DNA from: Daphnia pulex
Lineage: Eukaryota > Arthropoda > Branchiopoda > Diplostraca > Daphniidae
Assembly (NCBI RefSeq): GCF_021134715.1
Contig: NC_060023.1
Coordinates: forward strand, 7,316,001-7,380,000
Length of the DNA: 64,000 nucleotides
Direction: 5' to 3'
The notes below the pieces were generated by a model. It was not told the DNA's origin and made no database searches. It worked only from the letters and a program-made list of their open reading frames with translations. How positions within the stretch are numbered: position 1 is the first letter of the stretch; every line of letters starts with the position of its first letter. Below are positions 1 through 64,000 of this stretch, piece after piece. A program made the position numbers and the translations under genes.

Positions 1-59
1 GTTGTAATAACTACCCTCAACAAACTTAGTAAAAAAAAATTTATTTCGATTTGACGTAC

Positions 60-1942
60 TTTGTATAATAAAATGTACATCTGAGACTCGGCCAGGCGGC
101 GACCAATACAGCCTCGTCTTCCATGGCCAAAAGGTAAAGACGCAAAAGGGTCCATCACCATACCATTTGATGGCCCGTGTCGATTCCACCGTTCCGGTAT
201 AAAATCCTGCGCATTCCGAAAGTAGCGCTCATCTCTTCCACTCGTGTAGGCGGACATGAGCATTATAGTCTATTAAGCAAAACAGTTGCAAATAATTTAA
301 ATAATATTATCTAATTAACGAGAAAAGTGAGAAAAGATTACATCTGGTGGAATGCTGTAACCTCCGATAGTACATTGCTCCTGCATGATTCGAGTGAGGA
401 AAGTAGCCACTGGATAGAGACGCAAAGCTTCTTTAACAGAACCTTTAATCGTCGGAATATGTTGCCATTCGTCGCCGATTCTTTGCTTTGAAGATTGAAC
501 TAACTCGATTTCATTAAAAATTTTGTTTTGGACTTCAGGGTGTCGAGCCAGCAAGTAAAGTACCCATTGCGTCGTGTGTGATGTCTGTAAGAATCGATAG
601 AAAATTTTTAACAAGAGTCATTCAAAAATTCCCAGTTAATATTTGCGTACCGTATCTGCGGCTGCCAAGAATAAGTCGGCCACAATTCGTTGAATGTCGG
701 ATTTAACCATTTTCTGTTGTCGAAGAGAAGATACGATGCAATCATCCTCGTTACTATCGTCTTGCGGTGGCAGTTTCTCGAGACATGTTTGAGTTAGCTG
801 ATTGGCTAATTGCAAAGCGCTTAGAGCTGATTGCTCAAAACAGCGCCACGCATCCAAATTCAATTTAGCGGCCAAAGCTGGGGGAAGAAGCGTTAAACGA
901 GCGCTACCTATTAAAGCCCAACACGTTATTTTGGTCTTAATTATCTCGTTCTTAAACACCTACACGTAACAAAAATTCAAGCAAGTGAATAAAACTACAT
1001 ACTCTCAAATAGCGTCTGTAAATGCTGGACCATTCCAGGGACATAAGTGTCAACGATTTCTTGATCCAAGCCAATAACACGTCCGAAGGCGACGCACATT
1101 AAACCCTAAAATTTCGATTCATTTAAAATTCTTGATTTAACCAGTTAACCAACACTAAAATATGTACCTGAACAAAATAGCGATACAAATCACCCTCGAG
1201 GTGGGTGATCAAACCGTTTTCCGTGTGCTCCCACTTGTCAAGTAACCGATCAGCCACGTCATAAAAACTTTCAATGTGACGATGCAGTGTGGCCGTTTTC
1301 AGTAAAAGCGGACTTAAAATCTTCCTGTAGCGTAACCATTCCTCGCCTTGCCTTGATAAAAGTTCAGAGTTCAAAATGGAAATGATAAACTGAAAGTACG
1401 CCCGTTCATCCGTCACTCAAACGCGCCAATGTCGCTCGTTAGTGAAATGACTCAAATTTTGGGGCTACAAAATGATTAACTTACATAAAAAATAATCCTC
1501 TTTTGTACGCGTGTTTTTTGTTTAAGATGAGCCACGGTTCGGGCAGCATCGGTCGTGGGCAAGTGCCTTCCTTTTGAAAGACTTGTTGATAAAGCGCAGG
1601 ATCCGCCAGCCAAACAGCTTCAACATGGCCCAGCTTTTCGCGGAAAATGGGTCCTAATTGGCGGTGTCTATCGTCAATGTAACGATGAATCTGTGATACA
1701 CCACCCGCACGAATGACGTCCCAAAGTGTGCCTATCTAACGTTATCGAAAAGAAAAAATAGAGAGGGAATTTTAATTACATGAAATTTGAAACAACCGCC
1801 GGTTGATTATTATTTTTTTTTAAATCACCAGCGGCAATCCTTTAGGTGCGGGGATGGAATCGAATGGTTGAGACTTGGCTGTGTAGCAACGTCGTTCTAA
1901 CAGACTAATCCTGCGGATTGGATGGCGAAGATAAGAAGCCAT
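60..1942 (-). CDS. CYP315A1: Mitochondrial cytochrome P450, CYP315A1 (shadow)-like, 3' end outside window
   Basis: Seven exons join in frame on the minus strand: 1942-1829, 1735-1485, 1351-1168, 1105-1003, 907-651, 584-342 and 269-60, each with GT and AG borders, giving 454 codons without a stop. The last exon ends in a GT donor, so the C-terminal tail lies left of the window. The protein starts with an Arg-rich mitochondrial leader (MASYLRHPIRRISLLERR). It then has the mitochondrial clan pattern GPIFREKLG, FFMQGEEWLRYRK, the I-helix AAADTTS, the K-helix KEALRLYP, PERW, and the heme loop FGHGRRGCIGRR with Cys as iron ligand. Arthropod CYP315A1 hydroxylates carbon 2 in ecdysteroid synthesis inside mitochondria. 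The order and wording of motifs fit shadow better than CYP302A1 or CYP314A1, but that subfamily call is from memory of the families. P450 identity is near certain; the subfamily is likely. Confidence 0.8.
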
Positions 1943-2631
1943 TTACGGAAGAATGTTCGATTTGTTGTTTTGCCTGGAGCACTTGATAATGTTACAAGAT
2001 GACAACAAGTCAGTCACACTTGATTCAACATAGCTTTCCACTTTTCTTGTTTCTTAAAACTTTTTTCCCTTGCACTGCAGTTAAAATTTGTTGCGTTTCA
2101 AAACGTATTGCGATTATTATTAAAAAATTGATGTAGTAGACGACAGTGTGGAGCACTGGAAGATAACAAACCAATCACACTCGTTGATGTCCATGGAAAT
2201 GAACCGGTTTCTTTTTCTCAGACTTCAGACTTCATGACGTAGTCGCTTTAGTTGACACTAGATGCTGGAAGAGCATGCGTACGTAGGGTACTTTCCAGCC
2301 CTCTCATTGGCTCATTACGGTCACGTGACCTTTTTTTTTCAAGCCACACTGCTGTTAGAGCGCTAGATTATTTCATTAGAATGATTTACGGGAAGTGAAT
2401 CAAAAAATGCCGATCCCTTGCTTCGCGCGCGAGTTTCCCGATAGGGTTTTTTTTTGCGGAGTTTGTGTCTTTTTAGCTTTGGGTTCGATGTTTTTGTTCG
2501 ATTAATCGTTTTGTAGGGATAAAAAAAAGCCTCATAACAATAGGAACGGGAAAAAAAATTGCTAACCGAAATGAATCCGCCCCAAAAATTATAAACCTAC
2601 GCGCGAGTTTGACTCGAAAGTATGGGGTGTG
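1943..2631. other. Intergenic, upstream of the P450
   Basis: No ORF here has recognisable domains. The stretch should hold the P450 promoter. It has several short T runs. A 69-codon minus-strand ORF at 2473-2682 overlaps the 80-bp inverted-repeat arm and shows no domain. Confidence 0.4.
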
Positions 2632-2712
2632 ACAACTTTCTTTATTGACACGACAGCAATGTTGGGTCTTGTATGTTGACATATTGGTATAGCTGATGTG
2701 ATATTTCCACCA
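2632..2712 (+). repeat. Left arm of an 80-bp inverted repeat
   Basis: This segment reads as the reverse complement of 4911-4990, with only a handful of differences over about 80 bases. The core shared word runs from the ACAACTTTC side through TTGACACGACAGCAA to GATGTGAT. The two arms enclose about 2.2 kb containing pieces of several genes. It could be the ends of a gene-capturing element or a locally inverted duplication. Confidence 0.75.
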
Positions 2713-2852
2713 ATCAACAAATTCTCATGAAACATTTTAATGGCATTAAAAAAGATTCTTTAATGTGGAGGGAACCCTTATGATGCAGTGTCATTGGCTG
2801 AGAAATCGGCTCTTTTTTTGCAACACAAATTCCATCTATTAAAATAGCAACC

Positions 2853-3170
2853 ATGGACGGATATCAACCTGATGTGGAGCTCTCAGATGATCCTTATCAT
2901 GATACCAAGAGACTAAACACAGAGAACATTCCTTGTGTACTGACTTTGATGAAGGTTTGTAGGTTAAAACTTTAAATTTGAAATAAATAGTCTAATAGTA
3001 TAAGTTTTCACTTTCAGATTGGAAACCCTTTCCTAGTAGTTCCAACACCTAGAAATGCTGCAGCTTTTCTGGTATTAAAATGATTACTGCTGTTAGGAAA
3101 ATTGCCAGTTGTAAGACATCAGCTATGACATTCTTAAAGATGGAACTTTTAGAGAAATAACATTTAAGCG
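2853..3170 (+). pseudogene. EXOSC7: Exosome subunit EXOSC7 (Rrp42)-like gene fragment
   Basis: Two exon-like blocks (2853-2954 and from 3018) are joined by a short intron with GT and TTTCAG. The first encodes VELSDDPYHDTKRLNTENIP followed by CVLTLMK, matching the conserved core of Rrp42, a ring subunit of the RNA exosome. The second continues IGNPFLVVPT, then shifts frame near 3060-3070. Another frame then reads MITAVRKIASCKTSAMTF and stops at about 3163. The N-terminal half and C-terminus of the family (about 290 aa) are missing. The retained intron argues for DNA-level duplication and against retrotransposition. The family call rests on the SDDPY...ENIPC pattern. Confidence 0.55.
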
Positions 3171-3641
3171 GTGATATAAATCTTCCAAGAGCTTTACTTA
3201 TCTCTTTGTAACCTAGGTTGACTATATAATTTCTTTACCATCGCCCCTTGTCTGAATTAAAGTGTTTTTGGTATAATAAAGAAACGGCAAATAAAGCGGC
3301 AATTCAAGCATTTATTGTAAATAGGACAGGAAATTTTGCTTTTATAATTGTGGGCTATATAAGTTCATGAATAGGTCAAAGCCGATACTTATGATTCGGG
3401 TGGTTATCAAGTCATACTCGACGTATGACGTCATGACGTAACATCGAAATTACGTAAAATTACAGAAGTCTTGTTGCTTTTTTCAGTTAATTTCGAACCA
3501 TTATTTATAGTATTTAAATTTATATAAATAACATATAAGGTTAATAATCACCCTAAACAAGATAAGATTTTTGATAGATTAATTGAACGTTTATAGGATG
3601 AAATTACGGCTCTATTTCTCTTATCTATGAAGGGAATTTTG
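3171..3641. other. AT-rich spacer
   Basis: I see no gene. The stretch is AT-rich, with a small ATGACGTCAT-type palindromic cluster near 3423-3440. It lies between the EXOSC7 and hisS fragments. Confidence 0.4.
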
Positions 3642-3752
3642 ACTAAAATTTTCGACCGCACACTTGGAGAAACTTCTGATGTAGTGAGTAAAGAAATATA
3701 TAGTTTTCTTGTTAAGAGTGGTAATCATATATCACTGAGACCCGAATTTACA
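3642..3752 (+). pseudogene. hisS: Bacterial-type histidyl-tRNA synthetase (hisS) fragment
   Basis: About 37 codons encode [20 protein letters not shown] followed by SF, then [12 protein letters not shown]. This is the class II motif region of bacterial HisRS: GE(S/T)SDVVSKE(I/M)Y is followed by the strictly conserved LRPE(F/G)T. The Phe in RPEFT and the SDVVSKE wording are typical of alphaproteobacterial, Rickettsiales-like enzymes. Animal HARS proteins have a different sequence here. Homology begins abruptly near 3642 and ends at 3752, although the frame stays open to 4043. Downstream codons ([20 protein letters not shown], then [14 protein letters not shown]) look protein-like, but I do not recognise them. 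This is a non-functional scrap and not an enzyme. Confidence 0.6.
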
Positions 3753-4043
3753 CAGGCTCAACAAGTAAGTGGTATAGGACTAGAAAAAGCTAGGCATTTT
3801 GCTTTACTAAAGGCAAAACTTATTATAAATGGTTTAGAAGGCAAAGAAATAGTAGAAAAAGGACAACTTCCAGGTAAGTCGTTGACGATGAGACGGATTG
3901 CTTTGGGCATAGCCATCGTAAGGTGCCATTGCCGAAGTGACCATTCTTATACACTCCTTCAACTAGTCATCTTTGACCTAGAGGTAAAATATCAGCAATA
4001 CAAAATTGGAATCAACAAACAAGCACAACCACTAAATACCTGA
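3753..4043 (+). other. Open continuation downstream of the hisS scrap, unassigned
   Basis: The frame opened at 3627 stays open to 4043. Codons 3763-3870 are AT-rich and encode a plausible helical peptide ([15 protein letters not shown]). A perfect donor-like CAGGTAAGT sits at about 3870. After it the composition becomes less AT-rich and the peptide ([13 protein letters not shown]) differs in character. This suggests a junction between two unrelated source sequences. Confidence 0.3.
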
Positions 4044-4370
4044 ACAAGTCGCTGAAGTTCTAGTAAAACGTCTCTGATAATAACCTCGATGGCCGGCTGG
4101 TGACACTTTATTTCGACAAACAGTAGGACGAAAGTCAAAAGAGATGAGGGAAAGGCAGCATTATTTTGCGTCACAGCAAATGGTCTCCTGCTTGCATGAA
4201 AGAATAAGAAGGTCTTGCTCTTGCTGAAGAGCGGCAGGTAAAAAGTCGTCGAGAGAAGTGAGTGATACAGGTTGAGGAATGTTAAGGTCGTGACCGGTTC
4301 TTTTTGGGGTAGACAAGCTATCTTGGCTTCGACAATTTTTTCCATCCGGTTGATGTCTCCGGCGGTACAT
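4041..4370 (-). other. Unassigned minus-strand exon-like ORF
   Basis: An ORF of 117 codons starts at 4345 (MEKIVEAKIACLPQKEP). It ends with codons for CHQPAIEVIIRDVLLELQR just before a GTATTT donor-like site at about 4041. A second frame (69 codons from 4370) overlaps it. No family is recognised; it may be another captured exon within the inverted-repeat block. Confidence 0.25.
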
Positions 4371-4475
4371 TTACATTAAGATATCGTTACCAGATATTGA
4401 GGTTCAGGAACAATCTATTAATTAAAATTTATTAGACAACCTGAATACTAGCCAATTAAAACTGTCAACATACCT

Positions 4476-4905
4476 ACATTGGACTCTGAATGGAAGATAC
4501 CTCAATGTTGTTCTGTTTAATCCTCTCCACCCATTGGCAAGCTGCTAGATGGAAGGAGCTGATTGCTATGCATGAGAGGTGTTTAGGAGTGCTTTCATGC
4601 GGCTCATGAACCAGTCCATCATGTTGAGAGCATCCAGAAGAACTGCATAAGGAAGATCATACCAGACTTTCATGCAGCAAAGAACATGAGCAGCTCCATC
4701 CCTCATTGCACACATAATTTCACCGCTTTCCTAAAATACAAACAACAAATTACAAATTAGTTTGTATTCTCAATAGAAGAAGCATTACAGAATACTTACT
4801 CCTGTATTGCTGGCTGTTGAGTGTTGACAGAAGTTGAAGCTTTGGTTGGAATTTAGCTTCAAGGGCCAAGGCTTGTCGTAGACTCTGCACCAGTGTTGAT
4901 ACATC
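4476..4905 (-). pseudogene. CycG: Cyclin G-like pseudogene fragment
   Basis: On the minus strand, 4905-4801 encodes DVSTLVQSLRQALALEAKFQ followed by PKLQLLSTLN and ends at a GTAAGT donor. The next exon starts at 4730 after TTTTAG and encodes MRDGAAHVLCCMKVWYDLPY, then VLLDALNMMDWFMSRMK. These match the cyclin box start of cyclin G, which reads FQPKL, MRDG.AHVLR.LK.WYDLP and VDRF..RMK. One base is lost after MKAL. The following frame resumes with PKHLSCIAISSFHLAACQW, clearly cyclin G. The donor and acceptor phases also disagree. The C-terminal cyclin half is absent. Intron retention points to DNA duplication. Confidence 0.65.
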
Positions 4906-4910
4906 AGGAC

Positions 4911-4990
4911 TGGTGGAAAAATCACATCAGCTATATCAATATGTCAACATACAAGACCCAATGTTGCTGTCGTGTCAATAAAGAAAGTTG
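4911..4990 (-). repeat. Right arm of the 80-bp inverted repeat
   Basis: Inverted partner of 2632-2712. It sits immediately 5' (minus-strand sense) of the first cyclin G exon. The left arm may therefore be a second, inverted copy of cyclin G upstream sequence. Confidence 0.75.
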
Positions 4991-5058
4991 ACATACATTA
5001 ATTGTATCACCTGAAGCATAGGATCTTTGTAGGAATTTGCAAATTTCATTTTCCAGAT

Positions 5059-5205
5059 GTTGATGAGTTTGCAAGTCTCAGCCTTGCCGATCCACTGGCA
5101 TTAGAAACTAATGTAGTTTCAAGAATTATAGGGTGGTAATCCAGCATTGTTCTACCATCACATCGTAAATCATCCTTTGATATATCCAAAGTTGAATTTC
5201 GTTAA
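5059..5205 (+). other. Exon-like fragment, unassigned
   Basis: After a TTTTCCAG acceptor, the plus strand reads DVDEFASLSLADPLALETNV followed by VSRIIGW and a stop. The frame continues SSIVLPSHRKSSFDISKVEF. The amino-acid composition looks coding, but I do not recognise the protein. Confidence 0.3.
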
Positions 5206-6397
5206 GTAAGGACAATTTTATTTCAATAAGAGACCAACAGAATTTAATTATACCTGGACTCCATGATGAATGAATGCTTTTCGGTATATAAAAAACCGTA
5301 CGGCTATTGTACCAGCTTTACGTAGTAGGGAAAATAATTTACAATCAAAGGATTATACTCCCTACATTATTTAAAATTTGACTACATTTTGCTTTAAACT
5401 TGCCTTGGTTCAGTTGATTGATTAGCAGCCAGCCTTGTTTTGTTTTTGTTTTGTTTTTGAATCCAATCCAAGGCCGCGTTGAAGTTCGTCGGCCTTGAAT
5501 TATGGATTGGCGTCAGAACCACCTGTCGGGAGAAAAACTAACTAAAAATAAGCGATTCTTTTTTACATTTAAATCACACCAACCCCTTTATCTCAATCAA
5601 AGCGGGATCACGACGTTGCAATGTAAAAGCATCCCCTCTACAAGATGGTCGCAATTTGAATACCGTGACGAAAACCCCCGCAAATCGCATAAAAGAACAA
5701 TGGAACCCCCCAAACGAAAATCGTTTCCCTATCTCTCCGAGAGGAACAGCGCCACCTCCCAGAGAGAAATCGAGTGAAAAACCCCGAAAACAGCTATCGA
5801 GCCGTAGAAGAAAGAGACGTCGTCCCACAGTCGGAGTAGGAGGTGGGTAGAGTGGGGTCGGGTGGGGTGGGGTGGTGGGTGGGAGGAGACAGGGTCGTTT
5901 GCCGATAAATCCCTATCGGGAAATGCCGATAAATCCCTATCGGGAAATTCACTTGACGTTGATTTTGAATAGAATTCAGCCACAGCGTTATGGTGACGCT
6001 ATATCGGCCATCGCGCAATTTCGTATCCGGAATCAATATGCAATATTTAAATTTTTATGATCAAATAATTACCTTTATTATAAATGTATTGACTTGAAAG
6101 TTTTTGAAATATATTCGTGAATATATAAACTGTAATGAATTTAAATTAACTGAATAAACCTTAGAAAATGAGAGGAAATTCGTGTTGTGACTAGCGACTG
6201 CACTGCCAAAAGCCTATCAAAGACAAGCCCGTCCCAGCAAGACTAAATCATTTCAGTTTGCCGAAATTAAAATTCGAAAATCGGAAAATGGAAAGTCTTT
6301 GTTTTCTCTTCGAGTGTTGTCTTTGTTTGAAAAGCGGAAGCGTTCTTTTACGTAGTACGAGGATGAAGGAATTCGACACCGTAGAAGCGGACTCGTT
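5206..6397. other. Intergenic with G-rich tract and 24-bp tandem duplication
   Basis: 5840-5890 is strongly G-rich on the plus strand, with repeated GGGTGGGG-type runs. 5900-5923 and 5924-5947 are two adjacent perfect copies of a 24-mer (TGCCGATAAATCCCTATCGG plus GAAA). The ORFs crossing this part (5656-5850, 5729-5983 and others) overlap on both strands and show no domains. Confidence 0.5.
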
Positions 6398-6715
6398 TTG
6401 CCATTCTTCCGAATCAAATGTTCGACTACCGAGGAGAAAACAGAAAAGATTCAGGTAACTTCTGATCGACTCCCGAAAGTGGACGCTGGGGTTCAGTCCC
6501 CTCGTGAAGGGTATAACAGAATGGAAGTCGATGGAAACGTCGAGGCGATTAACTTGCCACGAGACATATCGAACAAACGTCATCGTCGCACGACTCGTCC
6601 GGAACTCATTCTCACGCCGGAGCATACCTTGACTCTATTAAGCAAAGAGGAATTGCCAAAGGTCAAAGTCGCACAGCCAAGTCAAGATAGGCCGATGGTG
6701 CCATCACTTCTGTGA
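6398..6715 (+). CDS. Uncharacterised ORF, 105 codons
   Basis: The frame encodes a hydrophilic peptide rich in Arg, Glu and Pro (RMEVDGNVEAINLPRDIS, NKRHRRTTRPELIL, LSKEELPKVKV). It overlaps the end of another ORF (6258-6458) in a different frame that ends at a GTAACT donor-like site at 6455. Either frame might be an exon. No domain, signal peptide or membrane segment is visible. It looks more protein-like than its neighbours, but coding is not proven. Confidence 0.3.
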   Translation: MPFFRIKCSTTEEKTEKIQVTSDRLPKVDAGVQSPREGYNRMEVDGNVEAINLPRDISNKRHRRTTRPELILTPEHTLTLLSKEELPKVKVAQPSQDRPMVPSLL

Positions 6716-7678
6716 ACCGCTTAATTCGTAAACGGATGACAACATCAAGAGCATCTCTGAGTTTCTCCAAGCAAATGCCTTGCTTAGTAATGCTCTATTT
6801 TTCGCCTAACTTATTAATTTTGTTCTTAACAAAAATAACAATTCGGGAAAACAGAAAAGTGAAGATAGACAGCTTACACCAATCTGGTACTGACCAGATC
6901 CAAAATTTAAATGAATTAAGAGAAAATTTTTGGTTAGTGGTTACGGTACGATTGCACTGAACCATCTGACACACGTTGTATAAAGTTTTTCGTACATTTT
7001 TTTATTATTATTATTATATTAAAAATTACTGTTGCTTAATCACTGCGGTGATTTTTTAAATTTTCATTTGTCCAATTCAACTCAATTATTCAATCGTAAA
7101 TTTAGGTATATGTATTCGAGATTTTTGAAGCTTGCATCAAGAAACAATTCATATAGAAGTTTGGATCGTAAGGATGTAAAATAATTTCACTCACAACATC
7201 TTAGTTTTTAACAATACACACACAACCAACATGTTTAAATACGAGTCATTTTTTAAAATTTAGTCAACAGCCGTGGACAAAACCAACTCATACGTGTGTG
7301 CACAAGAACAAATTTTGAGATTTTCAGTTTAGAAATAAAACTTTGTCAAACTTACAAATATAAAAGTGGAGCATTTTTCTTAACACAAATTTATGGCCAG
7401 AAATAAACTCAGCAACTTAACCAGAATGAAAATCACATATAATCAAAGGTACTATCAGTAGACATTCAAAATTTCACCCGGGAATCAAACTTAATGTAAT
7501 TTTTAATAATATATAATTTTTTTTTTTTGGAAAGGAATCCCTTTTTTCAATTGGTGGAAACATTGGCAAACACACCGTCATTCAAAACAATAATGAGTTT
7601 AAATTGATTTACCCAAAGCTATTGGGAGAATTAATAATACTTAATAAGTTAGGCTAAAAATTTGATTTGAAATAGTTT
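6716..7678. other. AT-rich intergenic
   Basis: AT-rich sequence downstream (3') of the BTB-BACK gene, probably including its 3' untranslated region. I see no gene. Confidence 0.5.
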
Positions 7679-9437
7679 TCATTCAAAAATGCAGGCTAGG
7701 CAAACAAAGAACTTCTCTGTTAAACAGGTTTTTCGATTGGAAGCCGACACAGTTAAATTGTCAACAGAAACAGACTGAGCCGTATCAACTTTGGAAGTGA
7801 GATACATTCTCGGCTTTGTTACAGTCAAAGGGTAATGGTTATCATCTCTCGACCTATTGGCTAGTTCTTTATTGTTTCCGCAATTTTGCAAAGTCGCAAT
7901 AACCTCTCCATAATCTAGTGTATCTAAAATGGCAGTCGCTTGTTGTAACTCTGTGGGCGACATTACCGAGAAGCGGACGTGCCATACCAGGTGACCCAAA
8001 ACGAATCGCTGATTATTGGCTCTGGGATCCAGTTGCCGTCGGTGACACTCGAAAACGGACCAACGTATCAAAGCCGCTAGAACCTCAATTTCGTTTTGTA
8101 AATGAAGTCCGTCTCGGATAACAATCGACTCCACTTTTCCAGCATCTAGTTCTTCAAATTCCTAAAAGAAGGTGAAAATGTTGAGGTATTATTAGCGTAT
8201 TTCTTGACTAAAAAAAATCTACTCCTACTTTATATAACCTTATTTAAAAATTGGGTTTGAATTTGATTTCACTTAAAAAATTCCCTTGTTCCTTTTTTCC
8301 TATTTTTATAGAGATATAATACCTCGTGACCTTCTTGACTTTTTGCGTTTCTTTGTTTATCAGTAACGGTTATTCAGAATCCCTTAAACTTTAACGGTAT
8401 TCCTTTTCAAGAAAGCAAATTGTTAAAATCTTTTTTTTTACAATACAAAATGAGGACGAAAAAAAAATATGGTGAGAGATCGGTAAAGTTTTTGTCATTT
8501 CCACCCCCACCCTCCGACTCGGATTACGTTACTAAGTAAAAGCTCAAAATGATTTTAGTTTTCTTGCCACACCTACAAGACGAAAGTAATTGCTACAAAA
8601 CCAAGTTACCAACAACCTTGCCGACAGAATAACGAAGTTGTATTACCTCTGAGAGTAGAACGGCCGATGCATTTTTGTCGATGAATTCGAGACAGCTGTT
8701 CAACAAAAACGAACACCAAGTCGATCTCGACTGAGTCTGTGCATTGGCTTGTGGAGATTCCGCATTTGGCGCATTGAATTCTTCTAACGGAGGTGCACTA
8801 GGCCGGTTATCTATTCTGCCAGCAAGTCCACTTTCTTGGTGTCCGGCTTCCGGGTACATGCAAGTCCTCTGATAGATGTACAGCACGTTTTCTGTGTTGA
8901 GTTGGTCGGCCAAATAAGTAGCGCAAATTTTCATTAATCCTTCACACAGATATTTTTCAGCAGCGTGTAGGGTTTCCATGGCAGTCGACACCGACCGAAG
9001 TTCTACGGTTTCGCCGTACAAAAAACTGGAAAGGAATTTTCAAATGATGAAGTGATGGAACAGAAAAGAATCTCACAACGAGCTACCAACCTGATTAAAT
9101 TCTTAAAAGCTCTCCCGTCAACATCAGGATCATAGATGTGGTCTGGACTAGATGCCAAATGATTCTGCTGGGGCAGCGAATCACTGTTGACCGACGCTTG
9201 GCGACGGCGTAAGCTTTCCCGTGACTGTGTATAGGGCCCGCAGAACATTGCTTGAAAGACGTCGTTCTTCTTTGAAAGCACCGATCTTCTGGCTGGTATT
9301 CTCATTACCGTTTCTAACCCGACGTGAAAAATGACGTCGTCGTCCTCTTCTGTTCCAGCCGACTCGTTTCCTGAATCACTTGGCATTCTGCGATTCGCAA
9401 AACAATCGACATTGATGCAACAGGAACTGTAACTCAT
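7679..9437 (-). CDS. BTB/POZ-BACK domain protein (BTBD1/2/3/6-like)
   Basis: Three exons, 9437-9091, 9025-8647 and 8161-7679, join in frame (phases 2, 0) at GTTGGT/TTCCAG and GTAATA/TTTTAG to give about 402 aa. A BTB domain covers roughly residues 25-150: DVIFHVG, then IPARRSVLSKKNDVFQAMF, the long loop, then YDPDVDGRAFKNLIRFLYGE. A linker follows (ATYLADQLNTENVLYIYQ), then a BACK-type helical region (LEFIDKNASAVLLSEEFEEL, LAALIRWSVFECHRR, SVMSPTELQQA). Relatives of this type recruit substrates to Cullin-3 ubiquitin ligases. BTBD1/2/3/6 proteins normally end in a PHR domain of about 150 residues; here the reading frame stops after BACK. The start at 9437 is the first ATG upstream of the domain in frame. 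The gene looks intact. Confidence 0.8.
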
Positions 9438-10732
9438 GTGGGACCGACTTATAATTACATCACTGGAAATTTAGTCTACGTTTAAACCAGGGCGCCGCTA
9501 TGGAAATTTCAACACGCAGAAGGACAGATTTACACGGGTGAAACAAAACTTCCTCTTGGGAAATAGTACAACATATTTCCTGTCAGGCTATTCGACCTTT
9601 AGGAATCCTTGTAGTTAGTACGACTAATCGACTAGCTCAATTCTATTAAGTGAATATTTTAAAAACAGTTTGTTTGAAAAAAAAAAGGATTGGAAGACAA
9701 TGTGATGTAACGTTTACAAATGGCGCGACGGCGTTACCGTGAACAATGCCTAATCCATACATTCCACTAAATTTCTAAACAGAATGCTTACTTGAGTTGT
9801 GAGTAAGGTTTTCCCGGTTGGTCGTTACAGTTCAAATTTGTCTCGAATTCCTTTGTCGTTTTGGCACGGGAAAAACCAGACTGTTGAAGAGCAAGAAAAA
9901 TGACACCGACGTTAATGGCATGTCGAACCCTACTGCGGTCTGCTGGGGCAATTTTAACCCCAAAGGCAAGTTCAAGTCAAAAGCAAATTGACAACCATAC
10001 ATCGCGCACAAACATTTTTCGTATTTGTGTAAAGATAAATGACAGAAAGAAAAAGATAAATGGTGCATACAATTTTTAAATTCTGATCTTGATACGTGTA
10101 CACAGCGTATTTTTTTACAAACACGAGAAAAAACCTTGACCGCCATACTAAATGATAGGCTTTCTTATAAATCAATATTAGAAGAAAATGAGCTACCTAA
10201 ATATTTTTTTAAAATAATGTACTAAGAAATATAATCAAACTATATCCGGGGAAATTTAAAAACTGAGAAAATATATGCGATCTCATACTCGGATCAGTTT
10301 AGCGGTTTCATGCCAAATCAAACAATGAAATGCATAACAATAGCGGTCCCTTCCGAAATGACTGATGACATGATAGATTATATTTTTTTTTTCCTGTTTT
10401 CATCCCCAACCTCAGAACCGCTTACACGTAACATCTTTCCTATCTGCCCTAGCCCTAGCCAGTTCAAAAATAACTCTTCCTTTGAGCTTGAGTTGGTAAG
10501 GCTTATTTTTTTTTGCGCCATCTAATACAAGGGCCGTAGGTATAGCTTAGTCCACACTTCACAGCAAAGCTGAACTGCTGCACTGGTCTGTGTGGGTGTT
10601 GAAGCAGAGCAAGGGAGGGCTAGCATTCTTCCCAACTTCGATTAAAAAATTTAAATCTGGAACACTGAACCCAAGGCAAGCCTCTGAATTGAGGTCATTC
10701 ACGGTTCAGCCAGCTGTGAATATTTAAAATAG
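9438..10732. other. Intergenic upstream of the BTB gene
   Basis: This should hold the promoter of the minus-strand BTB gene. The ORFs at 9832-10146 and 10310-10525 are AT-rich or Phe-rich, without domains. I see no gene. Confidence 0.4.
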
Positions 10733-11137
10733 CGCGAAGCCGAGGAAACGCTCGATAACTTGAACAGTTTTATTTCCATAGAAGAAGCGCAAGCGCGCAC
10801 AAGATATTATTTATTACATCACTATTCATCTCGTTATTCAATTAAAAAAGGCTTTATCCTTGTGAATCTTATAACTAATATTATTAATTGTTCTCATATT
10901 AAAAGGTTAAAACAATTGAAGTTGTGCTAATAAAAACGGTTATTGAAAGTTTTTAATCAATTAGTATGTATGGTTTCAAATTGTGATGAGATATTAAGCA
11001 CATGTATTGAATGCAATCATCTTCTTCTTGAAATAATTACTGTTGCTGCTGATTTATTTAACAAAAATATTCGTTCAGATCTTTTATGCTATACAGTATA
11101 TCTGCAAAATAAAAAATTATTTCTTAGATTTTGCTGA
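10733..11137 (+). pseudogene. Uncharacterised helical protein gene, frameshifted
   Basis: 10733-10930 is open and encodes EAEETLDNLNSFISIEEAQA followed by RTRYYLLHHYSSRYSIKKGF. A short stretch in another frame follows, then 10943-11137 encodes VFNQLVCMVSNCDEILST, CIECNHLLLEIITVAADLFN and KNIRSDLLCYTVYLQ. All three pieces look like one helical protein broken by two small indels. The sequence is more AT-rich than neighbouring genes. I do not recognise the family. A bacterial source cannot be excluded, given the hisS and addA scraps elsewhere. Confidence 0.4.
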
Positions 11138-13008
11138 GATACGAATACGATAGATAGTGCGAACAAATTGTAAGAGTTCGTCCGTTAGTTTTAATGTTTT
11201 CCCTTTTTCTCGTCGAATATATTTGTATTTCTGGGGCAGGCTCCCGTTTGGAATCGAATCCTTGATACTCCGCCAACAACAACAAAAATCTTTTTCGGAG
11301 TGATTTTGGTGACAGCACTACAACAACATATCTATAATAAACCTCAAAACCTGAAGGATACTTCTTAAAATGTTTACATCAAATGATCTTTTCCTAGAAT
11401 GAACCACGTAAAATATCCGCCCAAAATTCTATACGAAAGTTTTATTGGGTCCCGCAGTGCAACTTGAAAATCTTTAAATTACTTCAATGTAGGGAAAGCG
11501 CGATAGGGTGAATGAAATTTTTTTCCCTCCAGTAACTGTAACTTTTTTGGCTTCGCCTACCCAGTCAATTCGAACGAAAACAGTTGCCCACTGCAGAAAT
11601 TGAAAAAAGCGAAATCCTTTGCGGAAAACGGACTAAAAAACTGTCCGACGTCATTTATATATTTTCCCGAACAAAGGAACTAAACTTTGTGACGAGCCAA
11701 AGCCGAGGACAAAGATATTGATTTATCCAGAACAATTGCCTGGGCCTCAAAATAGCTATATCCATATGGAATTCACGTTGTCTATTTTCCGTTTTAACGT
11801 TACTAAATCGGTTAATAAAATGTAAAACTATCATTAAACGAAACTCTTCTCGTCCACTAAACGTCCCAAATATTTATTTCCTGTTTGGCAAGTTCGGTTC
11901 CAGTGTGCGCAAACCGTGACGACATGTCTTTTCTATTGTCGCAATACTCGAAGCGGGCAAGAACGCGAACGCGCAAGTCACGTCACACACCGGGTGCTAG
12001 CTAACGATCGGTTTTCTTCTTCGTCTCTGCTGGGGACTTTGAATCATAACATCTTCGCTGCAAAGCTGTGTGGCAACGTCAGCGGAAATAGCATTGGTTT
12101 TGACTGTATACGGCCGACACATAAGCAGGCCAAGGTCGACTTTATTCAAGGTAAATATAGTAACTGAATCAAAATGTGCGGGTATAAGTGATATACCGGT
12201 AGAATCTCCGAGCTTTGACTGATTAACTAACATTTACATGATATGGTCTTATTATTACACGACATTATTTTCATTACGTCAGACCTTTAAAACCTTTTAA
12301 CAAAAACGAAAGTGAGAAGATAGACTACTATTATCTAGTCAAATATGAATTCAAATAAATTAAATTTTCGTGAATGAAGCTTTAAGTAAATGCAAGAAAT
12401 TTAACTCGATCAAATGAAACACCCATAGATAGTAATAGAAAATAGTCAATTTTGTGTTCTTATTTACTTAAAACTATCGTCTTCCATTTATAGAATTTTA
12501 GAAATTAAATTCATACCTTGTTAAAAGAAGAAGTTCTATTCTTTGACGATAATAATCCCATGTGTTTCTCTTCCTGCCGGTGTAACCATGCATGTGATTT
12601 GAAACAGCATACACGGAAACAAAATAACCGAACCAGTCTATATGGACTGAACGAAACTGATCGACTACGTGCAGAGTCGTCCTTATCGACTGTTCTTCCC
12701 TCCTTCGACATCAAATTCCGTCCGGAAAACCCACGGGAGCGGAGAAAAAAGCGTGAAACGGAGTGCGCAAGCTCGGCCATCATTTATAGTCTCCGCTCTC
12801 TGCCGGCCACTAGCCTCAGACGTGCTGAACTTAAAAATAGAATTTTTCATCAGAATCCAAAATTAACCCACAAGAATTAATTAGTCACCGGAGAAATTTG
12901 CGGGCGGATGCCGCCAGATGCTTAACAGATGGTCGATGAGTATAATGTCACTCGCCATTTCAACAGAAATGAATACCAAAAATTTTTATCAAATCTATCA
13001 TGACAAAA
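11138..13008. other. Intergenic, no supportable gene
   Basis: ORFs of 80-120 codons overlap on both strands at 11916-12233 and 12511-12880 without domains. A donor-like CAAGGTAAAT follows an open stretch at about 12150, so a 5' exon of a transcript is possible but unproven. Confidence 0.35.
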
Positions 13009-13739
13009 TTGTAATTTTAAACAAGTAAAATCAATGAAAACATACCTAAAGTATTTCAGTTAAATTACCGCACTTCCCTTATACAGCAACTATTTTAAAG
13101 ATAAATTCAACGCAAATTCGAATAGGCCTAATCCTACGCAGATAGTTGTCAAATCAAGACTCCGGACCACAATAAGGAATCCGCTATTAAAATCCCTCAC
13201 TATTTTCCTCGACATGTATCTATTGTGTCTCATTTTGAAAAAAATGTTATCTATTAATGGGAGTTTGGTCCAGTTTGATCCCAATATGACAGAACGCGGT
13301 GAAGTTGTCTAAAGATGGTTAAATCCAACCAAACATTGGCTAGCACGCTCTATAAATTTGCTTAAATCATCGTGGGCAAAAGTAAAAAAAAAATAAAAAA
13401 AATATGAACAACACAGCGACGACGAGATTGTAAACAAAGATTTTTAAAAGGCAGCATGTTGATGAACTGATTAAAAAGTTCTTTGTATTGTGATGGGCCA
13501 GAAGAGAATTAAAATCGTGATGAAAACAGTTTCTAAGGATTTTTTTTGGCAGAAGTCCATCACAGGAATGTCAGATGTGTCGTGATTTTGCTTCGCTGGC
13601 GTTCCGAGGCGCGACTCCAAAACTCTCCCGTGGCTATTTGTAACAGTCTAAGGTTGTTGACAGTAAGGACGGGTTTTTGGCGTCGTCTGTTTAGGGTTTG
13701 AAATATCGTATCCTTTACTCAATAAACCAACGTTTACTG
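13009..13739 (+). repeat. Solo-LTR-like repeat, copy 1
   Basis: About 730 bp match 43440-44178 closely in direct orientation. Both copies begin TGTAAT and carry a TATAAA box (CTCTATAAATTTGC, about 13350). Both also share a CTTTACTCAATAAACCAACG stretch near the 3' end, with an AATAAA signal about 370 bp after the TATA box. TATA plus AATAAA at this spacing fits the U3-R-U5 layout of an LTR. I could not fix clean TG..CA ends or target duplications, so LTR status is an inference. Confidence 0.55.
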
Positions 13740-13750
13740 TTTGTGATAAT

Positions 13751-13993
13751 TTAATTTGTGATTGAAAATCACAATTTTTTTAAATTTGCGCCAAAAAAAT
13801 AAAATCAAATGTATTTTTTATTACTTATTTTTGTTTTTTCTATTTTAAAATATTAAATATGAATTTGAAAATATTAAAAATGAATTTGAAAATTCATTAA
13901 AATAGAATAAACAAAAATAAGTAATAAAAAATACATTTGATTTGATTTTTTTGGCGCAAATTAAAAAAATTGTGATTTTCAATCACAAATTAA
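13751..13993. repeat. Foldback palindrome, arms of about 97 bp
   Basis: 13751-13848 is nearly the exact reverse complement of 13897-13993, separated by a loop of about 48 bp that itself repeats GAATTTGAAAAT. The arms contain TTTGCGCCAAAAAAAT and CACAAATTAA. The structure would form one long hairpin and resembles a foldback MITE. It abuts the end of the LTR-like repeat at 13739. Confidence 0.85.
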
Positions 13994-14125
13994 ACATATA
14001 AAAAATTGCCTTATCTTCATGAATTAGGTATTAAAGGATAGGGAATGAAATAAAGCTTAAATGGCCTCATTGATTAATAATTTTATATGATTAAGAACGA
14101 AAAACCCCTATTTTTACTATACCCC
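13975..14125 (+). repeat. Dispersed repeat related in inverse orientation to 31690-31860
   Basis: After the palindrome, a stretch beginning CATATAAAAAATTGCC, with GGATAGGGAATGAAAT inside and ending GAACGAAAAACCCCTATT, is similar to the reverse complement of 31700-31860. The end sequence AAAAACCCCTATTTTTA is shared. The palindrome and this unit may together be one MITE family. Confidence 0.6.
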
Positions 14126-14744
14126 CGAGAGGGGATAAGCCCCGAACACTAGCGAACCTGGCGGGGAATCTTGGGACCCTTTACTAAACACCCACCGTTT
14201 CTTCCAAGAGACTAGGATAGCGCGAGAGTGTACCTTTCCTATTATATCGTGATTTAACAATCATATCCTATTCGACGATGGGCGTTGGGACTAAGAAATT
14301 TTTCCGAATGTCCAAACATAACTTTCAATCCGCTTCCTACCACCCATGAAAAATTAATTAACAAAACATGATGTGAGCCATATGGCGACACACTCGATAT
14401 ATAGGTATGCTTAGCCAACTATATTGACAGACAAACCAAATGTATAGGACATTCCACGCACCGTATATAATGCATGTTAGAGTATGTTTGGGCATTTACG
14501 CCGAAATTTCACAATTTAAGTATGCTTATATCCTTACTATAGTTGTAAAGTACTGTTCAGTGTCCAGTACATAACTATATAGCGCAATATAAAAACTCTA
14601 CCGCTGCTGTGTTGTTTCTCATATAGATGTCGGCCCGATATCGGAAGCCAACATAAAAACTTTACAATTTTGTAACGGTCGACTGAGAGTCAGGGGATAG
14701 TCGGCTAAGTTGGCCGATATTGCCAACCAAAAAATTGATTGGGC
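14126..14744. other. No gene seen
   Basis: Non-coding stretch with many short TATA- or ATAT-containing words and no ORF with domains. Confidence 0.4.
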
Positions 14745-15500
14745 CGAATTCCCACCCTTCCCCCAAAATTTGTATAGTTAAGTTAGTTAACTATTACTAG
14801 AATAAAGATCAAAAAATCTTAAAATTTACAGAAATGGAAAGAACTTGTTGAGATCTATCGATAACTGTAAAATTAGAGTAAAAATACCAGTAGCAAAAAA
14901 ATCCGAAAAGAAAGAGACCAGTTTACATTTTTCCCTTTTTTTCCATCTAGCGCTATTCTGGACCCTATCGAGCAAAAATGAAAACTGTTCAGTTTCTCTT
15001 TTCGCAATTTTCCCATTGAAATTTTTTTACTCTAATTTTACAGAAATTGATAGATCTCAACGAGCTCTTTCAATTCCCGTAAATTTTAAGGTTTTTTTAG
15101 CTTTATTTTAGCTGAACTTTTACTTAAAAGTTTCTGAGTGAGGGGGACTTCCAAAAACAGAAACTTTGGTTTGTTCATGTCCATTAAGATTGATATTTGC
15201 CAAAATATTTTGTAGTTTTCGTGATGCCTGTTCACTTGTGCACGCGAGGATGCTTTAAAATTTAAAAATTATTTTAAGTTTTAATTGGTAAATCAACCTG
15301 AAACTTAACGACCAATAAGCTTGAACCCATGCAGCGTGAACCACACACACGAGAAAAATGGAGCGGGACATTTGAATTTAAGATACCGTATTCCGTTTAT
15401 AGCTTTTTTCTCTTATCTGTCGCTTTATTTGGAATCTTCATATTCACATCTTCATATTCGCGCATGAAAGCAAAGGTAACCCAAAGATAAAAATCAATCA

Positions 15501-17139
15501 ATGTTGTGACCTGTCTTGAGTGCGTAAATGTCGTTTTTTTTTTCTGTTTGGTCTTCCGAAATTCACACTACTAGTCGACCACCACAACACGTTTCGATCT
15601 TGGATCAGCAGACTCTGGACATGGTGGAAAACCCAAATTACAACGCCTCAAAGAACGTCTCTCTCCGTTTGTCTTCACCACGATCCGGAGGAAGGGTAAG
15701 GATAATTTTATCCATGACGCTTTATCCCGCTCTCTTTTCGGCCAGCCCTTCGGAAGAAGACGACGCCGTTAACGCGGACATGACATCGCACGCGCGTCAC
15801 TGCATCGTACGACGCATTCAGTCGGTGAGCGACGAGGAGGTTCCGGAAACTGCACCGTACCTGCTCAACCCACTTCTCGACAATCTGCGATCGATTGCTG
15901 CAACAGACACGACGAGTTAATCCAGACCATTTCAAACGGCTTTCCGTCGGAACACCGCCATTATCCACCAACTTCCGGCAATATGGGCCATCGGCCATCC
16001 GCGTGGATCTTTCAATTGACGACGGACTAGATGGATGGACTATACAACGGTCGGATCGTGGTGCACAAAGCAGCGCGACGTGAGATCCTCCGAAAGCTCC
16101 ATTCGTCCCACCAAGGTATCACCAGGACAAATCGACACGCGCCGTGGGTGCTTTACTGGACCGGAATGTCCAATGACATAGTCCTTCTAGTCGAAGGGTG
16201 TCAATCATGCTGGCAAGTTCGCTCAAGCATACCCAAGGAACCCATGTTATTGGAGCTACCACCGAATCGCATCTTCGAAGACGTCTCTGCCGATCTTTTA
16301 CAGTACGGGAATCTGCACGTGCTAGTCTATATCGATAGTTTGTCCAGCAGTACACAGGTGGCATCGAGATCCGACGGCCAACGACGTCATTGCAGCCATC
16401 GCCGAGAACTTCGTCGACTTAGGCGTACCCAACCGATTCCAGGACTTACTAGAGCTACGCAACACCCCGGGAGAAACGGGAACTTCCTCGAACGAAATTG
16501 TCTTTGGCCACAACCTGCGTTCAATAGTACCTGCTCATCATTCTTCTTATGCAACCCGCTGGAAAGCTGACACGATTGATCGCGACCGCATTGTCGCCCC
16601 CGCCGCCAAAGCGAAGTTTACTACGACGCAAACGCTCATCCTTTGGCCGCATTCAAGATGAAAAGACTAAATTATGGGAGAAAAGTCGGTGTCATCGTAG
16701 CCATTGGAAAAATCCGCTCTTAATCGCGTAAAATTTGCAAGCGGGAGCGTCATTTGGCGAAACCGGCACTTCCTAGTTCCTAGGTCCCATCCGCGCCGCA
16801 GTTTTCCCAGATACAACCGACTCAGAAGGAAGTCTGACCACACCACCTCGCGACGCGGAAGCCAACGCAACTGCTCCACATCCAGCAACCGATCATCCGA
16901 CATCTGATCCCCCCCCCACGTGACGTTGCCATCGTGAACGCCGATCGAATCGCCTCACTCTTTAAAAATTACATTAACTTTATGTCATTTCCCACACTCA
17001 AGTTGCTCCTTTTCCCCCTTCACTTATCGCTGTTCTCATGTAACCTATCGCCTTCAATTTTTAATTCAGATTTCGAGTTTGTTTTTCTCTTTTTTGTCTG
17101 TTGTTCGCTTCCCCATTCTGTGAAAGCTTGTGGGGGGGA
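15501..17139 (+). mobile_element. Ty3/Gypsy pol remnant (RNase H end, integrase, C-terminus)
   Basis: It begins with TGTTGTGACCTGTCTTG, the same word that starts the 3' LTR, and passes almost directly into RNase H coding (GLPKFTLL-like start, DHQPLVSILD-like and QRLKERLSP in mixed frames). Next come the integrase HHCC region (HSSHQGITRTNRH, YWTGMSNDI, CQSCW) and the catalytic domain start (FEDVSADLL, LVYIDSLSS). A deletion then leads to the C-terminal piece (RIQDEKTKLWEKS, then the IAIGK-type region in another frame). Protease, reverse transcriptase and part of integrase are missing, and several frameshifts are present. A polypurine tract (GTGGGGGGGA) precedes the LTR at 17140. Confidence 0.8.
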
Positions 17140-17395
17140 TGTTGTGACCTGTCTTGGCCGCTAGAGGGCCCCCATGTCGAGCCTAGAGCTAGAAGCTAAG
17201 CCTCAGTCTCATGTCGACCTAGTTGAGAAAAGGTCGTCGGTTTCCCTAGATGAAATAAAAAGATTCACAATCGAACCGTATACTCCTCCACTCGATCAAA
17301 ACAATAAACAGTATACAGAAAATAATTTAACACCTTATAATTCTGTATTTTAACTGACAGCTACAAACACGTACAAACTCAATAAACAAAAATGC
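17140..17395 (+). repeat. Gypsy 3' LTR-type sequence, copy A, with a 59-codon ORF
   Basis: It starts with TGTTGTGACC directly after the polypurine tract. Inside, an ATG at 17174 opens a 59-codon frame (MSSLELEAKPQSHVDLVEKR and SSVSLDEIKRFTIEPYT) ending at 17353. The copy at 55440 keeps the same frame with one extra codon (an AAG), so the only indel is in frame. The last part (CTGACAGCTACAAACACG onward) also occurs at 32780-32845. Confidence 0.6.
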
Positions 17396-19967
17396 TTTGA
17401 CCTGGGTGCGTATTATGTTTACCGATATTCCATAGTAGGTCACATCCGATAAGAATGTCCCATTCCTTCCTATTTGTTTTATGCTCATTTCGGTTGTCTG
17501 CCAACTTTTTCCCTTGTTTGGTGAGTTGCTCCGCTACTTGTGTGGGATAGTATTCAGTTGAGTTTGCTAGGAACTCTTTTTCAATAAATCTGTATTTGTT
17601 TTTTTGTGCGTTACCATAGGTTACCCATAGAGTACAGTCTACTATGTTATATCGACTTGTTTTGCACTTTTTTGTATCAAAGGTGCTGATGTCTAGTACT
17701 TTAGAATCGACGATTTCTTTCTTTGCATTCTTTATCGATCCTTTCCTTATGAAAGAGTTTTGGCTACCACTGTCCATGAGACCTATTAAACGTTTTAATG
17801 TCCCATCGTTCTGTTCGATGTACGCTGTAAATGTAGGCAGGATCCCTGTTCCATGTCTTTCATTGCCTTCTGTTTTGTTCATGCATGTCACTGATGTACT
17901 TGGCCTATTTGGTTTTGTAGTTCATACTGCCATGCTATGACCAGGTGAACTGCAGATACTGCAATTTCTTGTTTGTTTACAGGTTTCTGTAGGGTGCATC
18001 CCGAACAGACATTTGAGGCATTTTTTATTGTCTAAATAGTATTTTTTCCTTTCCTCTGGTGTACCAACTCTGCATTGACGCGGGTTTTGTAGCGTTGACT
18101 TACATGTCTTACATGGCACGTAACCGTCTCTCGGTTTTTCTTTCTTTTCCTCCTCTTGAGATTTGACCGGCCTTGCAATTTCTTCGGATTCTAAGATCCT
18201 GATTTCCTTGCTGATGTTAGTCAGCACATCCTTTAGTGTAGGTATGTGGTTTTCTTCCCAATTTTGTCTCCACCTTGTTGTCATATATTTGGGAAAGGAT
18301 TGTAATAATGCGTTAGTCGATTCTTCTTCATATGATTCATCTTTGACTCCAAGGTCTTGTAAACAAAGGACTTGGCTGGATAATCTATTCATTATGTTCC
18401 TCAATGTGTCCGCGTTGTATTGTGAAGGTATCGGTGTACCGCAAATCCTCCTTAGCTCCCCTCGTCTTAGGGCTATTGCTCTCGGTTTACTACCGTATCT
18501 TTCTTCCAGCTTTTTTTTGTATTTTGATAAGTTTCGTTGGAAAACGGGATGTCTTGGATAGCTTCTTTTGCTTTCCCAGTGATGCACTGTAAAAGCAGCC
18601 TAGCCTTTTCTGTGTCTGTGATTGACGTATCTTCATCGTACGTTTTCCATTGTTTAACCCATCCTAAATATCGCATTGGGTCCCCATCAAATTCTGGCAA
18701 TCCTAGTTTAGGTTCGGCTGTGCCGGAGTGTTTCGCAGTCGTGACTGATTTTCATCCTTGCTAGTAATTCATCTGCCGCGGATTTCGCTTTCCTTAATTC
18801 CCTTCTTTGGTTGATGTCACTACGCTGCCATATCTCATCGTGGGATTTGTTCAATATGATCTCGGCGGTTGTTGCTCGAGTCAGTGCTATCAGTTTATCG
18901 TCATTACTCCCGTTTTGGTAGTTAGCGTATTCACCATCTATCTCTTTTACTAACTCGTGAAACTCTGCTAGCCGGGCTTCGTATAATTCGCTTGTTTCAG
19001 ACGAGTCTGTTGGTGATATTTCTGTCGGCGAATTTACCATCCTGGTTCTCAGGTCATTTAATGCATGTGTCTGCTGTGCGTATTTTGTTTCCATTAAGGA
19101 TATTCGTGACTCTAAGAGAGCGATATCATTATCCCATTGTCTGTTTTGATGATATTGTTATCATTAGTTCTCTGTGCTCTCCGAATTTCTTTGACGTCCC
19201 GTTTAATTTTTTTCGTTTGATTTCTGATTAGTGTTTTAACCGTATCTTCTGCAATTTCTTCCTCTTCTTCTTCCTCACCCGACTCGAGATTAGCGTCCTC
19301 GTGTGAATCGTCTTTATCCGTTCCCCTTGACGGTGGAACCTCGCCTCACGGCTCTAGTCCCGTGTCGATCACTGTGTTTTCTCGTTCCTCTTCCGTTACA
19401 ACGGTTATTTTTTTGTTTTTGTTACCTCGCGTACGTTTGGATGGCCCTGCCTCATCTGCCATGTTTAGTGTGGTTTTTTTATAAGCAATATAAATGAACA
19501 TGGTTTAGTATGCAACGACCTTTGTATTACTATGTTTATACAATAGTTTCAATATCCATAGAATTAACGTCGTCTAATAACTTATCTTCGTCCTCTTTCT
19601 CTTTTTTCTGTTTCTCCAGTAACTCGTTCTCTTTGATCAGTTCTAATTTCCGTTTCTCCAATTCTTCGTTGCCTTTCATCAGCTCTAGTTGTTTGAATAC
19701 CAGTCTGAAATGCTCTGTTCGTCCCTTAACCGGTGTGTCCGGCGGAGTAATCGACACGGTATTGACGGCGATACTGCTTGAGCTTGCGTGAGCCACCAAT
19801 GTGTCTTTGTATTTATTGACTAGTTCTTGTTTCTTTTTGTTTATCTCTTCCTGCTTACGTTCAAGATTAGATATTTGGTACAAAACCTTTGTTTGTTGCG
19901 CTGCTATCGCGGCCTTGGCTGCTGCTTCTTTGGCCAGTGAGTCCTGGAATTGCTGCTTTTCTTCCAA
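17379..19967 (-). mobile_element. BEL/Pao retrotransposon remnant: gag and protease
   Basis: Minus-strand pieces in order: 19967-19536 (coiled coil, EEKQQFQDSLAKEAAAKAAI), 19094-18708 (ARLAEFHELVKEIDGEY), 18700-18473 (PEFDGDPMRYLGWVKQWKTY, the DUF1759-type gag core), 18587-17922 and 17891-17379. The 18587-17922 piece ends in zinc knuckles (CLKCLFGMHPTETC, CSICSSPGHS). The 17891-17379 piece is an aspartic protease of DUF1758 type with catalytic DSGSQNSF. Frames change between pieces, so it is dead. Reverse transcriptase, RNase H and integrase are absent: the fragment stops after the protease, where it meets the Gypsy LTR copy at about 17395. Confidence 0.8.
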
Positions 19968-19996
19968 TTCACAGAGCTTCTCCTTTGCTTCTGGTG

Positions 19997-20340
19997 TTAT
20001 ATGGTCAGAATTGAAAGCCAGTGGCCTGGGTGTGTGGTCTTTCCCAAGTTGTCTCTTAGCAGTATAACGGGCTTGCCCTTGCCTCCTCTTCTTGAATCCC
20101 TTGCGCGTCTAAGCAGGAGTGAAGCACGACACGTCTGACGGCGTAATTGACGTATTTGACCGATGACGGGCAACTTTCTAGCGGACAAAATAAATTTGCA
20201 ATCGGGTTAAACAAAACTACAAAAATTGCTATGTAAGCAAATAAGATTCTCACCGCTTCATTAATTTGAGTTTGCTGCGATAATAATTTATCTTTACATT
20301 CGATCATAGCTGGTTCATCGCTATTAACTTTACCCATCCT
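19997..20340 (-). repeat. Dispersed gene-like repeat, copy 1
   Basis: The minus strand opens with MGKVNSDEPAMIECKDKLLS followed by QQTQINEA and a GTGAGA donor at 20254. A hydrophobic run (ILFAYIAIFVVLFNPIAN) follows if unspliced. The segment 20105-20335 recurs at 61987-62225 in direct orientation. It may be the 5' exon of a repeated gene or element; no family is recognised. Confidence 0.45.
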
Positions 20341-20423
20341 TCACCACTCCTACTGCAGAGTTTGGCTCCCACGAGTACCGTGATTGGGCGTCTCGGTTGT
20401 CGTCGTGTTGTGCGAGCCTATCA

Positions 20424-20930
20424 TTAAATCAGGTCTGTACAAAAGGGACCGGAAAAGTCTGAAAACGTACAAGTGTTACCTGATTGGTTTTTTTTCCTCC
20501 GCTTAGGTGGTTGCCACTGCTTGGCCGCAGCACAACAAGGGTTCATCCTGACCGTCTGCCTTTGTTGGATTACAACTGCAAATTGCACTTTAACATCGAC
20601 ATCCCCGTGCATCGTCGTGTCCACCTCCGCCGCCACAGAAAACGTATTTTTCACCACTGGTCCGGCCGTGGAATCTGCTCCCACAATTGTCTCCGAATGC
20701 AAATTTGAAACTTCATCAACTGGTGAGTTCTTATCCGAGGCAGTTGCCACGTCCTCAGTCAGAGTAGTTTCTGCCCTGGTGCTTGCAGCCCGGTCGGTAC
20801 CACTTATCAAGTCCAAATCCTTGGTTGCTGCAGTTGGCAAGTTGGCATACTGGGTGTTGTCCACTTGTTTCAGGAAACTTGAAGCCCTTTCACTCGCTGC
20901 AAAAGCCACCAGAACTCGTATCACTTTCAA
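20424..20930 (-). CDS. Uncharacterised 168-codon ORF
   Basis: It opens with MKVIRVLVAFAASERASSFL. The body is rich in Thr, Ala, Asp and Val (GTDRAASTRAETTLTEDVAT) and the C-terminus is basic (PPKRRKKNQSG). The opposite strand is also open for 156 codons (20473-20943), with a hydrophobic start, so at most one is real. The composition of the minus-strand frame is typical of a low-complexity linker or mucin-like region. No domain is seen. Confidence 0.3.
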   Translation of the reverse strand: MKVIRVLVAFAASERASSFLKQVDNTQYANLPTAATKDLDLISGTDRAASTRAETTLTEDVATASDKNSPVDEVSNLHSETIVGADSTAGPVVKNTFSVAAEVDTTMHGDVDVKVQFAVVIQQRQTVRMNPCCAAAKQWQPPKRRKKNQSGNTCTFSDFSGPFCTDLI

Positions 20931-21019
20931 TTATGTTCAATAAACTTTAAATTATTTGTGCTTTATGGATCTCAAACTTGGAAAGAACCACGTTGAAAGA
21001 ACAGTGTACTGTGAGACAA

Positions 21020-21545
21020 GAAAAAAATTTAGCAAACGATTCATTTCGTTTTCGTCTGCCAAGTTTTTCTATGACCGAATGGCAATGTTTATCATTAACT
21101 AAAATTAATAGAAAACTCATTAATTAACACTCGCAGCTGTCGTTGCGTATTATCTCACATTGAAACAATAATCAAGGGATGAGCTGTTGTTCTAAAAAAA
21201 CTATACTAAGTTTAAATTTTTATTTTATTATTTGGGACCAAAAACAGTACAGGATGCAAACAGTACCAAAAAGTTCACAAAAGTGAATCTGATGAAGTCA
21301 AATAAACGCGTCACAGTGCGGCTCGTGATCACGAACGAGACGACGACGACGACGACGACGGTCCTCTTCTTTAATCTGTATTTCTATTATTAATATGTAA
21401 TTCCTCTTCATGTAATATGTATATAACCAAGACCTTTAATTCTATCCTTTTTATGGACAATTGATTGATACAAAAAAACAAAACAAGTAAAGTGATAATT
21501 TAATTTCTGATTTCTGAATTTAATTACATCTTCGATGATTACAAA
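21020..21545 (+). repeat. Dispersed repeat R1, copy 1
   Basis: It matches 35285-35830 over its full length, and the part around ACAGTACACAAGAGTGAATG also matches 36745-36910. All copies share GGCTCGTGATCACGAA and a short GAC-rich microsatellite (21337-21360 here). No coding potential is seen. Confidence 0.7.
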
Positions 21546-22020
21546 TCCCACACTTCATAGTGGGATACATTTTCTTCATTGTATCTAAAATAAAAAATAA
21601 TGGAAATGAAATCTTATAGACATACGAACTATTTTAGATTACCTCTGATCTCCTGCAGTTCCTTTGGATCCGTGGAATTCTTCAAGCTAGTCCCTTTTGT
21701 CGCTCCCTTTTCAGTTTTTCTTGTGTATTTCCATTATACTCAATGCTGTAGAGGTTTTCCAAGAGCTGGCATATTACTTCTCAGGATGTGGGTATTTTTT
21801 CTGAATAGACCTCTTAACACTCTCCTTTATCGGAAAGCTTCCCTAAAAATCTTAATAAACAGATTTTGTGATTTATATATTAGATGTAAATTTGTATCAC
21901 ACATAACTTATGAGTACGGAATTAAAGTTAGCTTTTTCGAAAAATATCAAACTTTTTTCTTTTTCATTGCTGTAGAATCAGTGCTAGAAAGTCTTTCTTC
22001 CAAGATTTCAACCGTGTCTG
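21546..22020. other. Spacer with one unsupported ORF
   Basis: A 147-codon plus-strand ORF (21600-22043) is rich in Phe and Leu and is antisense to the exon-like coil ORF below. I do not support it as a gene. Confidence 0.4.
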
Positions 22021-22039
22021 AAATTGTTTCTATGATAGG

Positions 22040-22345
22040 CTAGCATGAGTTTGTGGTTTAACAACTCCTCGTGTAAGGTTTTGTTAGTTTCCTACAAAAA
22101 ATCAAATTATAGTATCCTCATAATTTATCAGTGAAATAAAAATTTGGCTTTTACCTTTTCTGCCAATAGTTCTTCTTTCAATTTATCACACTCTGCTTTC
22201 CATTTCTGTAACATACACGTAATTAAGATTAATGTTATTAATATTTAATGGTATAAGGATAAATTTATAACATACATTAATTTCAACGTTAATTGTTCTT
22301 TTGTAAGCCAAATATCCTTTCACAAGTTTAATTTTCGTTAAATTC
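22040..22345 (-). CDS. Small coiled-coil ORF in three exons, unassigned
   Basis: On the minus strand, an ATG at about 22345 opens MNLTKIKLVKGYLAYKRTIN, ending at a GTATGT donor. A 51-bp exon after GTTACAG encodes KWKAECDKLKEELLAEK and ends at GTAAAA. A third exon after TTTTGTAG encodes ETNKTLHEELLNHKLMLAYH and stops. All phases are 0, giving about 68 codons with a heptad-like middle. A neighbouring frame continues TVEILEERLSSTDSTAMKKK, so the third exon may carry a small frameshift. No family is recognised. Confidence 0.35.
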
Positions 22346-22785
22346 ATTAATTTTGCTTCAGTTAGAACTTCTATTTTAATTCAACTTTACTTCATTCAGC
22401 TACTATAGGCGCGTTTTGGCGCAAACACTTCAGTATTCACTTGAGCTGAGGTGAATTGTATCACCTAAATACCCAATTTGGCGTCAATTGTCTTTAGCTG
22501 AAGTGCAATTTTGGCGAGAATTCGACTAATGCAATTCACTTCAGCTGAATTTTGCAATTCATCTCTTCCATGTTATTTATCATCGTCAGCTGAGTACAGC
22601 TCCGGAACTGTACTCAGCTCCACAATTCGCCAATCTGAAGCCACCACCTCTTTTTCAATTGTTCGAATAACTTGCAATGTTGTATTTTTAGCAGATATAA
22701 AAAATAAACAATTGAACTCGAAAGTGGTACTGGTTTGTAACGAAAACAATTGTTATTATTGCTGAGAAAATTTCGATATTAATCT

Positions 22786-23460
22786 GTGATTCAGGTTTTC
22801 GAAATAAGAATATTAGATGATGTAACAGTTGAAACTAATTTGGTTTTAATTAAACTCGAGAAACCAAGAACCAGCAATAATCATTTCATGCAAAACGATG
22901 AAATTGTGATTGATAAAAAAGTGGTTTGGAATGGCCTAACAAACGATATACTGCAGCTTGAAATGGCCAATACAGCAAATATAATTTTTCTAATATTAAC
23001 TAATGTTTCATAATCAAAACTTTATCACCACAATAGATTTAATGAAACAGAATTACAATAAGTTGTGTGAAAAATCACACGGAACACTGGATGTGTTTGT
23101 AACAATCGCTAATGAGATGGAACTGCTGGGTTACAATTTTGCTCCAACAGGTGAGTCAGCACTCAAATTAAAAGTGAGGTGGAGAAACTTGTGTTCCATA
23201 CGTAAAGCCTGTATGGCTAAAATATCAGCTACGGGGTCTAACATTTATGTTTTGAAGAGCAAACTATACTATGGTGAAATGGAACAGATAAAAAGTAGGC
23301 TTCTTAAAAAGAGTTTATTTAAAAAGTATAATTTCCATGTTTGTTTGTAATTAAATTATAGGAAATTCCCTTTCCATTCATCCAGCATATGTTGGTGATA
23401 GTCTGGATAAAATTCAAACACCCCACAGCTGGACAAAAAGACATCACGCAAAATGGAGAA
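22786..23460 (+). CDS. Trihelix (Myb/SANT-like, MADF-like) DNA-binding ORF, exon pieces
   Basis: 22786-23012 is open (EIRILDDVTVETNLVLIKLE). The overlapping frame 23003-23350 encodes IDLMKQNYNKLCEKSHGTLD, FVTIANEMELLGYNFAPTGE, KVRWRNLCSIRKACMAKIS, ATGSN and YYGEMEQI. The spacing of IANEM, KVRWRNL and YYGEMEQI fits a trihelix Myb/SANT-like fold, common in arthropod transcription factors and Harbinger-type elements. A further exon-like stretch after 23360 encodes HPAYVGDSLDKIQTPHSW. Frames change between pieces, so introns or damage must intervene. Whether it is alive is unclear. Confidence 0.5.
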
Positions 23461-23804
23461 AAATGGATCATGTATATCTTTTTTCTCTGTTTGTTTTTAA
23501 ATTACATACAGTCATGCTTGAAATTTTTTGAAGCAGGAAAATTGCTTTATATGTTTTTAGCTCAAGTTGAAGGAAGGTTTACTGTGAATCAAACTACTCC
23601 CCCATTTTTGATCCCTTTTTCGCCTTTTAAGAAAAAGAATGAGAGAAAGAAAAGGTGAAAGCAATCAATTTAATGCAATGTGCTTAATGTATACTGAAGT
23701 ACATAGTTATTACGCGGTCATGGTTCATCTCATCTTCATCGTCATTCTATGGCTCTAAAGTTAAATAATAAAAATATTTAAATTTCTCTTTGAATTAACA
23801 ATAT

Positions 23805-24205
23805 TATTTAACAATGGTCCAAACTGACTCAACTTTTTCCTTACATGGATCGTGATAATATTATGATAGAAATAATTAAAATTTGAGAACGGTCCAAGTT
23901 GAGTAAACTTTCCCTTTCATGGACCGTTCCAATACTAAGATGAAAGGAATAAATATTTAATAACGGTCCAAGTTGAGTCAAATTTGTCATGCTGCACCGT
24001 TCCAAAACTGTGATGGAAAGAATTAACATTTAAGAACAGTACAGTAGTAAACAGAACAGTACTGTACAGTTTACTCAATTTTTCTGATGTAGACCTTTCC
24101 AACAATGTGATTGATAAAATTAAAATTTGAGAAAACCAAGTTGAGGCAACATACTTCTTACATGGACCGTTACAACAATGTCATGAGGATAAATTCTGAG
24201 TAGAA
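23805..24205. repeat. Degenerate tandem repeat, about 74-bp unit, five copies
   Basis: The word AACGGTCCAAGTTGAGT recurs with ggtcc at 23816, 23891 and 23965 and decayed forms near 24040 and 24133. Each is followed about 35 bases later by TGGACCGTTCCAA, so each unit also contains an internal inverted GGTCC/GGACC pair. Unit four carries an extra palindromic ACAGTACTGTACAGT insertion. Confidence 0.7.
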
Positions 24206-24359
24206 TCAACTTGGCTGAAAAATCAAATCAATTAATGTACACATACATTGCAACATTCTTAAAATATATATGAAACACACAATGTAACAAATAATATAAA
24301 TTCATACATAGCACTTTACCTTTGGTTTAGAACCACGTGCACATTTAAATGCTTCAAAT

Positions 24360-24940
24360 TATGGTTTACACAGGCTAGACGATGGATATACTTATATTGA
24401 GAATCTCCATTTGATAAGCATAAAAAGGGTTCCTTGGAGAAAATCGATGCAAGCGGTCGCCTTGTCCCTGTTGAAGATGATGAAGACGACAACGTTTACT
24501 ACGATGTTGATGTTAATCCACCCGTTAACACTGTGGGAAGAGATATTCCTGGATATGCTGCATGAAAGGCTTGGTTCAGTGGGCAGTATAGTTGGTCTAT
24601 TGAATCACGATTACACTCGTAGTAAACCCTACTGTGTGTACCCGAGATCAAGTTTAATTTCTCCATCGTTTACCGAACTGGCTCGACCGTATGCAACTTA
24701 TTGCGAAAGGAATCATATCAAATTTGGTGACTTCTTTCGAATCTGTAAGGTATCACGGGAGAATGCAAGAAAAAGTCTCTAAAAATTCATAATATATTTT
24801 TTATATTTTTCAGGCGCTAGAGATTCAATGCGGAAATCTAAACAATCTCTTAAACGAACACAACAAAAATTGCGAAAGTAAACTGAATAACTCATTGTTT
24901 CAATTTGTTATCAATCAATTGTTTTTAAATGTTTTAGCAG
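24360..24940 (+). pseudogene. Unassigned gene fragment with frameshifts
   Basis: One frame reads LDDGYTYIENLH. After a one-base slip the next frame reads KHKKGSLEKIDASGRLVPVE, DDEDDNVYYDVDVNPPVN, TVGRDIPGY and a stop. A third frame reads SFTELARPYATYCERNHIKF, GDFFRICK, then a donor-like GTATCA/GTAAGG region. An exon-like block after TTTTTCAG (24814) follows. The peptides look genuine, but I cannot name the family. Confidence 0.35.
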
Positions 24941-25213
24941 GTTGTTGTCAGCTACCGTTCTCCGTCGGTTAAATACGCGGTTGGTCTTATCATGATCTAC
25001 AAATATGCTTCAAGAGGCTTTTTTATGAAAGATCTTTGTGTTATTACCTCATAGGACCCTACATGCGAAGGGAAATGCGCTGATGGAATATCAGTTGAAA
25101 AACTCTTCTAAAACATCCTGTTGGACCTAGGGATTTCATTATATGTCCCTGAAGCGATGCAAGGACAAACCAGAAAATCCGACTATACTGATTGCTAGAA
25201 TTAAACAAAAGAA

Positions 25214-25663
25214 TTATGATAAACAATATATAAAAACAGAGAATATAGGAATATGCTTTACGGAACTACCTGCAATCTTTCCTGCCGTAACCAGATCGCT
25301 GCCGTTCCAATCTTCGCTCGAAAATCCGAAAACATCGAAGGTGGTTTTTTCAGTTGAGGAAAGTAACTTGAATCGATGATACACGAATTTTTTTAACACT
25401 GCACTACACGCATGGACTTTTGGACCGTCATAATCGACTACTTCTCGTGTGTGACAACTTCCTTCCACAAAAACATTGGTAATAATCACCGAGGGCCTAT
25501 TCGAATTAAAGTTAAAACCTGGTTGCTGCATTGCAGCATCAAAGTCTTTCACAATCTTTGTCTTGCGATTTTCCATAACGTTTTTTAATTTATCGGGATA
25601 ATCATAGGCATTTTGGTCAGAATACAGCATTTGATCAGTTTTGTAACTTGAAATCAAACACAT
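25214..25663 (-). pseudogene. Unknown multi-copy gene family U1, copy 1 (fragment)
   Basis: The minus-strand frame encodes LYSDQNAYDYPDKLKNVMEN, FDAAMQQPGFNFNSNRPSVI, ITNVFVEGSCHTREVVDYDG, KFVYHRFKLLSSTEK and FGFSSEDWNGSDLVTAGKI. The same protein segment recurs, diverged, at 34695-35110, and the non-coding sequence downstream of both (CCTTCAGAATAGACAGCTAA) is also shared. No domain is recognised. The repeated copies suggest either a duplicated host gene or a gene carried by an element. Confidence 0.45.
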
Positions 25664-25854
25664 AGCTGAAAAACAAATTAAATAATTAAATTTTGCATCC
25701 TTCAGAATAGACAGCTAATAAAATTTTGATACATGCCGGAAAGGTAGCTTGGTCCGTAGATAATGCAACTGTTGATCCAGTCACCATTTTAAGTAACTAT
25801 TTGTTGGTATCCTCTATCACGTATGCGTCACGTTCTCAAGTAGTGTGTGTGGAT

Positions 25855-26230
25855 GTGGAACTCTTCCAAAAGGTATGATGTCCGTTTATGTCATCGCCGG
25901 TCACGAACGCGTTTTGCCAATTCAATAGATGATCTATTTTGTCTGAGTTATAGTCGCATTTAGGTACATAGATTGAGGTAAACGCAATGTATTCATTGAA
26001 AGTGCATTTAATCTTGACACCGATTGCTTCTACCGAGTCAGTGGTTTGCGGGAGTAAATAGTAATGGTAATGGGGGAGAACTGTAGGGATTTATGAACTA
26101 AGCTAAAGCTACCCCTCCGCCTGTTCTGTCTGGGTGATCTTTCTTTAGGGTGCGAATGGTGCGAAACTGAACATTGAAGGAGCTGTTCCAGTGAGTTTCA
26201 CTGAGCAGCAAGATTTCCGGTTAACTGAAC
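25855..26230 (-). mobile_element. LINE endonuclease fragment (Jockey/I type)
   Basis: Minus-strand frames read LLLSETHWNSSFNVQFRTIR, then DRTGGGVALA, then in the next frame SLQFSPITITI, and then EAIGVKIKC, YIAFTSIYVPK and VTGDDINGHHTFW. This is the APE-type endonuclease of non-LTR retrotransposons: LSETHW carries the catalytic Glu, the spacer GGGVA is typical, and GDFNGHH (here GDDINGHH) is the conserved Asp/Asn/His site. It has frameshifts and lacks reverse transcriptase, so it is dead. Confidence 0.7.
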
Positions 26231-26764
26231 TAAGCATTATTCTGAATTCTTATTATTTGGACTTAGTTAATCCATGATTAAGCCATGATTATTCGACAGA
26301 CTTGCGTTGAATGGTGCGAGAAAGAACTAGAACAACAAATATCCGGCCCACCCTTTTTTTTAGGTATTTAGAAGGTAAGTAATGAGTGTTGATGAGGTGG
26401 ATGTGCATACATGGAAAAAAGACGACTGACCGGATATAATAATTAGATAAATAAAAAATATTTCAATTTGGAGAAGATGACTAGAAATTTAAAACGAAAA
26501 TGACTAGAGACAACTAGAAACCTGTAACTGTGTGGATGGGAGGTAGTGAACATTACAGATGTGTAAATTGCGAATATACTAGGCTATTGATAAAAACCTT
26601 CTCTAGGGTTTCCTGGCCTCCTCCATGCCAATTCCAGGAAATTAGAGCGACGATATATCGAACGTGGTGACAGACGAACCCCAGGATCCCTGGCAATCCA
26701 AAAGAATTTGTGAAGTATATAAAAAAAAATAATACTTTCTATTATTTAAATAGCATGGATTTGA
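26231..26764. other. No gene seen
   Basis: Non-coding spacer between the LINE and MULE fragments, with no long ORF or clear repeat. Confidence 0.4.
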
Positions 26765-27003
26765 ATGGAGAACATACGTTTCTTTTTTGGCCGTGTCACG
26801 GCAGGAAATGAACAAACTTTGATATTAGTCAATGTTGGAGCGTTGAAGGCGTTAGTAGCAGCTCGGGCTGTCAATATGGATGCAACTTTCCGGCCCACCC
26901 CATCAAGGGGGTTTTATCAGTTTGCAAGTGTCCATGCCATTTCCAATGGAATTTCGATTCAAGCTGCTACGTTATTAATGACTGAAAAGACCCAAGCTCT
27001 GTA
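26765..27003 (+). mobile_element. MULE-type transposase fragment
   Basis: The frame encodes ALKALVAARAVNMDATFRPT, then PSRGFYQFASVHAISNG, then ATLLMTEKTQA. The pattern hhDaTF.p.P..fyQ...hHa..ng....a.lLm..Kt matches the N-terminal half of the MULE DDE transposase domain, with Asp in MDATF as the first catalytic residue. About 80 codons remain, and the rest of the domain is missing. Confidence 0.5.
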
Positions 27004-27589
27004 AGAAGCATGCCTGGCACGCCTAAACGAAGTATACCTTCAGAAACAATTAGAATATCTGAATGAATGAATGATTTCGTTATGCAAAGCTGAAAATTTT
27101 ATTAAATTATAAGACGAAACACAGGGAGAGCACAAACTCTGGAGTTGGTAGTCACTGATTAGGAGCTGACCCCATTACAAGCTATGTCGAGAGCATTCCC
27201 TGGCACCAGATCCCGCGGCTGCCACTACCACAGCGGAAACGTATATTTTTATCACAATAAGCGTTAAATTGGATTATTATTAATTACTGTTTTGGTTTTC
27301 TTTATGAAATTTATACAGTCTTTTTACCAATATGCAGCCTGAATTTGTTTTGGCTACCGCTTACAGATAAAATGACGCTAAAAGGAGGGTGAGTAAGATG
27401 TCTATCGCACTTGCGCTTTTGCCGACACGACTTGTGTGGAACGGCTTTGAGGTAACTGGAAATGCAACATGAATTTTTTTTTATAGGAAATATAATTAAA
27501 AAGGTGATATTTGGAAAAGTTACCGAATGATGTCGGACCTGACGAGGATCCAACTAAGAAAATTTATTACCTACGTCAGTAGCTTTTCG
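27004..27589. other. No gene seen
   Basis: Spacer with only an 80-codon minus-strand ORF lacking domains. Confidence 0.4.
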
Positions 27590-27652
27590 TTAGAGAGGAT
27601 CGAACCCGAACGGTTTTGCGTGAACAGATATGCCAACCGGACCAACAACCTA
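27590..27652 (-). repeat. tRNA-like sequence, probably a SINE head or tRNA pseudogene
   Basis: The reverse complement carries TTGGTCCGGTTGGCA, resembling an A box, and 30 bases later GGTTCGATCC, a perfect B box. An anticodon-like stem-loop with loop CACGCAA lies between. The acceptor stem and T stem do not pair well, so it is not a working tRNA gene. Confidence 0.4.
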
Positions 27653-28084
27653 TTGGATGTGGAGCATCGGCTTTGAACGCCATCGTCGGTGAATCTCACA
27701 CTTCTCCCTTGCTGTTCCTAGGTAAACAAATAAAAATTAGGAATTAATATTAGTATGTTCAACAAATGACAATAATTTAAACAAATAACCCTTGCAGAAA
27801 AACTGCAATAATTTTGAATATTAACGGTTTAAGATTTTATTGCTATAGGCCCTTGAAATCCTGTTAGGGCTACCATGCGTCAACAGCAAGTAATTCGTAA
27901 TAGGAAACTTAGTTGGTCAACAACCTCGAAGAAAACCATATTACCATCAGGTAATTCTTGATTTCCGCCGGAAATAAATTTGAATTCGATTATGGCAATG
28001 ATGGGGTAATAATGCTGGGGAATTCGAAGACTATTACCTTCCAATGGAGAAAGCCAGAGCAGCCTTTGAAGTGTCCTTCTTTGT

Positions 28085-28981
28085 GTGCCTGAGCAGCCCC
28101 TGAAAATTATTCTGCTGGGAATCCTCCTGACTCAGCCGCTGCTGGGAAGCTCCTGACGAAGCCGCTACTGAGAATCTTCCTGACGAAGCCGCTGTTGAGA
28201 ATCCTACTGAAGCTGGGAATCCTCCTAATGCAGCCACTGTTAGGAATCCTCCTGACGCAGTCGCTGCGGTAAATGAGCCTGCTTCAGCCTCCTTACATGG
28301 GCATGGCCAAAGTGCTGAGCGTTGCCAACGAGCAGACCGTGGCGGCGTAGGAGCACGCCATGGCGAAAAAGAACCAGACCGTGGAGAAGATCTGCCTCCT
28401 TTTCGTGGTCTTGGCCAAAGAGCCGTGCTTGGCCAACGAGCAGGTCGTGGCGGCGTAGGAGCAGGCCGTGATGACGCAGAACCAGGCCATGGAGAAGATC
28501 TTCCACCTGCCGATAACTTAGTGGACCTAGAATGGGAAATCCCAGACGACCCCGAAGGGACACGAAGACTGCAGGACATGTTTGACCGCCAGACTGCACA
28601 GCACCTGCGCAGAAGAGATAACATCATCGAAAGACTACAACAAGATCGTCTAAGAAGACAACAACAAGAAGAAATTTATTTGAACAAGAAATTGCTATGA
28701 TGGAAGTTAAAAAAGAAAATCCATTCTTACTTTATAATCCGGCCGCATTTCGTAAGGAAAACAACCGAGTGGATGATGGCATTTGTACAGTCTATCTAGA
28801 AAACCATGCTGATCATTCACTTCGTCTATGGCACAACATTTTCTGTTTATTTTGTATAAATAATTTAGAAGCAAGAACTTGCCTGTTATGTCGTACGCCG
28901 ATTGTTGATATTGTAGCTATCGATCCCCGAGCTGTGGTGGCTGCCGCTTTGCTGGCCATAAATCAACCACCTAATGAGTAA
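28085..28981 (+). pseudogene. RING-finger protein gene with N-terminal repeats, degenerate
   Basis: A plus-strand frame from about 28150 to 28700 begins with imperfect tandem repeats of about 9-12 codons (NPPDEAAVEN type). It then carries two long repeats (ADRGGVGARHGEKEPDRGED and AGRGGVGAGRDDAEPGHGED), then LEWEIPDDPEGTRRLQDMFD and a Gln/Arg-rich coil. Near 28675 the frame shifts, and 28697-28981 continues with CTVYLENHADHSLRL, FCLFCINNLEARTCLLC and RTPI. This is a C3HC4 RING in which one Cys has become Tyr (CTVY for CTVC) and the CGH block is altered. RING proteins of this layout are E3 ligases, but this copy has lost key residues. The long minus-strand ORFs at 28034-28627 are shadows of the repeats. 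Confidence 0.55.
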
Positions 28982-28989
28982 TCAGGAAA

Positions 28990-29745
28990 CTAATAACTCT
29001 GTGTCTCTTACCGCAGACCTCATTATAAAGCAATCATCAATGGCTCCGCGGTTAAACGCTAGATTAAAATACACGTTAGTCTTGTGGCGCAGTGTCCAAA
29101 TCTCTAATCCAATTAAACAAACAATAAATTCACTCCTACTGCTTCTGATCTTGCTCCTGCTCCTACTGCTCCTGCTCCTGCTCTTGCTCTTGCTCTTGCC
29201 TGCTCCAGCTCTTGCTCCTGCTCTTGTTTCTGTTCCTGTTCCTGCTCTTGCTTCTGCTCCTGCTCTTGCTTCTGCTCCTGCTCTTTCTATTTCCTTTTCT
29301 CTTGCCAAGTCCAGCAACAAATCAACAAAAAAGCAAAGACGGCTCGTGGTAAAATTGCTCGTGCCTTACTTTTATTGCGTAATTGGCGTTATACAGAACA
29401 ATAGGTCGCAGATGTTCTTTAAATGCTGGCCCCATTGGCTGATCATTTCATTTTGTACATACAACTATGTAAGTTTTTACATTTGAACTTAACACAAAAT
29501 GCTTCTATGTTTCACGACAAAACTATGTTTGTCCAAAAATACCCCAGTCTACCCTATTCGGGGAAATTCTTTTTCTGTATATCTTTCAAAACATGAGCCA
29601 CTTTTTGTTGTATCAGTTGTTAATATCCTACAATTCGATTGTCATAGTTTCAGCTACTGCATAGAGAGAAATTCTCCATTTCACCGCTAAATTTTGAAAA
29701 TTAAATATTTGTTAGGCTACCATCCCTTAGACTCATTACATCCTT
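28990..29745 (+). repeat. Arm 1 of a 0.7-kb inverted repeat, with a hexanucleotide satellite
   Basis: The segment is matched by the reverse complement of 51012-51728. It contains a CTCCTG/CTCTTG-type hexamer array (about 29140-29290), which gives Leu-, Pro/Ala- or Glu/Arg-rich shadows in every frame. Flanking shared words include ACACGTTAGTCTTGTGGCGC and CTATGTAAGTTTTTACATTT. No frame is conserved between the arms well enough to call a gene. Confidence 0.75.
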
Positions 29746-29756
29746 CCTTTAATATT

Positions 29757-30651
29757 TGCGACGAAGAAGAAAAAATCACTGGTTATCGGAACTGTTTTGG
29801 TGAAACAATCGCTAACATATTCAGTACTTACTCTGTATTGGAAATAGCATCCAAAGAACAGGGCAAACGATTCAAGCAGGAATGGCGAACCAACATGACA
29901 AAAGATAACATTCCCGAGATTCGTACCTATTCTTGATCCAGTTTTACTGAAATCACTTTCTCCTTCGATTTGGGAAAGTTTAAAGTAAAAATCTTCAAGA
30001 AATTTTATTCATTAAAAAAAATTACATTAATGTCTTTGGTAGATGGATGCTCTAGATCAAGACATTTTGGCTGTTTTCTCCCGGCGAGCTACTGGAATTG
30101 CGGCATGTACTCGTGGAGTGAAGGTATTCCTCAACGGAATCTTTTTCCCATCAGCATTTTCAAAGACTACGTCAATCTGTGTTTGAGGGTACTTATAATC
30201 AATTTTCCATCGATTAATTCAATAAAAAAAAATTAAACATGTTTTTCAATTTAGGGGGAGAAGGATTTTCTTGAATAGCAACTGGAATGCGTATCTGAAG
30301 TCATTAGTGATTACTAGGAGATAGCTGTAGCCTCTTCAAACAGGGGATTCCAGCAAATGTCGTTTGCAAGCAAATATGCAACAATTGAAGGCGGGCGACA
30401 TTTTACCTATGTCTCTAACCTTGCCAAACCACATTTCAAGGGAATGCTGAAGGAGAAGATGGGAACATCGTTGGAGAGGCAAACAATTCGGAAACACGTT
30501 TGGGTGTTTATAAATTGCTCATTGAAAAGCTCAAAACTCAAGAGTCCAGCGAAGGCAAAATTTATCGATGCTCGTTTTGAAATGTCAATTTGCTCGAAGA
30601 AAGAATCTCTCCTCAAGAATCCGGAACCTTCATACACCCAAGTTGTGAGAT
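29757..30651 (+). pseudogene. TOP2: DNA topoisomerase II pseudogene with introns
   Basis: Three exon-like blocks follow the order of the TOP2 ATPase and transducer domains. 29757-29936 encodes DEEEKITGYRNCFGETIANI and FSTYSVLEIASKEQGKRFKQ, corresponding to the VTGGRNGYGAKLxNIFST region (ATP-binding loop damaged: GYRNCFGET). 30043-30190, after a GGTAG acceptor, encodes MDALDQDILAVFSRRATGIA, then a shifted frame for GVKVFLNG and FKDYVNL. 30256-30651 encodes LECVSEVISDY and AVASSNRGFQQMSFASKYAT, EGGRHFTYVS, then KHVWVFINCSL. There are in-frame TAG stops and frameshifts. TOP2 cleaves and passes DNA duplexes; this remnant lacks the cleavage core. Intron retention indicates DNA-level duplication. 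Confidence 0.75.
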
Positions 30652-31689
30652 GCCAACCCCCGGTTTTTATTTTGTTTTTTGGTTCGACACATGGGCTCTT
30701 GCTGCCGGCAAACACGACATATTGTAAGTAATTTATTTTTAAACGATTTGACAGTTTTTTTAAAAGATTTAACGCACAACTGTTGTGCAATAGGTTGATT
30801 CTGATGGGCAAACTATTGGACGACGGCAACACGATGTACAAGAAGCAACGACTGCAAGAATCCACCCAACGGTGTGGACGATGTCTGGACGACATCTCCT
30901 ACTTTAATGATGTTTTTCATCGGCCCCTTGGTTTTCTGGTGTTTTTCCCTTAGCGAGGGTACATATATCGAACTCCAGATTTTCCAAAAGTAGTTCGATT
31001 TTCCGCATTTTGAAATTCCAAGGCATTTAGAGCCTGAAGATTCCATGATTGCCGCCTGTCTTTCTTCTTGAGATTTGAGAGAAGACGATGGATTTGAGCA
31101 GTGATCCGAAGCAACATTTCCCAGCTAAATTTTAATTGCAATTGGAGTGTGGGTGGAATTATCAAAGCTCCTTCTAAACAGCCCGCTCGGCTCGGCGCAT
31201 CAAAAAGAAGTGGGAGACCTCACTTTGCTTAGTGGGTCTCCCTGCCTCCGCCCTCTAGCGGCTGGCATAAAACAAAAAAGTTACAACACGTAATGACATC
31301 TGGGGGTCATGAATGAATAATGAATAAAGCAGCTGGGAGAAGTCGCAGAAGAAAAGGGAGAAAAGGAAACTATGAAAACAGTGAGAACCCATACTTTCCT
31401 CTTCTCCCCTATCTTCCCTCGGGCTAATTCTATGTGGATTTTGTCGCGAAAAAAGTAACCAACAGAGGAAAGCATTTTTATAAAAATACCAGGAATGTGA
31501 CACAAATTGCTACACATGTTAACCAAGATACTTAACAATTAACTGACACAAAACAATACAAAAAAATAACACACTGATTCAAAAAATCCACTTTTTATTG
31601 GGAAAACACACTTTCAGCCGATACAGAAAACGCAAAACAACGGCACCAAATGGCGGACATCGAAACAATTGACTCGCGAAACCGCGAGG
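30652..31689. other. Spacer with a short perfect hairpin
   Basis: No gene is supported. At 31208-31238, GGGAGACC and GGTCTCCC flank CACT/AGTG arms and a TTGCTT loop, forming a strong stem-loop. The 30407-30895 and 30813-31165 minus ORFs have no domains and partly shadow the TOP2 remnant. Confidence 0.45.
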
Positions 31690-31860
31690 TGAATAGCCTC
31701 TGTAATAAAAATAGGGGTTTTTCGTTCGCAATCTATAAAATTACTAATCAATGTGTCAATAAATGGATTTAATTTGATCTTAATTTGATTCCCTATCCTA
31801 AATTCATCTAGATTAGGTAATTTTTTATATGTTGAATTCGTGATTGAAATAATTTTTTTT
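31690..31860 (-). repeat. Inverse copy of the repeat at 13975-14125
   Basis: It shares AATAGGGGTTTTTCGTTCGC, GATTCCCTATCC and TTTTTTATATGTTGAATTCG with the reverse complement of the 14-kb copy. It continues into a T-run and TTTGCGCC, like one arm of the palindrome. Confidence 0.6.
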
Positions 31861-32205
31861 TTTTAATTTGCGCCTTTCGCAACATTACCTATGCGCCTAT
31901 CGCAACACACAGAAGTATATTGTAATAGCATGAACAGTACTCACGAAGAAAATAACTACTAAATAATTAGTTGGGGGTTAAATGGTTTATTTGACTACGC
32001 TTTTGTCTTTCCATTCGTACCCCCTTTTATCCCCTTGCTTAAGGAAAAAACCAAGACATATGTCAATGCTTAAGGATTGTCGCTGCACCAAAGAGAGGAA
32101 TATAACCATCCAAGATGGCAACCTCGCACCACTCTGTATCATTGTTCAATAACGAAAAACTCGTCCAGATTCTGTCCTTGTTCAAATAAAGATCAGAATA
32201 GTATA

Positions 32206-32424
32206 ATTAGCCATATGAAGTAAATAGAAATTCAATTTTCATAATGTGATAGACAATAAACCACGAAAGATAACCATTGAACACAAATTGGGACTGAAAA
32301 AGTTTAAAATTTGCAAGGATTTGAACCACATGCATCGATAAATGTGATCCAGCTTATTGACTGGAAGGAAAGAGTCCCACATTTAATTGTAATCATATAA
32401 AATAAAAATTAATGGGTCACTTAT
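32206..32424 (-). repeat. SINE-like dispersed repeat, copy 1
   Basis: It matches 51747-51963 almost base for base in the same orientation. The reverse complement contains GGTTCAAATCC, a perfect pol III B box, which suggests a tRNA-derived SINE. An A box is not clear. Confidence 0.55.
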
Positions 32425-32769
32425 TAACACACGAGTCCACAACTCAATGAGGCCAAAATTGGGGGTTTTGGGGGTTTACAATTTTCAGAAAAGGGGGACG
32501 AAGGCATCGCAGTCAGTCCCCGTATAAACCATTTTGTGCACAATTTTACGGAAAACACAATGGTGAAATCCGTAATGTTCTAGCTAGCATAGTTTATAAG
32601 TTATTAAATGAAAACTAAGGGACCCCCCTGAAATTGTAGCGTTTTTACTGATTTTTGACATCAGTTTTCCGGCAAACCAGAACTTTAATAAAAAATCTAA
32701 TTTTTTAGAATGAAAGATTTTGCCCCCCTCCAGATAAATCTCGCCCCGTTTTTATTTTAAACGATACAC
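32425..32769. other. No gene seen
   Basis: Non-coding spacer with a G-run region (GGGGGTTTTGGGGGTTT, near 32460). Confidence 0.4.
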
Positions 32770-33600
32770 AAAATAATGTAACACCTTATAATTATGTATT
32801 TGAACTGACAGCTACAAACACGTACAAAAACCATAAACAAAAATGCTCAAAATTAATGACGGAGATATCATTGAAGATCGTTGGCTTGGTCTTAATTTTA
32901 AGAAGTAATTTAATGGTAGGCTGGTATTGCATTGTTTTGAAAGGTTTTGTCGTTCATCAGAAAAGAAATAGTTCTTGAGATTCCGTTGAATTCCATTGAA
33001 TTCGAAATCCATAACACATAAACCATAAAAATCAACGTTAACTCGAAGCACGAAGTAAAACTGTGGTTTTCAGAGAAAACAACGAAGATATTACAATATG
33101 CACTAACAATTCGTGTGACAAAAGCCTACTTAGGACGCAGATGTGAGTCACCTAAATCAAAGTTGTTTGTTTATAAAACGAAATAAGTAGACAGATTATT
33201 GATTCAAACTTGGGTGAAATCGTAAAACCATGAACTCAAGGGAAGGGTTCATAAATCTGCTACAGCAGCATCACAATTTGTCACCGGAAATATAAGTTCA
33301 GAAAGAAAAAGACATGTTTTAACCAGAGGGTGAAATCCTGTCATGTCTTTGGATGACTTTGTGCTGCGTTTCACGCCAATTTATCGGAACATTAGTCGAT
33401 CCTGTCAGGAAATATTAAACCACTCCTAAGTTGATGAGTAGATAAACTTCTAAAAAATGGAACAAACGATTTATTAGGACTTTAGATCGCAAGTGGCACT
33501 TTTAACAATTAAAAATTAATTTTTAACCTGCTCGAACTCCAGCCACAAGCGAAACCAAAGTTTGTTGGCTTCCTCCAAGTTGTCGCAAGAGCCTTACACC
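32770..33600 (+). repeat. Dispersed repeat R2, copy 1
   Basis: The first 75 bp (ACACCTTATAATTATGTATT onward) match the tails of both Gypsy copies. The rest matches 61250-61950 in direct orientation, sharing AACACGAAGCACGAAGTAAA-type words and CATAAATCTGCTACAGCAGC. The 3' end of the repeat carries the last exon of gene family U1. Confidence 0.65.
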
Positions 33601-35120
33601 CGAAAACGAATTTCTTTTTTTAACTCACCATCTACAATATATTTCACTACTCCATAGTGGCCCAGTAGCCTTTGGTCATCCGTCTCATACATCATGGGAA
33701 GATACGCCAGCTTTGAGTAGCTGTAGCTGCTTCGGCCATCCTTTCAAGAGCATCACTTAGTTTTTCTTGACTGCCCACTATTTCCAACTGCCCAAAAAAT
33801 TGCCCATCCTTCCCAGCTTCACCAGCAAAAAGAACTTATTCTGAAGAAAGATTTAAATCTTGAAGCTGAAAAAAAATTACGATTGAACATAACAAATATA
33901 AAAAAATTACCTTATCGACATGTAAGGTAAACACATGGTCGGGCGATGGATTAGGCAACTCGTCACGCAGCAGCTCGAGAAGTCGTTGCAAAGTGACATT
34001 TGTTGGGAAACCATTAATTCCATCCTCAGGAAATTTCCATTCCTTTCTGCATAATGGAATATAACCTTAAATAAAAAGATTACAGAAATTGGATTAAAAA
34101 TGAAAAAAAAACTTAAATTTACTTAATACCACTTCATGTAACCAAAGCTGTTTGACGATGCCCGAAATGCAAGGATCCATGCAAAACGTGTGCTGACATG
34201 GTGGCACTTTCGGTCTATTGTACCGATCCAGGACACGCTGAACGACAGCAGATCACCAACCGTATCAATAATTTCTTGCATCTTCAATAAAATCAACCAA
34301 CAAATTTTTAAGTAGTTAATTCGTGATGATGATACGCGAAACCAAAGTTTGTGGGCTTCCTCCATGTCACGCAAGTAAAGCACTTCGGAGACATTCAATG
34401 CCCAATCCAGGGAATCCATGATTAGTTGAGGATTAACTTCTACATTAATAAAAGCTGCACGGGCACGCATTATTTTCAAGGATCTAATAAATACCACACA
34501 GTTAGAAAGTAAACAAGAATAAAGATAATGTGAAGTTATAGCATTAATTCAGTATCAGAAATCATTTGAAGCCCAAGGCCAAATGGATAGTCGCGGACAG
34601 CGGGATCCTTCATGATACCATCGTATGCCTTCAAGATATACCAAGGACAAACCAGACATTGAACTATACCGATTGCTATAATTAAACAAAAGAATTACTG
34701 TAAACAATATAAAAAAACAGAGAATGTAGGAATATGCTTTACGGAATTTTCAATCTTTCCTACCGTAACCAGATCGCTGCCGTTCCAATCTTCGCTCAAA
34801 AATCCAAAAACATCGGAGGTTGTTCCAGTTGAAGGAAGTAACTTAAGTCGATGATACACGAATTTTTCCAACATGGTAGCACACAAACGGACTTTTGGAC
34901 CGCCATAATCGATTACTTCTCGTTTGCGAAAACTTCCTTCCACAACAAAATTGGTAATAATCACCGAGGGCCTATTCGAATTAAGGTTAAAACTTGGTTG
35001 CTACATTGCAGCATCAAAGTATTCCAAAATCTTTTTCTCGTGAACTTCCACAACGTTTTCAAATTGATTGGGATGATCATAGGCATTTTGGTCGGAATAC
35101 AGCATTTTATCAGTTTATTG
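33540..35120 (-). pseudogene. Unknown gene family U1, longer broken copy
   Basis: On the minus strand, from high to low coordinates: 35110-34695 (ITNFVVEGSFRKREVIDYGG, KFVYHRLKLLPSTGTT), 34497-34320 (FINVEVNPQLIMDSLDWALN, SEVLYLRDMEEAHKLWFR), about 34050-33910 (PEDGINGFPTNVTLQRLLEL, RDELPNPSPDHVFTLHVD), 33840-33610 (GQFFGQLEIVGSQEKLSDAL, RLLGHYGVVKYIVDGELKK) and 33596-33540 (DNLEEANKLWFRLWLEFEQ). Frames break between pieces. No known domain is recognised. Family members also lie at 25214-25663 and 61870-61940. Confidence 0.45.
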
Positions 35121-35284
35121 TGATTAGAAATCATAGCTGAAAAACAAATTAAATAATTAAATTTTGCATCCTTCAGAATAGACAGCTAATAAATTTTTGA
35201 TACAAACCGGAAAGGTAGCTCGGTTGTCGCAAGATCTTGTGAAGACCTCATTGAACTTCACGATGGTATATAAAATGTATAAAA

Positions 35285-35830
35285 CAAACTTAGCAAACGA
35301 TTCAGTTAGTTTTCGTCTGCCATATTTTTCGATGTCCGAATGGCGATGTATATCATTAACTTAAATTAATAGAAAACTCATTAATTAACTCTCGCAGCTG
35401 TCGTTGCGTATTATCTCACATTGAAACAATAATCAAAGGATGAGCTGTTGTCCAAAAAAAAACTATACTATCTTGAAATTTTTATTTTAGTATTTGCGAC
35501 CAAAAACAGTAAAAAAGGATGCAAACATTACCAAACAGTACACAAGAGTGAATGTGATGAAGTCAAAGAAACGTGACAGAAACTTCACAGTTTGGCTCGT
35601 GATCACGAATGAGACGGCGACGACGACGATGGCCCTCTTCTTTAATATGTATATGTATTATTAATATGTATTTTTTCTTCATGTAATATGTATATAACCA
35701 AGACCTTTAATCTATCCTTTCTTATGGACAATTTGATTGAAATAAAAAAACAACAAGTAAAGTGATAATTTAATTTCAAATTTTTGAATTTTATTACATC
35801 GTCGATGATTACAAATGACATTTCCGGTGA
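35285..35830 (+). repeat. Dispersed repeat R1, copy 2
   Basis: Direct-orientation copy of 21020-21545, with the same order of words from TTAGCAAACGATTCA to the AACAAGTAAAGTGATAATTT stretch. It carries a GGCGACGACGACGA microsatellite at the same place. Confidence 0.7.
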
Positions 35831-36002
35831 CAAAATAACTGCTCATCAATAGCCTTTTCTAGGTCTTTAACGGACTTGTGGTAACGTTGTAGCTATTTCA
35901 TTCCATTTCATTCCAGCAGATGAACTAGGCCCAAGCAGTAGGCAGCAAATGCCAGTTGATGGAATGGCACACTGTTCTCCGGAACATCCAGGTTAATATA
36001 AA

Positions 36003-36420
36003 CTATGAAACACAGTAAGCCCATGAACCCCAGAGCAAAAAAAAAAAAAAAAAAACAAACAAACAACCGGTGACGATCCATCCACTGCGAGATAGACTTT
36101 CAGCTGTAAAATCCATTAGGATGCTGACAAGTAGTTCAATTAAACCCAATATTTGAACTTTTACCAAGGAGGTGATTGGCCCATCTAATCCTAGCAGTGG
36201 TTGTTGCTGTTGCTGTTGTTTTTGTTGTTGATGCTGTTGTTGTTGCTGTTGTTGCTGCTGCTGCTTCTTTGGTTTTTCTTTCTTTTCGTGCTGTTCTGGT
36301 GTTGTCGAGACCACATTTATGATGGGTTCAATGGGTTCCTCTTTCTTCGGATCATTAACAAATTCATCCAAAACTTTTGAGAATGTTTTCTTTTTTTCCT
36401 GGATCTGTCATTTTCTGAAA
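36003..36420 (-). pseudogene. Poly-Gln protein ORF with frameshifted start, unassigned
   Basis: The minus strand starts MTDPGKKENILKS and slips by one base. It then reads KVLDEFVNDPKKEEPIEPII and NVVSTTPEQHEKKEKPKK before a run of mostly Gln codons (CAA/CAG) and a hydrophobic tail (LVKVQILGLIELLVSILMDF). The Gln run spans about 36195-36265. The acidic/basic start looks coding, but I cannot name it. Confidence 0.35.
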
Positions 36421-36454
36421 TAGAGAAAGGTAAATATTACATTTTATGCATACA

Positions 36455-36725
36455 ACAATGGAATGAAATGGCATGGAAAGAACTCTGGGCGGCGTTGATT
36501 GCTTGCTAAAGTTTCTCCATGGCAACGACTCGGCGCTGATTCAAAAATCTTACCTCTTTGCGCTTGGTAATCAAGCGGTCAATATTTTAAATCTATTCGT
36601 AACCTTTGGTGACACATTTTTGCCCTCACCGCAGAGTTATGATGATCTTTGCTACGACATAATCAGGATGTACCATGTTTTTGATAATCTTCACGCCATG
36701 GGCAATTATTCAGAATGTTTATTGC
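36455..36725 (+). pseudogene. ARMH3: ARMH3 (C10orf76)-like exon fragment
   Basis: The plus strand reads WNEMAWKELWAALIAC, loses one base, and resumes LKFLHGNDSALIQKSYLF, ALGNQAVNILNLFVTFGD and TFLPSPQSYDDLCYDIIRMY, then HVFDNLHAMG. This is the conserved C-terminal armadillo-like region of ARMH3, a Golgi PI4KB and GBF1 partner, where EMAWRELW, NIFN.FITYGDTFLP and YDELYYE(I/L)(I/V)RMH are hallmarks. Only one exon is present, with a frameshift, and it runs directly into an R1 repeat piece at 36740. Confidence 0.65.
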
Positions 36726-36744
36726 ACAACTTCTTTATTGTAAT

Positions 36745-36910
36745 AAGCAAACAGTACCAAACAGTACACAAGAGTGAATGTGATGAAGTCAAAGAAACGC
36801 GTCACAGTGCGGCTCGTGATCACGAACGAGACGGTGACGACGACAAAGGTCCTCTTCTTTAATATGTATATATATTATTAATATGTATTTCCTCTTCATG
36901 TGCTGATATG
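36745..36910 (+). repeat. Dispersed repeat R1, copy 3 (partial)
   Basis: It shares ACAGTACACAAGAGTGAATG through TATTTCCTCTTCATGT with the other two copies and starts abruptly after the ARMH3 fragment. Confidence 0.65.
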
Positions 36911-37905
36911 TGGTTTTTATCGCGTTGCATAAGTATTCGTATGGCTGAGAGGCCTAGTAGGAAATGGGCTTACTTTTGAGGCCAATTATTCGGTAACTAC
37001 GTAATATTATAGGGTTAGAAAGTTCTTTAAAAAAAGAGCTGCAATAGCTCTATGTGTGGTCAAAGATCACATTCTTAAAGTTTCATTTATAGTAATGAAA
37101 TTGAATATGAAAACACGAATTATAAGTTTTCCGTTTTTTCCCCTCGATTCCCCCTCACCAGTGTTGCCTTATCCCAAAATCTCTTTCTTTCCTTGGACGG
37201 AAGAGGGAGAAAGAGAAAGGGTGAAGATTTTGGGATATGGCACATTTTTTACCAAAACTAAGGAAGGTAAAACACAAGTTAAGTTCGTTCACCACGTATC
37301 GACTACTAATGGCAGGCGTAACCACATCAAGAATGTTTTGGCGATTATGCTTTTTTACCTTAACATCTATTTACTAAAAACAAGGAACGCAGTTGGATTG
37401 CTAATTTTGTAGCGACACGACACAAAACTCGCCAATAGCGGTGTTTACTCAACTATATACCAGTGAAAACAAGGGCCTGTTCCGTACCTGGAATAAGAGA
37501 AGATTCTCAACAGTTAATGACAGAAAGCAGTCACTACTTGTGATTTTAAAGTTGTTTTTACAGATAGTAAATGTTGGAAATCAGTTTAAAAAATGTAGTA
37601 TTTTATGCCATGCAAAGATGCTGATCATACTAACTATATACTAATAATAGCTACATAAAAACTAAAGCAAACTATAGCTATTTACTAATTATATCCCTCT
37701 TGCAAAAGAAATTCAAAACTGACTAAATTTTAAGCACTTACTGCGCTCTACCGCAAAAAATTTCAATCGCGATATAGAAACTCTCCGTGAAGATGGAATA
37801 GTCCAACAAGGAATTTGTTGACTGGTGATAACAGAAATGAATCTTTTATCAGTAAACCACTGCACCATACACGAAAACGGTGTATGTTTATGCCTACTTC
37901 AATAA
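36911..37905. other. Spacer with an imperfect hairpin
   Basis: At about 37170-37240, TATCCCAAAATCTCTTTCTT is mirrored by GAGAAAGAGAAAGGGTGAAG followed by ATTTTGGGATA, forming an imperfect 25-30 bp stem. The 118-codon ORF at 37056-37412 spans the hairpin and lacks domains. Confidence 0.4.
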
Positions 37906-39870
37906 TTGTGTCCCTGTTTCGCATTTAATTACAGAACACAATCTCATGAGTCACATATAATGAGACTTACGTCAATAAAAGAAAAACTGAGAAATCTTGA
38001 GTCACTGCTCATCAAACAACAACTGATTATAAAAATCCTGCATTCATTGCTGACAAGTTATCGTGCCTTTCAATCAGCATGGAAGAGTGTAACGGTATCT
38101 CAACAGAGAATACAGAACCTCACGGTTCGACTCATTGGAGAAGAAGCCTTAACTAAAAATTTGAATACAGGCGAGATGGATCCAGCAGACAACTGCAGAC
38201 GTGGCCTTCTTTGCTGAACATACTCACCCAACAGCATCTGACGCAGCCTTTCAGTCACCAAGGGGTAGATTTGGAGGATGTCCAGCTTTCAAGAGAGGTA
38301 GTAGAGTATTTCGTTGCAGAGGTGGAGGATTTGGAAACAGGACTGATTTCAGCAACAACCTAAACAAGGGTGAATCCAACTCTATCTTCGTCTGTTTCAG
38401 CTGTTACCATGTAGGACACAAGGCCTATAACTTATCCAACAAACGGAATGAAGACAGAAAACAACAAAGAAATGGCAGTTTCAACAAGAACCGTACCTCC
38501 TTTTGGTGTGTCTCATCATAACTCTGTATTGTTGTCAATCAACCGGACAATTGGTTTGCTGATTCTGCTGCCTTCAGTCACATGAAGGACAAGAGGTTGT
38601 TCTTTACCACGTTTAAAGAAATACCCCCAGGTGCTTGGAATGTAAATGGAATTGGAGGAATAGAGCTGGAAGCACGAGATATTGGGAACATTAATGTAAC
38701 AACCTTCATTGAAGGAGAAGAAACAAAAGAAACATTTCAAGACGTACTGTTCGTTTCAAATCTATCAGTCAATTTCTTCTCCGTTGGAAAAGTCACGGAA
38801 GCCGGCCTTGAAATTCATTTCAAAGGAAGGAAGGTATTTAATTGAGTGGAATAATTTTTTATACTGCTGAGTCACCTATCTATTTACATCTCAGGCATCC
38901 TTCAGTATAAACGACATCACCATACATGGTAGGAGAGAGGGTGGCGACTCTCTCTTTCAGTTGAGTGTACTGGCAGAAAGCTGTAAACAACGTGAAGACT
39001 TTGAAGATACAGCAGCGTCAACAGCGTCCGTCCACCTTCTCGATCAACACTTTGCACATGAAATTGCAGAGATGTAGCCAAAAAAATCAAGTGAAAGGCC
39101 GTCAAGGATACCAATCTTGACCCTGGACAAGATAACAAAGCCAAACCGTGTGACGGCTGCATGAAAGGAAAGATCCACTGACTACCCTTCCCAACCAAAG
39201 GGAGGGAGAGAGCTGAGAGATTTGGTGATCTCGTCCATGGCGACGTGGGAATAGTCAACATCAACACTCCGGATGGCTGCAAGTTCTGCTCACTGCTGAA
39301 GAATGATTAGTACACAGAATTTACCACCACAAAACTCTTGAGGAAGAGAAGTGAAGCCACCACCCACGTCATTGAGTTCTGTTGGAAGATCAAGACTCAA
39401 ACGGGACGTCCAGTAAACATTCTGAGAAATGATCAAGGGGCGGAGTATCGTGGACAACGAGTATCGTCAAACGAGCTGCCGGTATACTCCACAACAGAAT
39501 GGCGTTAGCGAAAGAGCAAACGGAAAATAATAGAAGGCGTAAGAAGTTTACTTTACAACGCCCATTATTACCGCCAATCGCCTAACGCAGGAAATAACGT
39601 AAAAGAGCTATGGGGAGAGTTCCAATCTACGTCACAATCTATGTCAGGAACAGGATCCTAACGGCCCAAACGAAGACCACTCCCTATGAAAAATTCTTCG
39701 GAAGTGCTGTGTGGGTGTGAAGCAAAAGTTTTTATTCCCTCTGAACTACGACTGAAAATCAACCTGGCTTCTCAAAGTGGATGGTTAGGAGTGATACTGT
39801 GAGAACACAAAAGGTTGGCGTATATAGATCCCCCAAACAAGAAAACAGTGTAAGGTAATGACTTTGTGTG
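37906..39870 (+). mobile_element. Copia LTR retrotransposon remnant
   Basis: Gag: LTSIKEKLRNLESLLIKQQL and NLTVRLIGEEAL, then a zinc knuckle (CFSCYHVGHKAYNLS). Protease: WFADSAAFSHMKDKRLFFTT, with the catalytic Asp in an altered DSA (DSG usual), then LFVSNLSVNFFSVGKVTEAG. Integrase: CMKGK, FGDLVHGDVG, ILRNDQGAEYRGQ (catalytic DQGAEY) and VFIPSELRLKIN in several frames. It ends before reverse transcriptase. Many stops and shifts are present. Confidence 0.8.
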
Positions 39871-40020
39871 TTCTATTCTCATATTATATCAGGTGTGTAT
39901 GTGTGAGATAGTTCTATACAAATAAACTGATCAGTCTGTGGTTAGACTGATACTCTGAACAACTGTATAACTTACTTAAACAATTAATGGCCCACACTGC
40001 TTTTCTCTCTTCTCAAGCTT

Positions 40021-40640
40021 AGCTACAACCCGACTCATTTTTGGACCCAGGGACTACTCAGCATATGTACTATGAACGTTCGCTGTTCTTTTCATTTCAA
40101 CAAAATTTAATCCCTTCGTCCGGGACTGAGGTGGATAAATGGAATCGGCCAGAGTCACGTCGAAATTCTGTGAACAGGAGACATCAACATCATAAATCAG
40201 TAAATAACATCGACCAGAGCATAAACTTCAGTGAAGCAATTTTTGTTCCCAAACTGGGAAATAATCTTGTCTCTGCCGGATCAATAACGGCAAAAGTAGG
40301 AGAAATATGCTTCGTCAATACATACGTTAACGTCATCCGAGACTGTATCCTGCAACTCGTCGGCACACGCGCTGGCGCAACCCTTAACCGACTTGATACA
40401 AAGGCTCCCTATCAATCAAAGAACTTCCCTAAATGCTTTTCCTTCTCTTCTTGACCCATCGCCCAGCTTATTCCACGAAAGGCAACGCCGTCTCGTGCAC
40501 CTAAACTATCAAATTATTATTCAAATGGTGAACACCGGAGCATTCATTGGCCTAAACCTAACGGATGGGACACTACCTCCCGCCGAAGACACGGATGATT
40601 TTCTTCTGGAAAATTCTTATTCTTCTGCATTGTTAAAATA
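40021..40640 (+). mobile_element. Second Copia fragment: protease and pre-integrase
   Basis: The frame DPGTTQHMYYERSLFFSF (DSGAS.HM-type site changed to DPGTT) continues INFSEAIFVPKLGNNLVSAG and CILQLVGTRAGATLNRLDT. The GAG-pre-integrase block follows in another frame (RLVHLNYQIIIQMVNTGAFI, GLNLTDGTLPPA). Its sequence differs from the neighbouring Copia at 37.9 kb, so it is a different family. It is truncated at both ends. Confidence 0.75.
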
Positions 40641-40889
40641 GCAAGACATTACTTGATTGGGCATAGAAATATCTTGATCACTTTATTTTTTAAATGCGCA
40701 TACTGAGAAAAGAGATCATGTTTACTAGTTAATTTCTTCACGTTCGAATCCGTAGCAATTTTTAAAATTCTAATATAGTTATGCAATTCATTTTTGGTCT
40801 TTGGTAGCGCAAATAAAGGGATACGCTTAATAACAGCAAGTAAATGTGGGCTTGTACTTCAAGGGCTATGTTCTACAAAGTAAAATAAA

Positions 40890-41480
40890 TATTAAAAGTC
40901 AATTGCCAAAAACGAAATGAAAGATTGAAAAAATACATCATCAAAATCACTGTCTTGATATTCTTCGTCTGATTCCACATATTCCACAAAACCTTCTTCC
41001 ACAAGGCAAGTAGGTGAATCTGAAATATGCCGATCAATTACACAGTTAGTTTCTTCTTATAATTCGTAATGTTCTTCTACCTTTTGTTGATTGTGTACAA
41101 GCTGTTTCCATGGTAAGACACGTGATTTCTGTTTTAGACCTTTCATTTTTTAGCAGACTCTCAATTTCATATTAAATCAAATAACTGTTATTTTGTTAAA
41201 TTGTATAAATATAAGAAATGTTTGATACCATTTGCGTAACGATGGTTACAATATTGTCTATGTCTTTATATTTAGTGTGATGAGTATTTTTTTAATAGAT
41301 GCTTTGTAAAGCTTTTCTACCTCATCAGTAGCTAAATTTTCATTAATTTTCCTTTTTTGTATTTTGAGATAAGCTTACGCGCCTTATCCATTATTGTTTT
41401 TTGGAGCACTTAAAGTATTGATGAAAGTAAATTTTTTGATATTTTTAATTGACTTGTTAGACTTTTGAATGGTGTCCTGC
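40890..41480 (-). other. Unassigned minus-strand exon-like pieces
   Basis: The minus-strand reading includes QKSNKSIKNIKKFTFINTLS (about 41460-41390), LATDEVEKLYKASIKKIL, MKGLKQKSRVLPWKQLVHNQ and an acidic stretch SDSPTCLVEEGFVEYVESDE (about 41010-40945). These look like small exons of one gene but cannot be joined with confidence. Confidence 0.25.
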
Positions 41481-41504
41481 ATGTCGCAGTATTTTGTAAG
41501 AAAT

Positions 41505-42400
41505 TTTTTTCTTTTCAGTTTACATCTGGTGAACCAAAAGGAATTGCTTCCGCAACCTCTATTATGAGACCCACGCTCAAAGGAAATGTGAAGGAAGCCA
41601 TTCAAATGGTTGACAGGATGATTTCAGTGAATAACACTCAGCTTGCTATCAGGTAACTTTTCATTATTCTTTTTCTCTCGCATTATCCTGAATATTGTCT
41701 GTCATTTTCTTGAACTTATTATCGTCACTTTACTGAAATGGTACTTTTTACTTTGTGTTTAGGTGGCCTCAAGAGGGTTGCACGGGATTACACAATGTGA
41801 TTTATACAATGTCTACGAATATTGAATCAGGATTCAGATCTGCCTTTCCCTTAGAGATCTCTGGTAAATTGTGATGTATTTTTGGTAAACTGACAAATTT
41901 GAAATTTTTGTTTCCAGGATATCATTCCAGATGACATCAATACACTAAAAGATGCCAGGGCTAAACTTCTAAAGTAATTTCCGTAACCAAATCTTCAAGA
42001 TATTTTGGAATGGGAAGCATCATCTGCATCAGCAGGTTAAGTCCCAGCCTGTCGTAAAAGTCTGTTTAGAAAAGATGACATTCAAAACGACGAAAACAAA
42101 TCACCTTTTCAAAAGAGATGCTCTGGGAATAAAAACGCACCATCAGCAAACAGACTGAGGGATATGATAAAGTAATACTGTGTCTATTTTGTTTTCTTAA
42201 CATCAGTTGAACTTAAATATTTCATTTCATCAGGAATTCAACGACCTGAAAATGAAAGTAAGGAAATTAGAAGATGATTTGTCTTTAGCAAAAAAAACTA
42301 GGCTAAAAAAGAAGATTAAATCATGGAACTTGAGGACAAAGTTAAGAGTTTGCGGTCGCTTTGTGAAGCTCCATGAGAGTTAACCGAACGTAAGTATATA
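41505..42400 (+). other. Unassigned multi-exon gene fragment
   Basis: After a TTTTCAG acceptor: FTSGEPKGIASATSIMRPTL, KGNVKEAIQMVDRMISVNNT, QLAIR, then a GTAACT donor. After TTTAG: WPQEGCTGLHNVIYTMSTNI, ESGFRSAFPLEISG. After TTCCAG: DIIPDDINTLKDARAKLLK. Later pieces give SPACRKSLFRKDDIQNDENK and a coil (EFNDLKMKVRKLEDDLSLAK, MELEDKVKSLRSLCEAP). Successive exons fit small introns, but one or more joins are out of frame. Family unknown. Confidence 0.4.
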
Positions 42401-43074
42401 TAAGCTTGTGTAAATTCTTTGCAACGAACTTCAATTATATGATTTTTTGATTTTGTCTTTCAGACATGCGAGAAAATCTCACTAACTTTGGATATTCTTA
42501 AAGTTTTTAAGAATAAGACCCTGCTTGTTTTCAGCGTTCCAAGTTCTAACTTAGGGAGCCAAACAGCAGATCTACCACGACAAAAAAGGCCAATTCCGAA
42601 AGAATGGTAGGCTACACTTTATTACAATTAATAATTTTTGTTAAAGTAATTGTATCGATTTTAAAGGTTCCTCTCGATGGGAATTTGATGGTTTGATATA
42701 ATTCTTTACGCGATGCCTATATATATGGAAGAGGTGGCAATTCATCAGTTGAGGCCATAAATGCGTATGCCGTAAGTTTGTCGGGCACACGTTGCCCCTC
42801 TATCCCCAACAGCGTGCCTAAAACGAAATAAGCCGTTGATCTCAAAACTGCAATTCAAAGCAAGGTTTTTCTTTTGCTACGAAACAAATTGCGTTCTATA
42901 TGTTGGTTCATTAATTCCCGATTTAGATTTCATAACTTCTCGCTGGACGGCATGGCATCAGGGGGACAAATCAATGATTCCAGAGAGTAAACGTGACCAT
43001 CAAGTTGAGGCTCAACATTGCTCACATTTCTTCCAGGAAAAACCGGAAAAAGGTGGCTGCTGTTGTTGGGGACG

Positions 43075-43368
43075 TCAGCACTGAAATTTCAGATGCAGAT
43101 TTAATGGATATACCTTCAGAATCTGGCCAAGGACAAAGACGAAGAGGTCGACGATGAGAACGATGATTTCTATTATTTCACTTTGCTCTATTATATTATT
43201 CTGGACTGCCAGTGTCCTCTTTAGCTCTTTTGGAGTCATTGCCAGAGTCGTAGTCGTTCCTTTTACTTCAAAGCCATGGGTATGTTGGCTCTCTCTAATG
43301 AGATTCTGCTCAAAATCTTTATACACTTGAACACTAGTCAACTGTTTAGTCTGATCCATTCCTGCCAT
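43075..43368 (-). CDS. Uncharacterised 97-codon ORF
   Basis: It starts MAGMDQTKQLTSVQVYKDFE, with a hydrophilic front half (TTTTLAMTPKELKRTLAVQN) and a hydrophobic tail (IIVLIVDLFVFVLGQIL) that could be one membrane segment. It begins about 70 bp from the LTR-like repeat at 43440. No family is recognised. Confidence 0.3.
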   Translation of the reverse strand: MAGMDQTKQLTSVQVYKDFEQNLIRESQHTHGFEVKGTTTTLAMTPKELKRTLAVQNNIIEQSEIIEIIVLIVDLFVFVLGQILKVYPLNLHLKFQC

Positions 43369-43439
43369 CGTTAAAGTTATTGTTTACGTAATGATAACAG
43401 ATTATGGAAAAAAAAGTTTATAGAAAGGCAAGTGTTTGA

Positions 43440-44178
43440 GTGTAATTTGTAAACAAGTAAAATCAATAAATACATAAAGTATTACAGTTAAATTACCACA
43501 CTTCCCTTACAGCAACTATTTTAAAGATAAATTCAACGCAAATCCAAATAGGCCTAATCCTACGCAGATAGTTGTCAAATCAAGACTCCGGACCACAATG
43601 AGGAATCCGCTATTAAAATCCCTCACTATTTTCCTCGACATGTGTCTATTGTGTCTCATTTTGAAATTTTTTTTATCTAATTAATGGGAGTTTGGTCCAG
43701 TTTGATCCCAATATGACAGAAGGCGGTGAAGTTGTCTAAAGATGGTTAAATCCAACCAAACATTGGCTAGCACGCTCTATAAATTTGCTTAAATCATCGT
43801 GGGCAAAATTAAAAAAAAAAAAAAATGAGCAATAACACAGCGACAACGAGATTGTAAACAAAGATTTTTAAAACGCAGCATGTTGATGAACTGATTAAAA
43901 AGTTCTTTGTATTGTGATGGGCCAGAAGAGAATTAAAATCGTGATGAACAGAGAAGAGAAAAAGTTTCTAAGAATTTTTTTTTTGGCAGGAGTCCATCAC
44001 AGGAATATCTGATATGTTGTGATTTTGCTTCGCTGGCGTTCCAAGGCGTGACTCCAAAACTCTCCCGTGGCTATTTGTAACAGTCTAAGGTTGTTGACAG
44101 TAAGGACGGGTTTTTGGCGTCGTCTGTTTAGGATTTGAAATATCGTATCCTTTACTCAATAAACCAACGTTTTATTGT
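43440..44178 (+). repeat. Solo-LTR-like repeat, copy 2
   Basis: Direct copy of 13009-13739 with the same TATAAA box and the same AATAAACCAACG stretch at its end. It differs by a few small indels, such as a run of extra A residues at about 43815. Confidence 0.55.
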
Positions 44179-44965
44179 CAACTCGGTTCGGTTTTAGTAT
44201 AAGCAGTAGTTTTTACCGTCCACCTTTTACGTCCAGCTGTTTGGCGGTTTAACTTAAAATAAGACCAAAACCAATTAGAATGCCCCACCCAATAAGTTTT
44301 CAGCTAAGTGAAATTCAACATACTAAGTTTTCATTCTTCTGGGTAAAATGTTTAGCTTATTCTTTTTCTCATTGTCAACAAAAAAATTTCAACTTCATTC
44401 GAATAATGTACAAAGGTTAAGGTAGGCTATAAGAGAATTATGAGAATTAAAACGAAAGTCATCCTCCTCTAGATTGCGGTTATTATATTTTTAAATCTCA
44501 GTACTATAATCAAGCCTCTTCGTGGCGCCTTCGAGATTTTTATTCTGCCTTTTTGTCTTTTTTCTTGATAAAAAATTTTGTTTTCGCAGTGTCCTCTTTG
44601 TTTGTTATGTTTTACTCCTACTGTCGCACCTACTGTATAGAAGAAAACTCCGAAAGAGTAATTCTGTAATAAAACTGTTTGAAATGTAGCACTTTTGCTG
44701 GATTCTGTTTTCTTTCCTACTCTTTAGTGTTAATTTTTATCTCTACATGAAGTTTTCCTTGATCGTCCGTCATTGTTGTTGCTGTGGTTTGGATCGTGTG
44801 ATTTTTAATTCTTGCGATTTCCTTTTCGTTACTTTTGTAAGTAAATCATAATGTGTTTTCAAATTTGCTATTTGAGTTTTAATTTGTGTCTCACAGAATG
44901 ATAGCGGAATCTTAAGTTGTCTAGATGTTTCTGTGGGAAAGAATGTTTGGTTGACACACATACAC
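44179..44965. other. No gene supported
   Basis: AT-rich. A 63-codon minus-strand ORF (44770-44961) is Lys/Thr-rich with a Gln tail and may be a coil fragment. Confidence 0.35.
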
Positions 44966-44967
44966 CT

Positions 44968-46060
44968 TTCGTTCTTGGGTTTCTATTTTGTTACCCAACC
45001 CATGAAGGAGGAATGGAGGAGGGCCCACTTCGGCTGAAAAGTGTCGCTATGCTGTTATTGCCGTTGGCAACAGATTGATTCCCTTTTTTGTCACTAGGTG
45101 CGGAAGGGTAGCCTTCCATGTACTTTTTATTGTGATGCTAATAAAACGCGCGAGTTCAAACAAACTAAAAATTTATTCTCTCAGGTGGTAGACTAGTAAT
45201 AAACAAGGTACATGAGGGTCTACAATTTTGAAAGTTTTGAATGAGCATGTTTTTTGGTGTGAATCGCTCCGCACAAATCATCGCTTATTTGTTTAGCTAC
45301 GTATTTATAACGAATCACTAAAAATCATAAATAATATTGCTCATTAATTTCAAAAAGTGAGTAGGACAGCCCACTTTTGGAAGCTTATCGACGCAAAGAG
45401 TATGGAGAATATCACGAAAAGAATCGAAATGAATGATATCTCCAACAGCGCAAAAGTCTAACACATAAAATTCCACCCGTTTCAACAATTCAAACAGTTT
45501 CGGGGAAGAGTATCTCAATTTCCCCCTGCTTTTTGTTTTCGTGAGAAAATGAGCCGTAAAATCCACAGGTAAATTTTCCAATTTAATTTCCATCGTTTGG
45601 TGGCATTCATGGCAATAATCGCCATTTTTAACAAAACGATGTATCAAATAGCCACCGATTTGAAATTTGACATTTTGATTCCACGTCTTTAGGGAAGGTA
45701 AAAACACAATGTTTTAAAGGATTGGGATATTTTTTGGTCGGCTTATATCCTGTTCTACATCCTACAACACAACAAGAAATTTTCACGTTTGAAATGCTTT
45801 CTGTTTTTGGCTGACAGCAGACTAAACTTGCGTAACGATGGCAACCGACATCAAAATTTCAACATGTAAGGCTACCCTTCCGCACCTAGTGAGAAATTGA
45901 GAACTAATTTACTGCCAACGGCAATAACAGCATAGCGAAACTTTTCTTTGCAGGGCCTTATGCGAGTAGCACCTCCTCCTTGCCTCCTGCATGCCAAACC
46001 CAAAACATGGACTACTTTAACTAAAGGACGGGACTCTTCGGCCTTTCCTATGTCTGCCAT
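44968..46060 (-). mobile_element. DNA transposon with inverted repeats of about 90 bp and a transposase-like ORF
   Basis: 45021-45113 and 45864-45958 are inverted copies sharing GCTATGCTGTTATTGCCGTT and CACTAGGTGCGGAAGGGTAG. Weaker pairing extends outward on both sides (TTGGGTTT). Between them, the minus-strand ORF 45707-45318 encodes FQIGGYLIHRFVKNGDYCHE, CHQTME, FLTKTKSRGKLRYSSPKLFE and LLKRVEFYV. The GYL..R......C..C...LT..KS.G.L..PS..LFELL..VE pattern resembles the C-terminal part of P-element/THAP9-type transposases. Most of the transposase is missing. Confidence 0.45.
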
Positions 46061-46181
46061 GTAAAAAAATTTCCGGGAGAATCGGAATCGAAATTCAAAA
46101 ATATGTATTGTGTTAACTAATGTCCCTATACCTAAAATGTACGGTTATAGAGATATTGCAAATTACTTTACGGAAAATTTG

Positions 46182-46400
46182 AAAAAAGACAAAACACCGG
46201 TGCCATCTAGGAACCAAACATCCTAAGCTCTTGGAAGTCTGCAAGCAGATGCCCATTCGTGCAAACCAAGAGAAAGAGACACCACTCTCTTATCTCTATT
46301 GCTTTCACATAGCTGCCTAACTCTCTGTTACCTTGTGGCATATATTCTTGAGAGTTTAGGGTAGTTGGCTGCTAGATGGCACCGGTTTTTTGTCTTTTTA
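46182..46400. mobile_element. MITE with 50-bp terminal inverted repeats
   Basis: The left end reads AAAAAGACAAAACACCGGTG followed by CCATCTAG. The right end is its inverse (CTAGATGGCACCGGTTTTTT GTCTTTTT). The arms stay similar for about 50 bp into AACCAAACATCCTAAGCTCT / GAGTTTAGGGTAGTTGG. There is no coding sequence. No clear target duplication was found. Confidence 0.65.
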
Positions 46401-46539
46401 CCCCTACGTCTGAAAGTAAAATTAGAATACCTTATTAATTAGTTTTTTTTGCTAAGATTTATAAACACAGTTGGAATCAGCGAAAAAAACTGCATTTATT
46501 GATGTTTTCCATTAATTATCTCCTGAACAAACCCCACCC

Positions 46540-46620
46540 GACTAGCTTTAACACGGCGAGATAGGCGAAGAGTCCCGTCCTTTAGTTAAAGTAGTCCATG
46601 CCCAAGAACGGTAGGGAAAT
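46540..46620 (+). repeat. Inverted copy of 45990-46050
   Basis: GAAGAGTCCCGTCCTTTAGT followed by TAAAGTAGTCCATG is the reverse complement of the stretch at 46008-46045. Together they frame the 46182-46400 MITE. Confidence 0.65.
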
Positions 46621-47692
46621 ACCTTTCGCGCCACGTACACTCAATTCAACGCTAAATTTATTCCCGCCTAGGGTAAGGGACCCCCCGCGCATGTCAATGG
46701 ACTCGACTGTACCAAAAAATCTAATTTTTAGGAGAATCTGCAGTTGAAAAGCCCCAGAAAAATTAGGTGGGGTAGATATTTAAATTAATAAAAAACGATT
46801 CGATGAAAAAACAAATTTTAATTTAATTTATTGTGGAAGTATTTATAGTTTTTTATAAAAACCAATAAATGAGCTTTATTAAAAAACTAATTCCTACATT
46901 ATAAAGTTTGTTTTATGTTATAATACCCTGTGGTTTAATTACAATATCATTTATAGTATGCTTGATTGCATCACACCATGGGCATGAAGAGATCCTCCCT
47001 ACCAAAGGAGTAGAGCTTACTCCTTTGTTCTTACTCCATGATCTTTGAAAAGACATTACCGCACCTGCTTCTCCACGCAGATAAAACTTCTTAATAAAAT
47101 AGACCCCGAAGAGCCCTATAGTGGAATCGGCTTCTCTCAGCCTAGTCTTATGCAATTAAAGTTCTGTGAATGTAGTAAAAGTGCAATCATATCGAATGTA
47201 TATTCGTTTTTCTCCCGAAATTTATGTGGCAACGTTGCACCCCCTCATTTCTTAGCTGCGTTCTCTCACCCCCCAATTTACACACCCCTCTTTTTTTGTT
47301 CTAGAAACGGCAGAACATGTCCCGCTCTCCCATCGACAGATGGCTGTCTCTCGCTGTCTTTAGTCTAACCCAGAGGAGATTTTGAGGAAAGAGATTCCGC
47401 GGGGACATTCCACGACGAAATTCTTTTATAGCGCCTAAGAATAGGTTCTGCAACGGGATTGATGATTGCCCCATTACGATGATTATCCTTGATGTGGCGA
47501 TTTTAACTTCTGGGGTCTTTATACGACAAATAAAATTCTTTTGATGGTTCATCGCACTGAAAAAAATCCATCTCCCTGTTGCGTAATACCCTTACTTGTG
47601 TTCCCAATTGATGACATTTTTCCTAGAAACAACAAAAAGTACTAAGAGAGGAACAATAATAGTTTTTGACATAGATGTCTTAACAATCATAG
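46621..47692. other. No gene supported
   Basis: ORFs on both strands at 46913-47368 and 47301-47552 overlap and have no domains. One minus-strand peptide (VSSTPLVGRISSCPWCDAIK) looks protein-like, but nothing supports it. Confidence 0.3.
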
Positions 47693-47870
47693 GCGGACAC
47701 TTTCGTCCTTTCCGTGCTCTCTCTCTTCCAACTCGGCCACTCTTCCTTCTAACTTCTCCACTTTCTTTTTGAGCGCTCCCACCTCCTCATTCAGCTCGTC
47801 GTTTTCTCTTCGCAGGAGCTCCTCCACTTTTCTTGTCTCTTTGCTGCTCGATGGTTTGAGTGTGGATGTT
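47693..47870 (-). other. Coiled-coil exon, unassigned
   Basis: The minus strand reads TLKPSSSKETRKVEELLRRE, NDELNEEVGALKKKVEKLEG and RVAELEEREHGKDESVRL, then a stop. Heptads are regular over about 45 residues. It is too short for a long-ORF scan. It may be the last exon of the same damaged gene as the 48305-48559 ORF. Confidence 0.4.
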
Positions 47871-48304
47871 GCCGATTGTCCTCAGAGTGGAAGATGACAT
47901 GCACATAATTGTTGTCCAATAAAGCGACGAGCAGAAGGACACTCCGGCGTCGACATATTATTGGACTACATCAATAGGGCTTTCAGTGAGGTTATACCAG
48001 ATGGTAGCTCGATGTGATTAGTGGACTGTAAGTCGACACTCCGATTTGATTGAATTTATTGCGTAATTTTCCTGAAGATGCTCGACTAGGCCACGCTACT
48101 AATACGGCGACGACTATGGAACTATGGAACTACGGCCTCGTGTTGACTTCTTATCTTGTTCATCTTTTTCTATTAATAAAGAAAATCTGTTTCAAATAAA
48201 ATACTTTAAATGTGTTACCTGTAAAGAATCCTTACTAAAACATGTTATGTCCTCCGTTCCATCATTAGCTCCACTTGCAGGTTTTCTGCCAGCCTCCCCT
48301 CATT

Positions 48305-48559
48305 TTAATTCCGTAATGCAAGAGCTAGCTGCATGTTCTTCTCTTCAGCCTTTGTTAGTTGTTTAGTAAGTTGGATGATTTGGTTTTCGGCCCAATTAGC
48401 ATAACTAGAACTTTCCTCACTGTTGGATGCCAAGAGCTGGGCTCGTTGGTTCGTGACTTCTGCCACTATCGGCACTTTATTTACGATTACGCTTGTGCTT
48501 GCGATTACGCTTGTGCCGGCTATGCCCTTCTTTCGCTTCTTGGAAAATACTGTTTTCAA
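48305..48559 (-). other. Coil-forming ORF, unassigned
   Basis: 84 codons: a basic start, then AEVTNQRAQLLASNSEESSS, YANWAENQIIQLTKQLTKAE and EKNMQLALALRN. A following frame continues the same style (EGRLAENLQVELMMEG). It lies antisense to the sequence just before the addA remnant and overlaps its first codons, marking the junction near 48540. Confidence 0.35.
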
Positions 48560-49456
48560 GCTTGCCTTAAAGCATGAGTCCGTTTTCGTTTCGGAACGGC
48601 TTCGAGAGGCAGCGTCTTATTCGGGAGGACCCTTCCGGGAGGCCTATGATCTACTCAAACACCTGCAAGACCAACATGTTTCCCACACAACATTTAGTTT
48701 TTTCCCTTCTACTGAATAGCCTGGAGAGACGTCGTGAAATGGGTGAATGTTTAGGTCTGGATGCGTTGGAGGCCCTCGATGAATTGATTTGCATCAGCCA
48801 TCCTACGAAAAAAACCATCTCCTCTCTCTTACAAACTTTCTTAAGCTGGATGCACCAAAACCCCATTCAGATTAAGCGAGATTTTTAACAAGGACGTCCC
48901 GAGATGAAGTGCATGGCTCAAAAGGTCTTGAAGCACCCGTCGTGATTCTACTCGATACCGTTCATCCTGCATGAGATCTTCCCTCTTTTGTGTTGGTTAA
49001 ACAGCAAAATAAAAATTTTACCTGCTGGATACTACCAGAGATACGAACCCCCACATTGTTTGAAGGAGATTAAAGATAAAGAGGAAAGCTGGCAATTGGA
49101 ATAATATAACCGTCTTCTCTACGTCAGCCTCACCCGCGCCAGCGAACGGCTTTATATCTGTGGCTGTAAAGGCAAAAAACCCTGTCTGAGGCGAGTAGGT
49201 ACAGTCATATTCAATAGGCCATTAGCCAATCTCCTTCCTTTGAACCCTTCCCATTTGAAGGAGAAGAAGCATGGATCGAAGAGGGATATGGAAATATACC
49301 TCAGTTCATTCTCCCAAAATTCTTAAAACTTTAGAAATGGATACTTTTCAACAACCTCTCCCTTTTTGGGTAAAAGAAGGCTTCATCCATAAAAAAAGTA
49401 ATAAAGTAATCATCAGTGAAATCATGGAAAGAAAAATAAGCTTCTGCCAAATTGGC
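48540..49456 (+). pseudogene. addA: Bacterial double-strand-break repair helicase-nuclease subunit addA, decayed
   Basis: Successive plus-strand frames follow the order of the C-terminal helicase half of alphaproteobacterial AddA. 48540-48720: SERLREAASYSGGPFREAYD, LLKHLQDQHVSHTTFSFF. 48710-48888: LLNSLERRREMGECLGLDAL, EALDEL, LLQTFLSWMHQNPIQIKRDF. 48909-48974: VHGSKGLEAPVVILLDTVHP, the UvrD/AddA motif around TVHG(S/A)KGLEAP. 49105-49170: YNRLLYVSLTRASERLYICG, helicase motif VI. 49254 onward: EGEEAWIEEGYGNIPQF. At least five frame changes and an in-frame stop (49102) separate them. AddA with AddB resects broken DNA in bacteria; animals lack it. Ends meet unrelated eukaryotic-type sequence on the left and a hAT element on the right, so this is an integrated transfer that has decayed. 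Confidence 0.8.
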
Positions 49457-50534
49457 CATCACATCAGGGCTGGATCACCACGGTGAACTTACTACCGCGG
49501 TACTACCGTGCGGTAGCGGTAGTACCGCACGACTTTACTCTACCGCAGTACCGCGTTAGTTTTCAAATAACCGTGCGGTAGCGGTAGTTTTCTACGCCAT
49601 CTAGCGCTGATTTTGTATAACACAATAGAAAAACAATAGATGGGGCTCTAATTTTTCTGGAGCAATTCATCAGGCCTCTGTTGGATCACCAATCTTTCAC
49701 GTTTTTAGTCCAAACAATCATAGTTATCCATTCTTAAACTTTCTAATTGACATTTGCGAATGAAATTTCATGATATTGTAGGTCAACTTGAATAAAATAT
49801 GAGCGGCGTATAAACGCCTAGCGCCTTGAGTGAGAATAACTCTTGTTTTCCAGAAGCACGCGCACGCGTTCACTGCTTCTGAAATAAAACGTCGCACTTC
49901 CGTACTCCGCATGGTCGGAACGTTTGTTCTGCCTTGCTGGAAAGATCTATTGTACCAGTGAGCAGTTTCTTGAATGATTTTTTATTTTAAACCTTTTCGT
50001 TAAATTAAATCAAAAATTAACTCTAATTTATTTAATTACAAGAATTAAATCATGCAAGGGTGTTTAATTTAATTCGTGATTTAAACGGTTTAAAACACAG
50101 TGAATCACGGATAAATAATTTAATTGTAACAAGACGAGAAAATCATACAAATGAGAATCTTTTTGCCAAGATAAATTTAAAAAAAATATATTTTCAAAAT
50201 CAAAACATATTTGATTGAATTTTTTGATTGATACAATACTTCAAAAAAATTATTTCTGATTTTGAATCATTAATCAAAATAAATCGTGATTGCCACTGAG
50301 GAATGGGTTTTTAGATCCAAATTAAAAAGAAAATTTTTAATGAAAGTATATCAACTCTTCTATATTCCGCTTGAAATGGATTTGAAACATTTCAACATTT
50401 TAATTTGCAAAAGAATTAAATACTACCGCAGTACGACTACCGCTACCGTGGTAGTCCCTTAAACTACCGCGGTAGTACCGTACCGCGATAAATTTTTATT
50501 TTTTAAGACTACCGGGCCCTGCCCTGCATCACAT
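49457..50534. mobile_element. hAT-type non-autonomous element with 8-bp target duplication
   Basis: The element spans 49465-50526 (1,062 bp), flanked by perfect direct repeats CATCACAT at 49457-49464 and 50527-50534. The ends read CAGGGCTGG... and, inverted, CAGGGCAGG..., the hAT terminal signature. Subterminal regions are packed with CGGTAG/CTACCG words in both orientations (49485-49590 and 50420-50515). No transposase ORF is present. Confidence 0.85.
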
Positions 50535-51011
50535 TAATGTTACTTTGGAAATGTGGACTCACGTCAGTAAGGAATCGTACTCTCTCAAAATGGTTGTCGT
50601 GAAAAAGACAAAATGGCTTGTCGATTGCAATTATACGATACATAGTCTTGAAAAAGACGATAAATTTGTAGCCGTCGACAATACACTTTTTTGTCGTTTT
50701 CCGGCAATATGAGCCCGGCAGAAGTATCTTAAAAATTGCAATTTTAAAAGCTTTTTTTTACTCTGTTCTAGAACAAAAGTCTCTTCTAGTAACAAAAAAC
50801 TACATATTAATTCTAAATTTAGTTTTTTCAGTTTTCTTTTTAAATATTTTTTAAGAAGACATGCATAACAAAAACATCAGGGAAATCATGGATAGTAGTG
50901 GGTAACAACGCAGTTCCGCCAATGACACTAAATCCATTTTAACAATTAAGAGGTGGACAAATTTTATATTTAATTTAATGTGATTTGTGAATATAGTTAG
51001 GGAACCGGACG
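50535..51011. other. Flank of the hAT insertion, no gene supported
   Basis: The plus strand is open for about 60 codons after the target duplication (WTHVSKESYSLKMVVVKKTK, WLVDCNYTIHSLEKDD). It may be a gene scrap, but I do not recognise it. Confidence 0.3.
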
Positions 51012-51728
51012 CCTTAATACCTTCTAAGGGATGGTAGTCTAACAAATCTTTAATTTTCAAAATTTATCGGTGAAATGGAGAATTTCTCTCTATGCAGTAG
51101 CTGAAACTATGACAATAAATTGTACGATATTGAAAACTGATACAACAAAAAGTGGCTCATGTTTTGAAGGACATACAGAAAAAGAATTTCCCTGGATAAG
51201 GTAGTCTGGGGCATTTTTGGACAAGCGTAGTTTTGTCGTGAAACAAAGAAGCATTTTGTGTTAAGTTCAAATGTAAAAACTTACATAGTTGTATGTACAA
51301 AATGAAATGATCAGCCTATGGGGCCAGCATTTAAAGAACATCTGCGAGCTGTTGTTCTGTATAACGCCAATTACGCAATAAAAGTAAGGCACGAGCAATC
51401 TTACCACGAGCCGTCTTTGCTTTTTTGCTGATTTGTTGCTGGACTTGGCAAGAGAAAAGGAAATAGAAAGAGCAGGAGCAGAAGCAAGAGCAGGAACAGG
51501 AAAAAGAGCAGGAGCAAGAGCTGGAGCAGGCAAGAGCAAGAGCAAGAGCAGAAGCAGGAGCAGGAGGAGCAGGAGCAACATCAGAAGCAGGAGAAGTTAA
51601 TTTATTGTTTGTTTAATTGGATTAGAGATTTGCACACTGCGCCACAAGACTAACGTGTATTTTAATCTAGCGTCAAACCACGGAGCCATTGATGATTGCT
51701 TTATAATGAAGTCTGCGGTAAGAGACAC
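51012..51728 (-). repeat. Arm 2 of the 0.7-kb inverted repeat
   Basis: Reverse-complement partner of 28990-29745, including the AGCAGG/AGCAAG hexamer satellite (about 51465-51590). The arms are about 21 kb apart. Confidence 0.75.
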
Positions 51729-51746
51729 CACCACCACCACCACGAA

Positions 51747-51963
51747 TCAGCCATATGAAGTAAATAGAAATTCAATTTTCATAATGTGATTGACAATAAG
51801 CCACGAAAGATAACCATTGAACACAAATTGGGACTGAAAAAGTTTAAAATTTGCAAGGATTTGAACCACATTCATAAATAAATGTGATAGCTTATTGACT
51901 GGAAGGAAAGAGTCCCACATTTAATTATAATCATACAAAATTAAAATTAATAGGTCACTTATA
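51747..51963 (-). repeat. SINE-like dispersed repeat, copy 2
   Basis: Near-identical to 32206-32424. A short CAC microsatellite (CACCACCACCACCACCAC, about 51728) precedes it. Confidence 0.55.
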
Positions 51964-52532
51964 AAATAAACTTACTTTTTTGTCTTTTCCCCACCTACAA
52001 AAAACTCAATTTTCATCATGAGAAAGGAAATAGATGGTAAGTAAATAGGACACCATTTAATAAAATAATAGGTGCCGTGTTAAGTGGGTTAGGGCGCCAC
52101 CTTACACCTATTGTCAACATCTCAAATGTGATAGTGCTTACAACACTAAAGAGGCACCTAAAAAGCGTACATTTCCTTCCGTCCGTGGTTGGTGTCTTCA
52201 ATGATGTTTACCAAAACGTTTATAGTATACTAACTGACGTTAATTGACTAGAAACAAGCCTGTTACAGAAAGAGCCTAGACCGACAATCTATCTGGGTCT
52301 TAATACCACATAAAGCTAACAGCAGTAAGATCCCACCGGTTTTGGCGGGTTTTGGCTTATCAGGAATATTCAGTGAAAATATCCATTTTTTCACTATTTT
52401 ACCAAACGCAATGGTTCTTGGGTAGATAAATTCTTCTCGAGTATATGAATAACATTCATCATGAAAATAATAAAGAAAATTTGAAAATAACAATCTGATT
52501 GGTTAAATGAACGTCCAAAAGCTTCTATTTTT
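51964..52532. other. No gene seen
   Basis: Short ORFs at 52016-52201 and 52263-52493 have no domains. Confidence 0.4.
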
Positions 52533-53283
52533 AAATTCCCACCCTCCCCCCAAATTTGTATAATTAAGTAAATTAACTACAACTAGAATCAAGATAAAAA
52601 AATCTTAAAATTTAGAGTAATGGAATGAACTCCGTTGAGATCTATCGATAACTGTAAAATTTGAGTAAACATACCTGTAGAAAACAAATCCGAAAACAAA
52701 GAGACCAGTTTACATTTTTCCCTTTTTTCAAATCAGCGCTTAACTGGACCCTATCGAACAAAAATGGAAAAATGAAAACTGTTCAGTTTCTCTTTTCGCA
52801 ATTTTCCCATTGATTTTTTTACTCAAATTTTACAGAAATCCATGGATCTCAACAAGCTCTTTCCATTACCGTAAATTTTAAGGTTTTTTTAGCTTTATTT
52901 TAGCTGTACTTTTACTTTTAAGTTTCTGAGGGAGAAGGGACATAAAAAAACATAAACTTTTGATTGTTCATATGTCCATTCAGATTGATATTTGCCAAAA
53001 TATTTTGTAGTTTTCGTGATGCCTGTTCACTTGTCCACGCGAGGATGCTTTAAAATCAAAATTATTTGAAGTTTTAATAGGTAAATCAACAGGAAACTTA
53101 ACGACCAATAAGCTTGAACCCAAGCAGCGTGAACCACACCAACGAGGAAAATGGAGCGGGGCATTTTAATTTAAGATACCGTATAGCTTTTCTCTCTTAT
53201 CTGTCGCTTTATTTGGAATCTTCATATTCACATCTTCATACTCGCAAATGAAAGCAAAGGTAATCCAAAGATAAACCGATCAA

Positions 53284-55404
53284 TGTTGTGACCTGTTTTG
53301 AGTGCGTAAATTTCGTTTGTTTATGTTAGGTCTTCCGAAATTCACACTACTAGTCGACAACCAGCAACTTGTTTCGATCTTGGATCGGCAGAATCTTGAC
53401 ATAGTGGACATCCCCAAATTACAACGCCTCAAAGAACGTCTCTCTCCGTTTGTCTTCACCACGATCTGGAGGAAGGGTAAGAATAATTTTATCCCTGACG
53501 CTTTATACCTTGCTCCCGTCGGCTAGCCCTCGGAAGAAGACGACGCCGTTAACGCGGAAATCACATCGCACGCGTGTCACTGCATCGTACGACGCATTCA
53601 GTCGGTGAGCGACGAGGAGGTTTCGGAAACTGCACCATACCTGCGCAACCCACTTCTCAACAATCTGCGGTCGATAGCTGCAACAGACACGGCGTACGAC
53701 GAGTTAATCCAGACAGTTTCAAACGGCTTTCCGTCGGAGCACCGCCATTATCCGCCAACTTCCGGCAATATGGGCCATCGGTCATCCGCGTGGATCTTTC
53801 AATTGACAAGGGACTGGATGGATGAACTATACAACGGTCGGATCGTGGTGCCCAAAGCAGCGTGACGTGAGATCCTCCGAAAGCTCCATTGGTCCCACCC
53901 AGAGTTGGACACGATCACGCTTTTTCGTTGTCCCGCTCCAATCCAGCTCTATCCCCAATTTTTCTACCCCGCTCCGATTACCGATCGAATCTCTGGTCAT
54001 ATTTTCCGATCAAATCCCGATCAACGCTCCGATTAAAATTCTCGCTTTATGTTTTTAAGAATTTTTTTTTCGCTAATTCTAAGCGTTTTTGAATGAAAAT
54101 GAAGATATTAATTTTACATACTAAATTTGTTGAATTAATTTTAGAAAAACTAGAAATTCAAATACAATCGGTGATCAGAAAACCCTTATCATTTCTTTAT
54201 CCAAGCAATTTTTTCTTTTCAAGTATTTAAACACTGTAAATTGATCAAAAGCTTGATCGGGATGATTATTCGCATCGATCCGATCACGATCCATTTTTTG
54301 GGTTGTTGATTCGATCAAATGATCAATCGGGTGATCGAAGCGGAAATTGAGCGCGCTCTGTCCAACCCTGGTCCCACCAAGGTATCACCAGGACGAATCG
54401 AAACGCACCGTGGGTGCTTTAACGGCCCGGAATGTCCAATGACATAGTCATTCTTGTCGAAGGGTGTCAATCATGCTGGCAAGTTCACTCAAGCATACCC
54501 AAGGAACCCATGTTATTGGAGCTACCACCGAATCGCATCTTCGAAGACGTCTCTGCCGATCTTTTCCAGTACGGGAATCTGCACGTGCTGGTCTATATCG
54601 ATAGTTTGTCCAGCAGTACACAGGTGGCATCAAAATCCGACGGCCAACGACGTCCTTGCAGCCATCGCCGAGAACTTCGTCGACTTAGGCGTAACCAACC
54701 GATTCCAGGGCCTACTAGAGCTACGCAACACCCCGGGAGAAACGGGATCTCCCTCGAACGAAATTGTCTTTGGCAACAACCTGCGTTCAATTGTACCGGC
54801 CCATCATTCTTCTTATGCAACCCACTGGAAAGCTGCCACGATTGAGTGGGACCGCATTGCCGCCCCCGCCGCCAAAGCGAAGTTTACTACGACGCACACG
54901 CTCATCCTTTGACCGCATTCAAGATGAAAAGACTAAATTATGGGAGAAAAGTCGGTGTCATCGTAGCCATCGGAAAATTCCGCTCTTAATCGCGTCAAAT
55001 TTGCAAGCGGGAGCGTCCTTTGGCGGAACCGGCACTTCCTAGTTCCTAGGTCCCATACACGCCACTGTTTCCCCAGATACAACCAACTCAGAAGGAAGTC
55101 TGACCACGCCACCTTGCGACGCGGAAGCCAACGGAACCGCTCCACATCCAGCAACCGTACATCTGATATCTGATCCCCCCCCCCGCGCGACGTTGGCATC
55201 GTAAACGCCGATCAAATCGCCTCACTCTTTAAAAATTGCATTCACTTTATGTCATTTCCCACACTCAAGTTGCTCCTTTCCCCCTTCACTTATCGCTGTT
55301 CTCTTGTAACCTATCGCCTTCAATTTTTAATTCAGATTTCGAGTTTGTTTTTTCTTTTTTGTCTGTTGTTCGCTTCCCCATTCTGTGAAAGCTTGTGGGG
55401 GGTG
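53284..55404 (+). mobile_element. Ty3/Gypsy pol remnant, copy B
   Basis: It has the same deletion structure as copy A: TGTTGTGACC start, then RNase H end (LPKFTLLVDNQQLVSILDRQ, LQRLKERLSPFVFTTIWRKG), integrase (MSNDIVILVEGCQSCWQ, FEDVSADLF, LVYIDSLSS), deletion, and C-terminal piece (RIQDEKTKLWEKS). The RNase H frame is better preserved than in copy A. It is interrupted by a hAT MITE. A polypurine tract precedes the LTR at about 55405. Confidence 0.8.
53892..54378. mobile_element. hAT MITE inside Gypsy copy B, with 8-bp target duplication
   Basis: The 471-bp element (53900-54370) is flanked by GTCCCACC on both sides, and copy A shows the empty site. The ends CAGAGTTGGACA and TGTCCAACCCTG are inverted repeats of the hAT type. 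The interior has several GATCAA/GATCGG words and no ORF of note. Confidence 0.9.
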
Positions 55405-55660
55405 ATGTTGTGACCTTTCTTGGCCGCTAGAGAGCCCCCATGTCGATCCTAGAGCTAGAAGCTAAAAAGCCTCAGTCTTATGTCGACCTAGTTGAGCAAA
55501 GGTCGTCGGTTTCCCTAGGTGAAATAAAAAGATTAACAATCGAACCGTATACTCGTCCACTCGATCAAAACAATAAAAAGTATACAGATAATAATTTAAC
55601 ACCTTATAATTCTGTATTTTAACTGACAGCTACAAACACGTACAAACACAATAAACAAAA
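55405..55660 (+). repeat. Gypsy 3' LTR-type sequence, copy B, with a 60-codon ORF
   Basis: It starts TGTTGTGACC after a G-rich tract. The ORF 55440-55622 (MSILELEAKKPQSYVDLVEQ, RSSVSLGEIKRLTIEPYT) aligns to copy A with one in-frame codon indel and only conservative or few changes. Confidence 0.6.
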
Positions 55661-57302
55661 ATGCTCAAAATTAATGACAGATATATCATTGAAGACTTGG
55701 CTTGATCTTAATTTTTAGAAGTCATTTCAGATTAATGGTAGGCTGGAATTGTTTTTTTAATATAATATATATATATTTATTATATAAAAGTTTCAATCCG
55801 TTTGCAATCCAGGTCTAATTGAAAAAAAAATTAACTGAAAAAGTGAATAACCGAAAAATCAAACTGAAACATTTTGGAAAATCGGATGCGAACTGCTTGC
55901 CAATTTAGAAAAAAAGAGATTGTGAAATTGTTATCTCGCTGTAAAGGCTAGATATATGATATATTTTTTTAAAATTGAATTTTTGCAATTTCTCTCGATA
56001 AATGTGTGTGAATAGATATAAGAACAAAGAAAATTGGTCGGGTGCCGCCACGGCGGCCGGAGGTGACACTGAAACTCAACTGTTGTTGTTGTTGTTGTTG
56101 TTGTTGACAGACTGTTCTCTCATCATCTTGTCCGACTGGACAATCATTTCTATCCACAAAGAAATGTTTACAGCAACCGATTGGCGGGTTGTATAAAACA
56201 ACAATTCACTGGCACTGAAGATATTATTAGGCCTCGATTTGAACTCGAATGATATAACAATCACTTGTCATCAGACACAGTCGAATTGATTTTTCTTGAT
56301 TGCAGTAAACACAAGTTGAATTCGGCTTAGGCGTTGACGTTTAAACAACACACACACTCAAAGACGGCGGCACTCTTCCGGACAATTCACAGTTGACGGG
56401 GGCTGTGTAAGAGGTACAGACGGGAGCACATGTAACACACTGAAAAGCCAGCCAGTAAGAATAAGCAGGGAGTCGTCTAAGAGTTGGATATGATTTGGTT
56501 TGGTGTTATGCGAGGGCACAGCAATAAGTCGAGCACGTTGTGGAGTAGACGTGCAGCCGGTTGGACGTGGCACGCATGAGTGCAGAGGCGGTGGCTGGGC
56601 CCGGCTCTCTCCATCATCGTTTTACTCGCCCTCCCCTTCTCTGCCTTTAACCGAAAAACCTTTTGCTGGGCTGCTGCTGGGCTGGGGCCGGGGCAAACGT
56701 AGACGGTGAGAATGAGGTGGCGGCCGGATAGAGCGGTGGGGCAAGACTCCACCCATCCAGCGTTGGGACTCCTCTTTTTTCAATTTACATCCGACCAATC
56801 GGCGGGCAGACGGCCCGATTGGGCGCGCTGCTCCGTCCAGATTGAATAATTCGACAGCTACAAATAACAACAACGAGAACCCCCCAAAAAGGAATAAGGA
56901 GGTGGAAAAAATATAAATATTAACGCCAGTCTATTTGTGTGTAAAGATCGTCCATCAGTTTATACCCCCCCTCTATATCCGCCTATATCTCTTTTGATCA
57001 TTATTCGTCTGTGTGTGTTTCTTCTTCAGCTAAATTCTTCTCCTTTCCTTTTTCGGCCATGGGCGGCCATCATGGGATGGGCGGCCCGGGGCATTACACG
57101 GAATAATCACAGGAATAAGCTCGATTAAAATTGCCACCCACTTGGAATGGGAGTTGATCAGCCGGTGAGTCGAATTGAAAACAAGTTTTGGGAGACATTT
57201 CTGGGTGATTTTGTTACCCACTCTTGGGTTTGTGGCAGTTTCAGTTGACTCCATTATTACCACTCAATTTGATTAGGTTCTTCTCAGGTTTAAAAAAATG
57301 AA
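55661..57302. other. Upstream region of INCENP with microsatellites
   Basis: A TA-rich microsatellite lies at about 55757-55790 and a TTG microsatellite at 56083-56106. From about 56370 the sequence becomes rich in GC and CpG, with overlapping unsupported ORFs on both strands. A likely 5' UTR exon ends at a GCCGGTGAGT donor at about 57166, followed by an intron to the TTCTCAG acceptor at 57288. Confidence 0.45.
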
Positions 57303-58490
57303 ATGACTCAAGGAAAATCGTCGTCTAATAGAGTCACAGGTATTGGTACTTTTACGGGTACTAAGCCAGTGGGAGCGATGCCTACTAAAGCCACCGAAGA
57401 GGACGGACTCAAGCGCAAGGAATTGGAACTCAAGCGGTTGAAGGAAAAAGAAGAGGAGGCTGCTCGCAAGCGTGAAAAGTATTTGAAAGCCAAGGCCGAG
57501 GAACAAAAACAGTGCGTCCATTTTATTTACCTTTTTCGTCACCTCAGCTGATGTTCTCATTCATTGTTTCGTATTTCTTATGCAGGGAACACGAGACTCG
57601 AGCGAAACGTGCCTTGGCGCAGCGCACCCTAATCACTAAACAACACACAGAGGAACAGAAACAAAAACTGGAGAACAAAGAAGAAAAGAGTGCCCGCTTG
57701 AAGCAGAAAATACAAGCTGAGAACCAGGAGAAGGCAGAAAAGTAAGGCGTTGGTGATTGAGTGACAAAGTTAAATTAAATTAATCCAATTCTCTTTGTAC
57801 AGCGTCCGGATAGCTCTTCTGCAAAGACAACAAGATGCCGAACAGCGCCGCAAGGCCGAAGAACTAAAAAAGCAACAGGAATGGGTAAATTTATTTTCTT
57901 GGAGGCTTCATATAAATGCTGATGGACTGATTTCTAATGTTTATTTCTTAGGAGGAAGAACAACTTCGTTTGCAAGCCGTTAAGAAGGAACAGGAGGAAC
58001 AAGAAAAGCAAGTTAAGTTGAGGTTTGAAATTCAAATGTGTTTTTGCTCTAACGTTTCAAGTATTTTATGCCAAACGTGTTTGAATTCTCAGGCAAGCTG
58101 AGGTTGAAAAAGCCAAGACCAAGAAGGGCAAACTTTTCAATCCCGATAACTATGATATCGGTGATGTGCGCTCAGATTTCTCTTCCGAGAAAGATTCCAG
58201 TCCCAAAAAACCTATTCCTACCTGGGCTAGAAGTAAGTTAAAAAGTAAGCTAAACTTTGTTGTTCATCACTAACAGAAAATTATTATTCAATTATTTAGG
58301 GGTCAATCTTAATGAGGCGTATCTTAAGCAGCAAACGGAAACCGATTTCATTGATATCGCCCAAATTTTCCCCGAAGACATACTCCTTCAAGATCCTATT
58401 AACATGAACGACATATTTAAGATACAACGTGCCTATTTTAACAAGCGCAAGACCAGTGCCCTTTGGAAAACCCCTACCGCGAATCTTTAG
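57303..58490 (+). CDS. INCENP: Short INCENP-like protein (coiled coil plus IN-box)
   Basis: Six exons (57303-57511, 57586-57741, 57803-57884, 57952-58022, 58093-58232, 58300-58490) join in frame at GT/AG sites to 282 aa. A short basic start (QGKSSSNRVTGIGTFTGTK) leads to a long charged single helix (about residues 33-180, Lys/Glu/Arg/Gln). The IN-box then reads NPDNYDIGDVRSDFSSEKDS, PKKPIPTWARRVNLNEAYLK, INMNDIFKIQRAYFNKRKTS and ALWKTP. INCENP binds and activates Aurora B in the chromosomal passenger complex; the TS in KRKTSALW corresponds to the phosphorylated TSS motif. Usual INCENPs are 650-900 aa with an N-terminal CEN box for survivin and borealin. A stop codon two codons 5' of the NEM start (57292 area) means no longer N-terminus is encoded in this exon. 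It is intact and probably expressed, or else a clean partial duplicate. Confidence 0.85.
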
Positions 58491-59376
58491 CCTTGCTTCT
58501 ATCATTCATTATAATACAAAGGTACACGGTTATTCTTGTTTCCTTCTGAAATGTGGATTTCTGTCATTTTCTGTCAATTTTTTCAATGTGGATTTCTGTC
58601 AATAACAAGACGCAACAGGAAGATGGGAATATCCAATAAGAATTTGGCAACGCTCGAATATAAATTTTTCTTATCTTCGGTTCTTCCTCTTGTCTTTGAA
58701 TTATGCATTAGGAAATTTAAAAAACGAGCTTGTCGATCCAAAAGAATTCCATTACCGCTTCGTCTACAAAATCAATGTTATTCAAATAATTTATGGCAAT
58801 CGAACAATCGGGTAGCCGTCGATTGCTAAACCATCAAAAGTAGAAACCTGGAAAAGGCTTTTTCATGATTTATACTGACATCAACTGCCATCTAATAGCG
58901 CAGATATCATTTTAGGAGTTTAAAACCATTTCTACATCTTTCATCTCCGATTCTCTTCTGAAAAAAAAATCATTCAGGCCAACTCTATTACCGTATTACG
59001 CAATACTTCTTTAGTTTGTTGATTCACCGCTATGGGCGCCCTGTCGTTTTCCAGACATGTCCAGACCGGGAAAATCGAATCCCCTTCCGGAATTCCGAAA
59101 AAAACCATTATTTCAAAATGCAATTAAAAGATGAAAATAAATTGTAATTAATTCAAAACGAATTGAAAAATGTGCGTTACACCTTAAAGTATGATTACAC
59201 ATCAATAAAACAAGTTAAATAGCATAAACATAATTAGAAATCTGATTAAAACAGTAGTGGACAGCAGTGGACAGTGCGAAAAGAGTTCCCCTGGCAAGTC
59301 ACATATAAGATATAAGCAACCCCAATGGCATTAGCAGGTATCGCAGTTTTCTATTGCAAACAAACTATCACACAGT
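58491..59376. other. Downstream region of INCENP
   Basis: 3' flank with one AT-rich ORF (58536-58829) lacking domains. No gene is supported. Confidence 0.4.
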
Positions 59377-59658
59377 TTGAAAATGATCGGAACTTTGGAA
59401 GTAACTATATTTGCTTTCCTTTTTCTTAGGATCATAGATTTCTTCAGTCGAATGACCAAATCACAAACTCGGCGTTCGGCTATTAACCTGAATAAGATTA
59501 AACCTGACGTTGCATGCAGTAACCAGCATGCACTTCCCCGACCTGATATTAACGATGGATTTTCGACTCCCAGCGGAGAAGACTTGAACAACCAAAGTTT
59601 TCTTCGTTTGATTACAGAAAACAACCTGATTCCGTTCACAACGGAAATCGGTTGTTGA
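59377..59658 (+). CDS. Uncharacterised 93-codon ORF with hydrophobic N-terminus
   Basis: The start MKMIGTLEVTIFAFLFLRII contains a hydrophobic run that could be a signal peptide or anchor. A polar tail follows (SNQHALPRPDINDGFSTPSG). A minus-strand ORF overlaps it (59331-59687). No family is recognised. Confidence 0.25.
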   Translation: MKMIGTLEVTIFAFLFLRIIDFFSRMTKSQTRRSAINLNKIKPDVACSNQHALPRPDINDGFSTPSGEDLNNQSFLRLITENNLIPFTTEIGC

Positions 59659-60627
59659 ACAACATCATTATTACCCCGGTGAGCCAATTCTATAGGGTAA
59701 TAATATTACAGAATTTTTTAATTCTTATCACTTTTGTATTTTTATGCGTTCGGTTGTACCGTGAATATTTTAATATGTTTTGAAATACGTGGGAAGAATG
59801 CGTTTGTATGTTTTTTAAAAAAAATTTTCGGTGTGATACTCTCTATTTAGTTCGTGTGGTACTATTTTAATAGCGGCGTTCAAACTTAAAAACCAAAACA
59901 ATCATTTTTAATTGTTTATTGAATTGAGATTCCACGTTAATTATTTTTTGGTTCTTCTGCATCATATCAATCTGTTTCTAGGGGGGTTTGTAAAAATGTT
60001 AACGAAGCTAATTATAAATGACGTAAGTGGTGAAGTCGTTAGTTTCGTCTGCTGCTTTCTCAATCAGCTGAGCCCCCAAGAGACTGTGGTGTCGTGACAA
60101 ATGGTCTCGTAATTTGTGATAATTTCTGTGTTTAACAGTAATTTCCATCGTTTGAAACAAGTCCAACTATTGATTTTGTCATTTCAGTTCTCGGCGATGG
60201 ACTAGCAATTACGACTACTGGCTGGTTTTTAAAATATTACGATAGCGATAGCAATTCTCGGAATCACGTGAAACTCGTTTTCGTGTGATCTCGTTCACCA
60301 GAAACTGAATTCGGCAATAGAAATAGCCGGCAATAACACCAACTCACATGGACTTGAGGAAGAAGCTGCTGTCGAATCAAGTTATTCTTCATATCCTGGA
60401 ACAAGTTCATCAGATGGTAGTATGATTTCTTCCAAACCCCAAACAAGACAAAGAGCAAACATAACTATTTCTCATTGACTCTTCAACAGAAAATCTGACG
60501 GATGTGATTCTGAGCCACAGAGCCAGACACTATGAATCCTTGTGTCGAGCTAAACACTTCAAAGGCCGGAAAGAAGACTCTCAATGGGAAAATTGAAGTT
60601 CCAAATTGTATCAATGTTTCTTGAACA
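59659..60627. other. Intergenic, promoter side of the LEM gene
   Basis: AT-rich, with no domain-bearing ORF. The last 150 bp before 60628 should hold the 5' UTR of the LEM gene. Confidence 0.4.
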
Positions 60628-61220
60628 ATGGCAGATGAAGAGCTTATTAGACAACTAAAATTGCACAAAATTTTTGCACCAGCAGTGCCAGACATTACGA
60701 GGTCAATTCTCATCAAACAACTGAACTATGCAGCTGCCAAACGTAAAAGAAAGCCAAAATCTTTTGCTGAACCTTTCAAAAGTTTCCAGGATGACAAGGA
60801 GGAGCAAGAAGTATATTCCATGGCGGGAATGATGATAGATTTGTTGGCTCGCCATCAAACAAGTATGCACGTTGCTTACCTTGCAGTAACACAAGTTCGC
60901 GATTTCCTGATTCCACTTAAAGAGCAAAAATCAAACCCCAAACTGAGGGACATTAAGGCAGTTCAATCCCCTGTCCGGCCAGAGATCCAATTAATTGAAG
61001 GTGAAGATTTGCACGTTGGTCATCGATGGGCATTTTCGCCCGACAAATCAACAGCCCATGAAGATCAATCAGATGAGGCCTCCTCATCCAACAACAGCAG
61101 CGTTACACCTCGACCAAAATTGTGGGAAGGCCAAGCATTTAACACTGCTGGAGTGAGTACGCAACCTCCTTACCTGTTAACCCAGTGCCTCAAAGTTCGC
61201 AACATGTTTGACGCCGAAGT
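60628..61220 (+). CDS. LEM-domain protein, first coding exon
   Basis: The start MADEELIRQLKLHKIFAPAV followed by PDITRSILIKQLNYAA is a LEM domain (about residues 1-40: L..EL...L...g..pGPit..TR.....kL). The LEM fold binds the chromatin factor BAF at the nuclear envelope. The next about 155 residues are polar: YSMAGMMIDLLARHQTSMHV is a possible helix, and SDEASSSNNSSVTPRPKLWE is disordered. The exon ends at 61220 at a GTAAGA donor; read-through stops at 61224. Downstream exons are not identifiable: repeat R2 copy 2 starts at about 61250, so the gene either splices over it or is cut there. It could be an ANKLE- or MAN1-like protein. Confidence 0.65.
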
Positions 61221-61249
61221 GTAAGATTCATTTAATTAATATAATTCAG

Positions 61250-61950
61250 TATTGTTTTGAAACGTTTTGTCGTTTATCAGAAAATGAATAGCTCAAACCT
61301 TGAGCATTCCATAAAAATTCGAAATAAGCAACACATATACCAAAAAAATAAACGTTAACACGAAGCACGAAGTAAAACTGTGGTTTTTCAGAGAAAACAA
61401 CGAAGATATGACAATATGCACTAACAATTCTTATGACAATAAAAATCCGACTTTTGTCTTAAAAGCCTACTTAGGAGTTAGGTCACAGATGTGAGACCTA
61501 TATCAAACATGTTTGTTTGTAAAACGGAATAAGTTGACAGATTCTTGATTCAAACAAATCAAAGCAATAAAACCATGAAGTCAAGGGAAGGGTTCATAAA
61601 TCTGCTACAGCAGCATCACAATGTGTCACCGGAAATATAAGTTCAGAAAGAGAAGAACATGTTTTAATCAGAGGGTGAAATCCTGTCATGTCTTTGGATG
61701 ACGGAATACAGCTTTGTACTGCATTTCACGCCAGTTTATCGGAACGTTAGTCGATCCTGTCAGGAAACAGTAAACCACTCCTAAAGTTGATGAGTGGATA
61801 AATTCCTAAAAAATTGAACAAACGATTTATTAATAATTTAGATCGCAAGTGGCAATCATAACAATTAAAATTAATTTTTAACCTGCTCGACTTTCTCCAG
61901 CCACAAGCGAAACCAAAGTTTGTTGGCTTTCTCCAAGTTGTCGAAAGAGC
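61250..61950 (+). repeat. Dispersed repeat R2, copy 2, ending in a U1 exon
   Basis: Direct copy of about 32930-33596. The last part encodes, on the minus strand, the terminal exon of family U1 (KANKLWFRLWLE). Confidence 0.65.
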
Positions 61951-61986
61951 TTGTGGAGAACTCATTGAACTATGTATCCCTTTCAC

Positions 61987-62225
61987 GTCTAAGCAGGAGT
62001 GAAGCACGACACGTCCGACGGCGTAATTGACGTATTTGATCGATGGCCAGCGATGACGGGCAACTTTCTAGCGGGCAAAAAGAATTTGCAATCGGGTTAA
62101 ACAAAACTACTAAAATTGCTATGTAAGCAAATAAGATTCTCAACGCTAAATTAATTTGAGTTTGCTGCGATAATAATTTATCTTTACATTCGATCATATA
62201 GCTGGTTCATCGCTATTAACTTCAG
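61987..62225 (-). repeat. Dispersed gene-like repeat, copy 2
   Basis: Direct copy of 20105-20335. The minus strand again encodes MIECKDKLLSQQTQIN and the hydrophobic ILFAYIAILVVLFNPIAN stretch. Here the upstream start differs (an in-frame stop replaces MGKVNSDEPA). Confidence 0.5.
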
Positions 62226-62291
62226 CCAACTAGATAAATAAATAGTTAAACCGTCATTGAACATAATTTTATGATGCTGTTACAAGGAATA

Positions 62292-62600
62292 CCTGTAGCA
62301 AACGGTGTGCAATTTCCACCAGATCTTCCACTTCCAGGCATACTTGAACATTTTCTACGACTTTGGCCCTTACGGGCAACAAACTGCAGAGCAATTGCAG
62401 TGATGAGCGTAATTAATTAACAGTAGACCTATCAGGTCGCTTCAAGTATCTTGCCTTATCACAGGCAACCAGCGATTTTAACATCGGCTCAAAAAAAGAC
62501 TTCAAATGAACACGCTGGTAGATCATCAGATGGTCGATCTAAGAAACCCCCCGGTTTACACATGTCAATGTAAAATTCTTCAATGGGACCTTTGAATCTG
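62292..62600 (-). other. Unassigned minus-strand exon-like pieces
   Basis: Reads FKGPIEEFYIDMCKPGGFLR, then in another frame DHLMIYQRVHLKSFFEPMLK, SLVACDKARYLKRPDRSTVN, then LRSSLQLLCSLLPVRAKVVE and NVQVCLEVEDLVEIAHRLLQ. They end near a GTATTCC donor-like site at about 62293. These are clearly protein-like, but the family is not recognised and frameshifts separate the pieces. Confidence 0.4.
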
Positions 62601-64000
62601 GACAAAAATTAAATAAAAATCATGCATTTTACTAATAATTAGTCAATTAAAGCTTATACTTTAAAATAATTTACTTGAAAATCAAGATTGGATTCTATGA
62701 AAGAGAAGTGCGAATAGGTTGGTTATTAATTTGCCAGGTTATTCCAATTCTAGTTGCCACTTCAAGATATATTAAACTCAATACTTCAGGGTAGACTACG
62801 CCTTCACTCATAAACTGATAAAATTAGTTTTTTTTTAAATAGTGAATGAAAAGAGAAACTCTTCTTTTCTTAGTGTTTTAAAACTTTACTTTAAAACCGA
62901 TTTAATTATTATACATATACATTTCCAAGTGTTGATGATAACCATAATCCCCACCTCCTTTTGTTTATTTGCCTGTTTGTATTTTTGCGGTTTTGTCTCT
63001 TATTCTCCAAGAAGAAGAATCCCCGTCTCTCTACATTTCCCCCTCTCTATCCATCCCTCTCCAACAACTTTCGTGACTGTGATACTTAAACAAACAATTT
63101 TTGTCAAAAAAACAAAACAAAACAAGCCTGGATGAAATAAATAAAACTAAAAATTCATTATTTATTTATTTAATTATATAGGGTGTTGAAACATTGAAAG
63201 AACGAACGAGATGAGGAGGAGAAGAGGTTGAAAAAATTGATTAACAAATTCGGGAAATGACGTAATAAAGACACGAAATCGTGAAAGGGGGATAAATAAA
63301 AGTGTTAAATAGAGATTTCTATAGCATCGTATTACGGTGTATCATTAAGCGCGTCAATTTTTGTTTTGTTCTCAGGCGTCATCACAGTTTGAACACACAG
63401 TTCAGTAAATTGTCTCTTTTTAAATTCAGACAAGTTACTGGCCATTACGATAATCGTTTATATAAATGTTTGTAAATGAATGGGATGCAGATAAGAGGAT
63501 AAGGTAATGTTATATGACGTTGAAGAATGTATACCGTAGTAGTTTTTTTTGTTTGCGACGACGACTGCAAACCCAAAATAACAAACACCAGCCTGGATTG
63601 ATTGACTTGACCGTTGAATCAAACCAATTAATCCAGTCCAAAAATATGAAGAAAATGAAGAAAAGAGTCTGGAAAAATAAACGCCATCATATCGGATTAG
63701 ATAAACATACATTGAGACAGGGAGATATGATGATAGTCAAGTCACGAGAGTTGCGCAATGTCCTGATGAGGGTAGAACGGTAGAAGAATTAATGAATGAG
63801 GTACACAAGGACGTACGGACGACGACGCCCCGGCATTTCGAATTCAATTTGCAGCCGAGAAGAAGAAGACGAATAAAAGTGAAAATTTCGAAATGAAGAA
63901 TCAGAATGTCGGAAAAATTGTGCACGGAGATTTGTGTCAGTGTTTTGCTTTTTACTTGGTTGGTGGCGCTTTTCTCCGCTTTTGACCGAAAAAAAAGAGA
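62601..64000. other. No gene supported
   Basis: AT-rich. Overlapping short ORFs at 62842-63135, 63458-63783 and 63737-63925 show no domains. A basic peptide (KKMKKRVWKNKRHHIGLDK) at 63640-63700 is not enough to call a gene. Confidence 0.35.

Follow-up and report, generated by a model that had tools for sequence, protein, structure and literature searches.

How did a broken piece of a bacterial gene come to lie in a chromosome of Daphnia pulex, and what is it now? We analysed a 64-kb stretch of DNA (the window; C7:7316001-7380000, in an assembly of 133,188,837 bases and 13 contigs) for which an original prediction had proposed a decayed alphaproteobacterial addA gene. The sequence is very probably a non-functional nuclear relic of addA from a Holosporales-like intracellular alphaproteobacterium, whose DNA, with other genes besides addA, became inserted into germ-line chromosomes of the host.

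The AddA protein of a Holosporales MAG (P0001) aligned by tblastn to window positions 48,492 or 48,498 to 49,378, which correspond to its residues 624-921. The top score was 108 bits, whereas none of 20 shuffles of the window in two-base blocks exceeded 28.1 bits and the reversed window gave 24.3 bits; by these scores the homology to AddA is real and far above chance. DNA homology to copies on contig C4 (see below) has its left limit at 48525 with one copy and its right limit at about 49397 with another. From these alignments and the family model TIGR02784 (addA_alphas), we place the dead addA fragment at 48498..49397 on the plus strand, representing residues ~624-927 of a protein of about 1,100. 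The predicted span of 48540..49456 is therefore corrected: the relic begins at about 48,498, with the junction in 48,489-48,524, and ends at about 49,397.

The NCBIfam model TIGR02784 matched four of five pieces of this region (E 0.0022, 1.6e-6, 3.4e-5 and 1.8e-5); the fifth, 49259-49483, had no NCBIfam match. For all four matching pieces it was the top NCBIfam match, including the linkers that precede the motifs, ahead of the rep, pcrA and Gram-positive AddA models; rep and pcrA matched one piece weakly. In a whole-genome profile search, 48682-49179 matched TIGR02784 at E 1.7e-15 and 61.6 bits, short of the curated cut-off of 860.75 bits, as is expected because the window copy is a fragment. 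Homology is confined to residues ~624-927, and both the N-terminal Walker A and the recognised C-terminal nuclease domain are absent. The window sequence is a relic of an addA and not an AddA gene.

Two helicase stretches, which we take to be motifs V and VI, lie on the plus strand in the order that the original prediction had given, at 48909-48968 and then 49105-49164. The motif V-like stretch DEVHGSKGLEAPVVILLDTVHP (48903..48971; TIGR02784 E 3.4e-5), with a stop just downstream, also matched Pfam UvrD_C_2 at E 5e-4, under the Pfam cut-off. The motif VI-like stretch YNRLLYVSLTRASERLYICG has its core at 49105-49164 and, with the residues that follow, occupies 49105..49179 (TIGR02784 E 1.8e-5 for 49105-49323). 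Compared with P0001, the frame of the relic shifts five times and is interrupted by four in-frame stops, one of them at 48886-48888; the claim of at least five breaks was thus borne out. No NCBIfam match besides addA was found in window 42,001-62,102, where Pfam returned one weak F-box-like match, and past the hAT-like element described below homology to addA was not above chance. Elsewhere in the window, at 17001-20000, the AT skew is strong (-0.24 to -0.41) across about 3 kb.

The relic lies between host repeats. To its left is host repeat DNA (47560..48488), which recurs mainly on C8 but also on C3 and further contigs. A copy on C8 matches up to 48488, and the repeat ends within 10 bases of the start of the relic. 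The left junction lies somewhere within 48489-48524. The end of the host repeat falls in a junction zone, 48484..48516, in which CGATTACGCTTGTGC occurs at 48484-48498 and again at 48502-48516. On the minus strand, a 103-aa open frame (48305-48616) runs from the host repeat through the junction into antisense addA.

To the right, a stretch of about 60 unassigned bases (49398..49456) is followed by a 1062-bp element (49465..50526) with the ends CAGGGC/GCCCTG, flanked by a perfect 8-bp target duplication, CATCACAT, at 49457..49464 and 50527..50534. A hAT element with such a duplication had been predicted to abut the relic: the duplication is as described, whereas the element is separated from the end of the relic by those ~60 bases. 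Across 42001-62102 there was no Pfam transposase match, and the longest stop-to-stop frame in the element is 85 aa; since no transposase was found, we class the element as non-autonomous and as hAT-like only. The genome holds at least 37 matches to it, its own included, and four of the others are near full length at 91-94%. It belongs to a multi-copy host family and was inserted later, in an event of its own. Beyond it, host repeat DNA resumes at 50580..51030, with copies on C10, C8, C3 and C7. Two further repeat features lie on this side of the window: 51023-51728 forms an inverted repeat pair with 29001-29731 (92% alike), and 52451-53000 has more repeat partners around 14.7-15.2 kb. The 64-kb window contains zero N bases, and in the assembly the bacterial-type DNA is contiguous with host DNA in the chromosome-scale contig C7.

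As to the donor, the open stretches of the C4 and window addA relics were joined with X and searched against 5.8 billion proteins; the best 8,000 candidates were scored and 352 were significant at E <=0.001. The original prediction had proposed a search against bacterial proteins, with a better eukaryotic match as the refuting outcome, and a tree with Rickettsiales and Holosporales sequences. The best match was bacterial, the Holosporales MAG AddA P0001 (528 bits, 43% identity, 97% coverage), with the next match at 228 bits. A 54-row AddA tree was made by a quick method; it included only one row from Holosporales, had long branches, and many of its rows differed in letter composition. In this tree both relics, from the window and from C4, grouped with P0001 in a clade (SH-aLRT 100), with other Alphaproteobacteria outside. 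One Rickettsiales MAG on a long branch and 50 other AddA rows were also considered as nearest kin, and the tree placed none of them nearest. Among genomes of the class, 234 of 385 gave a match, with AddA up to 44% identical to P0001 among the matches listed. As far as protein similarity and tree placement go, the window relic is of alphaproteobacterial AddA origin and the donor looks Holosporales-like, a label that comes from one MAG protein on a 4,137-bp contig, under its depositor's name, and one tree row.

Among the best 5 of 1178 candidates scored for 16S, no bacterial relic was found: the sole match lay on C13 (15,333 bases), whose encoded proteins were recognised as animal mitochondrial. 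The eight other contigs examined are 6.6-16.3 Mb long. A review (PMC11909080) mentions Holosporaceae-related sequences among the microbiota of Daphnia cf. pulex, and these could come either from living bacteria or from host relics.

The window relic is part of something larger: related decayed genes lie on C4. Across the whole genome, the addA model gave 18 matches at E <=10. Of these, 12 lie on C4, two in the window, two on C1, one on C2 and one on C8; host helicases may account for some of the weak matches. At the DNA level, copies of the window relic were found on C4 at 73%, 73% and 80%, and on C1 (C1:878996-879093) at 91% over 98 bp. A short addA-like stretch at C8:5295809-5295898 is uncertain. 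Aligned with P0001, some C4 addA copies extend to residue 1 and others to residue 1064.

For C4, 77 kb of 137 kb were translated in all six frames, each stop being written as X, and scanned with profiles. The interval C4:7605001-7625000 matched ileS (2.6e-33), addA (1.5e-29), flgI (3.7e-17), dut (8.1e-15), mutL (2.6e-14) and rnhB (7.9e-12), as well as valS (2.4e-8), which we take for an ileS cross-match; Pfam also places a KDZ transposase domain inside it. On one side, C4:7588001-7605000 matched pntA (5.4e-33), a MagA/CPA2-type antiporter (8.1e-12), addA (9e-7) and mutL (3.8e-4), and on the other, C4:7625001-7645000 matched uvrA (1.1e-44) and addA (1.1e-24). This decayed gene cluster, C4:7588001-7645000, comprises pieces L015-L018, L026 and L027; pieces L028 and L123, also on C4, gave zero NCBIfam matches. 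Stretches of C4 occur in duplicate, with 87-95% identity between the copies and 79-81% in some cases.

We know of no animal counterpart of addA, flgI or uvrA. All five genome matches to the flgI model lie on C4, as do all nine to the uvrA model (7.217-8.515 Mb; best 9 of 26 candidates scored). Animal homologues exist for ileS, pntA, mutL, dut and rnhB, and for these relics a bacterial origin is put forward on the strength of the models and the neighbourhood. Of 12 mutL matches, four fall at C4 relic sites (7.36-7.72 Mb) and eight resemble host homologues or are unassigned; apparent host genes outscore the C4 relics on the MutL model. Several genes of bacterial type (addA, flgI, uvrA and others) lie on C4, and we infer that they came from a single source bacterium. 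The proposal of a past transfer from an intracellular bacterium is supported both by the decayed addA in arthropod DNA and by its kin in this multi-gene relic.

The same kind of sequence seems to exist in other public records. With single open stretches of the rnhB and dut relics as queries, five public proteins were found, three among 10 candidates for rnhB and two among 5 for dut. P0122, P0123 and P0124 match the C4 rnhB relic at 96, 89 and 80% identity, and P0125 matches the C4 dut relic at 91%. These four come from contigs 1.0-13.5 kb long. By our reading of the alignments, they run past the frameshift of the C4 relic into non-native residues; they seem to represent further relics of this kind, and their source records are possibly from the same species as the window. 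The fifth, P0126, is an ordinary-looking dUTPase with 54% identity to the dut relic.

Several other accounts of the window sequence can be weighed against this evidence. Bacterial DNA is a stated concern for Daphnia pulex assemblies (PMC5427498), and the piece might be contamination or a misjoined bacterial contig; we regard this as very improbable. A misjoin does not sit well with a dead fragment of only 0.9 kb held between multi-copy host repeats with zero N, with a host hAT-like element and its target duplication beside it, or with further dead addA copies on C4 and C1, and the relics on short contigs of other records appear to share the C4 frameshifts. Co-option of the fragment, perhaps within a chimeric transcript of the host, is about as improbable: chimeras that include horizontally transferred sequence are described for Daphnia pulex and D. 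pulicaria in PMC13389597, and the 103-aa minus-strand frame does span host repeat and antisense addA, but its only Pfam match is ETRAMP at E 0.66, and the addA frames are broken and drifting near evenly. The window addA piece most likely has no present function.

UvrD/PcrA-type helicases share motifs V and VI, so a UvrD-type host gene or a transposon helicase could in principle be mistaken for addA, and one piece does match rep and pcrA weakly. We give this the least credence, since TIGR02784 is best for all four matching pieces, linkers included, the tree joins the relic with Holosporales AddA, and flgI and uvrA relics lie near the addA relics on C4. The reading that we retain, a nuclear relic of symbiont DNA, would have come about as follows. 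Bacterial DNA would have been set free in or near host germ cells and joined to broken host DNA, plausibly via end joining, which fits the short direct repeat CGATTACGCTTGTGC at the left edge. It would never have been functional in the animal and would subsequently have been copied and cut up.

How the relics have diverged bears on when this happened. Between the window and the C4 copy L014, 139 of 697 sites differ, distributed over the three codon positions as 49/234, 37/231 and 53/232 (0.209/0.160/0.228), an unevenness that is not significant (p 0.17); with the C4 copy L015 the counts are 51/234, 37/232 and 52/232 (p 0.16). Third positions hold 38% of the differences in the relic pair, compared with 50-62% in seven bacterial AddA pairs at distances similar to its own (0.157-0.212; p 0.004 against the lowest). 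Because the codon positions are not significantly uneven and the third-position share is low, most of the divergence between the window and C4 copies postdates the death of the gene; with the stops and frame changes, the pattern fits decay without selection after arrival. Against full evenness, the differences in the young pair L014-L015 (11/4/14) are borderline uneven (p 0.06).

The corrected distance between the window and L014 is 0.232. At the D. pulex mutation rate of 4.59e-9 per base and generation given in PMC7820357, this would place the split of the window and C4 copies about 25 million generations ago, or 11 to 75 million over the rate range quoted there; the age in years depends on the number of generations per year. 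If the split came after arrival, the insertion is at least that old.

A uvrA sequence at C4:8020371-8023086 (L127) shows much less decay than the remaining uvrA sites. It is near full length and has few breaks, and over its last third it matches a structurally characterised UvrA at E 2.4e-156. Compared with the uvrA relic that lies at 7.63 Mb on C4, it differs at 30/305, 24/308 and 54/307 sites by codon position (0.098/0.078/0.176; p 0.0005). Since differences are commoner at third positions, part of this divergence seemingly arose in working genes, and this one comparison hints that the uvrA at 8.02 Mb was a later arrival from a related bacterium.

One may therefore ask whether there were several transfers from related bacteria over time, with the window piece as an insertion of its own and not a copy from C4. 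We hold this only tentatively, at rather less than an even chance. In its favour are the third-position excess in the near full-length uvrA and, by our reading of the alignments, a stop and a one-base loss that are common to three C4 addA copies (L014, L015 and L018) and absent from the window copy. Against it, the window-C4 addA differences show no significant unevenness among codon positions, so that this divergence falls mostly after gene death, in keeping with one transfer and copying afterwards. By the same reading of the alignments, the window, L014 and L015 have in common a two-base loss in a T run, and the copy groupings conflict: shared breaks link different sets of copies. Several transfers would refine the explanation by symbiont relics and do not oppose it. 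A fuller and slightly more doubtful picture has a long-term heritable Holosporales symbiont of the Daphnia lineage whose DNA reached the nucleus on two or more occasions; its relics would span 1.3 Mb or more of a single chromosome, with stray pieces on others, and the near full-length uvrA would represent the later transfer.

The fate of this DNA is ordinary, namely decay; the input is what is remarkable, many Holosporales-like bacterial genes in the genome of a crustacean. The host is a leading model crustacean. If these results are confirmed, whether Daphnia ever harboured heritable intracellular symbionts becomes a question that its chromosomes can answer, and they caution that Daphnia sequences of bacterial appearance may in some cases belong to the host. 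Among titles and abstracts of the open-access literature, with most subscription papers outside our scope, we found no earlier report of a Holosporales-type relic in Daphnia.

Symbiont DNA in animal chromosomes is already known, chiefly from Wolbachia, whose nuclear DNA occurs in arthropods and nematodes. Like those insertions, the relics described here are decayed multi-gene DNA of an intracellular alphaproteobacterium; unlike them, they have a Holosporales-like donor and a Daphnia host, and the pieces are scattered and duplicated. Compared with the alphaproteobacterial AddA that TIGR02784 describes, the window copy keeps helicase motifs and linkers in order but is dead, and neither the Walker A region of the start nor a recognisable nuclease domain is present. 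Numts, the nuclear copies of mitochondrial DNA, offer another parallel, in that organelle or symbiont DNA was joined into the nucleus and is decaying, although the genes here are of bacterial type (addA, flgI, uvrA) and not mitochondrial. According to PMC11909080, Holosporales are associated mostly with protists. Candidatus Hepatobacter, as described there, likewise places Holosporales within crustacean cells; it is a living infection of the hepatopancreas, whereas what we describe is a chromosomal relic.
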